A DNA stretch of 64,000 bases from Gordonia lacunae (GTDB lineage Bacteria; Actinomycetota; Actinomycetes; Mycobacteriales; Mycobacteriaceae): contig NZ_NGFO01000002.1 of NCBI RefSeq assembly GCF_002149015.1, positions 124,001 through 188,000 on the forward strand. Direction: 5' to 3'. Under the pieces are notes generated by a model. It was not told the origin of the DNA. It searched no databases and saw only the letters and a list, made by a program, of their open reading frames with translations. A program made the translations under genes and the position numbers. Positions within the stretch are counted from its first letter, which is position 1. Each line of letters starts with the position of its first letter. This document shows, piece after piece, positions 1-64,000 of this stretch.

Positions 1-1
1 C

Positions 2-1318
2 CTCGGCGGGTGCAGTTCGCACAACAGCTGCATCGCCTTCTGGGCGCCGCGCGAGGACCTGGACTCCTGGGAACGCGACTTCGGCTGCGCGGGATGGGGT
101 TCGGCGGAGTTGTACCGGCTGTACCCGCAACTCGAGACCAACGACGCGCCGGGCGCGCATCACGGCCGCAGCGGACCCGTCCACGTCATGACGGTGCCGC
201 CGAGCGATCCGTGCGGCGTGGCCCTGCTCGACGCCTGCGAGGCGGTCGGCATCCCGCGGGTCGAGTTCAACAGCGGTTCGACGGTTGTCAACGGCGCCAA
301 CTTCTTTCAGATCAACCGGCGGCCCGACGGCGTGCGGGCGTCGTCGTCGGTGAGCTACCTGCATCCACATCTCGAACGCCCGAACCTCACCGTCCGCACC
401 GGTTCCTGGGCCAAGCGAGTGGTGATCGAGAACGTCGACGGCGGGCTGCGCGCCGTGGGCGTGGACATCACCGACAACGCGTTCGGCCGGACGACACGGA
501 TCCAGGCCCGGGGCGAGGTCATCGTGTCGGCGGGCGCGATCGACTCCCCGAAGTTGCTGATGCTCTCCGGGATCGGGCCGGCGGACGACCTGCGCGAGCA
601 CGAGATCGAGGCCCTCGTCGACGCGCCGGGGGTCGGTGAACACCTGCAGGACCACCCCGAGGGAGTGATCGGGTTCGAGACCACGAAGCCGATGGTCCGC
701 CAGTCGACCCAGTGGTGGGAGGCGGGAATCTTCACCACCGTCGACGCGGGTCTGACCCGGCCGGACCTGATGATGCACTACGGCAGTGTGCCGTTCGACA
801 TGCACACTCTTCGCCAGGGCTACCCGACCAGTGACAACACCTTCTGCCTGACACCGAACGTGACGCACGCCCGGTCGCGGGGCACCGTTGCGTTGCGCTC
901 CCGCGACTTCCGCGACAAGCCGCGCGTGGACCCCCGGTATTTCACGGACGTCGAGGGCTACGACATGCGGATCATGATCGCCGGGCTACGCAAGGCCCGC
1001 GAGATCGCCGCCGCCGAACCACTGTCGACGTGGATTGCGCGCGAACTGTATCCGGGCCCCGACACCACGAGCGACGCCGAACTCGCCGACTACATCACCC
1101 GGACCCACAACACCGTCTATCACCCGGTGGGCACTGTGCGGATGGGCCCACCCGACGACGAGTTGTCTCCGCTCGACCCCGAGCTGCGCGTGAAAGGCGT
1201 TGCGGGCCTGCGGGTCGCCGACGCATCGGTGTTCCCCGAACACACCACGGTGAACCCGAACCTCACCGTGATGCTCGTCGGCGAGCGCTGCGCCGAGCTC
1301 GTGCGCGCGGACAGCTGA
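2..1318 (+). CDS. GMC-family oxidoreductase, 5'-truncated
   Basis: This is the C-terminal part of a flavin-dependent glucose-methanol-choline oxidoreductase (choline or alcohol dehydrogenase-like). The frame is open from base 2 and begins inside the FAD domain with the family motif GGCSSHN, so roughly 80-100 N-terminal residues including the Rossmann GxGxxG lie outside the window. Further along are the second GMC signature (GAIDSPKLLMLSGIGP) and the C-terminal substrate domain, with the catalytic His in YHPVGTVRMG and the Asn in TVNPNLTVMLVGERCAEL. It oxidises an alcohol with FAD; the substrate cannot be told. It ends two bases before the convergent TetR gene, which may control it. Confidence 0.9.
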   Translation, partial: LGGCSSHNSCIAFWAPREDLDSWERDFGCAGWGSAELYRLYPQLETNDAPGAHHGRSGPVHVMTVPPSDPCGVALLDACEAVGIPRVEFNSGSTVVNGANFFQINRRPDGVRASSSVSYLHPHLERPNLTVRTGSWAKRVVIENVDGGLRAVGVDITDNAFGRTTRIQARGEVIVSAGAIDSPKLLMLSGIGPADDLREHEIEALVDAPGVGEHLQDHPEGVIGFETTKPMVRQSTQWWEAGIFTTVDAGLTRPDLMMHYGSVPFDMHTLRQGYPTSDNTFCLTPNVTHARSRGTVALRSRDFRDKPRVDPRYFTDVEGYDMRIMIAGLRKAREIAAAEPLSTWIARELYPGPDTTSDAELADYITRTHNTVYHPVGTVRMGPPDDELSPLDPELRVKGVAGLRVADASVFPEHTTVNPNLTVMLVGERCAELVRADS

Positions 1319-1320
1319 CA

Positions 1321-1923
1321 CTAGGTCGCGAACGAGTCGACGATCCGCTCGAGCACCGCGGCGACCTGCTCGGTGGCGGCCGCGCGGTCGTCCGCCGCGG
1401 CGACGTAGAGTGCCGCCTCGTCGAGCGCGCCGATCGCGACATGGGCCAGGGGGCGGGTGGGCTGCTCGACCGCCTGCCCCGTCGCGATCGCCGCCGCGAT
1501 CAGTCCCTCGACCAGAGCGAATCCGAATTCCTCACCGCGAGCCCGCCATTCGCTCCAGCCCAGGACCGATGGCGCGTCGACCAGGGTGATGCGGTGCACT
1601 TCGGGCTCGGTGCACAGCCGCAGGAAGAGGCGCATGCCCGACTTCAGCGCGGCGAGCGGGTCGTCCGCGGCGCGCTCGCCGACGTCCGCGGCGATCTGCG
1701 CGACGATCGACTGCTCCACGTCGTCGTAGACGGCGACGAACAGCCCTTTCTTGTCGTCGAACTGGTGATAGAGCGCACCGCGCGTGACCCCGGCCTCGGC
1801 GACGATCTCCTGGGTGCCGACGTCGGCGAAGCCGCGTTCACCGAAGAGCATGCGTCCGGCGGCGATGAGCGCCGCGCGGGTGGCCGCGGTCCGCTCCGCC
1901 TGGGTACGACGATTGACTTTCAT
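1321..1923 (-). CDS. TetR-family transcriptional regulator
   Basis: The 200-residue protein has an N-terminal TetR helix-turn-helix at about residues 10-55 (IVAEAGVTRGALYHQFDDK), followed by an all-helical ligand or dimer domain that I cannot assign to a substrate. It is probably a repressor. It is convergent with the GMC oxidoreductase and divergent from the alpha/beta hydrolase, so the short region at 1924-1992 is its natural operator site. The start is the ATG at 1923, which lies within the first of two direct repeats of ACTTTCATAC. Targets are inferred from position only. Confidence 0.88.
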   Translation of the reverse strand: MKVNRRTQAERTAATRAALIAAGRMLFGERGFADVGTQEIVAEAGVTRGALYHQFDDKKGLFVAVYDDVEQSIVAQIAADVGERAADDPLAALKSGMRLFLRLCTEPEVHRITLVDAPSVLGWSEWRARGEEFGFALVEGLIAAAIATGQAVEQPTRPLAHVAIGALDEAALYVAAADDRAAATEQVAAVLERIVDSFAT

Positions 1924-1947
1924 ACAGTTTGCACGTAACTTTCATAC
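1916..1947. promoter_or_regulatory. Direct repeat in TetR/hydrolase divergent region
   Basis: The 10-mer ACTTTCATAC occurs twice, at 1916-1925 and 1938-1947, a spacing of 22 bases (about two helical turns). The pair overlaps the TetR start codon and precedes the hydrolase gene. Two identical sites on one helix face suit cooperative binding by the TetR protein. This is inference; no strong inverted repeat is present here. Confidence 0.35.
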
Positions 1948-1992
1948 TCAGTGTTCGTAAGTCATCCGAGTCTACGAGAAGCGGGTTTCGCC

Positions 1993-2892
1993 ATGGCAAC
2001 TGCACCGCGGACGGCCACACGCCCACCCACCCCGCTACCGACCGTCGACTTGCCCTCCGGCGTCGTCGAGTACGCCACGTACGGACCCACCGACTCCGCG
2101 CACCCGCCGATCGTCTTCGTCCACGGCGCCGTCGTCGACCATCGGTTGTGGGAACCGACCGCACTCCTGCTCGCCGAACGCGGATTCAGGTGTTGGGTCC
2201 CCCTCATGCCCCTGGGGTCCCATCGGATTCCGCTCGGGCCCGCCGCGGACCGGTCACCGCGCGGGATGAGCCGGCTCCTTCGCGAGTTCGTGGACCGCTT
2301 CGACCTGTCCAGCGCGACCCTGGTGGCCAACGACTCCGGTGGGGCGATCACCCAGTTCGCCCTCGACGACGACCCGCGATTCGTCGGCCGGCTGGTGTTC
2401 ACGAATTGTGATGCGTTCGATCTCTTCCCGCCCCAGCCGTTCCGCCTGTACTTCGCGCTGATGAAGAACCGTGCGTTGCTGAAGCCCCTGGCCGAGGCGA
2501 TGCGACTGCGCGCACTGCGGCACTCCGCGCTGGGGGTCGGCCTGCTGCTGAACGATCCCGACCCCGAACTCACCGGCTCGGTCTTCGAGCCCCTGCAGGG
2601 GGACGCGCGCATCCGCGACGACTTCATCGCGTTCCTGCGCGGCATCAGTCCGGCCGAACTGGCGGAGGTCACCCCGCGGATGTCTGGGGTCGACCTCCCG
2701 GTCCGCCTGGTGTGGGGACGCGACGATCGATGCTTCACCCCGGCGCACGGACGCCGCCTCGCCGCGGTCTTCCCCGGGGGCGCCCCGTTCGTCGAGGTTC
2801 CCGGCGCACGGACGTTCGTGTCCCTCGACCAGCCGCAGGTCGTCGCCGACCAGATCGCCGAGCTCACCGTCGGGGACCTCGCCTCGCCCTGA
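1993..2892 (+). CDS. Alpha/beta hydrolase, haloalkane-dehalogenase-like (Asp nucleophile)
   Basis: The 299-residue protein has the alpha/beta-hydrolase fold: an oxyanion HG at about 44-45 (IVFVHGAVVDH), a nucleophile elbow VANDSGG where Asp (about residue 114) takes the place of Ser, and an acid loop VWGRDDRCF. An Asp nucleophile followed by x-G-G is the arrangement of haloalkane dehalogenases. The usual catalytic His region (PGxGHF) reads PGARTFVSLDQP here, so the expected His is absent. I chose the ATG at 1993; an upstream GTG at 1951 would add 14 unlikely residues. It is divergent from the TetR gene and may be its target. The substrate is unknown. Confidence 0.8.
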   Translation: MATAPRTATRPPTPLPTVDLPSGVVEYATYGPTDSAHPPIVFVHGAVVDHRLWEPTALLLAERGFRCWVPLMPLGSHRIPLGPAADRSPRGMSRLLREFVDRFDLSSATLVANDSGGAITQFALDDDPRFVGRLVFTNCDAFDLFPPQPFRLYFALMKNRALLKPLAEAMRLRALRHSALGVGLLLNDPDPELTGSVFEPLQGDARIRDDFIAFLRGISPAELAEVTPRMSGVDLPVRLVWGRDDRCFTPAHGRRLAAVFPGGAPFVEVPGARTFVSLDQPQVVADQIAELTVGDLASP

Positions 2893-2978
2893 TCGGAAGG
2901 ACGGCACGAAGCGGGCCGGACGCAAAGAAATTCCGTCACCGGCGTCGGATTCCCGGGCCCGGGCGCGACGATGGAGAT

Positions 2979-3518
2979 GTGAGCAGCGACCAGTCGGTTT
3001 CTTCGGCCCGGGGACCAGAGGGATTGCTGGCGGTCTACGACCAGGCACTGCCGGAGGTGTACGGCTTCGTCGTACGCCGCTGCACGGATCGTCGAACCGC
3101 CGAGGACGTCACCTCCGAGACCTTCCTGGCCGCGATGGACTCGGTCCGACGACGCCGTGAAACCGAACCGACCATGCCGTGGCTGATCGGGATCGCCCGG
3201 CACAAGCTCGCCGACCACTGGCGACGCGCCCAGCGCACCCCGGAGCCCGTCGACGATCTACCCGACCGCGGCGACGACCCCTGGGACGCCGAACTCGACC
3301 GGATGGTCGCCCATCACACCCTCGGCCAGCTGTCGCCGGTCCATCAATCGGTGCTGACGCTGCGCTACGTCGACGATCTCCCCGTCGCCGAGTGCGCAGA
3401 GATCCTGGGTCGCACGGTCGGCGCGACCGAGGCGCTTCTCACCAGGGCCAAGCGCGCGTTCCGTGCCGCCTATCCCGAAACGCAACCCCAGCCCAGCGGG
3501 AGAGGAGGTCACGCATGA
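2979..3518 (+). CDS. ECF-type RNA polymerase sigma factor
   Basis: The 179-residue sigma factor has region 2 at about residues 15-85 (TAEDVTSETFLAAMDSV) and region 4 at about 120-170 (VLTLRYVDDLPVAECAEILG). It would direct RNA polymerase to a small regulon. The GTG at 2979 is the only sensible start; upstream in-frame sequence runs back through the hydrolase. Its stop overlaps the ATG of the next gene by 4 bases (ATGA), so the two are translationally coupled. No anti-sigma factor is recognisable next to it, so the coupled VOC protein is the obvious regulatory or effector partner. Likely autoregulated, but no promoter motif is clear. Confidence 0.88.
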   Translation: MSSDQSVSSARGPEGLLAVYDQALPEVYGFVVRRCTDRRTAEDVTSETFLAAMDSVRRRRETEPTMPWLIGIARHKLADHWRRAQRTPEPVDDLPDRGDDPWDAELDRMVAHHTLGQLSPVHQSVLTLRYVDDLPVAECAEILGRTVGATEALLTRAKRAFRAAYPETQPQPSGRGGHA

Positions 3519-4846
3519 GTACCCGGAACAGCTCGCGCTTCGACGCGACACGAGATCCGCTGCACGTCCTGAACGCGGCGCACACACCCGGCTTCGACGA
3601 TCCCGTTCGTCCCGACCGCGATTTCGCCACCGCGCTGCGTGATCGCCTCGAGCGCGGGGCGACACTACCCGAAGGAGTCGTCATGGCCACCGCAACACAA
3701 CTCGAGGCACCCGAGGCCGTCCCGTCCGACGCGTCCGCCCGGCCGGCACCGACGGTCGAACGTCCCGGCGCGCTCCCCTATCTCGTCGTCGCCGAGCCGC
3801 AGGCCGCGATCGACTGGTACGTCGACGCGCTCGGCGCACGGTTGCGCGGCGAACCGATCGTGATGTCCGACGGCGTGATCGGTCACGCCGAACTCGAAGT
3901 GGGCGGCGGCGCAGTCTATCTCGCTGCCGAGTTCCCCGACCTCGGACTCCGCGCACCCGAACCCGGGGCGGTCTCGGTCAGCCTGATGGTGGCCGTCGAC
4001 GACACCGACGGCGCGGTCTCGACGGCCGCCCGTGCCGGCGCCGCGGTCACCCGCGAGCCGTACGAGGCCCACGGCACCCGTACGGCGGTCATCGTCGACC
4101 CGTTCGGACACCGCTGGATGCTGAGCGGGCCGTCGAAGATCACGACCGCCGAGGCGGTCCACCAGGGCGACGTGGGCTACATGTCCTTGAACACGCCCGA
4201 CGCCGCCCGCGCCCGACGCTTCTACGGCGACGTCCTCGGCTGGGAGTTCGACGCCGAGGGAAGGCGGGTCACCAATGTCGGCCACCGCCTCGGCATCTTC
4301 GAGACCGACGGCGCGCCGACGATGTTCTGCGCGTACGCCGTCGACGACCTCGAGGCGGCCCGTGAGCGCATCGTCGCGGCTGGCGGGCAGGGCGAGTTCG
4401 GCGCCAGCCCCGACGGGCACCGCGTGGTCGACGCGGTCGACGACCAGGGCGTCCGCTTCGCGGTCTACGCCGCCGAGCCCGGCGACGTCCGGCCGCAGGC
4501 ACATCCGCGCGATCCAGGGGCCATGACCTACCTGACGGTGTTGACGCCCGACAGCGGACGCTTCCGCGCGTTCTACGGGTCGGTGCTCGGTTGGACTTTC
4601 CACGGCGGGCGCATCGACGACGGCTGGGAGGTGGACGACTCCCGGCCGCAGGTCGGTCTCGCGGGTGGTGCCGACAGCTCGGTGGCGGTGCCGATGTGGA
4701 CGACCGGCGATGTCGTCGCCGCGGTCGAGCGCGTCCGCGCCGCGGGTGGCACGGTGCTCGACGAACCGAGCACGGCGCCCTACGGCATCTCCGCACGATG
4801 CACCGACGACCAGGGGGCACAGTTCTACCTCGGCCAGTTGTTCTGA
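3515..4846 (+). CDS. Triple VOC (glyoxalase/bleomycin-resistance) domain protein
   Basis: The 443-residue protein has a charged N-terminal segment of about 60 residues (motif DRDFATALRDRLERGATLPEGV) and then three consecutive VOC modules at about 85-205, 215-330 and 335-443. Each shows the family's AxxFYGxVLGW-like start and a DPFGHRW, DDQGVRF or DDQGAQFYL end. VOC proteins bind a metal or sequester or modify small molecules. The ATG at 3515 overlaps the sigma-factor stop, following the SD AGGAGG. Three modules in one chain is one more than the common two-module form, and the extra module cannot easily self-pair. The ligand is unknown. Confidence 0.85.
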   Translation: MSTRNSSRFDATRDPLHVLNAAHTPGFDDPVRPDRDFATALRDRLERGATLPEGVVMATATQLEAPEAVPSDASARPAPTVERPGALPYLVVAEPQAAIDWYVDALGARLRGEPIVMSDGVIGHAELEVGGGAVYLAAEFPDLGLRAPEPGAVSVSLMVAVDDTDGAVSTAARAGAAVTREPYEAHGTRTAVIVDPFGHRWMLSGPSKITTAEAVHQGDVGYMSLNTPDAARARRFYGDVLGWEFDAEGRRVTNVGHRLGIFETDGAPTMFCAYAVDDLEAARERIVAAGGQGEFGASPDGHRVVDAVDDQGVRFAVYAAEPGDVRPQAHPRDPGAMTYLTVLTPDSGRFRAFYGSVLGWTFHGGRIDDGWEVDDSRPQVGLAGGADSSVAVPMWTTGDVVAAVERVRAAGGTVLDEPSTAPYGISARCTDDQGAQFYLGQLF

Positions 4847-4955
4847 GTTCCTGCCATGGGGCGCCGACTCGGCGCAACCAGCAGCGGGTCACCAAGTGGC
4901 TTCGACTCCGCGCCTCGCGTCGCTCGGTGCCGGCTCAACCAGCGGAAACGGCACA

Positions 4956-5045
4956 CCCACCACCCGCCGGCCGAGCTTGTCGAGGTCACCCCACGAGCCG
5001 AGCCCACCACCCGCCGGCCGAGCTTGTCGAGGTCACCCCACGAGC
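4956..5045. repeat. 43-bp tandem direct repeat (4956-4998, 5003-5045)
   Basis: Two perfect 43-base copies lie at a 47-base period and contain CCGAGCTTGTCGAGGTCACC. This is a relative of the GAGCTTGTCGAAA element at 13.3 kb; a GCTCAACCAGCGGAA piece of the same family lies just upstream at about 4933-4947. The second copy contains the stop codon of the convergent DUF1772 gene. A small GC hairpin at 4861-4875 (GCGCC-GACTC-GGCGC) precedes it. The whole interval 4847-5032 separates convergent genes and probably ends transcription from both sides. Confidence 0.85.
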
Positions 5046-5542
5046 AGTCCGACGACCAGCACCGCCACCGCGGCGGTGGTCAGCACGGAACGCACGATGT
5101 TCCACGGCACCCAGACGGCGGTGAACCGCGTCCAGACCCGCGCCGCCTCGTCGCCGCGCACAGCGCCCGCGGCGTCGAGGCGGTTGTTGGCGGGGACGTT
5201 GACGGCCATCGTGATGACGACGCCGAGCGCGGTGAGGATCGTCGCGGCGAGGGCCCACCAGCGGAGCCCCGATCCCCAACCGGCCCAGACGGTCAGCGCG
5301 CCGAACACCACGCCGCCGCCGAAGATGACCGCGAAGAGCGGGTTGAGGATGGCGCTGTTCATCCGCTGCATCCCCGCGACCGCCACGTCCGCACCGGCGC
5401 GGGTCAGACCGGGGATCACGGCGTAACCGAATCCCGCCAGCACACCGGCACTCAGTCCGGTGGTCAGAATCGTCAGGGTCACCATCACATCGCGCAGCAG
5501 GTCCATGGGAACAGTCCAGCGCTTCACGCTCCGGAAATCCAT
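5033..5542 (-). CDS. DUF1772 integral membrane protein
   Basis: The 169-residue protein has four predicted membrane segments: about 20-42 (VMVTLTILTTGLSAGVLAGF), 65-85, 90-113 and 145-167. The spaced NVPANNRL motif after the third helix is typical of DUF1772 (anthrone-oxygenase-like) proteins. The function is not established. The start is the ATG at 5542, though the ATG at 5506 is a plausible shorter start. The last residues and the stop codon lie inside the second copy of a 43-base repeat, so the C-terminus may have been reshaped by repeat insertion. Confidence 0.8.
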   Translation of the reverse strand: MDFRSVKRWTVPMDLLRDVMVTLTILTTGLSAGVLAGFGYAVIPGLTRAGADVAVAGMQRMNSAILNPLFAVIFGGGVVFGALTVWAGWGSGLRWWALAATILTALGVVITMAVNVPANNRLDAAGAVRGDEAARVWTRFTAVWVPWNIVRSVLTTAAVAVLVVGLLVG

Positions 5543-5622
5543 GACCGGACCGGCTGATTCCGGCTCGGCCGTCCGGCTCCCGATTCCGAAGCGGCCACCA
5601 CCGTCGTGGTTGACTCTTACCC

Positions 5623-6933
5623 ATGTCCTCTCGCTCTCGCGTCCGGGCCCTGTCCGCGCGTCTGCCGTTCGGCATCGGGACCGTCGTCGTCGTCCTGTGC
5701 GCCGCGTTGGTCGTGACCGGCGGCGTGGTGCTCGCGAGCGGCGACGCCCGGACCGACGACGGTGAGTACGCCTATGGTGAGCTGCGCGGATACGAACGGG
5801 AACCGGGCACCGCGTGGACGATCGTCGGCCAGGAGGATCTGCCCGACTACACCGACGAGGTCACCATCGAGATCGCCGACATCTCCGACGAGGGATGGCT
5901 CATCACGTACCCGTCCGGATTGGGACGCTCGTTCGTGATGGTGGACCGGCGCACGGGAAAACTGCTGTGGGACAGCCCCATCAACGCGGGTCAGGGCGAC
6001 TGCGCGGTCAACGAGGCGGGCCAGGTCGGTTGCGCGGTACAGCTGGGCACCCCACTCGAGGACGGCTTCTACCTCGTCGACGACGCCGGGGTCCCGACCC
6101 GCACCGCGGAGTACCTGGACACCAAGGCCGTCGAAGGACTCGGCACCAATTTCCTGCGTGTGAACCGAGTCGGGCACCAGGTCACACTCAACACCCCGGC
6201 CGGCAAGAGCATCTGGGCGCGGACCTTCGCGGCGCCGATCGTCGGCATCGACGTCACCGGTGACATCGTGATCATCAAGACCGCCGACGCCAGTCAGCAT
6301 CTGGTCAACCCGGCGACGGGGGAAGACCGTATCGGCTGTGACCAGTGCTCGATCAGGCTGTACCCGAGCGGCGTGACCGTCGACCATCAGGCGTACGGCG
6401 AGGAGAAGGTCGTCACGTACGCGACCGTGAACGGACGGGTCGACGCCGATCCGGTCGCCGAGGCCGACGGCCTGCGCGTGCTGCCGGGACCGTCGACCCT
6501 GCCGGTGCTCAACGCCGCGAACCGGGTGTTCGCCGCCGAAGGGCAGTACGAGGTGCGCGATCCGGCGCGACCCGGCGCGCTGTGGCAGATCCGCGACGGC
6601 GAACTGTCGAAGGGCAACGCCGTCGCGTGCGGTTCCCTCGTCGACTTCGGCCGTCTCGACGGTTCCCGGACGACGTACGAGCTCGCCGACGGCACGCACA
6701 TCGGCAGCGGACCGCCGCCGGGTCCGCAACAGCCGATCCTCGCCAACCCGCGGTGTGTCGGCTCCAGCGGCACCACCATGGTCCTCGTCAACCAGGGAGT
6801 GCTGACCGGGCTCACTCCGGCCAACACAGCGGCCTGGGAACGCGGCCTGTCATCTCCCGGGCTCGTCCGGGTCGTCGACGGATACATCGTCGTCAGTGAG
6901 GGCAGCACGCTGTCGATGCTGCGTCCGAACTGA
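5623..6933 (+). CDS. Membrane-anchored beta-propeller-like (PQQ-like) protein
   Basis: The 436-residue protein has an N-terminal hydrophobic anchor at about 15-40 (GIGTVVVVLCAALVVTGGVV) followed by an extracytoplasmic domain. That domain contains recurring blades such as MVDRRTGKLLWDSPI, HLVNPATGEDRIG and GVLTGLTPANTAAWERGL, which resemble PQQ-binding-like/WD propeller repeats. Several Cys pairs (GDCAVNEAGQVGCAV, GCDQCS) may form disulfides outside the membrane. No catalytic residues are recognisable. It stands alone between divergent DUF1772 and the lytic transglycosylase. Function unknown; an envelope scaffold or sensor role is only a guess. Confidence 0.75.
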   Translation: MSSRSRVRALSARLPFGIGTVVVVLCAALVVTGGVVLASGDARTDDGEYAYGELRGYEREPGTAWTIVGQEDLPDYTDEVTIEIADISDEGWLITYPSGLGRSFVMVDRRTGKLLWDSPINAGQGDCAVNEAGQVGCAVQLGTPLEDGFYLVDDAGVPTRTAEYLDTKAVEGLGTNFLRVNRVGHQVTLNTPAGKSIWARTFAAPIVGIDVTGDIVIIKTADASQHLVNPATGEDRIGCDQCSIRLYPSGVTVDHQAYGEEKVVTYATVNGRVDADPVAEADGLRVLPGPSTLPVLNAANRVFAAEGQYEVRDPARPGALWQIRDGELSKGNAVACGSLVDFGRLDGSRTTYELADGTHIGSGPPPGPQQPILANPRCVGSSGTTMVLVNQGVLTGLTPANTAAWERGLSSPGLVRVVDGYIVVSEGSTLSMLRPN

Positions 6934-7150
6934 TCCGCCTGCCGTCCCGATCCTTGCGCGATCAACCATTCTGTGGGCCGTTTCACAGGCGTTGCCCAGC
7001 CTCGGGCCTCACCTGCGAAGACACAGATCGCTCTCCACGTCCAGACCTCACTTGATCACGACAAGGTAACGCTTTGCTCACGGCCGCGTGTACGGTCGGC
7101 TCGGTTCCGCAAGCACGAACCACGAGATGTACACGCGAGGTCGATCAGTT

Positions 7151-7915
7151 TTGGGTAAGCACTCCAAGCCACGGAAGAGGTCCCGCACACCGTTGTGGGC
7201 CACCGCTCTCCTGCCGGTGGGCGTTCTGGCCGGCGCGGCCACCGCCGGCGCCGAGCTCTCCGGCCACACGATGGCGCCGACGCCGGTGTCGGCACCCCAG
7301 CCCGCCTCCGAGGCCACCACCACGCCCCCGTCGGTCACGCCGGCCGTCCGGGCACATCCCATCGCGCCGACCCCGCCGCCACCACCGGTCCGTCCGGCGA
7401 GCGTGACGACCGGCGCGGTCCCGGTGACCAACTACGACGCCTACGAGTCCGCCGCGAAGGCCGTCACGAGCACTCACCCGCGCTGCGGGATCGACTGGAA
7501 GGTGATCGCCGGAATCGGTCGCGTCGAGTCCCATCACGCCGACCAGGGCAACGTGAACCCCGACGGCGTGCTGCGCAGTGCGATCTTCGGTCCGCGACTC
7601 GACGGCTCCCTCGCCGGCAACCAGGTCGTCGGTGACACCGATGGCGGCGAACTCGACGGCGACCCGGTCTACGACCGCGCGGTCGGCCCGATGCAGTTCC
7701 TGCCGTCGACGTGGAAGATGTACGCCGCCGACGGAAACGGTGACGGGAAGTCCGACCCGCAGAACATCTTCGACGCCGCGTTGACCACCGCGAACTACCT
7801 GTGCGACGAAAACCTCGACCTGCGGGACTCGTCCTCACTCGTGACCGCCGTGCTGCGGTACAACAACTCGATGGACTATGTGAACAAGGTTCTCGGTTTC
7901 GCCCGCGAATACTGA
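7151..7915 (+). CDS. Secreted lytic transglycosylase (SLT-like)
   Basis: A 254-residue exported muramidase. The N-terminus MGKHSKPRKRS and a hydrophobic stretch (about 15-35) form a signal or anchor, followed by a Pro/Thr-rich linker to about residue 100. The catalytic domain follows, with the Glu in IAGIGRVESHH and family motifs AVGPMQFLPSTWKMYAADGNGDG and AVLRYNNSMDYVNKVL. It would cleave peptidoglycan glycan strands. I chose the TTG at 7151, preceded 10 bases upstream by GAGG, because MGKHSKP-type starts are usual for the family; longer forms from 7088 or 7127 are possible. The Asp-rich DGNGDGKSDP piece looks like a Ca-binding loop. Confidence 0.85.
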   Translation: MGKHSKPRKRSRTPLWATALLPVGVLAGAATAGAELSGHTMAPTPVSAPQPASEATTTPPSVTPAVRAHPIAPTPPPPPVRPASVTTGAVPVTNYDAYESAAKAVTSTHPRCGIDWKVIAGIGRVESHHADQGNVNPDGVLRSAIFGPRLDGSLAGNQVVGDTDGGELDGDPVYDRAVGPMQFLPSTWKMYAADGNGDGKSDPQNIFDAALTTANYLCDENLDLRDSSSLVTAVLRYNNSMDYVNKVLGFAREY

Positions 7916-7927
7916 TCCCCGCGCTCC

Positions 7928-8130
7928 CGGAGGAGCGCAAGCGACGACCGACCCCTGCTCCCTGAGGAGCGTCCGGAGCTTGCGGAGGGCGCGTCACGAA
8001 GGGTCCGGCGACCGAGGTTGCGAAACCCTTCGTGACGCTCGCAAGCTCGCTCCTCAGGGAGCAGAATGACGCTCGCAAGCTCGCTCCTCAGGGAGCAGAA
8101 TGACGCTCGCAAGCTCGCACCTGCAGGGCA
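7928..8130. repeat. Palindromic repeat cluster with 34-bp tandem units (convergent junction)
   Basis: A 34-base unit beginning TGACGCTCGCAAGCTCGCTC occurs at 8033-8066 and 8067-8100, with a partial third copy from 8101. Upstream, CTGCTCCCTGAGGAGCG (about 7948) is the inverse of the units' CGCTCCTCAGGGAGCAG. CACGAAGGGT (about 7995) mirrors ACCCTTCGTG (about 8027). The whole block can fold into large alternative hairpins between the convergent transglycosylase and aminopeptidase genes, so it can act as a bidirectional terminator. No ORF is credible inside. Confidence 0.85.
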
Positions 8131-8191
8131 GGGTTACGCGCTTCTTTCGGGTTCGGGAGCGGGGGACGGCGGCTCGCCCCGCTCGCGACCG

Positions 8192-9502
8192 TCAGTCCTG
8201 CGTCAGAAACGCTTGCAGCGCGGCCGAATACATCGGCACGTCGTCGGCGCCCATGAGCTCACGCGCGGAGTGCATCGCGAGCTGCGGCGCGCCGACGTCG
8301 ATCGTGGTGAGACCCGTGCGTGAGGCCGTGATCGGACCGATCGTCGACCCGCACGGCAGATCAGCACGGTGGACGTACCGCTGCATCGGCACCCCCGCGG
8401 CATCGCACGCGAGCGCGAAGATGGCCTCCCCCACCGCATCCGACGCGTAGCGCAGGTTCTGGTTCACCTTGAGCACCGGGCCGCCACCGATCGAGATGCG
8501 GTGGCCGGGTTCGTGCCGTTCGGGATAGTTCGGGTGGGTCGCATGCGCCATGTCGCCCGACAGGCAGACACTCGCGGCCATCGTGCGGAGAAAATCTGCG
8601 CGTGATCCACCGCGCGCCAAGACGATCCGTTCGCAGATCGAACCGAGGAAGTCCGAGGCGGCACCACGCTCGGAACCGCTGCCGACCTCCTCGTGGTCGA
8701 ACAGCACCAGCATCTTCGTGCTCGCCGACGACCCGGCGTCGAGCATCGCCCGCAGACCGGAGTAGCAGGTGCCCTGGTTGTCCAATCGGGGTGCGCTGAG
8801 CAGGTTGTCGTCGGCACCGATGATCGCCGACGGCGCCACGTCGTGGGTCATGAGTTCCCAGCCGAGGAGCGCGTCCGGATCGATCCCCGCATACTCCGAC
8901 ACCCAACCCAGGATGTCGGGCACCTCGTCACCGAGCCCCCACACGGCGTTGACGTGCCGTTGCGGGTCGAGCGAGACGCCCTTCCGGTCCTCGGACAGAT
9001 GGATGGCGAGCTGGGGCACCCGCACGATCGGCTCGGTCACGTGGACCAGCGTGTGCGCCACCGAATTCCCCGACCGGTACGCGAGGCGGCCGGAGAGGCC
9101 GAGATCGCGGTCGAGCCAGGAGTTGAGCCAGGCGCCGCCGTAGGGTTCGAGCGCGATCATCGCAACCCCGGCCGACGAACGGTCGGGATGCTGTTTGAGC
9201 CGCAGGTTGGGGCTGTCGGTGTGCCCGCCGACGATGCGGAAGGCTCCGGTCTGCCCGGTCTCCCACGCGATGATCGAGCCACCGCGGATGACGTAATGCC
9301 GCGCCGACGGCGCTGTCAGGTCGACTCCCGCCCAGTCCTGGTCCTCGAAAAGCCGGGTGTAGCCGGCACTCTCGAGTTCACGGGCCACCGTCGCGCAGAC
9401 GTGGAACGGCGACGGCGACGCATCGACGAACTCGCCGAGCCCGCGCGCGGTCGCACTGGTCGGAATCCGGGCGGACGCACTCATCGGCGAAGCTGCGCTC
9501 AC
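8192..9502 (-). CDS. apeB: M18 family aminopeptidase
   Basis: The 436-residue dinuclear zinc aminopeptidase removes N-terminal (acidic-type) residues from peptides in the cytoplasm. Metal and catalytic motifs are visible in order: GGHTDSPN (His), [15 protein letters not shown] (bridging Asp), [10 protein letters not shown] (Glu-Glu) and [11 protein letters not shown] (His). Length fits the family. It starts with GTG at 9502, overlapping the purQ stop by 4 bases, and so forms the tail of a purS-purQ-apeB transcription unit. From memory, the M. tuberculosis counterpart is pepC, also close to purine genes. Its 3' end faces the repeat cluster. Confidence 0.93.
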
Positions 9503-10179
9503 GCCGAGGCGAGGACCGAGTCGATCGCCGAGTAGAACAGTCCGAGACCGTCGTCGCTGGGACCGGTGAGCGGCTCCGTCGCGTGCTCGGGGTGCGGCAT
9601 CAGACCGACGATCCGCCCGTCGGGGCTGGAGATCCCGGCGATGTCGAGGGACGACCCGTTGGGGTTCCGCTCGGGGAACCGGAACACGACGAGCCCCTCA
9701 CCCTCGAGCTCCTCGAGCTTGCGCTCCGACGCGACGTACCGACCTTCGCCGGACTTGAGCGGGATGAGGATCTCCGCCCCCTGCTCGAAGCGGGTCGTCC
9801 ACGCCGTGGTGTTCGACTCGACGCGCAGCCACTCGTCGCGGCAGATGAAGTGCAGGCCCTCGTTGCGGGTCAGGGCACCCGGCAGCAACCCCGCCTCACA
9901 GAGCACCTGAAAACCGTTGCAGATGCCGAGGATCGGCATTCCCTTGCCCGCGGCCTCGACGACCGATCCCATCACCGGCGCGAAGCGGGCGATGGCACCG
10001 GCACGCAGATAGTCGCCGTAGGAGAATCCGCCGGGCACGATGATGGCGTCGACGCCCTTGAGGTCGGCGTCGCCGTGCCACAGAGCGACCGGCTCGGCGC
10101 CCGCGAGCCGGACCGCGCGGGCGGCGTCGACGTCGTCGAGGGTGCCAGGGAAGGTGATGACCCCGATGCGTGCTGTCAT
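9499..10179 (-). CDS. purQ: Phosphoribosylformylglycinamidine synthase, glutaminase subunit PurQ
   Basis: The 226-residue class I glutamine amidotransferase supplies ammonia to PurL for the fourth step of purine synthesis (FGAR to FGAM). The nucleophile Cys sits in [20 protein letters not shown], and the His and Glu of the triad in MPHPEHA. The N-terminal [15 protein letters not shown] is the family start. It lies 10 bases downstream of purS and overlaps apeB. PurL, its partner, is not adjacent in this window. Confidence 0.97.
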
Positions 10180-10189
10180 GTGTTGCTCT

Positions 10190-10429
10190 CTACTCCGCGA
10201 CGCGCGAGACGTTGAAGTTCTCGATGACGGTGTTGGTCAGGAGTTCTTCGGCGATGCGCTCGAGGGTCGTGTCGTCGACGGTGTCGTCGACCTCCAGCTC
10301 GAAACGCTTGCCCTGCCGGACGTCGCCGATACCGCTGAACCCGAGCCTGCCCAGGGCGCCGACGATGGCCTGGCCCTGGGGGTCGAGAATCTCGGCTTTG
10401 GGCATCACGTCGACCACCACTCGCGCCAT
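10190..10429 (-). CDS. purS: Phosphoribosylformylglycinamidine synthase subunit PurS
   Basis: The 79-residue PurS protein bridges PurQ and PurL in the FGAM synthase complex. Recognisable features are the start [20 protein letters not shown], the central [20 protein letters not shown] and the end [14 protein letters not shown] strong SD (GAGGAG) lies a few bases before the ATG. It is the first gene of the purS-purQ-apeB unit. Confidence 0.96.
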
Positions 10430-10524
10430 GGACCGCTCCTCAATGTCTGCTGGTCGGTTGTCGCCTGATCGGTGCTCTCCCGATCAGTTCACGCCGGTCA
10501 GCTTACCGGGTGCGCCAAATCGGC

Positions 10525-11007
10525 TCAGAGCACGGATTCGATGGCGGCGATGACCGTCGGGTCGGTGGGCTCGGTGCGCGGACGGAAGCGGTTGACGACC
10601 TCCCCGTCGGCGTTGACCAGAAACTTCTCGAAGTTCCACTGGATGTCGCCCGCCTCGCCGTCGGCGTCGGCATGCCGGGTGAGTTCGGCGTACAGCGGGT
10701 GGCGATCGTCGCCGTTGACATCGGTCTTCGCCAGCAGGGGGAAGGTCACACCGTAGGTGGCCGAACAGAACGTCGCGATTTCCTCGGCGGTACCCGGCTC
10801 CTGGCCCATGAACTGGTTGCACGGCACACCGACGACGGTGAGTCCTTTGTCCCCATAGGTCTTGGCGAGTTCCTCGAGCCCGGCGTACTGGGGTGTGAGG
10901 CCGCACTTGCTGGCGACGTTCACCACGAGGAGCGGTCCGCCGAAGTCGTTCAGCGAGACGTCGGAGCCGTCGAGGGCGGAAACCGGGATGTCTTTGATGT
11001 TGGCCAT
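10525..11007 (-). CDS. Glutathione peroxidase-family thiol peroxidase
   Basis: The 160-residue protein has the family motifs NVASKCGLTPQY (peroxidatic Cys), VPCNQFMGQEPGT and WNFEKFLV, which form the Cys-Gln-Trp-Asn centre. It uses Cys rather than selenocysteine. In actinomycetes, which lack glutathione, such enzymes are normally thioredoxin-dependent; the second Cys in PCNQF and further Cys residues could serve resolution. It reduces hydrogen peroxide or lipid hydroperoxides. It is a single gene, divergent from the MarR regulator, with no clear SD, so it may be leaderless. Confidence 0.92.
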   Translation of the reverse strand: MANIKDIPVSALDGSDVSLNDFGGPLLVVNVASKCGLTPQYAGLEELAKTYGDKGLTVVGVPCNQFMGQEPGTAEEIATFCSATYGVTFPLLAKTDVNGDDRHPLYAELTRHADADGEAGDIQWNFEKFLVNADGEVVNRFRPRTEPTDPTVIAAIESVL

Positions 11008-11091
11008 GGACGCCAGATTAGACGGCGCCCGCCGGATACTCCGGAGACGTGGGTCACAGCCCTGCGCAGCGTATGCCCAAGCTCACGCTTA

Positions 11092-11113
11092 ATTGCGTTC
11101 CTGCAATAGTTGC
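11092..11113. promoter_or_regulatory. Candidate MarR operator (overlapping inverted repeats)
   Basis: ATTGC-6-GCAAT spans 11092-11107, and a second overlapping inverted repeat GCAA-TAG-TTGC spans 11103-11113, so TTGC/GCAA half sites recur three times in 22 bases. The cluster lies just upstream of the MarR gene, in the divergent region with the peroxidase. MarR proteins usually bind such AT-centred palindromes and repress their own promoter. Binding by this MarR is inferred. Confidence 0.6.
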
Positions 11114-11133
11114 ATTCGGGTTAGCATCTTCGG

Positions 11134-11640
11134 GTGTCCGGAGAATGCAGGTCGTACAGCGGTGCCGATGAGTCGGTGAACGCTGCGTCGACGGCACTCA
11201 ACGCCTTCCTCGAGCGGCTCATCGACCTGGGCCGGCCCGAGACACTGGAGAGCCTGGCAGCCACCGACATCACGTTCTCTCAGTTGCGCATCCTCTCCGC
11301 ACTCGCCTGCCAGCCCGGCCCGATGTCGGTGAACGCCATCGCCGATCAGGTACAGCTGTCCCTCGCAGCCGCGGGCCGGACAGTGGACAAACTGGTCGGC
11401 TGCGATCTCGTCGACCGTCGCGAGGACCCGTCCGACCGTCGGGTCAAGCGCATCTCCCTCACCGACGCGGGGCGGCGCTACCTCGAGACCCATCTGGCCG
11501 TGAAGCGCGGGACCATCCGGCACTTCATCGCCAATCTGCCGGCAGACATGCGGGACAACCTCTGCGCGGCGCTGCGCCCGATCGTCGACGACGCCGTCGA
11601 CCATTTCTGTCTGCCCTCCGACGGACGGCAGGCCTCATGA
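11134..11640 (+). CDS. MarR-family transcriptional regulator
   Basis: The 168-residue winged-helix regulator has its recognition region at MSVNAIADQVQLSLAAAGRTVDKL and the wing at REDPSDRRVKRISLT; the DxRxxR wing is the MarR hallmark. It is followed 139 bases later by a DHA2 efflux pump and probably represses that pump until a toxic ligand binds. I used the GTG at 11134; a GTG at 11176 (before NAASTALN) is also possible. The overlapping TTGC/GCAA palindromes just upstream are the likely autoregulatory site. Confidence 0.9.
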   Translation: MSGECRSYSGADESVNAASTALNAFLERLIDLGRPETLESLAATDITFSQLRILSALACQPGPMSVNAIADQVQLSLAAAGRTVDKLVGCDLVDRREDPSDRRVKRISLTDAGRRYLETHLAVKRGTIRHFIANLPADMRDNLCAALRPIVDDAVDHFCLPSDGRQAS

Positions 11641-11686
11641 CACCTCGTCTCGACCTCGACTCCCTCTGATCCCCTGACCGCCTCTC

Positions 11687-11704
11687 TCGACCCACCTGGG
11701 TCGA
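11687..11704. promoter_or_regulatory. 18-bp palindrome upstream of the MFS gene
   Basis: TCGACCCA-CC-TGGGTCGA is a perfect 8-base inverted repeat with a 2-base spacer, 75 bases before the efflux-pump start. It lies in the marR-MFS gap and could be an operator or an attenuating hairpin. It does not resemble the TTGC/GCAA sites before marR, so a second regulator is possible. Confidence 0.4.
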
Positions 11705-11779
11705 ACGAGCCCGACAGACGATCCGCCGCGGGTCACCGTGGCACGCCGAATTTCTCGCCCGACCGATAGGAACACCCGA

Positions 11780-13327
11780 ATGACTTCATCCACAGGTGGT
11801 CACCTGCACGACGGCCCCCCGGACACCAAGCTGGACCGTCACGTCCTGTTGGTCGCCGGCGTGGTCGTGCTCGGTGCGATCATGTCGATCCTCGACGTCA
11901 CTGTGGTGGCCGTCGCGCAGAACACCTTCCAGCAGGAGTTCGGCACCGACGCCGCCGGCGCCGCCTGGACGGCGACCGGTTACACCCTCGCCCTGGCTGC
12001 GGTGATCCCGCTGTCGAGTTGGGCCGCTTCACGTTTCGGCACCAAGAAGGTCTACCTCGTCTCCCTGGTCCTGTTCACCCTGGGATCGGTGCTGTGTGCC
12101 CTGGCGCCGAACATCGGGATGCTCGTCGCGTTCCGCGTGATCCAGGGACTCGGCGGCGGCATGCTGATGCCCATCGGCATGATGATGCTGACCAAGGCGG
12201 CGGGCCCCGAGCGCGTCGGCTCGGTCATGGCCGTGCTCGGCATCCCGATGCTCCTCGGCCCGATCTCGGGTCCGATCCTCGGCGGCGTCCTCATCGAGCA
12301 GCTGAGCTGGCACTGGATCTTCCTGATCAACGTCCCGATCGGCATCGTCGCCCTCGTCTACTCGTGGATCGTCCTGCGCGACGACGCCGAGACCAGCCGG
12401 CCCTCGATCGACGTCGTCGGTCTGCTGCTGCTCTCGCCGGGCCTCGCACTCTTCCTGTTCGGCATCTCCTCGAGCGCCGAGCACCGGACCTTCGTGACGG
12501 CCTCGGTCCTCGTGCCGACCATCATCGGGGCGATCCTCATCGGCGCCTTCATCGTCCACGCCCTGCGCAAGAAGAACCCGCTGCTCGACCTGCGGCTGTT
12601 CACCAACCGCACACTCAGCATCTCGGTCGCCACCATGGTGCTGTTCATGATCGCGTTCTTCGGTGCGGCACTGCTGTTCCCGCAGTACTTCATCGGTGTG
12701 CGCGGCGAGTCCACGCTGGCCGCGGGCCTGCTACTCGCCCCGCAGGGTGTCGGCGCCATGCTGACCATGCCGATCGCCGGTCGCCTCACCGACAAGATGG
12801 GGCCGGGCAAGTTCGTGCTCGTCGGCATCGTTCTGATCGTGCTGGGCCTGAGTACGTTCATGTTCCTCGGTGCGGACACGTCCTACTGGCTGATCTGTGG
12901 TTCGCTGTTCGTGCAGGGTCTCGGCATGGGCATGACGATGATGCCGATCATGTCCTCGGCCCTGGCCACCCTGAAGAACTCCCAGGTTCCCGACGGCTCG
13001 ACGCTGCTCAACGTGATCCAGCAGTCGGCGACCTCGATCGGTACCGCGGTGATCTCGGTGATCCTGGCCAGCAGCCTCGCGAGCCGGCCCGAGGCGGGAC
13101 TGGCGATCATGGCCAACACCTCCGACGCACCGTTGCCGCCGGGAGTGCCGGATCCGCTGCCGCAGTCCTTCTTCGAGACCGCCGCGGACGTGTTCTCCAA
13201 CACGTTCACGATCTCGGTGGTCCTGATCGTGCTGACGCTGATCCCAGCGTTCTTCCTGCCTCGCAAGAAGATCGCCTCGCAGCTGACCGAAGAGGACATG
13301 GACCGCGGACCGATCATGATGCACTGA
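11780..13327 (+). CDS. DHA2-family MFS drug efflux transporter (EmrB/QacA-type)
   Basis: The 515-residue membrane protein has about 14 hydrophobic segments, the size of DHA2 drug:proton antiporters. Family signs are WTATGYTLALAAVIPLSSWAA in helix 2, motif C GIPMLLGPISGPILGG in helix 5, and motif A-like GRLTDKMGPGKF. It would export hydrophobic drugs using the proton gradient. The start is the ATG at 11780 with AGGA upstream. The preceding MarR gene, on the same strand, is its probable repressor. A strong hairpin terminator follows. Confidence 0.93.
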   Translation: MTSSTGGHLHDGPPDTKLDRHVLLVAGVVVLGAIMSILDVTVVAVAQNTFQQEFGTDAAGAAWTATGYTLALAAVIPLSSWAASRFGTKKVYLVSLVLFTLGSVLCALAPNIGMLVAFRVIQGLGGGMLMPIGMMMLTKAAGPERVGSVMAVLGIPMLLGPISGPILGGVLIEQLSWHWIFLINVPIGIVALVYSWIVLRDDAETSRPSIDVVGLLLLSPGLALFLFGISSSAEHRTFVTASVLVPTIIGAILIGAFIVHALRKKNPLLDLRLFTNRTLSISVATMVLFMIAFFGAALLFPQYFIGVRGESTLAAGLLLAPQGVGAMLTMPIAGRLTDKMGPGKFVLVGIVLIVLGLSTFMFLGADTSYWLICGSLFVQGLGMGMTMMPIMSSALATLKNSQVPDGSTLLNVIQQSATSIGTAVISVILASSLASRPEAGLAIMANTSDAPLPPGVPDPLPQSFFETAADVFSNTFTISVVLIVLTLIPAFFLPRKKIASQLTEEDMDRGPIMMH

Positions 13328-13340
13328 TCACCCTCTCCCC

Positions 13341-13497
13341 GCTGGTTGAGCTCTCCCCTGCTGGTTGAGCTTGTCGAAACCCGAAGCCCCGTTCGACTCG
13401 GTCGAACGGGGCTTCGTGGATTTCGACAGGCTCAACCAACGGAAGGTGAGCTCAACCAACGGAAGGTGAGCTCAACCAACGGAAGGCTCAACCAGCG
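13341..13497. repeat. GGTTGAGC-family repeat array at a convergent junction
   Basis: GCTGGTTGAGCT occurs at 13341 and 13360. The arm GGTTGAGCTTGTCGAAA (13363-13379) pairs, with one mismatch, with TTTCGACAGGCTCAACC (13421-13437) around the central terminator stem. A 20-base unit CTCAACCAACGGAAGGTGAG is then repeated in tandem at 13431, 13451 and 13471 (last copy partial), ending in CTCAACCAGC. The array separates the convergent MFS and protease genes. Confidence 0.9.
13382..13416. terminator. Perfect 15-bp hairpin, bidirectional terminator
   Basis: CGAAGCCCCGTTCGA (13382-13396) pairs perfectly with 13402-13416 around a 5-base loop CTCGG. It lies between the 3' ends of the MFS and ptrB genes and inside the GGTTGAGC arms, which extend the stem. 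There is no long T tract, as is common for high-GC terminators. Confidence 0.8.
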
Positions 13498-13509
13498 ACG
13501 TGGATCCGA

Positions 13510-15669
13510 TCAGTTCTCGAGTGCACCCGACTGCTGGAGAATCCACGCCAGCTCGAAGGCGACCTCTTCCCATTGCTTGTAGCGCCCGCTGACGCCGCCG
13601 TGACCGGCCGACATCTCGGTCTTGAGCAGGACCGGGTTGTCGGACGTGGTCTTCTCCTGGAGCCGCGCAACCCATTTCGCCGCCTCGGTGAACAGCACCC
13701 GGGTGTCGTTCAGCGACGTCTGCGCGAGGATGGGCGGGTACGGCTTGGCATCGACGTTCTCGTACGGCGTGTAGGTCTTCATGTACCGGTAGACCTCGGG
13801 GTCGTGCAACGGGTCACCCCACTCGTCCCACTCGATCACCGTGAGGGGCAGGGACGGATCGAGGATCGAGTTCAGTGCGTCGACGAACGGCACCGACGCC
13901 AGGATCCCGTTGAACAGCTCGGGCGCCAGGTTGGCCACCGCGCCCATCAGCAACCCGCCCGCGGACCCGCCTTCGGCGACCATCTGCTGCGGTGTCGTCC
14001 AACCGGATTCGACCAGATGGCGGCCCGCCGCGACGAAGTCGGTGAAGGTGTTCCGCTTGCTGAGTTCCTTGCCGTTCTCGTACCAGTACCGGCCCATCTC
14101 GCCACCGCCGCGGATGTGGGCGAGGACGAACACCATGCCGCGGTCGAGCATCGACAGTCGCGCCACCGAGAAATACGGGTCGATACTCGCCTCGTAAGAG
14201 CCGTATCCGTACAGCAGCAGGGGCGCGGGCCTGGCGGCGTCGGTCTCCTTGCGGCGCACCACCGACAACGGGATTCGGGTTCCGTCCTCGGCGACCGCCC
14301 ACTCACGCGACTGCACGTAATCGGCCGGGTCGTAACCCCCGAGAACGGGCTGCCGCTTGAGGAGGGTCCGCTCGCCGGTCGCCACGTCCAGCTCGAACAG
14401 TTCCGCCGGTTCGATGAAACTGCCGTACCCGATGCGTAGTCTCGGCGCGCTCCACTCCGGGTTGGCCGCGAGGCCCGCCGAACTCAGCTCCTGGTCGAAG
14501 GTGACCTCCCGGAAGTCCGACTCGGCCGGGATGCCGTCGATCTGCCTCAGATCGGCGATCGCCAGACGCGGCAGCGCATCCCGGCGGTAGGACAGGACCA
14601 GGTAGTCCGCGAAGGCGTCGAGGTCCTCGATCCGGCGCTGCGGGTCGTGCGCGATGAGGGGCCGCCGGTCCGACGGGTCGGCGACCGGCGCGAGATCGAT
14701 GGCGAAATTCTCCGCCTTCTGCCCGTCGCGGACCTCGTTGTGCACGATGACGAGGTAGTCCTCGCCACCGATCACGGCGTGCTCGACGCTGTACTCGACG
14801 CCTTCCACTCGCGGTGCGACGCTGCGGAATTCACCGGTCGGGTCGTCGGCGGCGAGCAGGTAGCTCTCGGAGGTGATCTTGGAACCGACGCCGATGACCA
14901 GATACTTGTCGCTCCGCGTGGTGCCCATCCCGACCCAGAACCGCTCGTCGGGCTCGTGGAAGACCTTGACGTCGTCGGTTCCGGCTCCGATGTCGTGGCG
15001 CCACACCGTGTCCGGGCGCCACGCGGCGTCGACCGTCGAATAGAAGACGTGCCGGGCGTCCGCCGACCAGACCGCACCACCCGAGGTGTCACGCACCTCG
15101 TCGGGGAGAAGTTCGCCGCTGCGAAGGTCCTTGACCCGCAGGGTGTATCGCTCGTCCCCGACGACGTCGATGCTGTAGGCGAGCCAGTTCCCGTCGTCGC
15201 TGACGGTCAGCGCGCCGAGGCTGAAGAAGTCATGGCCCTCCGCCTCGACGTTGGCGTCGAGCATGATCTCCTCGCCGGGCAGCGGGTCGTCGCCCACCTC
15301 CGGTGGGGTCCAGTCGTCGTCGGACCGGATCGGGCACCGGCAGGACGTCGAATACTGTTTACCCTCATGGGTTCGCCCGTAGTACCAGTACCGGCCGCGC
15401 CGGTTCGGCACCGACATGTCGGTTTCCTTGGTGCGACTCTTGATCTCGCCGAAGATCTGCGCGCGCAGGTCCGCCAGCTGGGCCGTCTGCGATTCGGTGA
15501 AGGCGTTCTGCGCCTCGAGGTAGGCGATGACCTCGGGATCGTCCTTGTCGCGCAACCATTCGTAGTCGTCGACGAAGGTGTCGCCGTGGTGGGTGCGCTC
15601 GGCGGGCACCTTCTTGGCGACCGGCGGGGTCACCACCGGGGTGGTCGCGTCCTGTTTCTCGTCGGCCAT
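13510..15669 (-). CDS. ptrB: Oligopeptidase B / prolyl oligopeptidase family serine peptidase
   Basis: The 719-residue S9 peptidase has an N-terminal beta-propeller (about 1-430, beginning THHGDTFVDDYEWLRDKDD) and a C-terminal alpha/beta-hydrolase domain. The domain carries the Ser in EGGSAGGLLMG, the Asp in SLNDTRV and the His in SAGHGG. It cleaves short peptides after basic residues in the cytoplasm. The start is the ATG at 15669, which overlaps the purC stop (TGATG), so it is translationally coupled to purC. From memory, the same purC-ptrB order occurs in mycobacteria. The gene ends at the GGTTGAGC repeat array. Confidence 0.94.
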   Translation of the reverse strand: MADEKQDATTPVVTPPVAKKVPAERTHHGDTFVDDYEWLRDKDDPEVIAYLEAQNAFTESQTAQLADLRAQIFGEIKSRTKETDMSVPNRRGRYWYYGRTHEGKQYSTSCRCPIRSDDDWTPPEVGDDPLPGEEIMLDANVEAEGHDFFSLGALTVSDDGNWLAYSIDVVGDERYTLRVKDLRSGELLPDEVRDTSGGAVWSADARHVFYSTVDAAWRPDTVWRHDIGAGTDDVKVFHEPDERFWVGMGTTRSDKYLVIGVGSKITSESYLLAADDPTGEFRSVAPRVEGVEYSVEHAVIGGEDYLVIVHNEVRDGQKAENFAIDLAPVADPSDRRPLIAHDPQRRIEDLDAFADYLVLSYRRDALPRLAIADLRQIDGIPAESDFREVTFDQELSSAGLAANPEWSAPRLRIGYGSFIEPAELFELDVATGERTLLKRQPVLGGYDPADYVQSREWAVAEDGTRIPLSVVRRKETDAARPAPLLLYGYGSYEASIDPYFSVARLSMLDRGMVFVLAHIRGGGEMGRYWYENGKELSKRNTFTDFVAAGRHLVESGWTTPQQMVAEGGSAGGLLMGAVANLAPELFNGILASVPFVDALNSILDPSLPLTVIEWDEWGDPLHDPEVYRYMKTYTPYENVDAKPYPPILAQTSLNDTRVLFTEAAKWVARLQEKTTSDNPVLLKTEMSAGHGGVSGRYKQWEEVAFELAWILQQSGALEN

Positions 15670-16565
15670 CAGTTCACCTCTGCATCGGGCCAGTCGGCGA
15701 AGGACTTTCGTGAAATCCATTCATAGGCATCGATATACCGTTGTCTCGTGCGCTCGACGACGTCGTCGGGCAGCGTCGGCGGCGCGACGTCGGACGCCCG
15801 GTCCCATCCGGAGTCCGCGCTCGTCAGCCAGTTCCGCACGATCTGCTTGTCGAAGCTCGGCTGCACCTTGCCCGCCGCATAGGTGGCGGCCTCCCAGTAC
15901 CGAGACGAGTCGGGGGTGAGCACCTCGTCCGCGAGGACGAGCTCGCCGTCGGCCCCGCGGCCGAACTCGAACTTGGTGTCGGCGAGGATGATCCCGCGCT
16001 CGGCCGCGACCGCCGCACCCCGCGCGTAGATGTCGAGGGTGGCCGACCGCAGTGCCTGCGCCAGCTCCTCCCCCTCCTGTTCGACGACCCGCTCGAAACT
16101 GATGTTCTCGTCGTGCTCGCCCTGCTCGGCCTTGGTGGCCGGAGTGAAGATCGGCTCGGGCAGCTTGCTCGCCTCCGACAGACCAGCCGGCAGTTCGACC
16201 CCGCACACCGATCCGGTCGACTCGTAGTCGAGCAGGCCCGACCCGGTCAGGTAACCGCGGGCCACGCATTCGACCTGGACCATGGGCAGGCGGCGGACCA
16301 CCATCGAGCGGCCCACGACCTGCGCCGGGATGCGATCGTCGGTCGGTCCGCCGGCCAGGTGATTGGGCACGCCGAGCTCGTCGAACCAGTAGAAGCTCAT
16401 CGCCGTCAGGATGCGTCCCTTGTCGGGGATCGCGGGACTGAGGATGTGGTCGTAGGCCGAGATCCGGTCGGACGCCACCAACAGCAGGGTGTCGGCGTCG
16501 ATCTCGTAGATCTCGCGGACCTTCCCCGACGCCAGATGACGGTAGGTCTGCAGTTCAGGACGCAT
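15669..16565 (-). CDS. purC: Phosphoribosylaminoimidazole-succinocarboxamide synthase (SAICAR synthetase)
   Basis: The 298-residue PurC ligates aspartate to CAIR using ATP, the eighth step of purine synthesis. Motifs seen are the nucleotide-binding start [41 protein letters not shown], and the substrate loop [16 protein letters not shown]. Length is normal for the actinobacterial single-domain form. It is coupled to ptrB by stop-start overlap and divergent from the SelW-like gene. Confidence 0.97.
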
Positions 16566-16654
16566 GGACTCGACCCTAGAGGGTGAGGTGTCCCCGCGGG
16601 GCGGCAGGGACCTCCCGCCCCGCCTCGCGGCCCGGGGTCTGCGATCCTGGACCG

Positions 16655-16933
16655 ATGAGCGAGCCGCACATCACCATCACCTACTGCACGCAGTGCAACT
16701 GGCTGCTGCGGGCGTCGTGGATGGCCTCGGAACTGCTGAACACCTTCGGCACCGAGATCGGTTCGGTGACACTCGTCCCCGGCACCGGTGGCGTGTTCGT
16801 CATCGAGGTCGACGGCACGCAGATCTGGGAGCGCAAGCGCGACGGCGGCTTCCCCGGCGCCCCCGAACTCAAGCGACGCGTCCGCGACACCGCGCTCCCG
16901 GACTGGAACCTCGGGCACTCCGACCCTTCGTGA
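16655..16933 (+). CDS. SelT/SelW/SelH (Rdx) family thioredoxin-like protein
   Basis: The 92-residue protein begins with the redox motif ITYCTQCNW (Cys11 and Cys14) and ends with the family piece [15 protein letters not shown]. Rdx proteins have a thioredoxin-like fold; here both residues are Cys and no selenocysteine is needed. The role is presumably thiol redox exchange, with unknown partner. The ATG at 16655 was chosen because upstream in-frame sequence has no family similarity. It lies divergent from purC, and its end runs into the large CTCCCTGAGG repeat. Confidence 0.88.
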
Positions 16934-17265
16934 CGCTCGCAAGCTCGCTCCTCAGGGAGCAGTAGCCCCGCACCGGAGTGAGCAGCGACGACCCACTGCT
17001 CCCTGAGGTGCGAGCGAAGCGAGCCCCCACTGCTCCCTGAGGTGCGAGCGAAGCGAGCCCCACTGCTCCCTGAGGTGCGAGCGAAGCGAGCCACGAAGGG
17101 CCTCGCAACGTATCTCACCAGGCCCTTCGAGGCTCGTCGCTTGCGCTCCTCACACCTCAGGGAGCAGATTGCGCTCGCTTGCGCTCCTCACACCTCAGGG
17201 TGCAGATTGGGCTCGCTTGCGCTCCTCACACCTCAGGGAGCAATAGCCCGTCACGAAGGGTCTGC
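16930..17265. repeat. Large palindromic repeat array, three units facing three inverted units
   Basis: A 31-base unit starting ACTGCTCCCTGAGGTGCGAG occurs at 16995-17025, 17029-17059 and 17062-17092. After a central hairpin (CGAAGGGCCT near 17094, AGGCCCTTCG near 17120), three inverted relatives follow in about 17130-17252 (GCTTGCGCTCCTCACACCTC then AGGGAGCAG). A single CTCGCTCCTCAGGGAGCAG copy precedes the array at about 16936. The stretch fills the 338 bases between convergent SelW-like and purB genes and has no credible ORF. Confidence 0.9.
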
Positions 17266-17271
17266 GGAGAG

Positions 17272-18699
17272 CTACAGAATCGGCGCCGGGGAGTAGCCGG
17301 CGGCGTCGGGGTACTGCCCGATGATCTTCTCCGCGGCCGCGATCACGTCGGCGACCTGCTGCTCGGCGGCACCCACGAAAGCGGTCTTGTCGGCCAGCAA
17401 TTCCTCGAGCTGGGTGCGGTCGAGCGGGATGCGGTCGTCGGCGGCGAGCCGGTCGAGGAGGTCGGGCTCGCGTCCCTGCTCGCGCATGGCGAGCGCCACC
17501 GCGACCGCGTTCTCCTTGATCGCCTCGTGCGCGGTCTCGCGGCCGACGCCGGCGCGCACCGCGGCCATCAGGACCTTGGTGGTCGCCAGGAACGGCAGGT
17601 AGCGGTCGAGTTCGTTGGCGATCACCGCCGGGTAGGCGCCGAACTCGGCGAGGACGGTCAGGAAGGTCTCCATCAGGCCGTCGATCGCGAAGAAGGCATC
17701 GGGTAGGGCCACCCGGCGGACGACCGAGCAGAAGACGTCGCCCTCGTTCCATTGCGCGCCGGCGAGTTCCGCGGCCATCGAGCCGTAACCCCGGAGCACG
17801 ACGGCGAGCCCGTTGACGCGTTCACAGCTGCGGGTGTTCATCTTGTGCGGCATCGCCGAGCTGCCGACCTGGCCGGGCTGGAAGCCCTCCGTCACCAGCT
17901 CGTGACCGGCCATCAGCCGGATGGTGTGGGCCAGCGACGACGGTGCCGCGGCCACCTGCACGAGAGCCGAGACCACGTCATGGTCGAGCGAACGCGGGTA
18001 GATCTGGCCTACCGAGGTGAACGAGCGCGCGAACCCGAGATGGGCGGCGACACGCTCCTCGAGGTCGGCGAGCTTGGCGGCGTCGCCGCCGAGCAGGTCG
18101 AGCATGTCCTGCGAGGTGCCCATCGGACCCTTGATCCCGCGCAGCGGATAGCGGTCGATGAGCTCGCGCAGCCGGGTGAGCGCGATCATGAGTTCGTCGG
18201 CGGCCGAGGCGAATCGCTTGCCGAGGGTGGTCGCCTGCGCGGCGACGTTGTGGCTTCGTCCGGCCATGACCGTCGACGAGTAGTCCGCCGCCAGGGCGAC
18301 GATGCGGGCGAGCACCGCGACCCCGTGCGCATGGACGTGCTCGAGCGAACGCAGGATCTGCAGCTGCTCGACGTTCTCGGTGAGATCCCGGCTCGTCATG
18401 CCCTTGTGGATCTGCTCGTGACCGGCGAGGGCGTTGAACTCCTCGATCCGGGCCTTCACATCGTGACGGGTCACCCGTTCACGTTCGGCGATGGATGCCA
18501 GGTCGACCTGGTCGACGACGCGCTCGTAGTCGGCGATGGCGTCGGCCGGCACGTCGATGCCGAGGTCACGCTGAGCCTTGAGGACCGCGATCCACAGCCG
18601 CCGTTCGAGTTCGATCTTGGTGCTCGCCGACCACAGCTCGGCGAGATCGGCGGAGGCATAGCGGCTGGCCAGGACGTTGGCGATGACGGGCTTCGACAC
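17272..18699 (-). CDS. purB: Adenylosuccinate lyase
   Basis: The 475-residue PurB splits fumarate from SAICAR and from adenylosuccinate. The fumarase/aspartase superfamily signature is seen as GSSAMPHKMNTRSCERV (signature loop with catalytic Ser), with the general-acid His regions at AGRSHNVAAQATTLGKRF and KGMTSRDLTENV. The start is the GTG at 18699 (MSKPVIANVLASRYAS). It is a single gene and converges with the SelW-like gene across the large palindromic repeat. Confidence 0.97.
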   Translation of the reverse strand: MSKPVIANVLASRYASADLAELWSASTKIELERRLWIAVLKAQRDLGIDVPADAIADYERVVDQVDLASIAERERVTRHDVKARIEEFNALAGHEQIHKGMTSRDLTENVEQLQILRSLEHVHAHGVAVLARIVALAADYSSTVMAGRSHNVAAQATTLGKRFASAADELMIALTRLRELIDRYPLRGIKGPMGTSQDMLDLLGGDAAKLADLEERVAAHLGFARSFTSVGQIYPRSLDHDVVSALVQVAAAPSSLAHTIRLMAGHELVTEGFQPGQVGSSAMPHKMNTRSCERVNGLAVVLRGYGSMAAELAGAQWNEGDVFCSVVRRVALPDAFFAIDGLMETFLTVLAEFGAYPAVIANELDRYLPFLATTKVLMAAVRAGVGRETAHEAIKENAVAVALAMREQGREPDLLDRLAADDRIPLDRTQLEELLADKTAFVGAAEQQVADVIAAAEKIIGQYPDAAGYSPAPIL

Positions 18700-18787
18700 C
18701 CGCCCAGTGTAGGTTGCCGCCGATCAGATCCTCAAAATGTCCGCGCGCACGAACGCCGCAGGTGAACGGTCGGGGACGGGCGCACCG

Positions 18788-19189
18788 TCAGAAGGCCACG
18801 CACGATCCGTTGGAGCCGTAACCCTGCCGCACGCGGACGAACGTCGGCTGCGAGACCTTCCCGTTCTGCACCGCGTACAGGTATTTGTCACCGATGCGCT
18901 GTGGCACCCAGGTGGTCGAGGCGAGCGCACCCTGCGGCAGGTCACGTCCCACGAAGCGCGGCGGCAGGCCGGCCTTGACCTCGAAGAACTCGACCCAGCC
19001 GGAGGAGTTGACCGCCACGGTCAGCGGATACGTACAGCCGGTGCCGTACACCGCCGACGAGAGCGGGACCGATGCGTCGACCCGGCCGGCCGGCGCCGCC
19101 TGCGCCGACGGCGCCAGGAGTGCCGTCGTGCTCATGACCCCCGCGCCGAGCGCGGCTCCGATCCCCACCATCCAGCGTCGACCCGACAC
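18788..19189 (-). CDS. Small secreted protein (signal peptide, one disulfide pair)
   Basis: The 133-residue exported protein has an N-terminus with RR and a hydrophobic core (VGIGAALGAGVMSTTALLAP), ending in a signal-peptidase site AQA-AP near residue 30. The mature part of about 100 residues has two Cys (YGTGCTYPL and GSNGSCVAF) able to form a disulfide. I chose the GTG at 19189 because GGAAGGGGA lies at SD distance; longer starts lack an RBS. The fold and function are not recognised. Confidence 0.75.
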   Translation of the reverse strand: MSGRRWMVGIGAALGAGVMSTTALLAPSAQAAPAGRVDASVPLSSAVYGTGCTYPLTVAVNSSGWVEFFEVKAGLPPRFVGRDLPQGALASTTWVPQRIGDKYLYAVQNGKVSQPTFVRVRQGYGSNGSCVAF

Positions 19190-19274
19190 TCGATCCCCTT
19201 CCCCGTTGGTGACCTGACGCCCCATCGTGTCATCACCGAACCGGCCGCGCGGCCGGTTCGCGAGATCGCCCCGG

Positions 19275-19871
19275 TCACTCCCGCGGGGCGAGGACGTCGA
19301 CGACGTCGAGCAATGCGTCGCGCACCGCATCGATCGGCCGCACCGCGGTCTGGGCCAGGGCGCCGACGATGGCACCGTCCTCGATGCCGATCAGTTGCGC
19401 GATGTGCACCGGGTCGGCGACCCGGTGTGATTTGACCAGGACCTCGCAGTGATGGAACGCCAGCGACTGCCCACGCGCGGCGACGACGTCGCGAAGTAGG
19501 GGATGGCGCGCCGCGAGCGCGATCATCTCGTACCGCGCCGACAGTCGCTGGAGCGTGGTGTCGGAGCCGACGAAGACGTCGGCGAGCGCGCCGGCCGTCG
19601 CCGTGCTGCCGCGGTGCCGGCGCGGAAGAGCGTTGCAGCGGGCGAAGACTGCGGTCTCGTCGTGCGCGCACAGGTTGGCGGCGGCCTCGGCCATCAGGTC
19701 GTCGAGGGAGCCGAAATAGTAGGTGGTCGACGCCAGCGGGAGTTGCGCGCGTTCGGCCACCGCGCGATGACGCACGGCGTCGAAGCCGCCTTCGAGCAGC
19801 AGCTCGCCGGCAGCCTCGATCAATCGAGACCGCCGCCGCGCACCCTTCGGTGTCGCCGCCGAGGTCATCAT
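19275..19871 (-). CDS. TetR-family transcriptional regulator
   Basis: The 198-residue regulator has an N-terminal helix-turn-helix (HRAVAERAQLPLASTTYYFGS, about residues 33-55) and a helical C-terminal ligand domain without a recognised inducer. An 18-base perfect palindrome lies 37 bases upstream of its start, ideal for a dimeric TetR repressor controlling itself and perhaps the divergent gene at 20092. From memory, mycobacteria also keep a TetR gene near purB. Confidence 0.88.
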   Translation of the reverse strand: MMTSAATPKGARRRSRLIEAAGELLLEGGFDAVRHRAVAERAQLPLASTTYYFGSLDDLMAEAAANLCAHDETAVFARCNALPRRHRGSTATAGALADVFVGSDTTLQRLSARYEMIALAARHPLLRDVVAARGQSLAFHHCEVLVKSHRVADPVHIAQLIGIEDGAIVGALAQTAVRPIDAVRDALLDVVDVLAPRE

Positions 19872-19907
19872 GGTTGTTCATGCTGCCAAAGGGCCGGTAC
19901 CGTCGTA

Positions 19908-19925
19908 TCGCTTTCACGAAAGCGA
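19908..19925. promoter_or_regulatory. Palindromic operator candidate for the TetR regulator
   Basis: TCGCTTTC-AC-GAAAGCGA is a perfect 8-base inverted repeat with a 2-base spacer in the divergent region upstream of the TetR gene. Size and placement fit a TetR autoregulatory operator. The remaining bases 19926-20091 hold no other feature I can support. Confidence 0.55.
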
Positions 19926-20091
19926 CGCACGCCCAAACGGATTCCCGTATAAGTCCGCTACCTCCGGGAACGTCCGATTCGACGCCGCCCGCTCGCCGCC
20001 GGCTCGCTGCGCCCCGGCGCGGACCGACGCCTCGTCAGTCGGACATCGGACACCGGGGTTCGACGACCATGCCCGCGGTTACCGTGAGCGC

Positions 20092-20847
20092 ATGCAGTTC
20101 GACGGCCTTCACGCTGTCGCCGACTACGCGGCGCTCTACACCTGTCTCCGACAGGTCGCGTTCGCCGATTTCCTCCGCGGACGCCTGGGCACCTTCGAGG
20201 CGCGCTGCGATCCGGCGGAGCGGGCCGTCGTCTTCACCGCGACCTCCGCTTGCGGACAAGACGGGCAACACGACTCGGTCCGATCGCGGGCCACCCTGAT
20301 CGCGGTGATCGAAGCGGACGCGATCGTGTGGGGCTGGGCCCATCCCCGCGGCGAACCGGCCGGCCCCGCAGCCGCGCTACGGGACGTCGGGGCCCGATTC
20401 GGCGTCGACGACTTCGCCGCACCCCGGGTATCGTTGCCGCCCAACCCGTCTCGCGATCAGGCCGTCGACTGTCGGGCGGAGGCGATCGACATCGTGGCCG
20501 CCGCCGCGGTCGAGAGCACCGGGATCAGTCCCTACTGGACGGGACGACTCGAGAACGGGGAACTCGCCGTGTACCTGCTCGACGACGTCGCCCTCCCCGA
20601 GCCGAGCTTCGCCGACTTCGCCACGGCGATGCCGACCGTGATGAGATCTCTTGCGGTCAACGATCATCGGGTGGCGATCCATGGGATGGCCGCACGGCGC
20701 GGCTGGCACATCAGCTGGCGGGCCGGCTCCGACTGCGGGCGGTCGCCGATCTGTGACGTCACCGACGGCGAGTCGGTGGCGCATGTCGAGTTCGACCGGC
20801 GCGCGCGACCCGTCGACTTCACCTGTGAACTCGTCGGGCAGGCCTGA
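20092..20847 (+). CDS. Hypothetical protein, possibly DUF6882-like
   Basis: The 251-residue soluble protein has no signal peptide or membrane segment. It starts MQFDGLHAVADYAALYTCLR, and the central AIVWGWAHPRG and the late MAARRGWHISWRAGSD look like two modules. Aromatic-rich GWA/W motifs recall DUF6882, but the match is weak and from memory. The ATG at 20092 was preferred because a longer frame back to 19870 runs through the TetR promoter region. The context gives no function. Confidence 0.65.
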   Translation: MQFDGLHAVADYAALYTCLRQVAFADFLRGRLGTFEARCDPAERAVVFTATSACGQDGQHDSVRSRATLIAVIEADAIVWGWAHPRGEPAGPAAALRDVGARFGVDDFAAPRVSLPPNPSRDQAVDCRAEAIDIVAAAAVESTGISPYWTGRLENGELAVYLLDDVALPEPSFADFATAMPTVMRSLAVNDHRVAIHGMAARRGWHISWRAGSDCGRSPICDVTDGESVAHVEFDRRARPVDFTCELVGQA

Positions 20848-20907
20848 GCCCTCGCTCTTCTCCCGCGGCCTGCTTCGCCGGCGGCGAAACGTGCGACCAT
20901 CGGGGAC

Positions 20908-21390
20908 ATGTCCCCCGACGATCACGACGACGTCCATCTCCGGCGGGCGATCGAGCTCGCCGCCGCGGCCCGCGCCCGCGGCGATCATCCGTTCGGTTCA
21001 CTTCTGGTGGCGCCGGACGGCGGGGTGGTGGCCGAGGGCATGAACACCGTCGACACCGCGGGTGACCCCACCGGGCACGCCGAGACCAACGTCGTGCGCG
21101 CGGTCGGGCACCTCGATCCGGCCGCCCGGGCCGGGCTGACGCTGTACACGAGCACCGAGCCGTGCGCCATGTGCGCCGGAGCGATCTACTGGGCCGGGAT
21201 CGGCACGGTCGTCTATGCGCTCGGCGAGGACGAGCTGCGGGAGATGACCGGCGACGACCCCGCCAATCCGACACTGGCGATGCCGTGCCGCCGGATCTTC
21301 GAGGCCGGCAGCCGGCCGATCGTCGTCCGCGGCCCGTTCGCCCTGGACGCCGCACGAGGGGTGCATGCCGGTTTCTGGCAGCACAGCTGA
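20908..21390 (+). CDS. Nucleoside/base deaminase (CDA/TadA superfamily)
   Basis: The 160-residue zinc deaminase has the metal and catalytic motifs TGHAETN (zinc His and catalytic Glu) and TEPCAMCAGAIYWAG (two zinc Cys). The C-terminal CRRIFEAGSRPIVVRGPF resembles guanine-deaminase-like members more than tRNA TadA. It would convert an amino-purine or cytosine-type base to its keto form. The context with purine genes fits purine salvage. Substrate not determined. Confidence 0.9.
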   Translation: MSPDDHDDVHLRRAIELAAAARARGDHPFGSLLVAPDGGVVAEGMNTVDTAGDPTGHAETNVVRAVGHLDPAARAGLTLYTSTEPCAMCAGAIYWAGIGTVVYALGEDELREMTGDDPANPTLAMPCRRIFEAGSRPIVVRGPFALDAARGVHAGFWQHS

Positions 21391-21471
21391 GAGGAGATTC
21401 CTCACATCGGTGCGCGTCGGGCGCCGATCCGTTGCCGCGAGACGGGGGTCGGCTATTACCCTGTTGACTCG

Positions 21472-22434
21472 ATGACCCGAGTGCCGCCACCGACCAGCGA
21501 TACCGACGCGCGCAGCAGGCCCGATGACAACGGCCGCTCCCGCGTCGGTCGTCGTGCTGTCCTGGCCGCCGGACTCGGCGCCGCCGCGCTCGGCGTCGCC
21601 GCATGCTCGAATTCGACCCCGCCGACGTCGGTGCAACCGCGCAAGCTGGAGGGCCGGGCCGACGACGAACTCCCGGTCGAGGCGTCTCCGCCACCGGTCA
21701 CCGGAGGGCCGCCGCTGATCACCGGCAGCTTCCGGTCCGCGCGGATGGGTGGTCGGGACACGCGCTGGGCCGTCGCCCGCCCCAACGGCGTGACCGGCAC
21801 GCTGCCCGTCGTCGTCGTGCTGCACGCGCTGAACACCAACGAGAAGTCGATCTTCGGGCCGAAGCTCGAGATGCAGACCGTGATGCAGCAGTACGTCGAT
21901 GCCGGCAATGCACCGTTCGCGCTGGCCGCCGCCGACATCGGGCGCAACTACTACCATCGGCGCACCGACGGCACCGACGGCGGCGCAATGGTCCTCGACG
22001 AGTTCCTGCCCATGCTGGCGAGCGATCCAAAGCTCAACCTGTCCACCGAGCGCATCGGACTCTTCGGCTGGTCGATGGGCGGCTATGGCGCACTTCGCCT
22101 GGCCGCGATGCTGGGCGCACCGCGCGTCGCGGCGGTGGCGGTCAGCTCGCCCGCGATGTGGGCCGACCCGCGCAACTTCCCGCCGCGCGCCTTCGACGGC
22201 ATCGCCGACTACCAGGCCAACTCGCTGTTCGGCGCGCAGCCGAAGTTCGCGAAGATCCCGCTGCTGATCAACATCGGTTCGAGCGATCAGTTCTACACCT
22301 ACACGCGACAGTGGGCCGCCGGACTCCGGCCACCCGCCGCGTTCGGGACCGCGGCCGGCGGTCACACCAACCGCTACTGGCGCAGCGTGCTGCCCGAGCA
22401 GGTCGAGTTCCTCGGACGGAACCTGGCGGTCTGA
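21472..22434 (+). CDS. Exported esterase-like protein (Tat/lipoprotein signal)
   Basis: The 320-residue protein has a twin-arginine type leader (GRRAVLAAGLGAAALGVAAC); its AAC at the end is a lipobox, so it is probably a Tat-exported lipoprotein. The mature domain is an esterase-D/antigen-85-like alpha/beta hydrolase with nucleophile elbow FGWSMGGYGALRLA and His in AAGGHTNRYW. It hydrolyses an ester, perhaps in the mycolate envelope. From memory, M. tuberculosis Rv0774c holds the same place beside purD and purB. The start is the ATG at 21472. Confidence 0.85.
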   Translation: MTRVPPPTSDTDARSRPDDNGRSRVGRRAVLAAGLGAAALGVAACSNSTPPTSVQPRKLEGRADDELPVEASPPPVTGGPPLITGSFRSARMGGRDTRWAVARPNGVTGTLPVVVVLHALNTNEKSIFGPKLEMQTVMQQYVDAGNAPFALAAADIGRNYYHRRTDGTDGGAMVLDEFLPMLASDPKLNLSTERIGLFGWSMGGYGALRLAAMLGAPRVAAVAVSSPAMWADPRNFPPRAFDGIADYQANSLFGAQPKFAKIPLLINIGSSDQFYTYTRQWAAGLRPPAAFGTAAGGHTNRYWRSVLPEQVEFLGRNLAV

Positions 22435-22513
22435 CCCGGCCGAGTCGCTCACGTGTTCCGTTGGCGCTCACCTGATCTGGACAGCGGATCGGAATGGACC
22501 CGCGGAGCGGAAC

Positions 22514-23773
22514 TCAGATGTCGATCCGGCCCTCGAGGGCGTTGCGACCGATGTCGCTGCGGAAGTGGGAACCGGGGAGCTTGATGCCGGCGATCCGCGC
22601 GTAGGCCTGCTCGCGGGCTTCGGCGAGGTCGGCGCCGGTACCCACCACGGCGAGGACCCGTCCCCCGGAGGAGACGACGGCGCCGTCGGCGTTGCGCGCG
22701 GTGCCGGCGTGCAGGACCCCGTCGATGTCGGCGCCGGTGATGACGTCGCCGGTGCGCGGCTTGCCGGGGTAGTTCTCCGCCGCGACCACCACGGTGACCG
22801 CGGCACCGTCCCGCCACTGCAGCGGCGGGAGGTCGGCGAGCGTCCCGGTTGCGGTCGCGTGCAGCGCCTGCCCGAGCGGCGATTCGAGCAGGGCCAGCAC
22901 GGCCTGCGTCTCCGGATCGCCGAAGCGACAGTTGAATTCGACGACGGCCGGCCCGTCCGATCCGATCGCGAGGCCGGCGTAGAGCAGGCCGGAGAACGGG
23001 ATTCCGCGTCGAACCATTTCGGCAGCAACGGGTTTGACGACCTCGTCGACGATGCGCGCGGTCATCTCCGTGGGCAGCCAGGGCAGCGGCGTGTAGGCAC
23101 CCATGCCGCCGGTGTTCGGGCCGGCGTCGTCGTCGCCGACGCGCTTGTGGTCCTGCGCGGGGAGCAGCGGTACCACGGTCTCCCCGTCGACGAGGCAGAA
23201 CAGTGACACCTCCGGACCGTCGAGGAAGCTCTCCAGCAGGACCGGGTGCCCGCTCTCGAGGCACTCGGCCGCGTGGTCGCGGGCGACGTCGCGGTCCGTG
23301 GTGACGACGACGCCCTTGCCCGCGGCCAGACCGTCGTCCTTGACCACCCAGGTCGGGCCGAACCGGTCGAGCGCGGCGTCGAGTCGTGCGGGGTTGTCGA
23401 CGATCTCGGCATGGGCGGTCGTGACCCCCGCGGCCTTCATCACGTCCTTCGCGAACGCCTTCGACCCCTCGATCTGCGCGGCCTCGGCACTCGGGCCGAA
23501 CGTCGCTATCCCGGCCGCGCGCAGGGCGTCGGCGACTCCGAGGACCAGGGGCACCTCGGGGCCGATGACCACGAGGTCGGCGCCGACCTCGCGTGCCAGC
23601 GCCACGACCGCGTCGCCGGAGACGGCGTCGACGGGATGGTTCGTGGCGATCGACGAGGTGCCGGCGTTACCCGGGGCGACGTGCAGGTCGGTGACCGCCG
23701 GATCGTTCGCCAGACCGATGAGGAGGGCATGTTCGCGGCCGCCCGAGCCGATCACGAGTACGCGCACGTCCAT
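22514..23773 (-). CDS. purD: Phosphoribosylamine-glycine ligase (GAR synthetase)
   Basis: The 419-residue ATP-grasp ligase catalyses the second step of purine synthesis. Visible are the start [20 protein letters not shown], the ATP-grasp lid [18 protein letters not shown], and the metal-binding [17 protein letters not shown]. It is a single gene transcribed away from the GT operon terminator. It converges with the esterase gene across about 80 bases, where nothing special is seen. Confidence 0.97.
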
Positions 23774-23854
23774 GACTCTAAACGGTCGGTCCCCACGGCT
23801 TCGCCCACGGGCACGACGCCGAACAGCAGCAACATGCCGGGGGACGACCCGTCC

Positions 23855-23893
23855 CGCTCCCTGAGGTGCGAGCGACGCGAGCCTCAGGGAGCG
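23855..23893. terminator. CTCCCTGAGG-type hairpin after the GT operon
   Basis: CGCTCCCTGAGG (23855-23866) pairs perfectly with CCTCAGGGAGCG (23882-23893) around a 15-base loop TGCGAGCGACGCGAG. It is a single unit of the repeat family seen at 7.9 and 16.9 kb, here placed downstream of the GT39 gene and upstream of purD. It probably ends the GT2-GT39 transcript. Confidence 0.7.
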
Positions 23894-23944
23894 GAGGGGG
23901 CGTCGGGGTACGACGCCTACTGCGGTTCGACGGTGAGCGAGCCG

Positions 23945-26020
23945 TCAGCTCGTGGGCTGGGTGAGGTCGTACATGGTCACGCCGTCGACGGTGACGGCGG
24001 TGAAGTTCTCCTGCACCCAGGTGCTGATCTGCGACGACGGTTGCGTCGAGTTCCCACCCATACCGCCACCCATACCGGGGCCGAAGCCGCCACCGATGAA
24101 GTAGTGGATCTTCTTCGCGGCCACGAGCTGCTGGAATTCGGCCAGGGTCGGCGACGGATCGCTGCCGTTGAAACCGCCGATGGGCATCACCGAGTGACCG
24201 GTCTCCAGCTGGTAGCCGGAGGCCGACATCGATCCCACGGCAGCGGCGACCCAGGTGTAGTCATCGGCGTCGGCGCTGAGCGTGTTCACGATGGCCGTCG
24301 AGGGCGTCGAGCCGCGCAGCAGCCCCCCGCCGCCACCGCGGCCGTCGGCGCCCTGCCCGCCCATGCCGGGCATCCCCTGGCCGGGACCTCCCATGCCTTG
24401 CGGAGGCGTGCCGGGCATGCGCTGTCCGAACGGCCCACCGGGGCCACCTCGTCCGCCGGGACCGCCCGGTCCACCGCCGCCGGGACCGAACTCGCCCTCG
24501 ACACGGGGACCCGCGGAGATGATGGAGCCGCTCTTCTCGGTCGCGATGGTGTCGACGGTATAGGCGACCGGGCCGGCCAGGCCGGCCATGACGGCCCCGA
24601 TGAGGGCGGCGGCCGCGATGCTCCGGCGCTGGGCGACGACCATGGCCACCGCCGCGGCGAGTCCGACGACGAGGACGGCGTACCGGAGCCACGGCACGAA
24701 GTCGGGCGTGCGATCGAGCAGGACATAGCCCCAGACCGCGGCGACCGCGACGGAGATCCCCAGCGCGATCCTCACCCACAGCCGGTCCCGGTGCGACCAG
24801 CAGACCGCCGCGCCGCCGGCGAGGACCGCGGCGACCGCGGGAGCCAGCGCGGCGGTGTAGTACTGGTGGAAGATCCCGGCCATGAAGCTGAAGACACCCA
24901 TCGTGACCAGCAGCCAGAGTGCCCAGACGACCAGGTACGCGCGACGCGGGTCGGTCCGTCGGGCCGTCCCGATGAGGACGAGCGCCACCGCGGCGAGGAT
25001 CAGTCCCGTCGGGATCAGCCAGGCGATCTGACCGCCCTGCGCGGGTTCGAACATCCGGAGCCAGCCGGTCTCCCCCCACATACCGCCGCCACCGCCGGGG
25101 CCACCCGGTCCACCGCCCATGCCCTCCATGGCGTTTCCACCACCGGGGACGACGGCACCGGTCTCGTTGCCGTTGAGCCGGCCGAGGCCGTTGTAACCGA
25201 GGGTCAGCTCGAGGATCGAGTTGTTCTGCGAGCCACCGATGTACGGCCGCGACGACGCGGGCCACAGCTCGACCGCCAGAATCCACCACCCCGCGCTGAC
25301 GATCATCGCGCCCAGCGCGGCGAACAGCTGCCCGAGCCGGCGCAACCAGCCGCGTGGACCGAAGGCGAGGTAGGTGACCGCCAGCGGCGGCACGATCAGC
25401 ATGACCTGGAGCTGCTTGGTGAGGAAGCCGAACCCGACGAACACCCCGGTCAGGATCAGCCATCGCCAGCGACCGTCCTCGAGCCCCTTCATCATCGACC
25501 AGACGGCCGCGATCATCAGCAGGATGAGCAGCGCCTCGGGGTTGTCGAAGCGGAACATCATGGCCGCGACCGGCGTCACCGCGAGGATCACCCCGGCGAG
25601 GATGCCGGCCCAGTGGCCCAGGTACTTCCGGGTGATCAGGTAGAGCAGCGCCACCGAGGCGACGCCCATCAGCGCCTCGGGCACCAGGATCGACCACGAG
25701 TTGACCCCGAAGATCCGGGCGCTGAGCCCCGGAATCCACAGCGAGGCAGGCGGTTTGTCGACCGTGATGGAGTTCGCCATGTCCGACGACCCGAAGAACC
25801 AGGCCTTCCACGACTGGGAGCCGGCCTGGATGGCAGCCGAGTAGAAGGAGTTGGCCCACCCGTTGATCGACAGGTTCCACAGGTACGCGACCGTGGTGCC
25901 GAGCAACAGCACTGCCAGCGAGATGCGTTCCCAGCGCGAGTTCGGCGACACCGGACGCCGCACGCCCGAGGGATCGTCGGATGCAACAGGATCCGTCGGC
26001 GGAACGAGGGTGGTGCTCAT
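23945..26020 (-). CDS. GT39 (PMT/ArnT-like) membrane glycosyltransferase
   Basis: The 691-residue polytopic membrane protein has an N-terminal catalytic GT39 core with the acidic loop NSFYSAAIQAGSQSWKAWFF and the family motif DKPPASLWI at about residues 85-95, then about 12 hydrophobic helices. Two extracytoplasmic Gly/Met/Pro-rich stretches interrupt it (around GGGPGGPGGGGGMWGE and FGPGGGGPGGPGGRGGP). The C-terminal soluble domain has YFIGGGFGPGMGGGMG. It would transfer a sugar from a polyprenyl-phosphate donor to an envelope acceptor. ATGA overlap with the GT2-GtrA gene makes a two-gene operon that supplies and uses the donor. Confidence 0.9.
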   Translation of the reverse strand: MSTTLVPPTDPVASDDPSGVRRPVSPNSRWERISLAVLLLGTTVAYLWNLSINGWANSFYSAAIQAGSQSWKAWFFGSSDMANSITVDKPPASLWIPGLSARIFGVNSWSILVPEALMGVASVALLYLITRKYLGHWAGILAGVILAVTPVAAMMFRFDNPEALLILLMIAAVWSMMKGLEDGRWRWLILTGVFVGFGFLTKQLQVMLIVPPLAVTYLAFGPRGWLRRLGQLFAALGAMIVSAGWWILAVELWPASSRPYIGGSQNNSILELTLGYNGLGRLNGNETGAVVPGGGNAMEGMGGGPGGPGGGGGMWGETGWLRMFEPAQGGQIAWLIPTGLILAAVALVLIGTARRTDPRRAYLVVWALWLLVTMGVFSFMAGIFHQYYTAALAPAVAAVLAGGAAVCWSHRDRLWVRIALGISVAVAAVWGYVLLDRTPDFVPWLRYAVLVVGLAAAVAMVVAQRRSIAAAALIGAVMAGLAGPVAYTVDTIATEKSGSIISAGPRVEGEFGPGGGGPGGPGGRGGPGGPFGQRMPGTPPQGMGGPGQGMPGMGGQGADGRGGGGGLLRGSTPSTAIVNTLSADADDYTWVAAAVGSMSASGYQLETGHSVMPIGGFNGSDPSPTLAEFQQLVAAKKIHYFIGGGFGPGMGGGMGGNSTQPSSQISTWVQENFTAVTVDGVTMYDLTQPTS

Positions 26021-27282
26021 GCGGCGACCTCCGTGTGATGAGCTGATGCCTTGCGGAACACCCAGCGGAGACCGATGAACCGGGTGAGTGTGGCCACCAG
26101 GTTCGCGGTCACCAGGATCATCAGTTCGATGTGTTTGGTCGCGTCGGGCGCCGCGGTGTGGAGCACCAGCAGCGCCCCCGAGGTCACCAGCCAGCCGAAC
26201 AGGAAGACGCCCAGCCCGAAGAGCTGATGGCGCAAGGCGTTGTCGCGTCCGCGGATGCCGAAGCTGAACCGCCGGTTGGCGGCGGTGTTGAGGACGGCGG
26301 TGACCGCCAGAGCGACCACGTTCGAGATCTGGGCGCCGAGGAACGAGTGGAGCGCCAGGAACAGCATCGCGTAGGCCAGCGTCGAGGCCACGCCCACCAC
26401 GCAGAAACGTGCCAACTGGCCGACCATCCCAGTCGGCACCCCGTCGAGCTGCGGTCCAGCGGCTCGGTCCCGGCCGATGGACGCACGCAGCTGCGCGATC
26501 GGCAACCGACCCATCGCCAGCGCGAGACCCACGCGCGCACAGCCTTTCAGGTCGGCGATCGCGGTCGGCACGATGTCGACGGTGCTGTCGGGGTCGTCGA
26601 CCCAGTCCACCGGCACCTCCGCGATACGCAGACCGATCTGTTCGGCGAGGACCAGGAGCTCGGTGTCGAAGAACCAGCCGGTGTCGGCGACGAACGGCAG
26701 CAGTTCGCGCGCGATGTCGGTGCGCATGGCCTTGAACCCGCACTGCGCGTCGGAGAACCTGGCCCCCATCGCGGTCCGCAGCATCAGGTTGTAGGAGCGG
26801 GAGATGAACTCGCGCTTGGGTCCCCGGACGACGCGTGCGGAACGGCTGAGGCGCGTACCGATCGCGATGTCGGAGTGCCGCGAGACCAGCGGGGCGATGA
26901 GTGGCATGAGGGCGTTGAGATCGGTCGAGAGGTCGACGTCGCAGTAGGCGACGATCTCGGCATCGCTGTGTTGCCACACCGCGCTCAGCGCTCGCCCGCG
27001 TCCCTTCTGTTCCAGGTGGACGACCCGCACGCCGTCGAGTTCACCCGCCAGCGCGACCGCGATGGCGAGGGTGTCGTCGGTGCTCGCGTTGTCGGCGACG
27101 GTGATGCGCGAGGCGTAGGGCACGTGCAGGCGCAGGTGGTCGGCGAGGCGACGCACCGACGACGCGATGTCGGCCTGTTCGTTGTAGACGGGGACCACGA
27201 TGTCGAGTACCGGATTCGGCGTGGAACTGTCGGTCAGTGTGTACATCTGCGCCGTCCGGCCCGGCGGTGCTTCTGGGATCAT
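26017..27282 (-). CDS. GT2 polyprenyl-phosphate sugar synthase fused to GtrA domain
   Basis: The 421-residue fusion has a cytoplasmic GT2 domain (about 15-270) with DIVVPVYNEQADI, the metal-binding CDVDLSTDLNALMP and GTRLSRSARVVRGPKREFISR. It is typical of polyprenyl-phosphate sugar synthases. The GtrA domain (about 285-410) has four membrane helices that would help flip the lipid-sugar. The start is the ATG at 27282 with GAGAG upstream; the ATG at 27246 is a shorter option. The downstream GT39 overlaps by 4 bases. A PhoP-box-like repeat lies 45 bases upstream, so the operon may belong to the PhoP regulon. Confidence 0.9.
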   Translation of the reverse strand: MIPEAPPGRTAQMYTLTDSSTPNPVLDIVVPVYNEQADIASSVRRLADHLRLHVPYASRITVADNASTDDTLAIAVALAGELDGVRVVHLEQKGRGRALSAVWQHSDAEIVAYCDVDLSTDLNALMPLIAPLVSRHSDIAIGTRLSRSARVVRGPKREFISRSYNLMLRTAMGARFSDAQCGFKAMRTDIARELLPFVADTGWFFDTELLVLAEQIGLRIAEVPVDWVDDPDSTVDIVPTAIADLKGCARVGLALAMGRLPIAQLRASIGRDRAAGPQLDGVPTGMVGQLARFCVVGVASTLAYAMLFLALHSFLGAQISNVVALAVTAVLNTAANRRFSFGIRGRDNALRHQLFGLGVFLFGWLVTSGALLVLHTAAPDATKHIELMILVTANLVATLTRFIGLRWVFRKASAHHTEVAA

Positions 27283-27327
27283 GCGGACCACTCTCGGTTC
27301 CCAGCCTCGCGTCACTCTGCGTGCGAG

Positions 27328-27349
27328 CTGCCAGGTTCCTGTGAACGCT
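27328..27349 (-). promoter_or_regulatory. PhoP-box-like direct repeat upstream of the GT operon
   Basis: On the minus strand this reads TCACAG then, 11 bases on, TGGCAGC, matching the published mycobacterial PhoP layout TCACAGC-N4-TCACAGC in spacing and most positions. The plus-strand 13-mer TCCTGTGAACGCT is identical to one upstream of phoP, and 18 of 22 positions agree overall. The distance to the start codon is also nearly equal (45 versus 44 bases). Confidence 0.55.
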
Positions 27350-27429
27350 TGCCCGCATGAGCGGGACGATCGGTCGAACGGTGTGGACGGACATGTCGGC
27401 GTGTCCGAGGGCGCCTCTACATTGGGCAC

Positions 27430-29550
27430 ATGGCCGCAACCCTCGCCCCGGACCAGCTGACCGCCGCCAATCGCGTCATCACCAGCCTGGCCGGTGAGGG
27501 CGCGGCCCTGCGTGACGACCAGCTCCGGGCCGTGACCGCGCTGGCCGGCCGCCCCGCCGATCCCGGCGAGCGCGGTGCGCGCGTCCTGGTGGTCCAGGCG
27601 ACGGGATGGGGCAAGTCGGCTGTCTACTGGTCGGCGACAGCGATCATCCGCGCGGGCGGCGGTGGGCCGACCCTCATCGTGTCGCCGCTGCTGTCCCTCA
27701 TGCGTGACCAGGTCTCGGCCGCCGCCCGCGGCGGGTTGTCGGCGGCCACCCTCAACTCGTCGAATGTCGACGAGTGGTCGATGATCGAGGCACAGCTGCG
27801 CGCCGGCGACCTCGACGTCCTGCTCGTGTCGCCGGAGCGGCTCGCCAACCCGGGCTTCGGCCGCCGCGTCCTCGACGCCCTCGCGGGCAACCTGGGTCTT
27901 CTCGTCATCGACGAGGCCCACGCGGTCTCGGACTGGGGTCACGACTTCCGACCAGACTACCGCCGCGTCGCCGACGTGCTGCGCACCGTCAACCCGACGA
28001 CGCCGGTGCTGGCCACCACGGCCACCGCCAATGCGCGTGTCACCTCCGACGTCGCCGCTCAGCTCGATGCCGGCACCGCCGGCGAGCCCACCCTCGTCCT
28101 CCGGGGACCTCTGGCCCGAAAGTCCCTGCATCTCAACGTTCTCGACAGTCTCTCCCCGGTCCAGCGGTACGGATGGGTGGCGCAGTCGCTGCCGGCGCTC
28201 CCGGGATCGGGCATCGTGTACGTGCTGACCGTGGCCGACGCCGACCGCCTGGTCGAGGCCATCCGGGCGGTCCACGGCGACACCGTCGCGGTGGCCGCCT
28301 ACACCGGCCAGCTCGACGCCGACCGCCGCCACGAACTCGAAGACGCGTTGCTGCGCAACGAGGTCAAGGCGCTGGTCGCGACGTCGGCGCTCGGAATGGG
28401 CTATGACAAACCCGATCTCGGCTTCGTGGTGCATGTCGGGTCACCACCGTCGCCGGTCTCCTACTACCAGCAGGTCGGTCGTGCCGGACGCGCTCTCGAC
28501 GATGCCGTCGTGATGCTCCTGGCGTCCCAGACCGACGACCGGATCTGGGACCACTTCGCCACCGCGACGATCCCCGACCCGGACAAGATGCGTGATCTGC
28601 TCGCCGCCCTGGAGTCCGCGGACGAGCCGCAGTCGGTGGTGCAGCTCGAGGCCGCGACCCGGTTCCGGCGTACCCGAATCGAATTGATGCTCAAGCAACT
28701 GGCAGTCGACGGCGTCACCGACCGGACGCCGGACGGGTGGGTCGTCACCGGCAAGCCCTGGACCTACGACGCCGCGCACTACGACGGCATCCTCGCCGTG
28801 CGCCGGCGGGAGGCCGACATCATGCGCGCCTACATCGCGGGGCGCACCTGCCTGATGCGGCTGCTCACCGAATCACTCGACGACCCGCAGGCCGCGGACT
28901 GCGGGCGCTGCTCGGTCTGCCGGGGCGCCCTCAGTGACGGTCTCACCGACACCGTCGACGACGAGACCGTGCGCACCGTGACCTCGACGCTGCGCCGCAA
29001 GGCCCAGACCCTGGACCCCCGCAAGATGTGGCCCGGCGGCGAATTCGGCCGTCGCGGAAGGATTCCCGCGGATCTGCTGGCCGCGCCGGGACGCGTCCTG
29101 GCACACGCCGACGCCCCGGAGTGGGTCGAGGTGCTCGCCGCCGCACGCAACGGGGACGAGCGCGCGGTCGCCGAACTGGGCGACGCCGCGGTCGCGACGC
29201 TGGCCGCATGGGTGCGCGACACCGGCATCCGCGCCGACCTCATCGTCTCACTGCGCCTGACCGGCACCACGCTCGCCGAGACCCTGGCCGACCACCTGCG
29301 GACGGTCGGTAAACGCGAGGGCGGCAGCTTTCCCGTGCGCATGGGCGATCCACCCACCGACGCGACCGGCGCGGTCGAGGCCGCCTACTGGCGCGACCAT
29401 CTCGGCGACCCGCCCGACGTCGCGGGCCGCAACGTCATGCTCGTGGTCGACGCCAACAGTTCGGGCTGGCCGATCACCCTGGCCGCCGCCGCTCTTCGTG
29501 AGGCCGGCGCGACCGCGGTGCTGCCGCTGCTGATCCACCGGACGGTGTGA
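27430..29550 (+). CDS. RecQ-like DNA helicase with C-terminal phosphoribosyltransferase-like domain
   Basis: The 706-residue SF2 helicase has motif I QATGWGKSAVYW (about 57-68), motif Ia SPLLSLMRDQVSAA, motif II IDEAHAVSDWGHDFRPDY, motif III ATTATAN and motif VI QQVGRAGRALDD. A RecQ-type zinc element follows (CLMRLLTESL ... CGRCSVC). The last 80 residues end NVMLVVDANSSGWPITLAAA, which looks like the PRPP loop of phosphoribosyltransferases in degraded form. It would unwind DNA during repair. It is divergent from the GT2 gene and convergent with the HIT gene. Confidence 0.9.
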   Translation: MAATLAPDQLTAANRVITSLAGEGAALRDDQLRAVTALAGRPADPGERGARVLVVQATGWGKSAVYWSATAIIRAGGGGPTLIVSPLLSLMRDQVSAAARGGLSAATLNSSNVDEWSMIEAQLRAGDLDVLLVSPERLANPGFGRRVLDALAGNLGLLVIDEAHAVSDWGHDFRPDYRRVADVLRTVNPTTPVLATTATANARVTSDVAAQLDAGTAGEPTLVLRGPLARKSLHLNVLDSLSPVQRYGWVAQSLPALPGSGIVYVLTVADADRLVEAIRAVHGDTVAVAAYTGQLDADRRHELEDALLRNEVKALVATSALGMGYDKPDLGFVVHVGSPPSPVSYYQQVGRAGRALDDAVVMLLASQTDDRIWDHFATATIPDPDKMRDLLAALESADEPQSVVQLEAATRFRRTRIELMLKQLAVDGVTDRTPDGWVVTGKPWTYDAAHYDGILAVRRREADIMRAYIAGRTCLMRLLTESLDDPQAADCGRCSVCRGALSDGLTDTVDDETVRTVTSTLRRKAQTLDPRKMWPGGEFGRRGRIPADLLAAPGRVLAHADAPEWVEVLAAARNGDERAVAELGDAAVATLAAWVRDTGIRADLIVSLRLTGTTLAETLADHLRTVGKREGGSFPVRMGDPPTDATGAVEAAYWRDHLGDPPDVAGRNVMLVVDANSSGWPITLAAAALREAGATAVLPLLIHRTV

Positions 29551-29568
29551 GCGGGACCGTTCAGAGGG

Positions 29569-29994
29569 TCAGTCGGCGACGTACTCGCCGTACCCGAGCG
29601 ACCGGAGACTCGCGCGGATCTTCTCCGCCGCGGCATCGAGGTCCTCGGGACGCGCGTTCTTGTTCGCGTTGGCGAGGTCGAAGGTCTCGAGCGACAGCGC
29701 CGGGAACACATGGACGTGCACGTGCGGAACTTCGAGGCCGGCGATGAGCAGACCCATCCGAGGTGCGTCGAAGGCGTCCTTCACCGCGCGTCCCACGTTC
29801 TGTGCGACCGCACTGAGATGGGCGAACGCGGCGGTGTCCATCTGCTCCCAGTGATCGACCTCGGCGCGGGGAACCACCAGGACGTGGCCGGGCGTGACGG
29901 GCTCGATGGTGAGGAACGCGACCGCCTCGCCGTCCTTCCAGACGAATCGACCGGGGAGATCGCCGTTGATGATCATGCTGAAGACCGATGCCAT
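29569..29994 (-). CDS. HIT-family nucleotide hydrolase/transferase
   Basis: The 141-residue protein has the histidine triad VPHVHVHVFP near residue 97 and the family start SVFSMIINGDLPGRFVWKD. HIT proteins hydrolyse nucleotide conjugates such as AMP-lysine. The ATG at 29994 is the family-consistent start. From memory, mycobacteria keep a HIT gene (Rv0759c) directly beside phoR; here a methylase-nuclease pair lies between the two. Confidence 0.93.
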   Translation of the reverse strand: MASVFSMIINGDLPGRFVWKDGEAVAFLTIEPVTPGHVLVVPRAEVDHWEQMDTAAFAHLSAVAQNVGRAVKDAFDAPRMGLLIAGLEVPHVHVHVFPALSLETFDLANANKNARPEDLDAAAEKIRASLRSLGYGEYVAD

Positions 29995-30086
29995 GGGCCC
30001 GAGTCTAACGGCGGGTGATGTCCCGGACGTCTCGCAGCCGGACTGTCTGCGGCCGGCTGTCGGGGGTCCATGACATCCTTTTCGGT

Positions 30087-31187
30087 GTGAGTGGGCCAGA
30101 AACTTCCGGGACGGGACGCACCTCCCGAGCCGTCGTCGGATCGAGCGAGGTCCTGGCCCGCGCCCAGCGGTTCCCACGCCTTCGGTACATGGGGTCCAAG
30201 TACCGCCTGCTGCCCCACCTCGAGCGCACCTTCGCCGACATCGGCGGGTCCACCGCGGTCGACGCCTTCTCGGGTTCCGGAGTGGTGTCCTACCTCCTCA
30301 AGGCGCAGGGTTTCGAGGTCGTCAGCAACGACTTCCTCAATTTCCCGCACATCATCACCCGCGCCTCGGTGGCCAATTCGAGTGTCCGGCTCGAGCCCGA
30401 ACTCATCGAGGCCATCTGCGGTCCCCCCGCCGACGACCGCGACTACATCTCGCGGACCTTCGACGGCTTGTACTTCACCACCGAGGACCGCGCCTTCCTG
30501 GACTCGGCGTGGTCGCACGTCGACGCCTTGCGCGGGTATCGGCGCGACCTCGCCATCGCCGCCCTTGTCCTCTCGGCCGCCCGTAAGCAACCGCGCGGCG
30601 TGTTCACCTTCACCGACTCGACGCGCTACGCCGACGGCCGGCGTGACCTGACGATGTCCCTGCGCGACCACTTCCGTCTGCGCGCAGCCGGGGACTACAA
30701 CGCCACGGTGTTCAGCAATGCGCGCAGCAGCCGGAGCGTCCAGGGTGACATCTTCGACCTCGAACTGCCGTGGTCCGCACCACCGGATCTGGTCTACCTC
30801 GACCCCCCGTATGCCCCGCCGACCGACGACAACGACTACATCAAGCGGTATCACTTCCTCGAGGGCTTGTCTGCGTACTGGCGCGGCATGAGTATCATGG
30901 AGAACACGAAGACCAAGAAGCTGCCGAAACGCTTCACCCCCTTCGCCTACAAGCGGACCATCGAGGACGCCCTGCTACGCACCTTCGAGCATTTCGAGGA
31001 CGCCGGCGCCATCGTGCTGTCGTACTCGTCGAATGCGTTGCCGGGCAAGGACCGGATCGTCGACCTGCTCGGGAAGGTCAAGCCGTCGGTGGAGGTCATC
31101 GCGATCGACCACAAATACAGCTTCGGCACCCACGCGGCCGCGACGCGCCGCGACGTCAGCGAGTACCTGTTCATCGGCCGGGACTGA
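30087..31187 (+). CDS. D12-class N6-adenine DNA methyltransferase
   Basis: The 366-residue protein has the D12-class order: RYMGSKYRLLPHL (about 33-45), AdoMet motif I AVDAFSGSGVVSYLL (about 57-71), and catalytic motif IV LVYLDPPYAPP (about 236-246). It methylates adenine N6 in a specific DNA site, probably protecting host DNA. The GTG at 30087 is my start choice, with ATG 30189 inside the conserved motif being too late. A nuclease-like gene follows after 34 bases on the same strand, so the pair looks like a restriction-modification module. A CAGCCGG/CCGGCTG inverted repeat at 30035-30059 lies before it. Confidence 0.88.
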   Translation: MSGPETSGTGRTSRAVVGSSEVLARAQRFPRLRYMGSKYRLLPHLERTFADIGGSTAVDAFSGSGVVSYLLKAQGFEVVSNDFLNFPHIITRASVANSSVRLEPELIEAICGPPADDRDYISRTFDGLYFTTEDRAFLDSAWSHVDALRGYRRDLAIAALVLSAARKQPRGVFTFTDSTRYADGRRDLTMSLRDHFRLRAAGDYNATVFSNARSSRSVQGDIFDLELPWSAPPDLVYLDPPYAPPTDDNDYIKRYHFLEGLSAYWRGMSIMENTKTKKLPKRFTPFAYKRTIEDALLRTFEHFEDAGAIVLSYSSNALPGKDRIVDLLGKVKPSVEVIAIDHKYSFGTHAAATRRDVSEYLFIGRD

Positions 31188-31221
31188 CCGGGACACGACC
31201 CATCGACGACACGACGAACCG

Positions 31222-32061
31222 ATGAGCACCGCCGGCGACTTCGACGACTACCTGGCATCCCTGGGACGGTTGACCGCTCACGTCGACCCGACCGCGTCGA
31301 CGCCGGAGGCCGAGCGGATCACCCAGGCCACCGCGCGTCTCGGCGAACTCCTGGACACCGACGTCGCGGGGCTGGCGGCCTGGGTGCGGGACAACCCCAC
31401 CGACGTGCCCGTCCTCGGGCTCGCGGTCGGGCTGTCCCAGGAGAAGCTGAAGAACGCGCTGCGCGACCGTTTCGACACCAGCGGCTGGCACGCATTGGCG
31501 CGCGCACAACCGGTCGAACTGGTGACCTGGCTCGACACCGAGTTCGACCTGGTCCGCATGCTGCGCAGCCAGCTGTCCCGCACGTTCACGTTCGCCGACA
31601 TCCTCGTGGCCCGCGCCGGCACCCGCGCGACCGCCACACGCGCGGGTGCGTCGGGCCGGCGCATCGAGGACGAGATCGAGGACATCGCCCGCGACATCGG
31701 GCTCGACTACGTCACCCGTTCGCGGTTCGCGGGACGCAATGGGCGGACCGCCCCCGCCGACCTGATCGTGGGCGACCCGTCCTCGGCCGACATCGTGGTG
31801 GCGGCCAAGGGCTTCGACTCGACCGGGTCCAAACTCACCGATGCGGTCCGCGAGATCGAGGAGATGGCCGAGGTGCGGCTGCCGACCCAGCTGGTTCTCG
31901 CGGTCATCGACGGGATCGGGTGGAAGTCACGGCAATCCGACCTGCGCCGCATCCACCAGCTCTGGGCCACGCGTCAGATCGACGGGATGTACACACTCGT
32001 CGGGCTCGATCGATTCCGCGATGACGTCACCGACTTCGCGAAGCTGCGTCGGTTGATCTAG
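31222..32061 (+). CDS. Putative type II restriction endonuclease (PD-(D/E)xK-like)
   Basis: The 279-residue protein has a helical N-terminal half and a C-terminal nuclease-like domain. The acidic helix RRIEDEIEDIARDIGLDYV (about 147-163) is followed by PADLIV (Asp180) and IVVAAKGF (Lys196), then STGSKLTDAVREIEEM. This matches the layout E...D...xxK-G-(F/Y)-x-x-TGSK of DpnII/MboI-like restriction enzymes as I remember them. The usual acidic residue two before the Lys is Ala here. It follows the adenine methylase and ends overlapping the phoR stop within CTAG. Specificity is unknown. Confidence 0.6.
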   Translation: MSTAGDFDDYLASLGRLTAHVDPTASTPEAERITQATARLGELLDTDVAGLAAWVRDNPTDVPVLGLAVGLSQEKLKNALRDRFDTSGWHALARAQPVELVTWLDTEFDLVRMLRSQLSRTFTFADILVARAGTRATATRAGASGRRIEDEIEDIARDIGLDYVTRSRFAGRNGRTAPADLIVGDPSSADIVVAAKGFDSTGSKLTDAVREIEEMAEVRLPTQLVLAVIDGIGWKSRQSDLRRIHQLWATRQIDGMYTLVGLDRFRDDVTDFAKLRRLI

Positions 32062-33542
32062 CCGGCGTCCGCGAGCGGCAATCGCACCCAGAACGTCGCG
32101 CCCGCACCCGGACTCGTGTCGACGCCCACCCGACCGCCGTGCGCGGCCACCAGGGCGGCCACGATCGACAGGCCGAGACCGCTGCCACCCCCGGAACCGC
32201 GGTGCCGCGAGGAGTCACCGCGATAGAAGCGCTCGAAGACGTGCTCGGCATCCTCCGCCGAGATTCCCGGGCCGGTGTCGGCGACGGCCAGCACCGCCTC
32301 GCCGGCGCCCGGACTGCCGGCAAGACCGTCGTCGACCGCCACCCCGACCGTGATCGAGGCGTCCGGCGGCGTGTGGTTCACGGCGTTGCCGATGAGATTG
32401 CGCAACACCTGCACGAGACGCGGCCCGTCTCCCAGGACGACCGGCGGCCGATCGCCCGGGACGACGTCGAGCCGGATCTCGCGGTCGGGCGCGGCGACAC
32501 GCGCGCTCTGCACGGCGTCGGCGGCCAGACCGAGGAGGTCCACGGGCGCGGAATCGACAGGTCGCGCAGCGTCGAGTCGCGCAAGCATCAGCAAATCCTC
32601 GACCAGCAGGTTCATCCGGCCGGCCTCGTCGTCGATGCGTCGCATCGCATCGGTGACATCGGGAACGCCGCCCTGCGAATAGAGTTCGGCGAACCCCTTG
32701 ATGGACGTGAGCGGAGTCCGCAATTCGTGACTGGCGTCGGCGACGAAACGGCGCATCCGCTCCTCGGAGGCTCGGGCCTGCTGTTCCGATGCTGCGGTCG
32801 AGGCGAAGGCGTGCTGGATCTGCCCGAGCATCCGGTTCAGCGAATCCGACAGACTGCCGACCTCGGTGTTGGGCGGCGCCGGCGGCACGCGCCGAGTCAG
32901 ATTCCCCTCCGCGATCTCGTGCGCCGTCTCCTCCACACGGCGGAGCGGGCGCAGACTCGTGCGCACCAGGACATAGCTCAGCACGCCGATGAGCAGGACG
33001 ACCAGCGCGCCGATCGCGAGCTGCAACCAGATCAGCCTGCTCACCGTGTCGTCGATGTCCGACATCGGGGTGGCCACGACGGATCTACCGAAGCTGTTGC
33101 TGCGCTTGATGACCCGCCACTGCGGCCCGTCGCCGTCGACGGACGGGACGGTTACTGGTCCGGCATTGTCGCCGGTCAGCCCGTCGAGGTCGGGAGCGTC
33201 GTCGAACTGGTTGTAGACGTTGTCCGCGGACACCCCTCCGGGCCCGTAGACGACAGACTCGACGTAGTAGGGCGACGGGGGCCTGCGCGGCCCGGGCGGG
33301 CCCGGGCCGTCGCCCAGGAACCCGCGGGGTTCGGCCCACGTGCGTACGGCGTTCTCCAGCCCGTCGTCGGCGCGGGAGATCAGATCCTGGCGCATCGACG
33401 AGGTCACCGCCACACCGGAGGCGAGCAAGCCGATGGCGACGAGCAGCACGGTCAGGGCCACCAGCGAGATCCGTAGTGGCACACCGCGCGAACGCATCCC
33501 GCGCCCGGTGCTCGGCACCGTCGCATCAGTCACGGGGTTCAC
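32058..33542 (-). CDS. phoR: Two-component sensor histidine kinase PhoR
   Basis: The 494-residue sensor has a first membrane helix at about 24-47, an extracytoplasmic Pro-rich sensor domain to about 165, a second helix at about 170-190, then HAMP and HisKA with phospho-acceptor DASHELRTPLTSI. ATPase boxes are NLIGNAVNHTPP, VADTGPGISAED and GLGLSIVAALVAAHGG. Pairing with a PhoP ortholog gives the name. The GTG at 33542 overlaps phoP by 17 bases; the in-frame GTG at 33533 is a shorter start. In mycobacteria PhoPR responds to acid/redox and controls envelope lipids. Its stop codon overlaps that of the nuclease gene. Confidence 0.93.
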   Translation of the reverse strand: MNPVTDATVPSTGRGMRSRGVPLRISLVALTVLLVAIGLLASGVAVTSSMRQDLISRADDGLENAVRTWAEPRGFLGDGPGPPGPRRPPSPYYVESVVYGPGGVSADNVYNQFDDAPDLDGLTGDNAGPVTVPSVDGDGPQWRVIKRSNSFGRSVVATPMSDIDDTVSRLIWLQLAIGALVVLLIGVLSYVLVRTSLRPLRRVEETAHEIAEGNLTRRVPPAPPNTEVGSLSDSLNRMLGQIQHAFASTAASEQQARASEERMRRFVADASHELRTPLTSIKGFAELYSQGGVPDVTDAMRRIDDEAGRMNLLVEDLLMLARLDAARPVDSAPVDLLGLAADAVQSARVAAPDREIRLDVVPGDRPPVVLGDGPRLVQVLRNLIGNAVNHTPPDASITVGVAVDDGLAGSPGAGEAVLAVADTGPGISAEDAEHVFERFYRGDSSRHRGSGGGSGLGLSIVAALVAAHGGRVGVDTSPGAGATFWVRLPLADAG

Positions 33543-34248
33543 GCATCACATAGCCGACCCCGCGGAGGGTGTGGATGAGCCGCTTGTCCCCGGTGTCCAG
33601 CTTGCGCCGCAGATACGACACATAGGATTCGACGACGTTCACCTCCCCGCCGAAGTCGTAGTTCCACACATGGTCGAGGATGCGCGGCTTGGACAGCACC
33701 GTGCCCGCGTTGACCATGAAGTAGCGCAGCAACGTGAACTCCGTCGGCGAGAGCGCGACCAGCTCGCCCGCCTTGAACACCTCGTGGGTCTCGTCGTCGA
33801 GTTCGATGTCGGCGAAGGTGATCTTCGACGACGCGCGCTGCTGATCGTCGAAACCGCTGCGCCGCAGCAACACCTGCAGGCGGGCCACGACCTCTTCGAG
33901 GCTGAACGGTTTGGTCACGTAGTCGTCGCCGCCGATGGTCAGACCGTTGATCTTGTCCTCCACGGTGTCCCGCGCGGACAGGAACAGCGCCGGAGCCTCC
34001 ACGCCGTCGGCGCGCAGCCGACGCAGCAGCCCGAACCCGTCCATTCCCGGCATCATCACGTCGAGGACGAGGACGTCGGGCTTGGCGGCGCGGCAACGGT
34101 CGAGGGCTGCCGGACCGTCGGCCGCGGTCTCGACCTCATACCCCTGGAACTTCAGCGACACCGACAACAACTGACGGATGTTCTCCTCGTCGTCGACCAC
34201 GAGGACCTTCGCGCCGCGCGTGCTGCTCTGTTTCGCCACTTCACTCAC
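33526..34248 (-). CDS. phoP: Response regulator PhoP
   Basis: The 240-residue OmpR-family regulator has a receiver at about 12-125 with VVDDEENIRQLLSVSLKFQG, phospho-Asp in VLVLDVMMPGMDGFG and Lys in DDYVTKPFSLEEVV. The winged-helix DNA-binding domain at about 145-238 includes LSPTEFTLLRYFMVNAGTVL and NVVESYVSYLRRKLDTG. The sequence closely follows M. tuberculosis PhoP as I remember it. The start is the GTG at 34248. It is the first gene of phoP-phoR, and a PhoP-box-like repeat 44 bases upstream suggests autoregulation. Confidence 0.95.
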   Translation of the reverse strand: MSEVAKQSSTRGAKVLVVDDEENIRQLLSVSLKFQGYEVETAADGPAALDRCRAAKPDVLVLDVMMPGMDGFGLLRRLRADGVEAPALFLSARDTVEDKINGLTIGGDDYVTKPFSLEEVVARLQVLLRRSGFDDQQRASSKITFADIELDDETHEVFKAGELVALSPTEFTLLRYFMVNAGTVLSKPRILDHVWNYDFGGEVNVVESYVSYLRRKLDTGDKRLIHTLRGVGYVMREPRD

Positions 34249-34292
34249 ACGACCAGACTCCCAGGACGTCCTGGTTCCTCACTGTAGGCACG

Positions 34293-34314
34293 CTGGGAGA
34301 GTCCTGTGAACGCT
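34293..34314 (-). promoter_or_regulatory. PhoP-box-like direct repeat upstream of phoP
   Basis: The minus strand reads TCACAGG and, 11 bases later, TCCCAGC: 6 of 7 positions of each half agree with the mycobacterial PhoP consensus half site TCACAGC. Distance and phasing suit autoregulation. The same 22-base block, 18/22 identical, lies upstream of the GT2-GT39 operon. Confidence 0.6.
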
Positions 34315-34342
34315 GACCAGCGGGTTCGGTGGAGCCGGGGAG

Positions 34343-35029
34343 TCACGCGTCGGGGTCACCATACGCCGCGGCGATCTCCTCGGAGCCGCGCCAGCGCGAG
34401 TAGGTCGGGCTCTGGGGCCACCCGTCTGGGGAGTCCTGCCACTCTTCCTGACGGCCGTAGGGCAGCACATCGAGTAGTCCGAACGTGAAGCCCAGCTGTT
34501 CGGTGCCGCGTCCCGTCGAGTGCCACGTGCGATAGACGGTGTCGCCGTCCCGGAGGAACACGTTCACGGCGAACCCCTCCCCCGGCGCGGCGTCGACATC
34601 GGCGGAGAAGGTCGTGCCTGCCGAGGAGTACCAGTCCATGCGATTGCCGACGCGCTCCTTGTAGGCCACGATCTCCTCGATCGGTCCGTGCGTGATGATC
34701 ACGAACCGCGCGTCGTAATCGGCGAGGTAGTCGAGCCGACTGAACTGGGTGGTGAAGCCGGTGCAACCAGGGCACTGGAATCGCGCGCCGTCGGTCCACA
34801 TGTGGTTGTAGACGATCAGCTGTGCACGTCCGTCGAAGACGTCGACCAGACGAACCGGCCCGTCGGTCCCGGTGAGGACGTAGTCGTCCATCTCGACCAT
34901 GGGGAGTCGACGACGCTGCGCGGCCACGGCGTCGAGCTCGCGGGTCGCCGCCTTCTCGCGGCGCCGCAGGTCGGCCAACGCCGCCGCCCAGGTGTCGCGG
35001 TCGGCCACGGGTGGGAGTGCCGTGCTCAT
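34343..35029 (-). CDS. DUF899 (thioredoxin-like) family protein
   Basis: The 228-residue protein is of the DUF899 family: N-terminal WAAALADLRRREKAATRELD, a redox-looking loop RFQCPGCTGFTTQFSRLDYL with CxxC, and the C-terminal DVLPYGRQEEWQDSP. The fold is thought to be AhpC/TSA-like; the enzymatic role is not established. The ATG at 35029 has GAGAGG upstream. It stands upstream of phoP on the same strand and ends 95 bases before it, so the PhoP box lies between them. Confidence 0.9.
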   Translation of the reverse strand: MSTALPPVADRDTWAAALADLRRREKAATRELDAVAAQRRRLPMVEMDDYVLTGTDGPVRLVDVFDGRAQLIVYNHMWTDGARFQCPGCTGFTTQFSRLDYLADYDARFVIITHGPIEEIVAYKERVGNRMDWYSSAGTTFSADVDAAPGEGFAVNVFLRDGDTVYRTWHSTGRGTEQLGFTFGLLDVLPYGRQEEWQDSPDGWPQSPTYSRWRGSEEIAAAYGDPDA

Positions 35030-35137
35030 GACGATGCCTCTCGCATGACGGTGCCTTTCGCTCGGTGATGACAACAGTTCACCGGGTCAGACCCGACCTC
35101 GCCCCCGAATTCATCGCAACGACGGGACGGCACCTCG

Positions 35138-35356
35138 TCAGCCGAAGAGTTCGTACACGGTCTGGAGTCGGCGAACGTGGTCGCGGACCTCGTAGAGTTC
35201 CCGGCGCGCCGACCGTTGCGCCTTCTCACCGCCGCGACCGGACTGCACAGTGTCCACGAGGGTGTCGGCGACGCGTTCCAGCTCGTCCACCAGCACCCGG
35301 GCCTGCGCCTGCGCGACGGGATCGACAGGTCGTCGCGACCGAACCATGGGTGTCAT
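35138..35356 (-). CDS. Small helical protein A of a divergent paralog pair
   Basis: The 72-residue charged helical protein contains ARVLVDELERVADTLVDTV, followed by ELYEVRDHVRRLQTVYELFG. It has no signal or membrane segment. The divergent gene 40 bases away encodes a protein with the same plan (LVELERHARFLVSRI ... ELNETYETIAALRSHYG), so the two look like diverged paralogs that may form coiled-coil partners. Starts are uncertain (ATG 35356 or 35347). Function unknown. Confidence 0.6.
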   Translation of the reverse strand: MTPMVRSRRPVDPVAQAQARVLVDELERVADTLVDTVQSGRGGEKAQRSARRELYEVRDHVRRLQTVYELFG

Positions 35357-35396
35357 CGTAGGTTCTTCGACTGTTCACCGCTGGCCATCACCATCG

Positions 35397-35681
35397 ATGT
35401 CCATGGGGGAAGCGGAATACCGGGACGCGGGCCGAGCGCAAGCCCTGATGTTCCTCGTGGAACTGGAACGGCACGCGCGTTTTCTCGTGTCACGCATCGA
35501 ACAGTCCGGCCGGCGCAGCCGGGACATCACCGGTGAGGTCGCCGAGCTGAACGAGACCTACGAGACGATCGCGGCGCTCAGATCGCACTACGGACTCGTA
35601 CGATCACCGGCGAACACGATGGTCGTCGGTCGCACGGATGCCCGCGCGCGGCACCGGCCGCCGCGGGGCTCCGTTCGATAA
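35397..35681 (+). CDS. Small helical protein B of a divergent paralog pair
   Basis: The 94-residue protein has a helical core (ALMFLVELERHARFLVSRIE and VAELNETYETIAALRSHYG) that mirrors the divergent gene at 35138-35356. A basic unstructured tail rich in Arg follows (RTDARARHRPPRGSVR), absent from the partner. ATG 35397 and ATG 35403 are both possible; no SD is seen, so the message may be leaderless. Function unknown. Confidence 0.6.
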   Translation: MSMGEAEYRDAGRAQALMFLVELERHARFLVSRIEQSGRRSRDITGEVAELNETYETIAALRSHYGLVRSPANTMVVGRTDARARHRPPRGSVR

Positions 35682-35774
35682 GCGAGATTGAGCGCCGATA
35701 GCGACGAGATGAACGGTCGGTGAATGCATCGATCGTGACGGTCCACATTGTCGCATTCCGACTAAATTGTGTGC

Positions 35775-36014
35775 ATGGATGCCAATGACGAACGTCGTCA
35801 GATCAGCGAAGTCCAGGACCGGCTCATCGGCCTCTACTCGCACCGGTCACCCCACGACGTGGCCGCCGCGGTCGAGAAGGCATACCAGCACTTCGAGGGG
35901 ACCGAGGTCCGCGACTTCGTGCCGCTCCTGGTCGAACGACGCGCCAACAAGGCCCTCGGCGGCACCGACGTGATGGCCGATCCGGCCGCCGTCCCGCCGC
36001 ACGTGGGAGAGTGA
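35775..36014 (+). CDS. Three-helix-bundle dimerisation-domain small protein
   Basis: The 79-residue protein contains VAAAVEKAYQHFEGTEVRDF and then VPLLVERRANKAL, which I recognise as the three-helix-bundle dimerisation domain found in many small actinobacterial proteins. Its role is unknown; it usually occurs alone. The ATG at 35775 lacks an SD and is likely leaderless. It stands between the helical pair and the HNH gene. Confidence 0.65.
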   Translation: MDANDERRQISEVQDRLIGLYSHRSPHDVAAAVEKAYQHFEGTEVRDFVPLLVERRANKALGGTDVMADPAAVPPHVGE

Positions 36015-36114
36015 CCTTCGGGCGGCCGAGGCCGTCCTGGTTCCATCCACAGCCACGAGGGAGCCGTAGATTCGCCGCGGAATCCTTGTCGGTACCCTGT
36101 CGTATGTTGGTCAC

Positions 36115-37740
36115 ATGCAGTTCGGGGGCGGTGACTCAGAGACGCCGGGCGAGAAGCCCGAGGCCGAGTTCGCGTTGCCCGCAGCAGTTCTGGATACCCA
36201 ACTGTCGCCCGGTGAGCTCGTCGACGTCATCACCCACTGCGCGTCGATCACGTCAGCAGCCTCCTACCGGTTACTGACCGCGGCAAGCCTGCTGCATGAG
36301 GAACGTGAACTCGACTACCACATGCGCCGCACCGAAAACCGCGACGGCCAAGCCTCTTCCGAAGCCGATCTGCACCGACACGCCGCCGACGCTGCCGCCG
36401 GGATCGACCCATATGCCCAGTTCGGGCCCGACGGCTTCGACCAAGCCACCGCCGAACTCGGTGCGGCACTGACGATCACCGCCGCCGAAGCCCGCGACCT
36501 CATCCGCACCGGCGATGTCCTGCGCTACCGGCTCATGCTCACCGGCAACACCCTCGCGTGCGGGCGGATCGACCAGCGCCGCTTCACCATCGCCATGAAA
36601 CGCACCGACTACGTGCCCGACACTGACATGCAGACCGTCGATGCCCATCTCGCCGAAGCGATCCTGGCCCGCCCACCGATGTCGACAACCCGGTTCACCA
36701 CCCTGGTCGACGCCATCGTCGCCAAACACGCCCCCGACGCGATCCGCCGCCGCCGCGAACGCGCCACCGCCGACCGCACCATCACCATCACACCCAACCG
36801 ATTCACACCCGGCCAGTCCCGCATCAGCGGCAACCTCCCGATCACCGACGCCGCCGCACTCAACGCCCGACTCGACGCGATGGCCGCCTCCGTACATTCC
36901 GACGACCCCCGCAACAAGCGGCAACGACGCGCCGACGCGATGATCGCGCTGGCCGCCCACCTCGACACCCTGCCCTGCCAGTGCCTACAGTGCGCACCCG
37001 AGCCGGCACCGATCAACCTCGACCGCCCTCAGATTGAAACCGGTTGCGATACAACCAAACCCGGCGACACCACCTCGACACCACCCGAGCCGGCTCCGGT
37101 AGCAGACGCCGCACCGCACAGGCCGGTGCCGATGTTTCACATCGTGGTCAACCTGTCGACACTGCTCGGCCTCGACGACGATCCCGGTTTCCTCGACGGT
37201 CACGGCCTGATCGACGCCGACAGCATGCGTTCGCTCCTGGCCGACGCGCGTCGCTCCTTCATCACCACCCCCGGCACCAGCCCAGCAGAGTCCACCGATG
37301 CCCGGTACGCCCCGAGCCGCAAACTGCAGAACCTTGTGCGGTGCGGCGAACTGGGCTGCACCTTCCCCGGCTGTAACCAACCGGTATGGACCACCGATCT
37401 CGACCACACCATCCCGTTCGACCACGACGCGCCCCAGACCGGCGGCGCGACCGTACGGCACAACCTCAAACCACTCTGCCGGTTTCACCACCGCATCAAA
37501 ACCTTCGGCATGTGGCGCGACTACCAGGACGACTACTTGACCGCCTGGTTTCAGTCCCCGACTGGACACACCTTCGTCGGCAACGCCTTCAACGGCCGCG
37601 ACCTGTTCGGCTACCTCGTACCTGGCCGACCCCCAGACCACCCCGCACGCAGCACACTCGCCGACCAGCGAACCGCGCGCACCACCACCCACCGTCGCGA
37701 GATCGACGCGTGGAACGCCGCCAACCCGCCGCCCTTCTGA
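36115..37740 (+). CDS. 13E12-repeat family HNH endonuclease domain protein (DUF222)
   Basis: The 541-residue protein has an N-terminal DUF222 region (LSPGELVDVITHCASITSAAS ...) and a C-terminal HNH nuclease domain at about 410-470 with CTFPGCNQPVWTTDLDHTIPF, then NLKPLCRFHHRIKTF holding the zinc Cys and catalytic His. These repetitive, multi-copy genes are a hallmark of mycobacteria and relatives; their role is unsettled, possibly mobile or selfish. The codon texture (many ACC/ATC/CAC, A-rich runs) looks unlike neighbours, which suggests separate history. Confidence 0.93.
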   Translation: MQFGGGDSETPGEKPEAEFALPAAVLDTQLSPGELVDVITHCASITSAASYRLLTAASLLHEERELDYHMRRTENRDGQASSEADLHRHAADAAAGIDPYAQFGPDGFDQATAELGAALTITAAEARDLIRTGDVLRYRLMLTGNTLACGRIDQRRFTIAMKRTDYVPDTDMQTVDAHLAEAILARPPMSTTRFTTLVDAIVAKHAPDAIRRRRERATADRTITITPNRFTPGQSRISGNLPITDAAALNARLDAMAASVHSDDPRNKRQRRADAMIALAAHLDTLPCQCLQCAPEPAPINLDRPQIETGCDTTKPGDTTSTPPEPAPVADAAPHRPVPMFHIVVNLSTLLGLDDDPGFLDGHGLIDADSMRSLLADARRSFITTPGTSPAESTDARYAPSRKLQNLVRCGELGCTFPGCNQPVWTTDLDHTIPFDHDAPQTGGATVRHNLKPLCRFHHRIKTFGMWRDYQDDYLTAWFQSPTGHTFVGNAFNGRDLFGYLVPGRPPDHPARSTLADQRTARTTTHRREIDAWNAANPPPF

Positions 37741-37752
37741 GAGGCCGCACCG

Positions 37753-38949
37753 TCACAACCCTCGCGCATACGGTGCGGCGTAGCCGGTCTTCATCGGCTC
37801 GTCGCCCAACCATGCCGCGAGTTCATCGGCCCGGGCATCGAGTGCCCGACGCGCATCCCGGGACAGCGGCTCCAGCGGGATGATGTCGATGGACGAGTCG
37901 GGGCGGCGATACCAACCGCCGACGATGCGCCCGTCCCACCAGGCGGTCTGACCGCCGTTGCCGACGGAGTCGAAGACCTGCGCGGTGTGGTTGCCGAGAT
38001 AGAAGCCGCGCTCCTTGTAGCCCATGGTGGTCGGGTCCAGTTCGGGCAGGAGCACGGCCTGCGGTTCGACCGGCCCGTCCCCTCCGCCGTCGATACCGGT
38101 GCCGTCGGGTAGATCGTCGGGCAGGACATGACCGACTCCACCGCGTTCCAGGTCGACCCGGACCGTGCCGAGTTCGGCGAGGGCCGCGCGGACCGCGGTC
38201 TTGGTCGAGCCCAGCCACCACACCAGGTCGGTCTCCGTACCGGGTCCGTAGGTTCGCAACCAACGCCGGATCAGCGCGCAGTGGCCGTCGTGGACGCTCA
38301 TCGACGGCAACGTCTCGCCGAGCCAGAGCGGCATCGAGGTCCACGCCGGTCGCGACAGATGCCAGCCCAGCCGATTCGGCCCCCGGACGATCGCCCCCTC
38401 GGCGTCGAGCATGTTCAGCACGCGCGGCCCCATCGGGGCGCGGCCCGCCCACGAGGTACCCGCGCCGTGGGAGATGTAGCCGTCGAGTGCCGGTAGCCGC
38501 TCGCGGAGTTCGGTGGAGGTCAGCGACTCGCCGCCGGCCAGTTCGGCGAGGACTGCCTGCCGGGCGGTCTCGATCCAGCCCTCGGGGTCGTCGAAGTCGG
38601 GACTACGCCGGAGGTCGCGCAGCATGTTGGTGCGTTCGGAGGCAGAGATCCGCGGCCCCAGTGCGCCGATGGACTCGGCCAGGACGTCGCGCGGGAACAC
38701 GAACAGTGTGCGCCGCATCGCGAGGTGCTTGACGAGCGTCCGATCCTCGTAGAGGGCGGTGTCGACGGAGTCGCGGGTGAAACCCGGACCGACGCGGGCC
38801 CACGCGGCCAGATGGACCGTCGACGGAGTGGTGGCGTGCAGACCCACCATGGTGGCGGCCGCCTCCACCGCGTCGGCGGCCCGCGACGAGGCGTCGAGGT
38901 GTGCCCGGCGCATCAGGCGTGCCCGGCGCTGGGCGTCGGTGATCAGCAT
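37753..38949 (-). CDS. HTH_42 winged-helix protein (AlkZ/YcaQ-like)
   Basis: The 398-residue protein belongs to the HTH_42 family: MLITDAQRRARLMRRAHLD start, HLAMRRTLFVFPRDVLAESI, and GYKERGFYLGNHTAQVFDS with the late WWDGRIVGGWYRRPDSSI. Members YcaQ and AlkZ are DNA glycosylases acting on bulky lesions or crosslinks. The catalytic QxQ/QxD segment of those enzymes lies where this protein has VGLHATTPSTVHLAAWAR, so glycosylase activity is doubtful. It ends just 12 bases from the HNH gene end (convergent). The start is the ATG at 38949. Confidence 0.85.
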   Translation of the reverse strand: MLITDAQRRARLMRRAHLDASSRAADAVEAAATMVGLHATTPSTVHLAAWARVGPGFTRDSVDTALYEDRTLVKHLAMRRTLFVFPRDVLAESIGALGPRISASERTNMLRDLRRSPDFDDPEGWIETARQAVLAELAGGESLTSTELRERLPALDGYISHGAGTSWAGRAPMGPRVLNMLDAEGAIVRGPNRLGWHLSRPAWTSMPLWLGETLPSMSVHDGHCALIRRWLRTYGPGTETDLVWWLGSTKTAVRAALAELGTVRVDLERGGVGHVLPDDLPDGTGIDGGGDGPVEPQAVLLPELDPTTMGYKERGFYLGNHTAQVFDSVGNGGQTAWWDGRIVGGWYRRPDSSIDIIPLEPLSRDARRALDARADELAAWLGDEPMKTGYAAPYARGL

Positions 38950-39429
38950 GCAGAGATCGTAGTGAGCCGTGCTGACAAGAGAATGCAACGAGCACGAGGA
39001 GGGGACGCGGGTGCCGGAGACCGCCGACCCCCGTCGACCCGGTGTCCGGCACCCGCGCGGTCGTGTGGGCCGAACGACACACAGCCCCCGACGGGCAGTG
39101 TTCGCGACACTTTCGGTGTGTCCTTCGACCGACGCAACCTGTGCGCTTCCCGACCACCGTCGAGTCGCGCCCCACAAGCAGACCCCACGAACGCGACCCA
39201 CTCCACCCCTGTTCCGGAAACCGGCACATAAACGCAGTTCAAGCGGCTAACGGACTATCCGGACCGGACAGAACCAGGTCCGGATCCGGCGGCCGGACCG
39301 CCGCCGGGAGCGGCGACGCGGGCCCGAGATGTGGCCGTCGCCACATCGGGTCGTCGATGGTGGCGCGGTGGGTTCGGCTACCGCATGATGGTGCGGTCGA
39401 ACTGTCGGGGCGAGCATGGGAACAGCTGA
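38950..39429. other. Long divergent intergenic region before the nSTAND gene
   Basis: These 480 bases separate the divergent HTH_42 and nSTAND genes and carry no ORF I trust. A perfect inverted repeat GATGTGGC-CGTC-GCCACATC at 39328-39347 lies 82 bases before the nSTAND start and could be an operator or hairpin. A CCGGATCCGG palindrome sits at about 39280-39290. No riboswitch or RNA motif was recognised. Confidence 0.45.
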
Positions 39430-42400
39430 GTGGATTTCGGAGAGGCACTCGCGCGACTGTTCGTGCAAGCCGGCCGTCCCACACTGCGGGCCTCCGCGTC
39501 CCGAGCTCGGGTGTCGGCACAACGGATCAGCGACTGGCGAAACGGCCGGCATCTCCCCCGGGACTTCGCGACCGTCGAACCGCTGCTCGTCTGGCTGACC
39601 GCGCGCGCCGTCGCCGCCGGGGCCGAGGATGTCCTGACCATCCCGCAGTGGCGCGAGATGTGGGACCGGCGGACGCCCGAGGAGACCACCGGGGCCCAGC
39701 CGTCCGCGACGCAGCACGCGCGCCCGTTCGCCGGACTGGCCACCCTCACCGCAGCCGACAGTCAGATGTACTTCGGCCGGGACGACGTCGTCGGCACCCT
39801 GGTCGACGCGATCCTGGCGGCGCGCACGGGCCCGCCCCCGCTGGCCCCCGCGTCTCGGCTCGTCGTGGTCACCGGGGTGTCGGGATCCGGTAAATCCTCG
39901 CTGCTGCGGGCCGGCCTGGCCCGGGACGCCCGGTTGCCCTCGCCCCGACTCGGCGAGATCACGCCGGACGGTCTCGTCATCGCGGAGCCGGCGGTTCCGG
40001 AGGCCACCGAGGCAGCCGAAGTCCCCGGGCCCCCGACCGAGGACGCGGTCATCGTCATCGACCAGTTCGAGAACGTCTTCTCCCTCGAGGACTCGCTCCG
40101 CGCCGAGACGCTGCGCCAGGTCGAGGAACTCGCGTCCGACACGGTCGTCGTGGTCGGCGTGCGAGCCGACTTCTTCAGCCAGTGCGTCGAGCACCCGTTC
40201 CTCGCCGACGCCTGGCAGCACCGCTGCGTGATCGTCTCGGAGATGACCCGCACGCAGTTGCGCGAGGTCATCACCGCGCCTGTCCGGCTCGCCGGCGGCC
40301 GGATCGAGACCGGACTCGCCGACGTGATGATCACCGAGCTGTACGAGGCATCGACGGGCGGCGACCGGGCCGGCCGCCTGCCCTTGCTGGCGCACGTCCT
40401 GCAGGCGACCTGGGCACGACGCAGCGGCAACCGGATGACCCTCTCCGGTTACCGGGCCACCGGCGGCATCGCCCGCGCCGTCGCCGACACGGCCGAGGCC
40501 GCCTGGGCGGCGATCGATCCGCGGCACCGGGACCTGGCGCGGGCGGTGCTGCTCGCCCTCGTGCACGTCGGTCCGGCCGGCATCGCGCTGCGCGTGCCGC
40601 TGTCCACGGTGACCATCGCGAACCGGTTCCCGCCCGAGGTCTCCACCGTCATCGACGAGTTCGCCCAGGCCAGGCTGCTCACCGTGTCCACCGACTCGGT
40701 GATGCTCGTGCACGATGTCGTGCTGACCGCGTGGCCACGTCTGGCCGAGTGGATCGCCGACGATACGGACAACCACCTGTGGCGCCAGCAGGTCGACGCC
40801 GACAGCGCGGCCTGGCTGGCCAACGGCCGGGGCCGGTCATTCCTCTACACCGGATCGCGCCTCGACGACGCCAAGCGGCGCCGGCGAGCCCTCCGCAGTG
40901 ACTATCTCCACCTGCTGAGCAGGGAGAACGACGCGTTTCTCGACGCCGCGGTCGCCATGCAGCAGCGGCGACGCCTGACCCGGCTCGGTGCGGTGTCGGT
41001 CATCGTGGTGCTGGCCATCGCGGCGTCGATCACCGCGGCGATCGGGTTCCGCCAGGCGCACGACCTCCGGCAGCAGCGCAACGCCGCCGAACGATCGGCG
41101 CTGCTGTCCCACATCGACAGCATGCAGTACTCCAACCCGTCCCTGGCGGCGCGGCTGTTGCTCATCGCGCATCAGATCTATCCCGACGACCCGACCGTCG
41201 AGAGCCGGTTGCGCGGGGCCGCGACGACGCCCCTCGTGACTCCGCTGACCGGACACACCGGCCCGGTCTACGACCTCTCCTTCGACCGGACGGGCACCCG
41301 GCTCGCGTCGGCGAGCGGCGACCGGACCGTACGCGTCTGGACGCGGTCGGGTTCGTCGGACTATCGGGAGACCGCCGTCCTGCGCGGCTTCGGCAACTAC
41401 GTGACCAGCACCGATTTCCACCCCACCCGACAGTTGCTGGCGAGCAGCAGCGGAGACGGCTCGGTCCGCATGTGGGATCTCACCGACGTGTCGAACCCCC
41501 GGCTGGCGACGACGCTGTCCCCCGGACACGGCACGGTCTACATGGTGCGATTCGCCGCCGACGGCCGCACGCTGGCCGCGTCGTCGGACGACGGCACGAT
41601 CACCGTCTACGCGGTCTCCCCGGCCGGATCGATCCGGGAGACCGCCGTGCTGCGCGGGCACACGGCCGCGGCGCGGACCCTGTCCTTCAGCCCCGACGGA
41701 CGCGTCCTCGCCAGCGGTGGCGACGACCGCACCGTCCGACTGTGGACGACCGGCGACGCACCGCAACCGCTGGGTCCACCGCTCACCGGTTTCCCGAGCA
41801 TCACCCATGCCGTCGCCTTCAGCCCCGACAGTCGCTCGCTGGCGGTCACCGGCGACAGCCCCAACACCCAACTGTGGGATGTCGCCGACCCGCGTGCACC
41901 CCGCCCGCTGAGCACGTCCCTGCCCAACAGCACCGCGGGCTCGTGGTCCATCGGCTTCGACGGTTCGGGTTCGCAGCTGGCCTCCGCCCGGGCGGACGGT
42001 CTCGTGCGGGTGTGGAACACCGCGAACCCCGGTTCGCCGACGCTGCAGTGGGCGCTGCAGACCACCTCCGAGCAGGGCTCGGTCCGGACCTTCGCCGCCC
42101 GGTTCGACCCCAGTGGCGAACAGCTCGTGTCCGGCCGGTCGGACGGGACCATCGACGTCTGGAGCCTGCCCGGCCGGACCGAACCCGACCGCGGCGGAAC
42201 GATCACCGGACTGGACACCGATGCCGCGCACCGAGTTCTGGCGACGGTCGGCTCCGACACGACGCTGAACCTGTGGACGACGTCGGGCGGCCTCACCCTG
42301 CGCTCACGAACGCCCATCCAGCGCCGCGTCAACGACCACCCGCGCGTCAGCCTCAACGGCCCCGGCACCCTGGCTGCCACGGCGAACAACAACGGTGGGC

Positions 42401-43218
42401 TCGTCGAGATCTGGGACATCGCCGACACCGCGGCCCCGCGCCGCGCCGCGGCCCTCGACCTCGCCACCCGCTATTCGTTCCCGGTCGTCTTCGCGCCGGC
42501 GGGGAACCTGCTCGCGACCGGCGACACCGACACCACCGTGGCCCTCTGGGACACCTCGGTGCCCGGCTCCCCGCGCCGGGTGGGTGCACCGCTGCGCGGA
42601 CCGACCGACCTCATCCGCAACGCCGCCTTCAGCCCCGACGGCACGCGGCTCGCGCTGACCTCCGACGACAAACGCGTCTATCTGTACGACCTCACGTCGT
42701 CGAGTCCGGACCCGGTCGACGTCGTCACCGTCGCGGCGCCGGTGGCGCAGGCCGCGTTCGACGACGACGGCGATGTGCTGGTGGTCGCCTCCCGCGACCT
42801 CACCACCTGGCGACTGCCACCGATCGGCACGGACGCCGAACCGGAACTCCTCGACCGGTACGAGGACATGTTCGCGTCGACGGTGTCGGTGGCACCGAAC
42901 CGGCTCGCGGTGGGCACCGCCACGCACGAACTGATCAGCTTCGCGCTCGGCGACGACGGCCGGCTCACCGATCGGCAACCGGTCGGGACACTGCTCGCCA
43001 CCACCGACACCACGACCACCTGGCAACTGCCGGCCGAGCTCCCGTCCGACGACGAGATCATCGCCGGTGGCGACACGACCGGGAACGTCTACCGGCACAC
43101 GCTCGATCTCGCCGTGGCCCGCGACTGGATCTGCGCGAGCACCGCGCCCCTCACCGACGCCCAGCGCGACGCCTATCTCCCGCACGTCGACGTCCGAGCG
43201 AACTGCCGTCGGGACTGA
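39430..43218 (+). CDS. HTH-nSTAND ATPase with membrane helix and WD40 repeats
   Basis: The 1262-residue protein has an N-terminal XRE-like helix-turn-helix (about 5-55, with RASASRARVSAQRISDWRNG) and an nSTAND NTPase with Walker A GVSGSGKSSLLRAG (149-162) and Walker B VIVIDQFENVF (about 207-217). A single membrane helix at about 518-540 follows, and then WD40 blades from about 610 to the end (repeats like RLASASGDRTVRVWTRSG). Such proteins couple a sensing propeller to ATPase switching, and some STANDs are anti-phage. The start is the GTG at 39430. It stands alone on its strand with a long upstream region. Function unknown. Confidence 0.9.
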   Translation: MDFGEALARLFVQAGRPTLRASASRARVSAQRISDWRNGRHLPRDFATVEPLLVWLTARAVAAGAEDVLTIPQWREMWDRRTPEETTGAQPSATQHARPFAGLATLTAADSQMYFGRDDVVGTLVDAILAARTGPPPLAPASRLVVVTGVSGSGKSSLLRAGLARDARLPSPRLGEITPDGLVIAEPAVPEATEAAEVPGPPTEDAVIVIDQFENVFSLEDSLRAETLRQVEELASDTVVVVGVRADFFSQCVEHPFLADAWQHRCVIVSEMTRTQLREVITAPVRLAGGRIETGLADVMITELYEASTGGDRAGRLPLLAHVLQATWARRSGNRMTLSGYRATGGIARAVADTAEAAWAAIDPRHRDLARAVLLALVHVGPAGIALRVPLSTVTIANRFPPEVSTVIDEFAQARLLTVSTDSVMLVHDVVLTAWPRLAEWIADDTDNHLWRQQVDADSAAWLANGRGRSFLYTGSRLDDAKRRRRALRSDYLHLLSRENDAFLDAAVAMQQRRRLTRLGAVSVIVVLAIAASITAAIGFRQAHDLRQQRNAAERSALLSHIDSMQYSNPSLAARLLLIAHQIYPDDPTVESRLRGAATTPLVTPLTGHTGPVYDLSFDRTGTRLASASGDRTVRVWTRSGSSDYRETAVLRGFGNYVTSTDFHPTRQLLASSSGDGSVRMWDLTDVSNPRLATTLSPGHGTVYMVRFAADGRTLAASSDDGTITVYAVSPAGSIRETAVLRGHTAAARTLSFSPDGRVLASGGDDRTVRLWTTGDAPQPLGPPLTGFPSITHAVAFSPDSRSLAVTGDSPNTQLWDVADPRAPRPLSTSLPNSTAGSWSIGFDGSGSQLASARADGLVRVWNTANPGSPTLQWALQTTSEQGSVRTFAARFDPSGEQLVSGRSDGTIDVWSLPGRTEPDRGGTITGLDTDAAHRVLATVGSDTTLNLWTTSGGLTLRSRTPIQRRVNDHPRVSLNGPGTLAATANNNGGLVEIWDIADTAAPRRAAALDLATRYSFPVVFAPAGNLLATGDTDTTVALWDTSVPGSPRRVGAPLRGPTDLIRNAAFSPDGTRLALTSDDKRVYLYDLTSSSPDPVDVVTVAAPVAQAAFDDDGDVLVVASRDLTTWRLPPIGTDAEPELLDRYEDMFASTVSVAPNRLAVGTATHELISFALGDDGRLTDRQPVGTLLATTDTTTTWQLPAELPSDDEIIAGGDTTGNVYRHTLDLAVARDWICASTAPLTDAQRDAYLPHVDVRANCRRD

Positions 43219-43247
43219 ATGCCGTTGCCCGGCAGGTGACCTCGACA

Positions 43248-43323
43248 CGCGGCGTCCTCGCTGCGCTCGGTCGACGCTGCTCGGCCAGCGGGGGCGCGGC
43301 GTCCTCGCTGCGCTCGGTCGACG
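43248..43323. repeat. 29-bp direct repeat at a convergent junction
   Basis: CGCGGCGTCCTCGCTGCGCT and the following CGGTCGACG occur identically at 43248-43276 and 43295-43323. They lie between the convergent nSTAND and carboxylesterase genes. This is another junction-type repeat, different in sequence from the CTCCCTGAGG and GGTTGAGC families. Confidence 0.85.
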
Positions 43324-43336
43324 GGGTCACGCTGCC

Positions 43337-44986
43337 TCAGCGGAAGCCGAGCACCTCGTCGCCCCACGCCTCCCAGATGTCGCCGTCGAGGTTCTGCACG
43401 ACCCGATCCTCGGCATCGATGCGCAGCACCGGACGATGGCCGGTGTCGTAGGTGGGCCACGGATCGCCGAGAGTCCCGGCGTCCGGCTCCTGCCCGTGCG
43501 CGAAGGCAGTCCAGCGTCGAACCATCCTCTCGGACACCGCTTCTCCCTGTTTGCGGCCGCCGAGCAGGAACGTGATGTCGCGGGGCCCGGCGCCCAGATT
43601 GCCCCACACGTACGGGACTTCGGTCGCGTGGGCGGCGCCGAGTCCGAGGAGCCGGAACATCCGTGTCGTCCAGTCGTAGCGGTACACGTAGACCGGCGCG
43701 GAGCGTGCGTGCGCCTCGGCGAGCCACAACGTGGGCATCCGGAACGCCACGTCGCGGGCCACGCCGAGCCCGGTGACCTTGGGGCGCAGACCCGAATAGG
43801 CCGAGAGCACCTGCGCACGCTCCGGCAGGACGACGTCCGGATACTCCTTCGCCATCCCTGCGAACATCCGCTCGATGTCGGCGGTGGTGATCGGCATGAG
43901 CGGGGACTTCATGTACTTGAACAGGTTCGCCTCGTCGCGGTTGGTCCCGATGATCAGCGGCACCGGATGCGCGCGACCCGCCCGATAGACGTCGAGGGGA
44001 TGCTCGGGCAGCAGATCGCCGTCGATGACCGGGGCGAAGGCGATGGTCCCCGGCGTCTCGCCGGGAATCTTCTCGAACAGCGTGGTGGTGATCGCCGAAC
44101 ACGTCATGCCGTCGAGTTCGTCGAGCCGCGCGACGATCTCGCCCGTGTCGAGCTCACCCGCGTCGATCCCGGCGGCCTCGAGCAACTGCGCGGCGACCCG
44201 CGCCGCCCGGTCCGCCCCGTACATCGACGTCACGGGTGAACTCTGCGCGATCGCCCGGCCGAAGAGCCCGGTCGCGGCCGGCATGGTGAGCAATGCGGTG
44301 ACCAGTCCCGCCCCGGCCGATTCGCCGAACACGGTCACCTTGTCAGGGTCGCCACCGAACGCGGCGATGTGGTCGTGAACCCAGCGCAGCGCCGCCAGCA
44401 CGTCACTGAGTCCGGCGTTGGACTCGAACCGCTCGTCGATCGACGACAGGTCGGCGAACCCGAGCACCCCGAGCCGGTAGTTGAGCGTCACGACGACGAC
44501 GTCACCCGTGGCGGCGAGGTTCGAGCCCTCATAGAACGGTTGGGCCCCGGATCCCAGCACGTAGGCGCCGCCGTGCAGCCACACCATGACCGGGAGTCCG
44601 ACCGCGTCGTCGGCATGCTCCGAGGCGCCCGGCGGGGTCCACACGTTGAGGAACAGACAGTCCTCGTCCATCACCACGTCCGGACCGAGGCGCACCGCGG
44701 GGTTCAGCTGCTGCGGGCACACCGCGCCGAAGGTCGAGGCATCCGCGACGTCCTCCGGGGCATCGCTCTCCCCGAGCGGCACCGCACGACGCCAGCGCAG
44801 CTCACCCACGGGCGGACGGGCGTACCGGATGCCCCGCCACACGTCGGCCCGCTCGCCGACGACGCCACGGTGGGTCCCGACGCGGGTCCGGGCCAGCGGC
44901 CGCGGACCGTCGGTTGCGTCTCCCCTGGGTGACGGCGGGATCGTGGACGTGCCCGGTTCGTCGTGCGTCATCAGTCCATCGTGCAC
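43337..44986 (-). CDS. Type-B carboxylesterase/lipase family protein
   Basis: The 549-residue alpha/beta hydrolase has the type-B signatures EDCLFLNVWTPPGAS and nucleophile elbow VTVFGESAGAGLVTAL, with the oxyanion LHGGAYVLGS and the His in LGAAHATEVPYVWGN. The acid is probably in IGTNRDEANLF. It has no signal peptide, so it is cytoplasmic. It would hydrolyse carboxylic esters. Start ATG 44986 or ATG 44971; neither has a clear SD. It faces the nSTAND gene and diverges from a small membrane protein. Confidence 0.92.
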   Translation of the reverse strand: MHDGLMTHDEPGTSTIPPSPRGDATDGPRPLARTRVGTHRGVVGERADVWRGIRYARPPVGELRWRRAVPLGESDAPEDVADASTFGAVCPQQLNPAVRLGPDVVMDEDCLFLNVWTPPGASEHADDAVGLPVMVWLHGGAYVLGSGAQPFYEGSNLAATGDVVVVTLNYRLGVLGFADLSSIDERFESNAGLSDVLAALRWVHDHIAAFGGDPDKVTVFGESAGAGLVTALLTMPAATGLFGRAIAQSSPVTSMYGADRAARVAAQLLEAAGIDAGELDTGEIVARLDELDGMTCSAITTTLFEKIPGETPGTIAFAPVIDGDLLPEHPLDVYRAGRAHPVPLIIGTNRDEANLFKYMKSPLMPITTADIERMFAGMAKEYPDVVLPERAQVLSAYSGLRPKVTGLGVARDVAFRMPTLWLAEAHARSAPVYVYRYDWTTRMFRLLGLGAAHATEVPYVWGNLGAGPRDITFLLGGRKQGEAVSERMVRRWTAFAHGQEPDAGTLGDPWPTYDTGHRPVLRIDAEDRVVQNLDGDIWEAWGDEVLGFR

Positions 44987-45043
44987 CGTGAACCTGTTCC
45001 GGTTGCCCAGAATTTCCGTGCGCCTCCTGGGTAGTGTGACCGC

Positions 45044-45397
45044 ATGGAGCTACTACGCAACGTCGTAATCTTCCTGCACATCATCGGCTTCGCGGTCACC
45101 TTCGGCGCCTGGGTCACCCAGCTCGCGGCGCGCGAGTTCCGCGTCACCCGCGTGATGGACTACGGGATTCTGCTCTCCCTGCTCACCGGACTCGCGCTCG
45201 CGGCGCCGTGGCCGGCCGGAATCGACCTGAACTACCCCAAGATCGGCATCAAACTGGTGATCCTGGTGGTCCTCGGCGCGATCCTCGGCATCGGGAGCGC
45301 GCGGCAGAAGCGCACCGGCGAACCCGTCCTGCGTCCCCTCTTCTGGGCCGTCGGTGCCTTGTCCCTGCTCGCCGCGGGCCTCGCGGTCATCTGGTAG
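45044..45397 (+). CDS. Small four-helix membrane protein, hypothetical
   Basis: The 117-residue membrane protein has segments at about 7-25, 38-55 (YGILLSLLTGLALAA), 68-85 (GIKLVILVVLGAILGIG) and 97-115. There are short charged loops and an early His (FLHIIGFAVTF). It resembles small actinobacterial membrane proteins of unknown role. It is followed by a perfect hairpin terminator and the convergent tRNA-Thr. Confidence 0.75.
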   Translation: MELLRNVVIFLHIIGFAVTFGAWVTQLAAREFRVTRVMDYGILLSLLTGLALAAPWPAGIDLNYPKIGIKLVILVVLGAILGIGSARQKRTGEPVLRPLFWAVGALSLLAAGLAVIW

Positions 45398-45426
45398 CCG
45401 ACCCGGTGGCGAGATCCGCCGACGAC

Positions 45427-45457
45427 AACGCCGCGCACCGGATCGGTGCGCGGCGTT
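45427..45457. terminator. Perfect 13-bp hairpin, bidirectional terminator
   Basis: AACGCCGCGCACC (45427-45439), loop GGATC, GGTGCGCGGCGTT (45445-45457). It lies between the membrane-protein gene and the convergent tRNA-Thr gene and can end both transcripts. Confidence 0.8.
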
Positions 45458-45463
45458 CGTGCG

Positions 45464-45538
45464 TGGAGCCCCCTGTCGGGATTGAACCGACGACCGCTCG
45501 CTTACAAGGCGAGTGCTCTACCACTGAGCTAAGGAGGC
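45464..45538 (-). tRNA. tRNA-Thr (anticodon TGT)
   Basis: Read on the minus strand, the cloverleaf is complete: acceptor GCCTCCT/AGGGGGC (one G-T pair), D-stem GCTC/GAGC, anticodon stem CTCGC/GCGAG with loop CTTGTAA (anticodon TGT, reading ACA/ACG codons), and T-stem GTCGG/CCGAC with loop TTCAATC. The discriminator is T and CCA is encoded. It is followed by a strong hairpin. No integrase or second attachment copy is seen nearby, so it is not used as an integration site here. Confidence 0.95.
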
Positions 45539-45605
45539 GCGCGAGCGAGTATATCCGCCGGACCGCCGTCCACGTCATCGGCACCCGACCGGCCGGGCCG
45601 CCGGA

Positions 45606-45992
45606 TCAGCCCCGGATCGCGGCGACCGCTTCGATCTCCACCAGCTGGTCGTCGTAGGCGAGGACCGAGACGCCCAGCAGGCTGCCGGCGGGCCTGTGGT
45701 CGCCGAAGGCCTCGGTCACCGCGTCCCACGCGACCACCAGATCGGCCTGCAGGTGTTCGGCGACGAACACGGTCACCTTGGCGACGTCGCGCAGCGTCGC
45801 GCCGGACTCGATCAGCGCGGCCTCCAGGTTCTTCATGCACTGCACGGCCTGCTCGCGGACGTTCCCGGGGGCGACGGTCGCGCCGTCGGCGTCGATGGGC
45901 GCCGCGCCGGCGGTGAAGACGAGACTTCCGGGACTCACCGTGGCGCTACGGGTGTGGCCGTCTCGAGGACCGTTGATCTGCACGGAGGACAT
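45606..45992 (-). CDS. Rid family protein (YjgF/YER057c/UK114), non-RidA subgroup
   Basis: The 128-residue protein has the fold's conserved start MSSVQINGPRDGHTRSATVS, the central CMKNLEAALIESGATLRDVAKVTVFV, and the end QLVEIEAVAAIRG. True RidA enzymes, which destroy the 2-aminoacrylate made from serine and threonine by dehydratases, need an Arg in the PARSxV stretch. Here that place reads RPAGSLLGVSVL, with Gly for Arg. So imine-deaminase activity is unlikely and it should be called only Rid-family. Its neighbours are a tRNA-Thr and a threonine exporter. Confidence 0.88.
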   Translation of the reverse strand: MSSVQINGPRDGHTRSATVSPGSLVFTAGAAPIDADGATVAPGNVREQAVQCMKNLEAALIESGATLRDVAKVTVFVAEHLQADLVVAWDAVTEAFGDHRPAGSLLGVSVLAYDDQLVEIEAVAAIRG

Positions 45993-46080
45993 GCCGCGAT
46001 CGTAGACGAGCGGCCTCGGTCGCGACCGCCGCCGACTCCTCCGCGCACCCTGCCGGTGCCGCCCGGACCGCGGAGGTGTA

Positions 46081-46155
46081 TCCAGTCTCCTGTCAGGGTT
46101 GAACCGGCCGGGTGTCGGTTACCCCGCGAGCACTCCACCACCGACCCGAGGAGGC
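46081..46155 (-). pseudogene. Decayed tRNA-Thr (GGT anticodon) remnant
   Basis: Read on the minus strand, this aligns without gaps to tRNA-Thr(TGT) at 45464-45538 with about 49 of 76 matches. The acceptor strand GCCTCCT, the anticodon loop GGGGTAA (anticodon GGT, a threonine anticodon), and the T-loop TTCAACC are kept. Pairing is broken once each in the acceptor, D and T stems and at both ends of the anticodon stem, and the CCA end reads GGA. It is thus a pseudogene. The plus-strand copy of its acceptor (GAGGAGG, 46148-46154) is the SD of thrE, 6 bases before its GTG. Confidence 0.7.
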
Positions 46156-46160
46156 CTTGC

Positions 46161-47657
46161 GTGCGCGAACAGATCGGCCGTGTCCTGCGTCGGCTCAGCG
46201 GCAGCCGGCAGGCGACGATCGACACCATCGAACCCGGCAGCATCATGGTGTCGCCGCGCAAGCCGATCGAACCGTTCGACGTCGCGGCCATCACCGAGGT
46301 ACTCGACCTCGCCACCAAGATCGGCGCCGTGCTGCTCGACTCGGGCACGGGAGCCATCGACACCCAGACCCAGATCAAGTTCGTCGCCGGTGTGTACGGC
46401 CTCGAGGACGTCGACGTCGACGTCACCTACAACACGATCGTGGTCAGCGCCCGGCGCGGCGCGACACTCCCGCCCATCACGACCATGGAGCAGGTCTACT
46501 ACCGCTCGATGGACTTCACCCGGCTCGCCCAGGTCGACCGCCTCGTCCGCCGCATCCGCGATTCGTTCATCAGCCCGTCCACGGCGCACCAGATGGTCGA
46601 CGAGATCATCACGGCACCCCACCCCTATCCGCACTGGCTGGCCACGACCGCCTGGGGGATGATGGCGTCGGGCATCGCGGTCCTGCTCGGTGGTGAGTAC
46701 CTCGTCGCCGCGCTCGCCTTCTTGACCACCGTGGTGACGGTCACCGTGAACCGCTGGCTCAACCGCATCGGAACCCCCGTCTTCTTCCAGCAGCTCACCG
46801 GCGGTTTCATCGCGGTCGTCCCGGCCGCCCTCGTCTTCGCCGCCGCCGAACGGCTCGGCGTCCAGATCGCGCCGTCGCAGGTCATCGCGGCCGGCATCGT
46901 CGTGCTGCTGTCCGGACTGTCGCTGGTCGGCTCGGTCCAGGACGCGATCACCGGCGCACCCATCACCGGGGTGGCCCGCTTCTTCGAGTTGCTCCTGATG
47001 ACCGGTGGCATCATCGCCGGCGTCGGTGTCGCGATCCGGATCCTGGAGGCGGGAGGCATCTTCCTCCCGACCATCACCACGACGACCAGCTTCGAGGTCG
47101 TCGAACTCCCGATCCGCGTGGTCGCGGGCGCGGTGGCCGCCTGCGCCTACGCGCTGGCCAGCTACGCCGAGACCCGGGCCCTCAGCGTGGCATTCCTCGG
47201 CGGCTTCATCGGTACCGCCGTGGCGGCCGCGTCGACGTTCACCGACATCGGCGACGTCATCGCCAACGGACTGGCGGCGGCTTTCGTCGGACTGATCGGC
47301 GGTCTGCTCGCACGCCGTGCGCTGACGCCCCCGCTGGTCGTCGCCGTGGCCGGCATCACCCCGCTGCTGCCCGGTCTCGCGGTCTATCGGGGCCTGTACG
47401 GCATCCTCGGCGACCAGACCCTCGACGGGTTCACCTGGATCGCGAACGCGTTGGCCATCGGTTGCGCGCTCGCCGCGGGCGTCACGCTGGGCGAGTTCGT
47501 CGCCCGGTCGCTGCGTCGGCCCCAGCTGCCACCCCGCCCGGACTGGCGACTCCGCCGCCGGATCGCCCTGCGCGAGGACCGCGAGGCGCGTCAGGCGCAC
47601 GCCGCCGCGCGCCGGGCCCGCGCGAACCGATGGCGCCCGCCACCACCACGGCGCTGA
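46161..47657 (+). CDS. thrE: Threonine/serine exporter ThrE
   Basis: The 498-residue ThrE-family membrane protein has an N-terminal cytoplasmic domain (to about 165, LDLATKIGAVLLDSGTGAID, VDVTYNTIVVSARRG). About 10 membrane helices follow, including FFQQLTGGFIAVVPAALVF and LVVAVAGITPLLPGLAVYRG, motifs shared with Corynebacterium glutamicum ThrE. It exports threonine and serine by proton antiport. The GTG at 46161 is preceded by GAGGAGG; no other start fits. The leader is the antisense of a decayed tRNA-Thr. A basic C-terminal tail (RARANRWRPPPPRR) is cytoplasmic. Confidence 0.94.
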   Translation: MREQIGRVLRRLSGSRQATIDTIEPGSIMVSPRKPIEPFDVAAITEVLDLATKIGAVLLDSGTGAIDTQTQIKFVAGVYGLEDVDVDVTYNTIVVSARRGATLPPITTMEQVYYRSMDFTRLAQVDRLVRRIRDSFISPSTAHQMVDEIITAPHPYPHWLATTAWGMMASGIAVLLGGEYLVAALAFLTTVVTVTVNRWLNRIGTPVFFQQLTGGFIAVVPAALVFAAAERLGVQIAPSQVIAAGIVVLLSGLSLVGSVQDAITGAPITGVARFFELLLMTGGIIAGVGVAIRILEAGGIFLPTITTTTSFEVVELPIRVVAGAVAACAYALASYAETRALSVAFLGGFIGTAVAAASTFTDIGDVIANGLAAAFVGLIGGLLARRALTPPLVVAVAGITPLLPGLAVYRGLYGILGDQTLDGFTWIANALAIGCALAAGVTLGEFVARSLRRPQLPPRPDWRLRRRIALREDREARQAHAAARRARANRWRPPPPRR

Positions 47658-47824
47658 CGCGAGGCGGCTGGCCGTGAGCACCGGTGATGCCCGGGTAGAA
47701 TGCGGAGCAGGGCGTGTCATCGACGGCCACTTCGCACCAGCGAATCGGTCGAGACACCGCACCACTGCGCCGCTGTGACATCGCGCGCCGCACGCACACC
47801 ATGCCGCACAACGAGGGGACTCAC

Positions 47825-47986
47825 ATGCCCGCGAAGACGACCGACATCGCCGACGAAGAACTGGAGCCGGTGGCCGACGAGACCGCCAACTCGGCGCGCC
47901 GCGTCGTCGCCGCGTACGCGACCGACGCCGACGAGTGCCGGATGCTGTTCGCCATGCTGGGGATCGCGCCGGGCGAGAACGCCTGA
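47825..47986 (+). CDS. 53-residue hypothetical protein upstream of otsA
   Basis: A small acidic protein: [20 protein letters not shown], then the helical [20 protein letters not shown] and [13 protein letters not shown]. The ATG at 47825 follows GAGGGGACTCAC. Its stop is 4 bases before the otsA start, so the two are probably co-translated. It has no recognised domain; related short ORFs are expected upstream of otsA in relatives, but this was not checked. Confidence 0.6.
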
Positions 47987-47990
47987 CCAG

Positions 47991-49520
47991 GTGGCTCCGC
48001 GAGCAGGAGAAACCCACCCCGAGACCGACGGCGTGACCGGTCCCGACCGGGCCACGCACGACGGAGCGGAGTTCGTGGTCGTCGCGAACCGTCTGCCCGT
48101 CGACAAAGAGGTCCTCCCCGACGGCACCGTCAACTGGAAGCGGAGTCCGGGTGGGCTCGTCACCGCGCTCGAGCCGATCCTGCGCGCCAACACCGGGGCC
48201 TGGGTCGGTTGGTCGGGGATTCCCGACTCCGACGACAACCCCGACATCGAGGGCATCGACATCCACGCGGTCCCCCTGTCGACGCAGGAGATCGCCGAGT
48301 ACTACGAGGGCTTCTCCAACGCCACACTGTGGCCGCTCTACCACGACGTCATCGTCAAACCCGAGTACCACCGCGAATGGTGGAACACGTATGTCGAGGT
48401 GAACCGCCGGTTCGCCGAGGCGGCGTCGAGGGCGGCGGGCGACGGCGCCGTCGTCTGGGTGCAGGACTACCAGCTGCAACTGGTGCCCAAGATGCTGCGG
48501 ATGCTGCGGCCCGACGTCAAGATCGGCTTCTTCCTGCACATCCCGTTCCCGCCGGTCGAACTGTTCATGCAGATGCCGTGGCGGACCGAGATCGTCGAAG
48601 GCCTCCTCGGCGCCGACCTCATCGGGTTCCACCTGCCGGGCGGGGCACAGAACTTCCTCTTCCTGGCGCGGCGCCTCGCCGGTCAGGCGACGAGCAAGGG
48701 CACCGTCGGCGTGCGCTCGCGTTTCGGCGTGGTGCAGGTCGGGTTCCGGACGGTGCGCGTCGGCGCATTCCCCATCTCGATCGAGTCCGGCGAGCTCGAC
48801 GCACTGTCCAAGACCCGCAAGATCCGCGAACGCGCCGCCGAGATCCGCCGTGAGCTGGGCAATCCGAAGACGATCATGCTCGGCGTCGACCGACTCGACT
48901 ACACCAAGGGCATCGACGTCCGGCTCAAGGCCATCTCGGAACTGCTGGCCGAGAAGCGCCTCGACCCCGCCGACACGGTGATGCTGCAACTCGCGACGCC
49001 GAGCCGGGAACGCGTCGAGAGCTACAAGCAGATGCGCGCCGGCATCGAACAGCTCGTCGGGAACATCAACGGCACCTACGCGAGCGTGGGGCAACCCGTG
49101 GTGCAGTACCTGCACCGTCCGGTCCCCCGTGAGGAACTCCTGGCCTTCTTCGTGGCGGCCGACGTCATGCTGGTCACGCCCCTGCGCGACGGCATGAATC
49201 TGGTCGCCAAGGAGTACGTGGCCTGCCGGGGCGATCTGGGCGGCGCGCTCGTGCTCAGCGAATTCACCGGCGCGGCAGCCGAATTGCGCTCGGCCTACCA
49301 GGCCAATCCGTACGACCTCGACGGCGTGAAGGACGCCATCGAGGCCGCGGTCGAACAAAGCGAACACGAGGGCAGGCGGCGCATGCGCGCGCTGCGCCGG
49401 CAGGTCCTCGCGCACGATGTCGCGAAGTGGGCGGAGAGCTTCCTCGGCACCCTCGGCGCCGATTCCGACACCGAGCTGTCACCCAATCGGGGTGTGCACC
49501 TGGTGGGCGAGCCGGAGTGA
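47991..49520 (+). CDS. otsA: Trehalose-6-phosphate synthase OtsA
   Basis: The 509-residue GT20 retaining glycosyltransferase makes trehalose-6-phosphate from NDP-glucose and glucose-6-phosphate. Motifs are [45 protein letters not shown], the donor site [17 protein letters not shown], and [20 protein letters not shown]. The GTG at 47991 matches the mycobacterial OtsA start. It follows a 53-residue ORF by 4 bases and overlaps otsB by 4 bases (GTGA). Trehalose here supplies osmoprotection and the glycolipid trehalose mycolates. Confidence 0.96.
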
Positions 49521-50305
49521 GCGACAACGGGATTCCCGCCGAGCTCACCGACGCGCTGACGCGGGCCGCCGGTGTGGGGGTGCTGCTCCTGGCGAGCGAC
49601 TACGACGGATGCGTCTCGCCGATCGTCTCGCGACCCGAGGACGCCGTCCCCGACCCCGCGTCGATCGACGCTCTCGTGGCCGCCGCCGCACTGCCCGACA
49701 CCGTCGTCGCCGTGGTGTCCGGTCGCGAGCGCGCCGTGCTCGCCGCGCTGTCCGGCCTCGAGGCACCGGTGGTGCTGGTCGGCAGTCACGGCAGCGAGTT
49801 CGAGTCCGGCTTCGCGGTCGAGATCACCGACGAGGCCCGGGCCTTGCTGAACCGGCTCATCGACGAGCTGTCCTCGATCGCCGCCGACTTCCCCGGCAGC
49901 ACCGTCGAGGTCAAACCCGCCAGCACCGTGTTGCACGTGCGCAATGCCTCGGAGACCGACGCCGTCGCCGCCCTCGATCGTGCTCGCAGCGGCCCGGCCT
50001 CCTGGCCCGGCGTGCACACCACCGAGGGAAAGGCCGTTCTCGAACTCGCGGTGATCGAGACCAGCAAGGGTCACGCGCTCGACACCCTGCGCGACCGGAT
50101 CGGCGCCGACGCGGTCATCTACCTCGGTGATGACGTCACCGACGAGAAGGCCTTCGCCCACCTCCGGCCGGGAGACGGCGACATCGGCATCAAGGTCGGT
50201 GAGGGCGACACCGCCGCCGGATTCCGCATCGCCGACACCGACGACGTCGCAACGGTTCTCGCGTTCGTGGCCGACCAGCGGGCGCGCGCGTCGTCGACCG
50301 GTTAG
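49517..50305 (+). CDS. otsB: Trehalose-6-phosphate phosphatase OtsB
   Basis: The 262-residue HAD phosphatase removes phosphate from trehalose-6-phosphate. HAD motif I is [11 protein letters not shown] (nucleophile and general acid Asp), with Cys where Thr is usual. Motif II is VSGRERAVL, the Lys lies in [16 protein letters not shown], and motif IV is [12 protein letters not shown]. Its GTG overlaps the otsA stop, giving an otsA-otsB operon. It converges with the metallopeptidase gene with 4 bases of overlap (50302-50305). Confidence 0.94.
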
Positions 50306-51453
50306 GCCGACTGGGCCGGCGCCGCGACGAGCGGGTCCGTCGGCACCGCCCGGCGGGCACTCTCACGGATCACCTCGTGCACGAACCCGAGTTTGCGGAC
50401 GACCGGCTCGGGGATCGTGAAGGGGTACAGCGGTCGGCGCCCCATCGCCACATTCACCCGATTCAGCATGAGCGACAACCACTTCCAGTCGTAGAGCAAC
50501 CGTTCGATCGGCTCGTCGGCATACGACCGGAGCGGCACGATGTCACGCTCCATCGTGAACCGGACCTGCTGGGCATCGAGATTGAGACCGGATTCCCGTG
50601 CGGTGTCGATGGTTCCGGTGATGTGCAGGTAGTGCGCGAAGCACTCGGCGAAGTCCTCCCACGGGTGCATCGTGGCGTACTCGGAGATGAACGACTCGTG
50701 CCAGTTCTCCGGTGCCCCGAACCGGTAGTGCCGGGTGATCGCGTCGGCGTAGCTCGCGCGTTCGTCGCCGAACAACTCCCGGCACCGGTCCAGGTATCGG
50801 TCCGCGCCCGGGCCGGTCTCGACGAGGACGTGTTCGAAGTAGTGGCCGGTCTCGTGCCGGAAGTGACCGAGCATCGTCCGGTACTGCTCGCCGAGGTCGA
50901 CCCGCAACCGCTCGCGATAGGCATCCTGGGTCTCGGCCAGGTCGATCGTCACGACGCCGCCCGCGTGACCGATCATCACCGGCCGGCCGAGGGTCTGACT
51001 CGACAACAGGTCGAACGCCAGGCCGCCCTCGGTGCGCCAGAACGGCTCCACCGGCAGACCCAGATCGACGAGTTGGTACACCAGCAACCGCAGATCGAAC
51101 GACGCCGGCGCGAGCTTCTCCAGCGCGATGGTGTCCTCGGCGTCGGGCTGACGCCGGATCAGCGACTCCGGGAAACAGCGTCCCCGGAGACCGATGTTGT
51201 CCTCCGTGACCTCGGCCGGGGTCAACCAGTTGCAGTGCGTGCGGTCCCACAGCGAGCACCGCACCCACCGGCGCGTCTCACTCGGCCCGCCCGCTCCGCT
51301 CCCGGCGCCGGCGTCGATCTCGACCCCCTCCGGCGAGACCGCGTACAGCGACCGCGACGGCAGATGGACGCCGACCGTCGTCCCGCAGTTCGGGCACGTC
51401 TGACGGTCGAAGCCCGACAGCGCATTGCAGACCGGGCAGGTGAGCGCGTGCAC
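50302..51453 (-). CDS. Zinc-ribbon zinc-binding metallopeptidase family protein
   Basis: The 383-residue protein begins with a zinc ribbon (CPVCNALSGFDRQTCPNCGTT) and has the thermolysin-like zinc helix RHETGHYFEHVLVE at about residue 198, with a further conserved HPWEDFAECFAHYLHI. It belongs to the putative zinc-binding metallopeptidase group, whose substrate is unknown. The GTG at 51453 was chosen since the frame beyond runs into the transglutaminase gene. It ends overlapping otsB by 4 bases and follows the transglutaminase-like gene by 5 bases, so those two probably form one unit. Confidence 0.88.
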   Translation of the reverse strand: MHALTCPVCNALSGFDRQTCPNCGTTVGVHLPSRSLYAVSPEGVEIDAGAGSGAGGPSETRRWVRCSLWDRTHCNWLTPAEVTEDNIGLRGRCFPESLIRRQPDAEDTIALEKLAPASFDLRLLVYQLVDLGLPVEPFWRTEGGLAFDLLSSQTLGRPVMIGHAGGVVTIDLAETQDAYRERLRVDLGEQYRTMLGHFRHETGHYFEHVLVETGPGADRYLDRCRELFGDERASYADAITRHYRFGAPENWHESFISEYATMHPWEDFAECFAHYLHITGTIDTARESGLNLDAQQVRFTMERDIVPLRSYADEPIERLLYDWKWLSLMLNRVNVAMGRRPLYPFTIPEPVVRKLGFVHEVIRESARRAVPTDPLVAAPAQSA

Positions 51454-51458
51454 GCGGC

Positions 51459-52268
51459 TCAGCCTATCCGGACGCGTGCGATCCCGTCGTCGATCGGAAG
51501 CTCGCCGCGCACCGTTGCGGTCACCTCGTAGGAGTTGAGGTTGATCGAACCACGATGGTTGTCGAGGAACGCGGTGTCGGCGGCATCGCGGCCGGTCGAG
51601 ATCCGCACGATGCTCTGCCGCGGAGCGAGTCCGGTCGCGTCGACGACCACCCACTCGCCGTCCACGATCGCCTCGGCGACGGCGTGGAAGTCCATCGGCG
51701 AGCATCCCGGCGCGTAGACCGCGACGAGACGCGCGGGGATGTTGAGCGCCCGCAGGAGCGCGACGACCAGATGCGCGTAGTCGCGGCACACGCCCGCACC
51801 GGCGAGCAGTGTGTCCGCGGCACCGTCGATGGGGTCGGAGGTCCCGGGGATGTAGCTGAGCCGATCCGACACGAACTCGGTGACCTGGCTCAGGATCTCA
51901 CCGTCGGGCAGCGACGAGTCGAACTGACCCGCGGCGAATCCGAAGAACTTGTCGCACTCGGCATACCGGCTGGGACGCAGATACGTCGAGCGATCGGCGA
52001 TGTCGACGGGCAGCGGATCGGCGGGGGTGAGCACCGACGCCCAGTAGTCGATGGTCAGAACACCCCGCTCGAGTTGTAGCCGGTGGATCCGTGATCCGTG
52101 CGGGCCGATGATCTCCTCCGGGGTCACCGACCGACCGTCGAACTCGAGCTTGAGTTCCTCCTCCAGCTGGAGTCCGGGCAATCGGGCGACGGTGATCTGC
52201 ATCTCCAGTTCGGTGGGGTCGTCGACCCGCACCTCGAGCCGTGCGGACACATCGCGGGGCAGCGTCAT
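51459..52268 (-). CDS. Transglutaminase-like family protein
   Basis: The 269-residue protein has a transglutaminase/protease-like core: Cys in AGAGVCRDYAHLVVALLR, His in SPMDFHAVAEAIV, Asp in WVVVDATGLAP. The N-terminal beta domain (LRPSRYAECDKFFGFAAG) is usual for the actinobacterial proteins next to DUF403/circularly permuted ATP-grasp genes, but those partners are absent here. It would act on a peptide bond. Start ATG 52268. Confidence 0.88.
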   Translation of the reverse strand: MTLPRDVSARLEVRVDDPTELEMQITVARLPGLQLEEELKLEFDGRSVTPEEIIGPHGSRIHRLQLERGVLTIDYWASVLTPADPLPVDIADRSTYLRPSRYAECDKFFGFAAGQFDSSLPDGEILSQVTEFVSDRLSYIPGTSDPIDGAADTLLAGAGVCRDYAHLVVALLRALNIPARLVAVYAPGCSPMDFHAVAEAIVDGEWVVVDATGLAPRQSIVRISTGRDAADTAFLDNHRGSINLNSYEVTATVRGELPIDDGIARVRIG

Positions 52269-52325
52269 GGACTCACCGTAGGGGATGCGCGCGTCGACGG
52301 CAGCGGCAGGCGGCGGGGCGACCCG

Positions 52326-53453
52326 CTACAGCGTCGCCATCGCCGCGACCGGGTCCGCGTAGATGACGCTGAGCGCCACCACGACCGCCGCGCTCTCCTG
52401 CACGCGCACACCGAATCTCGAGGGCGCGATCTCCAGCGGCCAGGTGAGCGTCGTCGCCTCGTCGAAGGCCGCCTGGACCGGTGCGAGTCCGCGCGGGTGC
52501 GCGGCGAACGCATCGCCGGCGACCACGATGGCGTCGGGATTGATCACGTCCCGGATGAGCGCGACCGACTCACCGAGGACGCGGGCCCGTTCGTCGACGA
52601 TCCGCGCCGACGTGGGGCTGATCCCGAGACGACGCGCCGCGGCCTCCGCGGCGTCGTCGCCGATGACGTTCTGCAACCGGACCCGGGTGAGCCCGGGGGC
52701 GAGCACGGGCGCCGTCACCGGCAGGTGGGCGATGGTGCCCGCCCCGCGTCCGGGCACATGCACCCGACCGTCGAGAGTCATTGCCATTCCCGCGGTTTCA
52801 CGGGCGTAGAAGAACAACCCGGATCCGCCGCCGTCGCGCGGATGCGACAGGAGCAACTCGGCGGCGGCCATCGCCTCGACGTGCTCGCACACCGATACCG
52901 GGGTGTCGAGGTGCTCGGCAAGCGTTGCGCCCACGCCGAGCTGATGCCAGCCCAGGACCCGGTGGTTCACCACCCCGGTCTCGGCGTCGACCGCGCCGCC
53001 GACGGCGACCCCGCCCCACAGCACCCGACGCCCACTGAAACGCGCGGCGAGTTCGGCGAGCAGTGCGCTGAGGTGCTGCAGGGCGTCCTCCTGGTCGCCG
53101 GCCGGCGTCAGCACCGCGTGGCTGTGCAACGTTCGCCCACCGAGGTCGGCGATGGCGAGCACGGTCCGCCGCGCGCCGATGTGCATGCCGGCGACACACA
53201 GCGAGTCACGGTCGATCGTCAGCGGGTTCTTGGGCCTGCCAATGGATTTCGGGGTGGCAAGATCGGGGCGTTCGACGACGAGGCCGTGGGCGGCCAGCGC
53301 ATGAACCTGACGGTTGATGGTGGCCGGCGACAGACCCGTCGTCGAGGCGAGCTGATCCCGGGTCACCGGTCCACCGACCCGGATCGCGTGCAGGACCGCC
53401 GCCGCCGGGGTGGAGGTCAGTTGCAGCGCTGCCGGGATCACTCCCCCACGCAT
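52326..53453 (-). CDS. ROK-family transcriptional regulator (NagC/XylR-type)
   Basis: The 375-residue protein has an N-terminal winged helix (VTRDQLASTTGLSPATINRQV at about 30-50) and a ROK sugar-kinase-like domain. The ROK domain carries WGGVAVGGAVDAETG and VIGDDAAEAAARRLG, but its zinc motif is not obvious. It is a sugar-sensing regulator. It is divergent from the SDR gene by 38 bases, and from memory the trio ROK-SDR-L,D-transpeptidase is conserved with M. tuberculosis Rv0485-Rv0483. It may control the neighbouring gene. Confidence 0.9.
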   Translation of the reverse strand: MRGGVIPAALQLTSTPAAAVLHAIRVGGPVTRDQLASTTGLSPATINRQVHALAAHGLVVERPDLATPKSIGRPKNPLTIDRDSLCVAGMHIGARRTVLAIADLGGRTLHSHAVLTPAGDQEDALQHLSALLAELAARFSGRRVLWGGVAVGGAVDAETGVVNHRVLGWHQLGVGATLAEHLDTPVSVCEHVEAMAAAELLLSHPRDGGGSGLFFYARETAGMAMTLDGRVHVPGRGAGTIAHLPVTAPVLAPGLTRVRLQNVIGDDAAEAAARRLGISPTSARIVDERARVLGESVALIRDVINPDAIVVAGDAFAAHPRGLAPVQAAFDEATTLTWPLEIAPSRFGVRVQESAAVVVALSVIYADPVAAMATL

Positions 53454-53491
53454 GCGATGAATGTAGCAGCGCTGTCCGTAAGGTTGAGCCC

Positions 53492-54256
53492 ATGAGCACC
53501 GACACCGCCTCCCAGTCGACGGACAACCGACCGATCGCCGTGGTCACCGGCGCGAGCTCGGGAATCGGCGCGGCCACCGCGCGGCAGCTCGCCACACAGG
53601 GCTACCACGTGGTGCTCGGCGCCCGCCGGCTCGACCGGGTGACCGCCCTCGCCGACGAGATCGGGGGCACCGGACGGCAACTCGACGTCACCGACGACGA
53701 CTCCGTGGCGGCGTTCGTCGCCGGGCTCGACACGGTGAACGTGCTCGTGAACAACGCCGGTGGCGCGAAGGGCCTGGATCCGGTGTCGACCGCCGATCTC
53801 GACGACTGGCGCTGGATGTGGGAGACCAACGTGCTGGGCAGCCTGCGGGTCACCAAGGCACTGCTCCCCGCGCTCATCGCCTCCGGGGACGGACTGATCG
53901 TCTCGGTGACCTCGATCGCGGCGTTCGAGGCCTACGACAACGGCGCGGGATACACCTCGGCGAAGCACGCGCAGGGGGTCACCCACCGGACGCTTCGCTA
54001 CGAACTCCTGGGAAAGCCGGTACGGCTCACCGAGATCGCCCCGGGCATGGTGGAGACCGACTTCTCACTCGTCCGTTTCGAGGGCGACCGGGAACGCGCC
54101 GACGCGGTCTACGCGGGACTCACCCCGCTGGTCGCCGAGGACGTGGCCGAGGTCATCGGGTTCGTCGCGTCCCGCCCGCCCCACGTGAACCTGGATCAGA
54201 TCATCCTCAAACCGCGCGATCAGGCCTCCGCGCGGCGGAACGTCAAGACGGGCTAG
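53492..54256 (+). CDS. Short-chain dehydrogenase/reductase (Rv0484c-like)
   Basis: The 254-residue classical SDR has the cofactor loop VVTGASSGIGAATARQLA, the NNAG element LVNNAGGAKGLD, Ser in SVTSIAAFEAY and the catalytic pair YTSAKHA. It reduces a carbonyl with NAD(P)H; the substrate is unknown. It lies between the divergent ROK regulator and the convergent L,D-transpeptidase, as in mycobacteria (from memory Rv0484c). Confidence 0.93.
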   Translation: MSTDTASQSTDNRPIAVVTGASSGIGAATARQLATQGYHVVLGARRLDRVTALADEIGGTGRQLDVTDDDSVAAFVAGLDTVNVLVNNAGGAKGLDPVSTADLDDWRWMWETNVLGSLRVTKALLPALIASGDGLIVSVTSIAAFEAYDNGAGYTSAKHAQGVTHRTLRYELLGKPVRLTEIAPGMVETDFSLVRFEGDRERADAVYAGLTPLVAEDVAEVIGFVASRPPHVNLDQIILKPRDQASARRNVKTG

Positions 54257-54259
54257 CCG

Positions 54260-55519
54260 CTAGCGCGGCGCCGGGGCGTTCGAGGTGGGCGCCCCGCTGG
54301 GGGTCGCGGGCACCGAGGTCTCGCGGACCTCGCCCTTGATGGCCGACATGCCCTGCCAGGTCTCCCAGTCGTAGATCCAGTCGTAGATGTCGCCGTCCGC
54401 CTCCGACAACGCGATCCGGGTCCCGGTGACCTCCACCGGGTCGCCGTAGACCGCGACCCCGAAGTACCGCTCGGCGTCGGACTCGGACAGGTTGATGCAC
54501 CCGTTGGTGACGTTCGCCGAACCCTGCACGTTCACGGTCTCGGGGTTGGCGTGGATGAACTCACCGTTGTTGGAGATCCGCACGGCCCAGCGTTCGCGGA
54601 TGTTGAAGTAGCCCGCGGCCGGGTTGCTCATGAAGAACTCTTCGTACTTCTCGGTGACCACGTGGATTCCCGAACGCGTGACGTTCCGGTCGAGGTCACC
54701 ACCGCCATAGCTGCACGGCAGGCTCATGAGTTCGGCACCGTCGCGGAGCACGACGATCTGGTGTGAGGACTCCTCGGCCTTCACCACCTGCGCCCGCCCG
54801 ATGGAGAAATCGCTGGTGACGTCGGCAGCACCATAGGCCCCGCCGCCGTGGTCGAGACCGTAGAGCTTGGCGGCCATGCTGACCTTGGTGCCGGGGGCGT
54901 AGTACTCGCGCGGGCGCCAGTGCACCCGGGAGCCGTTGTCCTCGCCGAGCCACGCCCACGACCCCTCGGTAGGCGGGGTGGTGGTGACCGTCAGCGCACG
55001 CTCGACCGCCTCTTTGTCCTCGACCGTGCCGTTGAACTTCAGGATGATCGGCGCCGCGATGCCGACCTCCTGCCCGTCGCCGATGTTGACGACGACGTTC
55101 ACCTGACTCGACGGGGTGAGCGTGGTGAACGTCCCGGCGACCGGCACGACCTTGCGGTCGATTCCCACCGCCGTTCCGCTCCAGGTGTATTCGGTGCCGT
55201 AGCCCAGCGGTTCGCTGATCGTGTAGGTCGTCCGGTCCTCCGACAACTGGCCCTTCACCACGACTCCGCGCGGATTGGTCAGTTTCACGTCGGGGTTGAG
55301 AAATCCGTCCGTGGCCTTCACCGAGAACTCGGCGGTCGGGCCGGCCGGTTCGGCGTCGAGTGCCGGTGTGAAGGTCAGACGGACCGAGGGGTCGGCCGGG
55401 GTGTCCCCGCCGGGACCGAGGCCGGAGCCCGAGCAGGCCGCCACCGCGACCCCGAGCGCGCCGACCCCGGCCGCGGCGAGCACGGAGCGTCGGTTCACCG
55501 AGGTCTGAGGAGTCATCAC
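54260..55519 (-). CDS. L,D-transpeptidase lipoprotein, LdtMt5 (LprQ)-like
   Basis: The 419-residue exported lipoprotein has a leader ending in a lipobox ([11 protein letters not shown] near residue 30), two Ig-like domains and a YkuD catalytic domain. Its catalytic Cys lies in [12 protein letters not shown] and the His in FIHANPETV. The usual SHGC is TNGC here, as I remember for LdtMt5-type enzymes (SNGC). It makes 3-3 crosslinks in peptidoglycan at the outer membrane face. Neighbours match M. tuberculosis Rv0483. It ends 3 bases from the SDR gene. Confidence 0.9.
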
Positions 55520-55581
55520 CGCAACAACAGTACCGATGCGCCGCCCCGCATCGGTGGTGTGCGGGCCGCGGAGTCGGGTGG

Positions 55582-56193
55582 TCAGGCGTCCGGGGCGCCC
55601 GCGGGGTCATCACCGTGCGCCGCGGGTGCGGTCCGCACGGACGGCAGATGAGCACGCTCGCCGGCGTGATCCATCATCGACAGCACCTCCGCCGGACCCT
55701 GGTACGCGCAGATCGCATGCGGGATCATCGTCGAGAACTCCGCGGCGTCGCCTTCGGGCACGAGGATCGTGCGGTCGCCCAGCCACAGCTTCACCGTTCC
55801 CGACAGCACCGTGAACCACTCGTACCCGGGATGCACACGCAGCTCACCGACGGGTTGCTCGCGGTCGAAGCGCATCTTGGCCACGGTCACGCCCTGCGGC
55901 GCGTTCTCCCGCGAGAGCAGCCACATCGTCATCCCTTCCACCGTGTGCGGCTGGGGCCGGATCACGACGTCGGTGTCATCGGCGGGCTCGACCAGCTGGT
56001 CCAGGGTCGTGCCCAGCGCCCGGGCGATCGGCACGAGCTGGTCGAGGGCCACTCGACGATGCCCGGTCTCGATCCGGCTGAGGGTGGACGGTGACAGGTA
56101 GCACCGGGCGGCGAGGGCATCGAGCGTCCAGCCCCGTGCGATCCGCAGCCCGCGGATTCGCTGGCGGACGACCGTGTCGAGTTCTTGCGTCAT
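55582..56193 (-). CDS. XRE-family regulator with C-terminal cupin
   Basis: The 203-residue protein has an N-terminal XRE helix-turn-helix ([27 protein letters not shown] at about 13-38) and a C-terminal cupin ([20 protein letters not shown]) that may bind a small ligand or metal. It lies divergent from the methyltransferase-oxidoreductase pair and probably controls it through the ATGCC/GGCAT palindrome in the 47-base gap. The ATG at 56193 is the family-consistent start. Confidence 0.9.
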
Positions 56194-56205
56194 CGGCAAG
56201 ACTGT

Positions 56206-56220
56206 ATGCCATAGGGGCAT
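56206..56220. promoter_or_regulatory. Operator candidate ATGCC-N5-GGCAT
   Basis: ATGCC (56206-56210), ATAGG, GGCAT (56216-56220) is a perfect inverted repeat in the 47-base gap between the XRE-cupin gene and the methyltransferase gene. It sits where a dimeric XRE regulator would cover both promoters. Confidence 0.55.
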
Positions 56221-56240
56221 GACGGCGCTACCGTGGAGAC

Positions 56241-57137
56241 ATGACCAGCACTCACCACCACCAGCCGGCCGCCGGACACCACGCACACACGAACCACACC
56301 GACCACCACGACCACGCCCGCCTCGCCGCGGTCCTCGACCTGGACGCCGAACTCATGGCCGACTACCTCGACGACGCCGCACGCATGATCGCGGAATCGC
56401 TGGGTCATGCGCCGGCGCGGATCGCGGATCTGGGCGCGGGCACCGGGACCGGGACCGAGGCACTCGCCCGCCACTTCCCGCAGGCCCAGATCGTCGCGGT
56501 CGACGGCTCGCCCGACATGGTCGCGCTCGTCGAGCGCCGCGCGCGAGACGGCGGTGTCGCCGAACGGGTGACCACCGTCGTCGCGGATCTCGACGACGGA
56601 CTGCCGCCGCTGGGGTCGCCGGATGTCGTCTGGGCGGCCATGTCGCTGCACCACGTCGCCGATCCACAACGTCTCTTGCGGGAGGCAGCGACCTCGCTCG
56701 GGCCGGACGGGGTCCTCGCGATCACCGAGATGGCGGCCGTTCCGCGTTTCCTCCCCGCACACGATGACGTCGAACTGCGCGGCCTGCAGGAGCGCTGCCA
56801 GACCGCGGCGACCGGGGCCGGGTGGGAGGCGCTCGTGGACTGGACCGACGCGTTTGACGACGCCGGGTACGAGGTACTCCGGGCCGAGACCGTCCACGTC
56901 CAGCGCAGCGACCCGAGCCAGTCGGTCGCACGGTACGCGCGGCACTGGTTCGCCCAGTTCCGGCACCGTCTGACCGACACCCTCGATCCCGCCGACCTGG
57001 CCCTGCTCGATGACCTGACCGATGATTCCGATCCCGACGCAGCGCGTCGACTCGATGACCTGACCCTGTCTGCCGGACGGCTCCTCTGGATCGCCCGCCC
57101 GCGCACCACCACGATCTCCACCCCCGAGAGCGAGTGA
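56241..57137 (+). CDS. Class I SAM methyltransferase with His-rich N-terminus
   Basis: The 298-residue protein has a His-rich head (about 10 of the first 27 residues are His: HHHQPAAGHHAHTNHTDHHDH) followed by a Rossmann methyltransferase. Motif I is ADLGAGTGTGTEALARHFP, and the post-motif VAVDGSPDMV and WAAMSLHHVADPQR follow. The head may bind metal or membranes; it could also be a natural metal-capture tag. It starts a two-gene operon with the oxidoreductase, overlapping it by 4 bases. The substrate is unknown. Confidence 0.88.
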   Translation: MTSTHHHQPAAGHHAHTNHTDHHDHARLAAVLDLDAELMADYLDDAARMIAESLGHAPARIADLGAGTGTGTEALARHFPQAQIVAVDGSPDMVALVERRARDGGVAERVTTVVADLDDGLPPLGSPDVVWAAMSLHHVADPQRLLREAATSLGPDGVLAITEMAAVPRFLPAHDDVELRGLQERCQTAATGAGWEALVDWTDAFDDAGYEVLRAETVHVQRSDPSQSVARYARHWFAQFRHRLTDTLDPADLALLDDLTDDSDPDAARRLDDLTLSAGRLLWIARPRTTTISTPESE

Positions 57138-58117
57138 CGATGACCATCCCTTCGGCAAGCGAGAATATCTCCACCACAACCGAATACGACGTCGCCATCG
57201 TCGGCGGCGGCGCCGCCGGGCTCAGTGCCGCGACGGTATTGGCGCGATCCCTGCGCAACGTCGTGGTGATCGACGCGGGACAGCCGCGCAACGCGCCGGC
57301 CGCCGGAGCCCACAACGTGCTGGGACAGGACGGGATCTCCCCGCTGGACCTGCTCGCCCGCGGCCGTGCGGAGGCGACGGGATACGGGGCCGAGATCCGC
57401 CCGGGCACCGTCGTCGACGCCGCCGGCTCGGTCGACGACTTCACGCTGCGTCTGTCCTCGGACGACGTCGTCAAGGCCCGGCGCCTCATCCTGGCGACCG
57501 GACTGGTCGACGAACTCCCCGACATCCCCGGGGTCGCCGAATTGTGGGGACACGACGTACTGCACTGTCCGTACTGCCACGGCTACGAGGTGCGCGGCAC
57601 CCGGATCGTCCAGATCGCGACGAGCCCGATGTCGGCACATCAGGCGCTCATGTTCCGCCAGCTGAGCGAGCAGGTCACGGTGATCGCGCACGATCCCGCC
57701 GCCTTGTCGGCCGACGATCGCGAACACTTCACGGCCACCGGGATCGACGTCGTGGACGCCCGCGTCGAGCGCGTCCGCACACGCGACGACGACGGGTCGG
57801 CCCGCCTCGACGGGGTACTCCTGTCCGACGGCGGCGTGGTCGAGGCCGACGCGGTCGTGGTCTCGCCGAAGTTCGTGGTCCGCGGTGAGCTCTACGAGCG
57901 ACTGGGCGGCACCCTCGACGAGGGCCCGATGGGCGGCCTGGTCGGGACCGGCCCGATGGGCGAGACCGCACTGCCCGGCGTATGGGCAGTGGGCAACACG
58001 ACCACCGTGCATGCGATGGTGACCGTCGCCATGGGCGAGGGCGTGTCCGCGGGTGCCGCGGTCAACGCCAGTCTGGTGATGGCCGAACTCGACGACAAGG
58101 TCTCCGCCCTGGCGTGA
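57134..58117 (+). CDS. Thioredoxin-reductase-like NAD(P)/FAD oxidoreductase
   Basis: The 327-residue flavoprotein has the FAD dinucleotide fold AIVGGGAAGLSAATVLA, redox motif HCPYCHGYEV (CPYC) and the late FAD motif LPGVWAVGNTT. The CxxC is placed as in thioredoxin reductases of the HCPYCHGWE type, which act on small disulfides. It starts at GTG 57134 overlapping the methyltransferase stop (GTGA); ATG 57140 is also possible. With the methyltransferase and the XRE-cupin regulator it forms a small redox/methyl-transfer cluster. Confidence 0.9.
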   Translation: MTMTIPSASENISTTTEYDVAIVGGGAAGLSAATVLARSLRNVVVIDAGQPRNAPAAGAHNVLGQDGISPLDLLARGRAEATGYGAEIRPGTVVDAAGSVDDFTLRLSSDDVVKARRLILATGLVDELPDIPGVAELWGHDVLHCPYCHGYEVRGTRIVQIATSPMSAHQALMFRQLSEQVTVIAHDPAALSADDREHFTATGIDVVDARVERVRTRDDDGSARLDGVLLSDGGVVEADAVVVSPKFVVRGELYERLGGTLDEGPMGGLVGTGPMGETALPGVWAVGNTTTVHAMVTVAMGEGVSAGAAVNASLVMAELDDKVSALA

Positions 58118-58144
58118 CCGAGGAGCATCCGCGTCGTCGGCCGC

Positions 58145-58822
58145 CTACTCGGGGAAACCGTCGAGGACGGCGGCCGACGCGGACAACCCGAGTCGGGTCG
58201 CGCCGGCAGCGATGAGTTCGGCAGCGGCGTCGGCGGTCCGGATCCCACCACTCGCCTTCACCCCCACCCGATCGCTCACCGCCGCACGCATCAGTCGCAC
58301 CGCCTCGACGCTCGCGCCGCCCGCCGGATGGAACCCGGTCGACGTCTTCACCATGGACGCACCGGCCCGTTCGGCGCGGCGGCACACCTCGGTGACGGTG
58401 TCCGGCCCGGCGAGCTGCAGCAGCGCCGCCGACTCGATGATCACTTTCAGGAGGGTCTCGTCCCCGACCGCCTCGCGGACCGTGAGAACGTCGGCGAACA
58501 CCTCGTCGAACCGGCCGTCGACGGCCGCGCCCACATCGATCACCATGTCGACCTCGTGCGCGCCGGAATCCACGGCCAGGCGCGCCTCGGCACCCTTGAC
58601 CAGGGAGTGGTGCTTTCCGGAGGGGAACCCCGCCACCACGCAGGTCCGCTGTTCCCCGGTGTCGATCGGGAGCATCGACGGCGACAGACAGACGGCGAAC
58701 ACCCCGAGCCGCGCAGCCTCGGCAACAGTGGCCTCCGCGTCGGCGCGGGTCGCCTCCGGCTTCAGCAGCGTGTGGTCGATGATGGCGGCGACATCGCCGC
58801 GTCGCAGGTCCTTGTTCGTCAC
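58145..58822 (-). CDS. deoC: Deoxyribose-phosphate aldolase
   Basis: The 225-residue DeoC splits 2-deoxyribose-5-phosphate to acetaldehyde and glyceraldehyde-3-phosphate in nucleoside salvage. Schiff-base Lys is in [16 protein letters not shown], the second Lys and Asp in [12 protein letters not shown] and [11 protein letters not shown]; the start is [17 protein letters not shown] at 58822. Divergent from purU with only 27 bases between the two starts. From memory, mycobacterial deoC neighbours the same DUF2993 and nitrilase genes seen here. Confidence 0.95.
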
Positions 58823-58849
58823 ACCGACGAGCTTGGCACACTGACTGTC

Positions 58850-59761
58850 GTGGCCCCCGGACAGACGACCCAGACGAGTCGAACCCAGACAGATCAGACC
58901 GAGCACCGGTACGTGCTCACGCTCGGCTGCCCCGACCGCACCGGCATCGTGGCCCGGATCTCGACCTTCCTCACCGACGTGGGCGGCTGGATCACCGAGG
59001 CGGCCTACCACTCCGACGAGGAGACCGGCTGGTTCTTCACCCGCCAGGCCATCCGCGCCGACTCGGCGTCGTCGAGCGCCGCGGAGCTCCGCGCCCGGTT
59101 CGCCGCGGAGGTGGCCGCCGAACTCGGGCCCGAGACCGAATGGCGCCTGACCGATTCGCGAGAGACCAAATCCGCGGTCCTCCTGGTGAGCAAGGAGAGC
59201 CATTGCCTCATCGATCTCCTCGGTCGCGCTCACCGAGGAGAACTCCCGGCCGAGATCCGGGCCGTCGTCGGCAACCACCGCGAACTGGAGGACCTCACCA
59301 CCCGTTTCGGTGTTCCGTTCCACCATGTGCCGTTCGGGGGCGAACGCAAGGCCGAGGCCTTCGCCGAAGTCGGCCGGATCGTGGCGGGCTACGAGCCCGA
59401 TGCGGTGGTGCTGGCGCGGTTCATGCAGATCCTGCCGCCGCAACTGTGCGATGCGTGGGCCGGGCGTGCCATCAACATCCATCACAGCTTCCTGCCCAGC
59501 TTCATCGGCGCCCGGCCCTACCATCAGGCCTTCGCGCGCGGGGTGAAACTGATCGGCGCCACGTGCCACTACGTCACCGCGGACCTCGACGCCGGGCCCA
59601 TCATCGAGCAGGACGTCATCCGCGTCGACCACAGCGACTCGGTCGCCGACATGGTCCGCCAGGGTCGCGACATCGAGACCCTCGTACTCAGCCGCGGCCT
59701 GCGGTGGCACCTCGAAGATCGTGTGCTGGTCCACGGACGCAAGACCGTCGTCTTCACCTGA
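58850..59761 (+). CDS. purU: Formyltetrahydrofolate deformylase
   Basis: The 303-residue PurU hydrolyses 10-formyl-THF to THF and formate, feeding the formate-dependent purine step. It has an N-terminal ACT domain ([21 protein letters not shown]) and a formyltransferase domain with Asn-His-Asp in [21 protein letters not shown] and [16 protein letters not shown] at 58850 has no SD, so it is likely leaderless. It ends at a strong 15-base-pair terminator. Confidence 0.95.
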
Positions 59762-59776
59762 TTTCCCCGACAACGA

Positions 59777-59811
59777 CAATCGCCCCGCGACGTGATGTCG
59801 CGGGGCGATTG
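59777..59811. terminator. Perfect 15-bp hairpin terminator shared by purU and peptide gene 1
   Basis: CAATCGCCCCGCGAC (59777-59791), loop GTGAT, GTCGCGGGGCGATTG (59797-59811). It lies 16 bases after the purU stop and 17 bases after the stop of the convergent 32-residue peptide gene, so it serves both. Confidence 0.85.
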
Positions 59812-59827
59812 CCAAGTCTGTGCCGGC

Positions 59828-59926
59828 TTACGTCGGGTCTTCGTCGCCGCCGAGCGAACCGGTGAGTACGTTGCCGAGGATCTCCTCGATAGCGCCGGAG
59901 ATGCCGCCTTCGATTGCGTCTGCCAT
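59828..59926 (-). CDS. 32-residue Gly-rich peptide 1
   Basis: The reading frame gives MADAIEGGISGAIEEILG followed by NVLTGSLGGDEDPT. A perfect SD (AAGGAG) precedes the ATG. It has no signal peptide, and its N-terminal 20 residues are an amphipathic helix with an acidic tail. The gene at 60269-60397 encodes a paralog with the same MA-x-EGGI-GAI plan. Promoter-like TAACGT lies 75 bases upstream and a strong terminator 17 bases downstream. Short acidic peptides without signals recall corynebacterial porins and secreted amphipathic peptides, but the role is unknown. Confidence 0.6.
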   Translation of the reverse strand: MADAIEGGISGAIEEILGNVLTGSLGGDEDPT

Positions 59927-60000
59927 ATCTACTCCTTCGTCATCGGTGAGATTGTTCGTAGATCACCGTCCGCTCTCACCCGTGCGTCGGCTCGAAATCG

Positions 60001-60006
60001 ACGTTA
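60001..60006 (-). promoter_or_regulatory. Putative -10 element for peptide gene 1
   Basis: Minus strand GTAACGTCG contains TAACGT, fitting the mycobacterial -10 consensus TAnnnT. The same 9-mer lies at the same relative place before peptide gene 2. A -35 is not clear. The rest of 59927-60213 is AT-richer, with no other supported element. Confidence 0.4.
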
Positions 60007-60213
60007 CATATTCATTTCGAGAATGTCTGCCCCGTTGGCGGAATTCGACCGCTCGCTTGTGTGAGATCCGACGGCGGTCTTTTACGAAACGGCAGATGAG
60101 AGGCAATATCGGCAAAGTTATGATCAGCAGAAATCGAATCTCGCGAATACCTGAATGCATCGACAATGCAACGTGGCGGGGGTCGTTGTGCACCGTGAAC
60201 GGCCACCGAAACA

Positions 60214-60254
60214 GTTCGGCAGTTGGTGCCGACACGCGTCACCAACTGCCGAAC
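60214..60254 (-). terminator. Perfect 15-bp hairpin after peptide gene 2
   Basis: GTTCGGCAGTTGGTG (60214-60228) pairs perfectly with CACCAACTGCCGAAC (60240-60254), loop of 11 bases. It lies 14 bases after the stop of peptide gene 2 in its direction and is followed by TGTTTC on that strand. It is a well-formed terminator. Confidence 0.8.
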
Positions 60255-60268
60255 CGGAATTCGTCGAC

Positions 60269-60397
60269 TCAGTTTCCGGAATCGCCGCCGTCGATCGATC
60301 CGCCGCCGATCGAACCCGCGTCTCCGAGCCCGCCGAGAATCGCCTCGACCGCCCCTCCGATCGCACCAGCGATACCGCCCTCGACTATGCCTGCCAT
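60269..60397 (-). CDS. 42-residue Gly-rich peptide 2
   Basis: The frame gives MAGIVEGGIAGAIGGAVEAI, then LGGLGDAGSIGGGSIDGGDSGN. A GGGAG SD precedes the ATG. It is 13 residues longer in its Gly/Ser/Asp-rich tail than peptide 1 but keeps the MA-x-EGGI-GAI core. A TAACGT -10-like element is 77 bases upstream and a terminator 14 bases downstream. Frames that start further upstream (60451) lack an RBS. Role unknown; it may act as a membrane-active or cell-wall peptide. Confidence 0.6.
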   Translation of the reverse strand: MAGIVEGGIAGAIGGAVEAILGGLGDAGSIGGGSIDGGDSGN

Positions 60398-60473
60398 ATC
60401 CGTCTCCCTTGGTGATGGTGAGATGTCCGGGTATGCGGTCGCGCGTCTCACCTCGCAGAACGACCTGCGGGCG

Positions 60474-60479
60474 ACGTTA
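60474..60479 (-). promoter_or_regulatory. Putative -10 element for peptide gene 2
   Basis: The minus strand shows GTAACGTCG, identical to the motif before peptide gene 1, and here 77 bases before the ATG (75 there). The conserved spacing supports a duplicated gene-plus-promoter unit. The interval to 60637 is AT-rich and otherwise empty. Confidence 0.4.
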
Positions 60480-60637
60480 CAGACCGATCACGGAAACGTC
60501 CTCCGATATGAATAATTCGCAGTTTACGTTCTCAAATGGAGGGCTAACAAAAGAACGACCATGCGCTTTGTCTCGCAATAGCGCCCGGTCACCCACAACC
60601 CGCTTCGATGGCGGCGTGAATATGGTGATATGACGAG

Positions 60638-61261
60638 ATGACCGAGGTGCAGACGACCGGTGTGCGGGTATGCCCCCTCACCGCCGACGACCGGGACCGC
60701 GCGCTCGGACTCCTCGAGAGCGGGATACGCGAGGTCCCGGTCTATCGATGGCTCCTGGGCGACGACGCCCCGGCCGAGGCATTCCGGTGGTACGGCGACA
60801 TCTTGTTCACCGACCACCTGCCGGGTGCGCGCGGAATGTTCACGCCCGACGGCGAATTGATCGCCCTGATCGCCGTTGCGGGCCCCGACCACCGCACCCA
60901 GCCGGTCGACGATGAACTGGCGGCCCGATCACGGCATTTCGTGATCGCCCTCGACGGTTTCATCGCACGATTTCGTGAACTCCAGGAGAAATCGCGCGCC
61001 TGCACGGTCGACGGCGCGATCAGCATCGTCTTCGCGCTGGTCCACCCGGACCACCGCCGACACGGGACACTCGCGGCGCTGCTCGATCCGGTTCTGCGAC
61101 AGGCCGCCGGCGCCGGCTCGCCGGTCACCGCCAGCACCGCGGACGCGCACATGATCGATGTGTATGCCCGCAGATGGGGTGGCCGGGTCTTCGACGAGTT
61201 CATCCTGACCGACGGCCCGACGGTCTGGTTCCTGACGGTCGATCCACCGGAGACGGTCTAG
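60638..61261 (+). CDS. GNAT-family N-acetyltransferase-like protein
   Basis: The 207-residue protein has a GNAT fold with acetyl-CoA motif A FALVHPDHRRHGTLAALLDPVL and the preceding beta strand GAISIVFAL; the C-terminal VYARRWGGRVFDEFIL ends it. It would acetylate an amine or act as a sensor; the acceptor is unknown. The ATG at 60638 is the first possible. It converges with the LmeA-like gene. Confidence 0.8.
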   Translation: MTEVQTTGVRVCPLTADDRDRALGLLESGIREVPVYRWLLGDDAPAEAFRWYGDILFTDHLPGARGMFTPDGELIALIAVAGPDHRTQPVDDELAARSRHFVIALDGFIARFRELQEKSRACTVDGAISIVFALVHPDHRRHGTLAALLDPVLRQAAGAGSPVTASTADAHMIDVYARRWGGRVFDEFILTDGPTVWFLTVDPPETV

Positions 61262-61286
61262 GCCCGACGCCGGAGCGCGCACCCGG

Positions 61287-62471
61287 TCAGACCGAGCAGC
61301 CGCCCGACTGGCCCTGTGACGACGAGCCGGTCATCTCACTGGTCAGCTGCACATCCGAACCGCTGACCCCGAACTCGAGCCCGGTGTCGGTCACCTTCAG
61401 CGAATCGACCTGCACCTCGTCGAAGAACGGGCCGAGCGACGACGTGGTGATCTGGTCGACGATCTGCTGCGCGAAGTCCGGCGGGATGCCGAAGACCAGC
61501 GCGCTGGCCTTCACGACCTCGAAGTCGACGCGACCGTCCTTCAGGACGGGCTTGATGGTCGCCGACACCGGCACCTGGAAGACCATGACCGGGAAGGCGG
61601 CCTGGACCTCGAAGGTGCCGTCGGCCGCGTTGCCGGTGATCTGCTCGACCGCGCCGACGCCACCCGCGCCGGTTCCGGTGCCGGTCCCGGCGCCGGAAGA
61701 CTGCTCCTTGCTCAGCTCGACGATCCGCTCGTACGGGATGAAGCCCGTGCCGTTGAGACTGCGGATGTCGGTGGAGTTCTCGGTGCCGGAGATGCCGTCG
61801 GCACGCATGTGCAGACGGACGCCCCCCGCACTGTCATCGGTGTCGACCTGGACGAACGGGATGTCACCGCTGCCCTGCAGGAGGATCGGTTTACGGCTCA
61901 GCGAGACCTCGGTCGGCACGCCGGTGAGTCCGCTGAAGGACTCTTCGAGACAGTTGGTCACCTTGTTGCGCAGGTACAGCTCGCTGCCGACCGCAACGAT
62001 GACCGCCAGGAGCAGCACGCCGACGAGGCTGAAGGCCACGATCTTGGCCGTGCTGCGCTTCTTGCGCGGTGAGGTGACGACAGGGCCGCTGCCGGTCGGG
62101 TCGGCGGGACCCGGGGCGATCGGTCCCGACGCGGTGGCAGAGGGCCCGTACGGGTCCTCACCGGGCGCGAACTGTGAGGTCGGCGGCTTGGTGCCGCCCA
62201 GATCCGCGGTGTCGCCGTCGGACGGCGGGATGGCGGAGTAGGCCTGCCCACCCGGGACGATCGGTTCGGTCGCGAACTGTTCGGTCGCCGGCGGCTCACT
62301 GTGGCCAGCGCCGGGCACCGGCTTCCATTCGCCGCCCGGTCCGGTCGGAGCCGGCTCACCGGTCGCCGGATCGGAGCGGGTGGGGTCACCGGCGTGCGGG
62401 TCGATCTCGCCGGTCTCGTCGGCGGGGTCCCCGGATGAGGAATCGGGGCGGGGCGTGTTGCTGTCGCTCAT
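61287..62471 (-). CDS. LmeA-family (DUF2993) membrane-anchored lipid-binding protein
   Basis: The 394-residue protein has a long disordered Pro/Gly/Thr cytoplasmic head (1-140), one membrane helix at about 143-163 (AFSLVGVLLLAVIVAVG), and a periplasmic DUF2993 domain (GLTGVPTEVSLSRKPILLQG ... IPPDFAQQIVDQI). LmeA family members bind phospholipids and support lipomannan elongation in mycobacteria. It overlaps the nitrilase gene by 4 bases (ATGA) and follows it in an operon. From memory, the same pair is Rv0479c-Rv0480c. Confidence 0.9.
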   Translation of the reverse strand: MSDSNTPRPDSSSGDPADETGEIDPHAGDPTRSDPATGEPAPTGPGGEWKPVPGAGHSEPPATEQFATEPIVPGGQAYSAIPPSDGDTADLGGTKPPTSQFAPGEDPYGPSATASGPIAPGPADPTGSGPVVTSPRKKRSTAKIVAFSLVGVLLLAVIVAVGSELYLRNKVTNCLEESFSGLTGVPTEVSLSRKPILLQGSGDIPFVQVDTDDSAGGVRLHMRADGISGTENSTDIRSLNGTGFIPYERIVELSKEQSSGAGTGTGTGAGGVGAVEQITGNAADGTFEVQAAFPVMVFQVPVSATIKPVLKDGRVDFEVVKASALVFGIPPDFAQQIVDQITTSSLGPFFDEVQVDSLKVTDTGLEFGVSGSDVQLTSEMTGSSSQGQSGGCSV

Positions 62472-63343
62472 GGGTTCCGTCCTGGGTCGTCTGACTCGCG
62501 GAGCCGCGCGGGGGCCGGCGTCACGTCGTTGTCCGTTCCACCGCCGACCGGCAGGGGCCGCTCGTTGGCGAGGACCGCCAGTTGCGTACGGGCCTTCTCG
62601 ACCAGTGCTAGGTCGAGGTCGTGCACGTCCACCCGGATGCTATCCGGATACGCGGCGACCAACGTACCGAACGGGTCTGTGATTTGGCTGTGTCCGATTC
62701 CGGTGGGCGCGCTCGACGACGCGGCCTTCTCATCGGTGGGGAATGCCTGGTCGACGGCCACCACGAAGGTCGTCGAGTCCAGCGCCCGGGCCGCGGCGAG
62801 CACCTCCCACTGACGGAGCTTGCCCGGACCGGCGCCCCACGAGGTGGGCACCACGATCACCTGGGCGCCCTGCCGCGCGAGGTGGGTGAACAGCGCCGGG
62901 AAGCGGATGTCGTAGCAGGTGGCGACGCCGACGGTGACGTCGCCGACCTCAAAAGTCAGTGGCTCCGAACCCGGTGCGACGTTCGTCGACTCGGTGAACC
63001 CGAACGCGTCGTAGAGGTGGATCTTGTGATATCCGAGACGCGTCCCGTCCGGCTGGGCGACGACGACGGTGTTGCGGACGCGCCCGTCCCCGGAGGGGGT
63101 GAACATACCGGCCACCACGGTGACACCCGACGCCGCGGCCGCCTCCGACACCCCGCGCGCCCACGGGCCGTCGAGGTCCTCGGCGACCGGCTTCAGCGGC
63201 ACCCCGAACCGGCACATGGTGGCCTCGGGGAACACGACGAGCTCGGCGCCGCGGGACGCCGCGTCTTCGGCTGCCGAACGCAGCGTCGCCAGGTTGGCGG
63301 TCGGGTCATCGGTCGAACTGATCTGGGCCATCGCGACACGCAT
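62468..63343 (-). CDS. Carbon-nitrogen hydrolase (nitrilase superfamily)
   Basis: The 291-residue amidase-fold hydrolase has the Glu-Lys-Cys triad in LVVFPEATMCRFG, GYHKIHLYDAFG and VATCYDIRFPAL, with a trailing Glu in QWEVLAAARALDS. It hydrolyses a C-N bond in an amide or carbamoyl compound, such as deaminated glutathione-like molecules. ATG at 63343. It precedes the LmeA-like gene and overlaps it, and stands 14 bases from the methyltransferase gene. Confidence 0.93.
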   Translation of the reverse strand: MRVAMAQISSTDDPTANLATLRSAAEDAASRGAELVVFPEATMCRFGVPLKPVAEDLDGPWARGVSEAAAASGVTVVAGMFTPSGDGRVRNTVVVAQPDGTRLGYHKIHLYDAFGFTESTNVAPGSEPLTFEVGDVTVGVATCYDIRFPALFTHLARQGAQVIVVPTSWGAGPGKLRQWEVLAAARALDSTTFVVAVDQAFPTDEKAASSSAPTGIGHSQITDPFGTLVAAYPDSIRVDVHDLDLALVEKARTQLAVLANERPLPVGGGTDNDVTPAPARLRESDDPGRNP

Positions 63344-63357
63344 AGCGGCCACAGTAT

Positions 63358-64000
63358 CTACCTGGGCGCGACCGCCTCCCACGGAACCGTGAGCACGTTG
63401 TCCGACAGGCGGCGCCTGGGCACCTCGCAGTCGACCCCACGGTCGCGCAGCAGACCGACCGCATGCACCCACCGGGCGCGCGGGCCGTACGGCGCCAGCG
63501 GCGCGGCGACATCCCAGCACTGGTCGGCCAGGGCCAGCAGCGCATGGACCCGCTCACCCGGGACATTGCGATGGATCAGCGCCTTGGGCAGCCGCTCGGC
63601 CAGTTCCGACGGACGGTCCGAATGCTCCGGCGCCCAGCTGAGGGTCAGGCTGACCGGCCCGTCGGCGTCGAGCAGGACCCAGCTGCACCGTCGGCCGATC
63701 TCATCGCACGTGCCCTCGACGAGGACCCCGCCCGGCGCAAGCGCGGAGCGCATTCGGGCCCATGCGTCGTCGACCTCGTTCTCGTCATACTGGCGCAGGA
63801 CGTTGAACGCACGCACCACGCGCGGCCGCAGGCCACCCAGCTCGAAGCCGCCCAGTCCGAACCGGACACCGTCGCGAGGCTCCACGACACGGTCGGGGTC
63901 GATCTCGAGGCCGACCATCTCCAGATCCGGCGCGACCCGGCGGAGCCGCACGGCCATCTCGACGGTCGTGTCCGGGCGTGCACCGTAACCGAGGTCGACG
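63358..64000 (-). CDS. SAM-dependent methyltransferase, 5'-truncated
   Basis: The frame is open to the window edge. Its first visible residues VDLGYGARPDTTVEMAVRLR contain AdoMet motif I (DLGYGxxPxT); a conserved MVGLEIDPDRV and RAFNVLRQYDENEV follow. The last 120 residues are not clearly catalytic. The N-terminus is missing. It is in the same orientation as the nitrilase and LmeA genes and probably shares their transcript. The substrate is unknown. Confidence 0.8.
   Translation of the reverse strand, partial: VDLGYGARPDTTVEMAVRLRRVAPDLEMVGLEIDPDRVVEPRDGVRFGLGGFELGGLRPRVVRAFNVLRQYDENEVDDAWARMRSALAPGGVLVEGTCDEIGRRCSWVLLDADGPVSLTLSWAPEHSDRPSELAERLPKALIHRNVPGERVHALLALADQCWDVAAPLAPYGPRARWVHAVGLLRDRGVDCEVPRRRLSDNVLTVPWEAVAPR

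What the first reader, a model, noticed from the sequence alone, without database searches (positions are those of the whole stretch)
39430..43218. HTH-nSTAND-TM-WD40 protein in an isolated locus
One protein joins a DNA-binding-like HTH, an nSTAND ATPase switch, a transmembrane helix and an ordered set of WD40 blades. A DNA-binding domain in a membrane-anchored STAND is unusual and could connect an envelope signal to transcription or anti-phage defence. It has a 480-base upstream region with a 20-base inverted repeat.
Basis: partly seen in the sequence, partly recalled or inferred. Interest (0 to 1): 0.55.

Follow-up and report, generated by a model that had tools for sequence, protein, structure and literature searches.

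The report
Membrane-anchored STAND gene regulator with operator
A large bacterial protein that appears to sit in the cell membrane, with a propeller-shaped sensor probably outside and a DNA-binding switch inside, travels with its own short DNA landing site, which in several related species also lies in front of outer-membrane porin genes, so it looks like an envelope-sensing gene regulator.

Summary
The described protein is real: window 39430-43218, 1262 aa, with an XRE-type HTH, an nSTAND1 NTPase, one transmembrane helix and about 14 WD40 blades. The genus is Gordonia. The architecture is not rare: the same nSTAND1-TM-WD40 chassis recurs across the class with TIR, caspase, trypsin, SARP or HTH domains at its N terminus. 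The gene is not universal: it is cleanly missing at its own site in a close relative and fragmented in three others.

What is new is a DNA element that follows this HTH. An 11-bp palindrome, TCCGG[A/T]CCGGA (window 39258-39268), lies upstream of 35 of 41 Gordonia HTH-STAND genes, including 15 of 21 at unrelated loci. It, or the variant TCCGC[A/T]GCGGA, lies upstream of 33 of 43 in other genera. It is upstream of 0 of 20 nSTAND1 genes with other N termini. In Gordonia it also lies upstream of 21 of 30 MspA-type porin genes, 13 of them far from any STAND gene.

I conclude that this is a membrane-bound STAND transcription regulator that autoregulates and, in some Gordonia lineages, controls porins. 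In the window's own genome only the self-site is supported. I found no defence link. All evidence is comparative; binding, topology and signal are untested.

The parts
39430..43218 (+). HTH-nSTAND1-TM-WD40 gene, 1262 aa
   Evidence: single copy in its genome
39430..39669 (+). N-terminal XRE-type HTH (residues 1-80); recognition helix about residues 30-37 (AQRISDWR)
39724..40833 (+). nSTAND1 NTPase (residues 99-468), with Walker A GVSGSGKSS near residues 149-157
   Evidence: invariant residues in 37 proteins
40993..41049 (+). transmembrane segment (residues 522-540); positive charge on the N-terminal side
   Evidence: long helix in the model
41224..43119 (+). WD40 region, about 14 blades, read as two propellers (residues 599-1230)
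43132..43206 (+). C-terminal cysteine pair (Cys1235, Cys1259), the only two cysteines after the TM; proposed disulfide
   Evidence: exactly two post-TM Cys in 34 of 37 proteins
39258..39268 (.). proposed operator TCCGGACCGGA, about 170 bp upstream of the start codon
38997..39170 (.). conserved noncoding block with the 18-bp inverted repeat (39006-39057); role unknown
37753..38949 (-). divergent neighbour, AlkZ-like (PF06224); context only
43337..44986 (-). convergent neighbour, carboxylesterase (PF00135); context only

Best explanation
It is a transmembrane transcription regulator built on a STAND switch. The N-terminal XRE-type HTH, in the cytoplasm, binds a palindromic operator (TCCGG[A/T]CCGGA) in the gene's own promoter (inferred from comparative genomics). 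The nSTAND1 module holds it off or on according to nucleotide state (inferred from the STAND family). The single TM helix anchors it, and the WD40 propellers, with a C-terminal disulfide, lie outside the membrane as the sensor (inferred). In several Gordonia lineages the same operator stands in front of MspA-family porin genes, so the output there is proposed to be porin supply plus self-control. In the window's own genome only the self-site was found.
For: Operator upstream of 35 of 41 genus genes: 20 of 20 at the shared site, 15 of 21 at other sites. In other genera 33 of 43 carry TCCGGWCCGGA (10) or TCCGCWGCGGA (24; one has both), against 0 of 20 class-level nSTAND1 genes with other N termini and 0 hits for 8 control palindromes. 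The site follows the HTH and not the rest: an HTH fused to NB-ARC-TPR keeps it at -107. The variant operator goes with a changed residue just after the recognition helix: Arg41 in all 24 of 24. It stands before 21 of 30 MspA genes, 13 of 21 of the non-adjacent ones and 8 of 9 of those next to a STAND gene (PF09203). G058 has an MspA gene but no HTH-STAND match, and no operator. Background is 18 sites in 5.75 Mb of the own genome. Topology: positive-inside charge and the paired terminal cysteines. The HTH is among the most conserved parts (dN/dS 0.05 in the window's own group).
Against: No binding, expression or topology experiment. The own genome has 9 MspA genes; none of the 8 inspected has the operator, so the porin target does not hold for this very strain. 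6 of 41 and 10 of 43 genes lack the exact palindrome, and so do all 13 inspected (of 17) short HTH-TM relatives of genus g30. In three genomes with the variant operator no MspA link was seen. The Arg41 link may be one evolutionary event. The HTH sequence match is weak. The best VIA-align hit is RodZ, whose HTH binds protein. The cysteine argument lacks a non-membrane WD40 control.
Confidence: 0.66

Rival explanations
1. An unrelated DNA-binding protein owns the palindrome and controls HTH-STAND and MspA genes together; the HTH of this protein binds a protein partner, as in RodZ.
For: RodZ (2wus) and YmfM (3fym) HTHs are among the best structural matches. Membrane-tethered HTHs that bind protein exist (RodZ-MreB, recalled and in the title of 2wus).
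Against: The site follows this HTH subfamily even when fused to another NTPase, and is absent upstream of 20 of 20 nSTAND1 genes with other N termini. The operator variant tracks an HTH residue. Foldseek's top hits are DNA-binding XRE regulators.
Confidence: 0.14
2. An anti-phage STAND sensor of the Avs/NLR kind; the HTH is an adaptor or effector, and activation harms the cell.
For: Sister proteins on the same chassis carry TIR, caspase and trypsin-like domains at the same place. Literature places nSTAND1 in conflict systems (PMC8195603, passages).
Against: No PADLOC-specific hit, no defence neighbours at 20 paralog loci, conserved chromosomal site with vertical descent in 20 genomes, no sign of strong diversification of the propeller (dN/dS 0.11-0.33).
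Confidence: 0.1
3. Same regulator, but the propellers are cytoplasmic and the TM is only a membrane clamp.
For: Most known WD40 domains are intracellular (general knowledge).
Against: N-side charge +1 to +6 against -1 to +2 after the TM, and two paired terminal cysteines in 35 of 37 proteins.
Confidence: 0.25

Closest known systems
MalT and other STAND transcription factors
   Same: DNA-binding effector, NTPase switch, repeat sensor; PMC4381067 (abstract and passages) lists nucleic-acid-binding effectors and WD40 sensors for STANDs
   Different: MalT is not membrane-anchored (recalled); here the HTH is N-terminal XRE-like and a TM splits switch from sensor
Transmembrane transcription regulators (TTRs; ToxR, CadC, BcrR)
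   Same: One polypeptide with DNA-binding domain and TM; single-pass is the commonest form (PMC10269533, abstract and results part 1)
   Different: No STAND NTPase, NACHT or WD40 TTR is mentioned in that paper's main text (term search); supplements not read
EACC1 membrane-associated conflict system with caspase/nSTAND1 proteins
   Same: Related chassis in actinobacteria, membrane-associated (PMC7159879 section 33; nSTAND1 note in PMC8195603)
   Different: No caspase, no EACC1-like 5' gene found beside the window gene
RodZ
   Same: Cytoplasmic XRE-like HTH, TM, outside domain (recalled); top VIA-align hit Z 8.4, rmsd 2.4, 73 aligned
   Different: No NTPase or propeller; its HTH binds MreB
Streptomyces HTH-nSTAND1-WD40 proteins
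   Same: Similar order of domains; plasmid-borne homologs annotated 'helix-turn-helix domain-containing protein'
   Different: HTH of another subfamily; the operator was not found upstream of the class-level HTH proteins L134, L135, L136, L140, L148

Membership tests
nSTAND1 STAND NTPase (PF20703) | Profile match above cut-off with intact P-loop | tested here: met
   296 bits against cut-off 27.1; P-loop G-SG-GKSS invariant in 37 proteins
XRE/Cro-CI HTH | Helical fold with the HTH pair | tested here: met
   AlphaFold model and Foldseek top hits DdrO, ClgR, TM to target 0.74; Foldseek E-values are 0.06 or worse
XRE/Cro-CI HTH | Sequence profile above curated cut-off | tested here: not met
   HTH_31 16.4 bits against 27; 24 of 40 relatives match at E up to 1, best 0.00096
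Transmembrane transcription regulator | DNA-binding-type domain plus at least one TM in one protein | tested here: met
   (TM by hydropathy and model only)
Transmembrane transcription regulator | Sequence-specific DNA binding and control of a target | tested here: inconclusive
   Only comparative evidence: palindrome upstream of HTH-STAND and MspA genes
Anti-phage STAND systems in PADLOC | Match to a defence model | tested here: not met
   Only generic P-loop and repeat hits
Anti-phage STAND systems in PADLOC | Residence in defence islands | tested here: not met
   150 neighbours at 20 paralog loci: only weak or generic families
EACC1 two-gene conflict system | 5' EACC1 gene and N-terminal caspase or cyclase | tested here: not met
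   Upstream gene is a divergent AlkZ-like gene; N terminus is an HTH
RodZ | Binds MreB | not testable with these tools
   Fold similarity only

The most novel reading that the evidence does not exclude
A previously undescribed class of transmembrane STAND transcription factors in mycolic-acid bacteria: an outside WD40 double propeller senses the envelope, an inside NTPase assembles, and the XRE HTH works on a dedicated TCCGSWSCGGA operator, controlling its own gene and, in Gordonia, MspA-family outer-membrane porins (and in one closed genome perhaps a cell-wall amidase).
Probability: 0.42. Interest if true: 0.78.

Novelty: new variant of a known kind. Interest (0 to 1): 0.62.

Why it matters
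Proteins of this architecture are widespread in actinobacteria with no assigned role that I found. A dedicated operator gives a concrete handle: a 100-residue domain and an 11-bp site that can be tested in a simple binding assay. If true, it gives MspA-type porins, which let small molecules through the outer envelope of mycolic-acid bacteria, a candidate regulator, and shows STAND switches reading signals across a membrane to control genes rather than to kill.

Tried and rejected
Rejected: defence island. The mad2, mad3 and mad8 hits there (5, 3 and 3 of 150 members) are generic families by my reading. Rejected: housekeeping fixture; one search finds matches in 50 of 59 genomes, but G043's is WD40 only, and G021 (L071) has the two flanking genes 66 bp apart with neither the STAND gene nor the conserved block. 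G008, G056 and G028 hold fragmented copies; draft errors cannot be excluded for G056 and G028. Rejected: known RNA in the conserved block (Rfam); 2 of 49 predicted pairs show a two-sided change, so an RNA is neither shown nor excluded. Rejected: phage origin; three unannotated gut phage contigs match only the NTPase part. Not found: a wider operator regulon in the own genome. Of 18 sites, all were inspected; the 17 others mostly lie in long frames, but my frame test is crude (it also finds an antisense frame over the true site). Not found: MspA link in three genomes with the variant operator. Not found in print: searches (the literal 11-mer); subscription journals are mostly not held.

Corrections: one search used the WD40 half in the wrong frame, so those identities were dropped and redone. 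My notes say 33 of 36 for the cysteines and 14 non-adjacent MspA genes; recounting the outputs gives 34 of 37 and 13 of 21. The binomial figure printed for MspA used the wrong numbers and is not used.

Full report
What is there. The gene at 39430-43218 codes for 1262 residues. Pfam finds nSTAND1 (99-468) and WD40 repeats. A profile search of the HTH alone is weak, but an AlphaFold model from 40 relatives is confident and resembles XRE regulators. A second model from 37 relatives covers 90-1262 and shows the NTPase, a long helix across the TM, and about 14 blades; its best matches are a highly repetitive propeller protein (2ymu), then Apaf-1.

Topology. The only strong hydrophobic segment is at 522-540. 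Across 37 proteins (four disrupted or partial ones, L047, L049, L061, L062, were left out) the side before it is more positive than the side after it in nearly all; L056 is the exception (+1 before, +2 after). After it there are exactly two cysteines in 34 of 37, 23-25 residues apart at the very end; L067 has a third, L060 (cut short) and L070 have none. In 20 class-level nSTAND1 proteins 18 have such a pair, 21-26 apart. This suggests an outside propeller closed by a disulfide. I had no non-membrane control.

Is it fixed? Of 59 genomes of the genus, 50 have some match; one of these, G043, is WD40 only. Twenty genomes, the window's included, share the same chromosomal site near AlkZ-like and, in most, carboxylesterase genes. 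G021 has the site without the gene, 66 bp between the neighbours, and G013, G049 and G041 also lack it there. Other species carry paralogs elsewhere. The HTH evolves under strong constraint (dN/dS 0.05 in the window's group, 0.12-0.14 in the other three groups); the propellers are at 0.11-0.33, with no sign of positive selection by this coarse measure.

Family setting. Across the class 13 of 40 genomes have nSTAND1 at E 1e-40. Of 20 such proteins fetched, 19 N termini were scanned: HTH_31 in L134, L135, L136, L140, L148; TIR in L149-L152; caspase in L138, L141, L143; trypsin-like in L146; SARP/BTAD in L142 and L147; cyclase-like, weakly, in L137; none in L133, L139, L144. So the N-terminal place is a swappable output slot, filled either by transcription-factor domains or by conflict effectors. 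In the family, the HTH profile hits 60 of 151 genomes. In genus g30 the HTH sits in short proteins: HTH, the C-terminal third of nSTAND1 without the P-loop, and a TM, or only HTH and TM. HTH and TM persist where the NTPase and propeller are gone.

The operator. Aligning upstream regions of orthologs showed a conserved palindrome. I then asked where it occurs. In Gordonia it is within 450 bp upstream of 35 of 41 HTH-STAND genes: 20 of 20 syntenic and 15 of 21 others. In other genera I examined 43 of the 50 HTH matches: 10 have TCCGGWCCGGA, 24 TCCGCWGCGGA, one of them both, 10 neither. None of 20 class-level nSTAND1 genes and none of the 13 inspected (of 17) g30 matches has it, and eight other palindromes of the same composition never occur in the two positive sets. 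The TCCGC variant was recognised after the fact. All 24 HTHs with it have Arg at position 41; those with TCCGG only have His, Asn or Thr at the same place in the rows I read. These 24 are from three genera and may reflect one change. G048 has a third form, TCTGGACCAGA, before its MspA gene, and its HTH has Gly in place of the otherwise near-invariant Gln31.

Targets. An extended form, TTGTCCGGWCCGGACAA, occurs five times in 59 genomes: four near HTH-STAND genes and one before an MspA gene. A search for that MspA protein gave 32 matches in 22 of 59 genomes; 30 could be inspected. The operator is within 500 bp upstream of 21 of 30: 8 of 9 adjacent to a STAND gene and 13 of 21 elsewhere. Among the 22 with at least 60% identity it is 18 of 22; the misses are G058 (no HTH-STAND match), G048 twice (variant sites) and G024. 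In the closed genome G044 there are nine sites: three before MspA genes, one before the STAND gene, one 98 bp before a predicted secreted amidase (my reading of the sequence, not profile-tested), three inside long frames, one unclear. Against this, the window's genome has nine MspA genes and none of the eight inspected has the site.

Mechanism. Shown: domain order, conservation, and association of palindrome, HTH and MspA. Inferred: the HTH binds the palindrome; the NTPase gates it, as in MalT (PMC4381067, abstract and passages); the propeller senses from outside. Sites at -41 to -60 in several paralogs lie where a promoter would be, which fits repression of its own gene, but activation is not excluded.

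Novelty. STAND transcription factors and transmembrane transcription regulators are both known. Their combination with an outside WD40 sensor and a dedicated operator was not found in the papers searched; PMC10269533 mentions no STAND NTPase or WD40 in its main text. I rate it a new variant of a known kind.

Noticed in passing
window 38997-39170: Conserved noncoding block, 80-99% identical in 11 Gordonia genomes that all have the STAND gene (whole, or split in G028 and G056), absent in G021 which lacks both; holds the 18-bp inverted repeat. A shorter related stretch is upstream of the gene in the sister clade. Role unknown.
   Followed up: partly
L117-L128, L132: Short HTH-TM proteins of genus g30: same HTH, degenerate nSTAND1 end without P-loop, C-terminal TM; some only HTH plus TM. 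No operator found.
   Followed up: partly
L131:7030-9699 (-): Same HTH fused to NB-ARC and TPR repeats, with the operator at -107.
   Followed up: yes
L142, L147: SARP/BTAD plus AAA plus nSTAND1 plus TM plus WD40-like C terminus: apparently membrane-anchored AfsR-like regulators.
   Followed up: no
L133-L152: Terminal cysteine pair shared by nSTAND1-TM-WD40 proteins across the class whatever the N-terminal domain (18 of 20).
   Followed up: partly
L280:1501: In G044 an operator lies 98 bp upstream of a predicted secreted N-acetylmuramoyl-L-alanine amidase.
   Followed up: no
L110, L232 (upstream regions): Two tandem operators 20-21 bp apart, upstream of an HTH-STAND gene (L110) and of an MspA gene (L232).
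   Followed up: no
L054:13718 and L058:13545: Extended palindrome 1.8-2.0 kb upstream of STAND genes that lack it nearby, just beyond a glutamate dehydrogenase gene.
   Followed up: partly
phage records MT835531, MT836527, MT836049: Unannotated gut phage contigs with an nSTAND1-like stretch (30-34% identity).
   Followed up: no

What the first reader, a model, noticed from the sequence alone, without database searches (positions are those of the whole stretch)
46081..46163. A decayed tRNA-Thr supplies the Shine-Dalgarno of the threonine exporter gene thrE
The sequence directly upstream of thrE, read on the minus strand, aligns without gaps to the tRNA-Thr(TGT) 600 bases away (about 49 of 76 positions). 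It keeps acceptor strand GCCTCCT, a GGT threonine anticodon and the T-loop, but has broken stems. Its acceptor complement GAGGAGG is the thrE SD, 6 bases before the GTG. A threonine tRNA relic serving as leader of a threonine exporter may be chance reuse, or the leader may pair with tRNA-Thr and sense it.
Basis: partly seen in the sequence, partly recalled or inferred. Interest (0 to 1): 0.78.

Follow-up and report, generated by a model that had tools for sequence, protein, structure and literature searches.

The report
Fossil tRNA left before threonine exporter
In most Gordonia bacteria a working threonine tRNA gene lies back-to-back with, and shares bases with, the start of a threonine exporter gene; in this species group the shared unit was copied, each copy lost the half it did not need, and the piece before the exporter is a fossil tRNA whose sequence is once more held constant.

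Summary
46081-46155(-) matches tRNA-Thr(TGT) at 51/75 ungapped positions (3,000 shuffles: maximum 40), and its acceptor complement AGGAGG is the thrE Shine-Dalgarno (SD). In 30 of 59 Gordonia genomes, and in four related genera, an INTACT antisense tRNA-Thr(TGT) sits here: its acceptor complement already is the thrE SD, and thrE codons 3-5 (GAG TAT ATC) carry the presumed tRNA -10 box (antisense TATACT). The window belongs to a 12-genome clade where this unit exists twice, separated by a foreign-looking RidA gene, and decayed reciprocally: the left copy kept the tRNA plus a ghost of thrE's first ~15-18 codons; the right copy kept thrE, its SD and a decayed tRNA. Among four close species the relic varies at 2/75 sites versus 22/81 in the adjacent spacer and 141/303 thrE fourfold sites, so it is constrained, probably as thrE promoter/leader. 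Folding buries the SD in a hairpin descended from the acceptor stem (weak support). tRNA sensing is not supported: the 'GGT anticodon' is lost in one of the four, and complementarity has largely decayed in sister species. No transcript data exist; promoters and leader extent are inferred.

The parts
45464..45538 (-). intact tRNA-Thr(TGT); only full match in the genome (next best matches 77% or less)
   Evidence: ARAGORN; Rfam RF00005 70.2 bits; genome search
45539..45594 (+). ghost of the thrE 5' end: first ~18 codons of a thrE copy, start codon lost here but kept in 8 sister genomes (L035-L042)
   Evidence: 45/56 identical to L051 thrE start, z 8.9; z 6.4-10.6 in all 12 clade members; sequences
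45548..45553 (-). presumed -10 box (TATACT) of tRNA-Thr, kept inside the ghost
   Evidence: AGTATA 9-25 nt from the tRNA 5' end in 53/53 Gordonia genomes scored; 0 in 53,904 nt of downstream background
45606..45992 (-). RidA-family gene lying between the two copies; likely xenolog
   Evidence: Pfam PF01042; closest relative outside the clade is in genus g10 (85%), other Gordonia 63% or less; ancestral RidA site is elsewhere
46081..46155 (-). decayed tRNA-Thr(TGT) copy (the finding)
   Evidence: 51/75 identity, 0 of 3,000 shuffles reach it; orthologous intact tRNA in 30 relatives
46074..46160 (+). constrained thrE upstream/leader element (relic plus short flanks); low variation continues to about thrE codon 30
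   Evidence: 2/86 variable sites in four species vs 22/81 in adjacent spacer and 141/303 thrE fourfold sites
46149..46154 (+). thrE Shine-Dalgarno AGGAGG = complement of tRNA acceptor 5' strand
   Evidence: same bases in intact-tRNA relatives
46161..47657 (+). thrE, threonine/serine exporter, GTG start; codons 3-5 (GAA CAG ATC, 46167-46175) have lost the antisense TATACT found in overlap species

Best explanation
The ancestor of Gordonia and its relatives (Williamsia and genera g7, g10, g16) had a divergent, base-sharing gene pair: an antisense tRNA-Thr(TGT) whose acceptor-stem DNA also encodes the thrE SD, and a thrE start whose codons 3-5 also form the tRNA's -10 box. In one Gordonia clade the shared unit (tRNA plus thrE start) came to exist twice with a RidA gene between the copies, and the copies decayed reciprocally: copy A keeps the tRNA and its -10, with thrE reduced to a ghost; copy B keeps thrE and the SD, with the tRNA decayed and the -10 lost from thrE codons. 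In the window's subclade the decayed tRNA is now a constrained thrE upstream element, most likely promoter plus 5' leader. SHOWN by sequence: orthology, the two reciprocal remnants, a single origin, low variation of the relic. INFERRED: that TATACT is the tRNA promoter, that the relic is transcribed in the thrE leader, and that the SD-burying hairpin matters.
For: Intact antisense tRNA-Thr(TGT) 5-8 nt before thrE in 30/59 Gordonia and 7-39 nt before the aligned thrE start in all g7, g10, g16 and g18 genomes examined. GTATA in the first 21 nt of thrE in 30/30 overlap genomes and 0/29 others; AGTATA 9-25 nt from the tRNA in 53/53; background 0 in 53,904 nt. thrE tree: the 12 relic genomes are one clade (100/100) nested among overlap genomes, whose outgroups also overlap; the six states need the minimum five changes. 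Reciprocal remnants: relic z 7.2-10.2 in 7 of 12 genomes, ghost thrE z 6.4-10.6 in 12/12, -10 kept in 12/12 ghosts. Negative control: no relic in 12 Gordonia where the tRNA is separated from thrE (z -1.8 to 2.5). Constraint: relic 2/75 variable vs spacer 22/81 (p 1e-5) and thrE fourfold 141/303 (p 4e-15).
Against: In five sister genomes (L036, L038-L041) the relic is weak (z 2.5-4.6), so the leader is not needed in this form clade-wide. How the duplication happened (tandem duplication then RidA insertion, or recombination with an incoming RidA fragment) is unresolved; no breakpoints were found. The low variation could in part reflect a recombination tract shared by four species, since early thrE codons are also unusually uniform (2/17 fourfold sites vary). 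Leader folding is not more stable than shuffles in the window clade (z 0.3 to -1.8), and SD burial exceeds neutral simulations only at p about 0.05-0.11 per lineage. The consensus promoter scan found no promoter upstream of thrE.
Confidence: 0.87

Rival explanations
1. The relic is inert debris: only the SD is selected, and the rest resembles tRNA because decay is young.
For: In L036 and L038-L041 most tRNA likeness is gone while the SD remains.
Against: In the window subclade the relic has 2/75 variable sites where thrE fourfold sites vary at 141/303 and the adjacent spacer at 22/81; young decay cannot explain fewer changes than the neighbouring neutral sites. A recent shared recombination tract could, and is not excluded.
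Confidence: 0.12
2. The leader senses tRNA-Thr by base pairing and so tunes the threonine exporter to tRNA-Thr levels.
For: Antisense tRNA-Thr upstream of the threonine exporter in most sampled genera of the family; the leader is more complementary to tRNA-Thr(TGT) (duplex z -6.4) than to the other tRNAs tested; the region is constrained.
Against: Complementarity is inherited by descent; it is fading in sister species; the anticodon base differs in L033; no T-box or other Rfam leader is found.
Confidence: 0.04
3. The SD sits in a self-made hairpin (GUCUCCU/AGGAGGC plus new inner helices) that limits thrE translation, exapted from the acceptor stem. This is a refinement of the best explanation rather than an alternative to it.
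For: SD unpaired probability 0.00-0.01 in L031-L035 (0.20 in L037) and 9.4-10.8 kcal/mol to open it in those six; the mRNA strand pairs 7/7 while the tRNA strand has a C.A mismatch; in L037 the outer G-C pair became A-U on both sides (sequences).
Against: Not beyond shuffles for total energy; neutral simulation p 0.045-0.11 per lineage; not present in L042, L036 or L038-L041.
Confidence: 0.35
4. The region codes an N-terminal extension of ThrE (the thrE frame is open upstream), and its conservation is protein-level.
For: The thrE frame is open from 45696.
Against: A 1-nt indel between relic and GTG in L033 shifts the frame; a strong SD and start codon are kept through nearly the whole genus.
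Confidence: 0.02

Closest known systems
Divergent (head-to-head) overlapping genes sharing promoter and translation signals
   Same: Two genes on opposite strands share bases; each other's start signals lie inside the partner.
   Different: Here one partner is a tRNA gene: its acceptor-stem DNA is the other gene's SD, and its presumed -10 lies in the partner's codons. No description of this pair was found in five text searches of the held open-access library.
Duplication-degeneration-complementation (subfunctionalisation)
   Same: A unit with two functions is duplicated and the copies lose complementary functions.
   Different: The two functions are two overlapping genes (tRNA and protein), not two activities of one gene.
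T-box leaders and tRNA-like mRNA leaders (e.g. E. coli thrS operator; from general knowledge)
   Same: tRNA-related sequence in the region before a gene of the same amino acid.
   Different: Here the mRNA carries the complement of a tRNA; no T-box hit; no evidence of tRNA or synthetase binding.

Membership tests
Functional tRNA gene (RF00005) | covariance-model or ARAGORN score at threshold | tested here: not met
   No ARAGORN or gathering-score hit and no tRNA hit at E up to 10 at 46081-46155
tRNA pseudogene/relic | significant similarity to a tRNA gene plus orthologous intact tRNA at the same site in relatives | tested here: met
   51/75, 0 of 3,000 shuffles; 30 orthologous intact genes
T-box leader | T-box motif and specifier hairpin (Rfam T-box family) | tested here: not met
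   No Rfam T-box hit at gathering score in the window or at E up to 10 in 45990-46260
Duplication-degeneration-complementation | two copies in one genome with complementary losses, derived from a two-function ancestor | tested here: met
   ghost thrE plus tRNA relic in the same 12-genome clade nested in overlap genomes
Overlapping divergent gene pair | start signals of each gene lie in the other's transcribed or coding sequence | tested here: inconclusive
   SD lies in tRNA DNA and AGTATA in thrE codons; that AGTATA is the tRNA -10 rests on conservation, not on mapped transcripts
ThrE exporter | Pfam ThrE domains above the curated cut-off | tested here: met

The most novel reading that the evidence does not exclude
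The decayed antisense tRNA has become a new cis-regulatory leader RNA of thrE (an SD-burying hairpin built from a former acceptor stem, frozen by selection), and in overlap species thrE and tRNA-Thr expression are mutually coupled through shared DNA, giving a direct link between tRNA-Thr transcription and threonine export.
Probability: 0.25. Interest if true: 0.8.

Novelty: new variant of a known kind. Interest (0 to 1): 0.6.

Why it matters
It is a clean natural experiment in how two overlapping genes come apart. One tree shows the overlapped ancestor, a duplication, complementary losses, and a fossil tRNA that is again under strong constraint. It indicates that a tRNA gene can carry another gene's ribosome-binding site, and that protein codons can apparently carry a tRNA promoter, through the lifetime of several genera. 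The first residues of ThrE (VREYI) in these species are probably set by a tRNA promoter, and the locus offers a testable case of tRNA sequence turned into an mRNA leader.

Tried and rejected
Other tRNA sources for the relic: Thr(GGT), Arg and the other tRNAs tested score lower. A still-working tRNA: no tool hit. A relic also in the 12 Gordonia where the tRNA lies 80-186 nt from thrE: first suspected from L069 (TGGAGC...ACCACTGAGAGGAGGC), rejected by shuffles (z -1.8 to 2.5); it then served as a negative control. N-terminal extension of ThrE: rejected by the L033 indel. tRNA sensing: see rivals. Locating the thrE promoter: the consensus scan finds none upstream and conserved islands left of the tRNA in overlap species are group-specific, so no promoter is claimed. 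Reconstructing the duplication event: RidA in other Gordonia sits at an ancestral site corresponding to the gap between 37753-39201(-) and 39430-43218(+) and the window's RidA resembles genus g10, but breakpoints were not resolved. Five literature searches found no prior description; a sixth was malformed.

Full report
OBSERVATION. The region 46081-46155, read on the minus strand, matches the intact tRNA-Thr(TGT) at 45464-45538 at 51 of 75 ungapped positions. The next best place in the whole window scores 38, and 3,000 dinucleotide shuffles of the 261-nt region reach at most 40. It is not a tRNA any more: ARAGORN and Rfam find only the intact gene, and a permissive Rfam scan shows nothing but a chance hit. 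The complement of its acceptor 5' strand, AGGAGG (46149-46154), is the SD of a thrE gene that starts GTG at 46161.

COMPARATIVE EVIDENCE. thrE was found in all 59 held genomes of the genus, which is Gordonia by named records. Reading upstream of each: in 30 genomes an intact antisense tRNA-Thr(TGT) ends 5-8 nt before thrE, so the tRNA acceptor complement AGGAGGC is the thrE SD. In these 30, and in none of the other 29, thrE codons near the start contain GTATA (GAG TAT ATC), which read antisense is TATACT. The same AGTATA lies 9-25 nt from the tRNA 5' end in all 53 genomes scored with the tRNA near thrE, and it does not occur once in 53,904 nt of downstream sequence. It is therefore the likely -10 box of the tRNA, and in the overlap species it is also ThrE residues E-Y-I. 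The arrangement is older than the genus: the genomes examined of g7, g10, g16 and g18 have it too (g18 matches named Williamsia maris by sequence). Other genera mostly keep tRNA-Thr(TGT) antisense and upstream but about 90-680 nt away. A thrE tree needs only the minimum five changes to explain all states and puts the relic clade, one origin, among overlap genomes.

THE WINDOW CLADE. In 12 genomes the intact tRNA lies about 600-640 nt from thrE with a RidA gene between. The sequence to the right of that tRNA is a ghost of the thrE start: for example L035 reads GTGCGTGCGCGAGTATATCGACCGCGCA...CTCACCGGCACC, and the window reads GCGCGAGCGAGTATATCCGCCGGACC...GTCATCGGCACC; ghost alignments to overlap relatives have z 6.4-10.6 in all 12. 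The sequence before the working thrE is a tRNA relic, clear in seven genomes (z 7.2-10.2) and faint in five (z 2.5-4.6). The working thrE has lost TATACT from its codons (window GAA CAG ATC), while all 12 ghosts keep it. Each copy has thus lost what the other kept. The RidA gene resembles genus g10 (85%) more than other Gordonia (63% or less) and is missing from its ancestral site, so its arrival may be linked to the duplication; how is not known.

THE RELIC TODAY. Among L031-L034, which differ at 23-31% of thrE fourfold sites pairwise, the relic varies at 2 of 75 sites. The adjacent spacer varies at 22/81, thrE fourfold sites at 141/303, and even the intact tRNA at 6/75. One of the two relic changes hits the third base of the so-called GGT anticodon (46121; L033 reads GGC). 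So the relic is constrained, but not as a threonine tRNA. The low variation continues through about thrE codon 30 (2/17 fourfold sites), which fits an mRNA element around the start, though a shared recombination tract is not excluded.

MECHANISM. The most economical reading is that the relic holds the thrE promoter and/or 5' leader. On the mRNA strand it folds with GUCUCCU paired to the SD AGGAGGC, 7 of 7 pairs, while the tRNA strand has a C.A mismatch; the intact tRNA has the opposite asymmetry (a G.U on its own strand, C.A on the mRNA strand). In L037 the outermost G-C pair has become A-U on both sides. Opening the SD costs 9.4-10.8 kcal/mol in L031-L035 and L037. These hints are weak: overall folding is no better than shuffles in the window clade, and neutral simulations reach the observed SD burial in 4.5-11% of runs. 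Sensing of tRNA-Thr is not supported: the complementarity is that of descent and is fading in sister species.

NOVELTY AND LIMITS. Five searches of the held open-access papers found no report of this gene pair; subscription papers are not held. No transcript data were available, so every statement about promoters and leaders is inference. The tree is of one gene, thrE.

Noticed in passing
window 45606-45992 (RidA); ancestral site between 37753-39201(-) and 39430-43218(+): RidA-family gene closest to genus g10 (85%) rather than other Gordonia (63% or less); the ancestral Gordonia RidA locus a few kb upstream is absent here, suggesting replacement by a xenolog.
   Followed up: partly
L057 and L058, about 75-190 nt upstream of thrE: The 3' end of the tRNA-Thr complement (GGAGCCCCC...GGAGGCGGGTTCTT) is tandemly repeated, unit about 28 nt, next to the intact tRNA.
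   Followed up: no
L071 (G052), just right of the tRNA-Thr: A short extra copy of the tRNA end (CCACTGAGGAGGCGT) lies between the tRNA and its AGTATA box, pushing the box away from the tRNA.
   Followed up: no
family-wide: tRNA-Thr(TGT) stays antisense and upstream of the threonine exporter across many genera of the family, even when about 90-680 nt apart; g30 has it in sense orientation.
   Followed up: partly
window 45044-45397 (+): 117-aa hydrophobic protein without a Pfam match next to the intact tRNA-Thr; no match in the ten non-relic Gordonia neighbourhoods tested.
   Followed up: no
G041 C1:2616143-2617644: thrE match is in two overlapping pieces in different frames, a possible frameshift or assembly error.
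   Followed up: no
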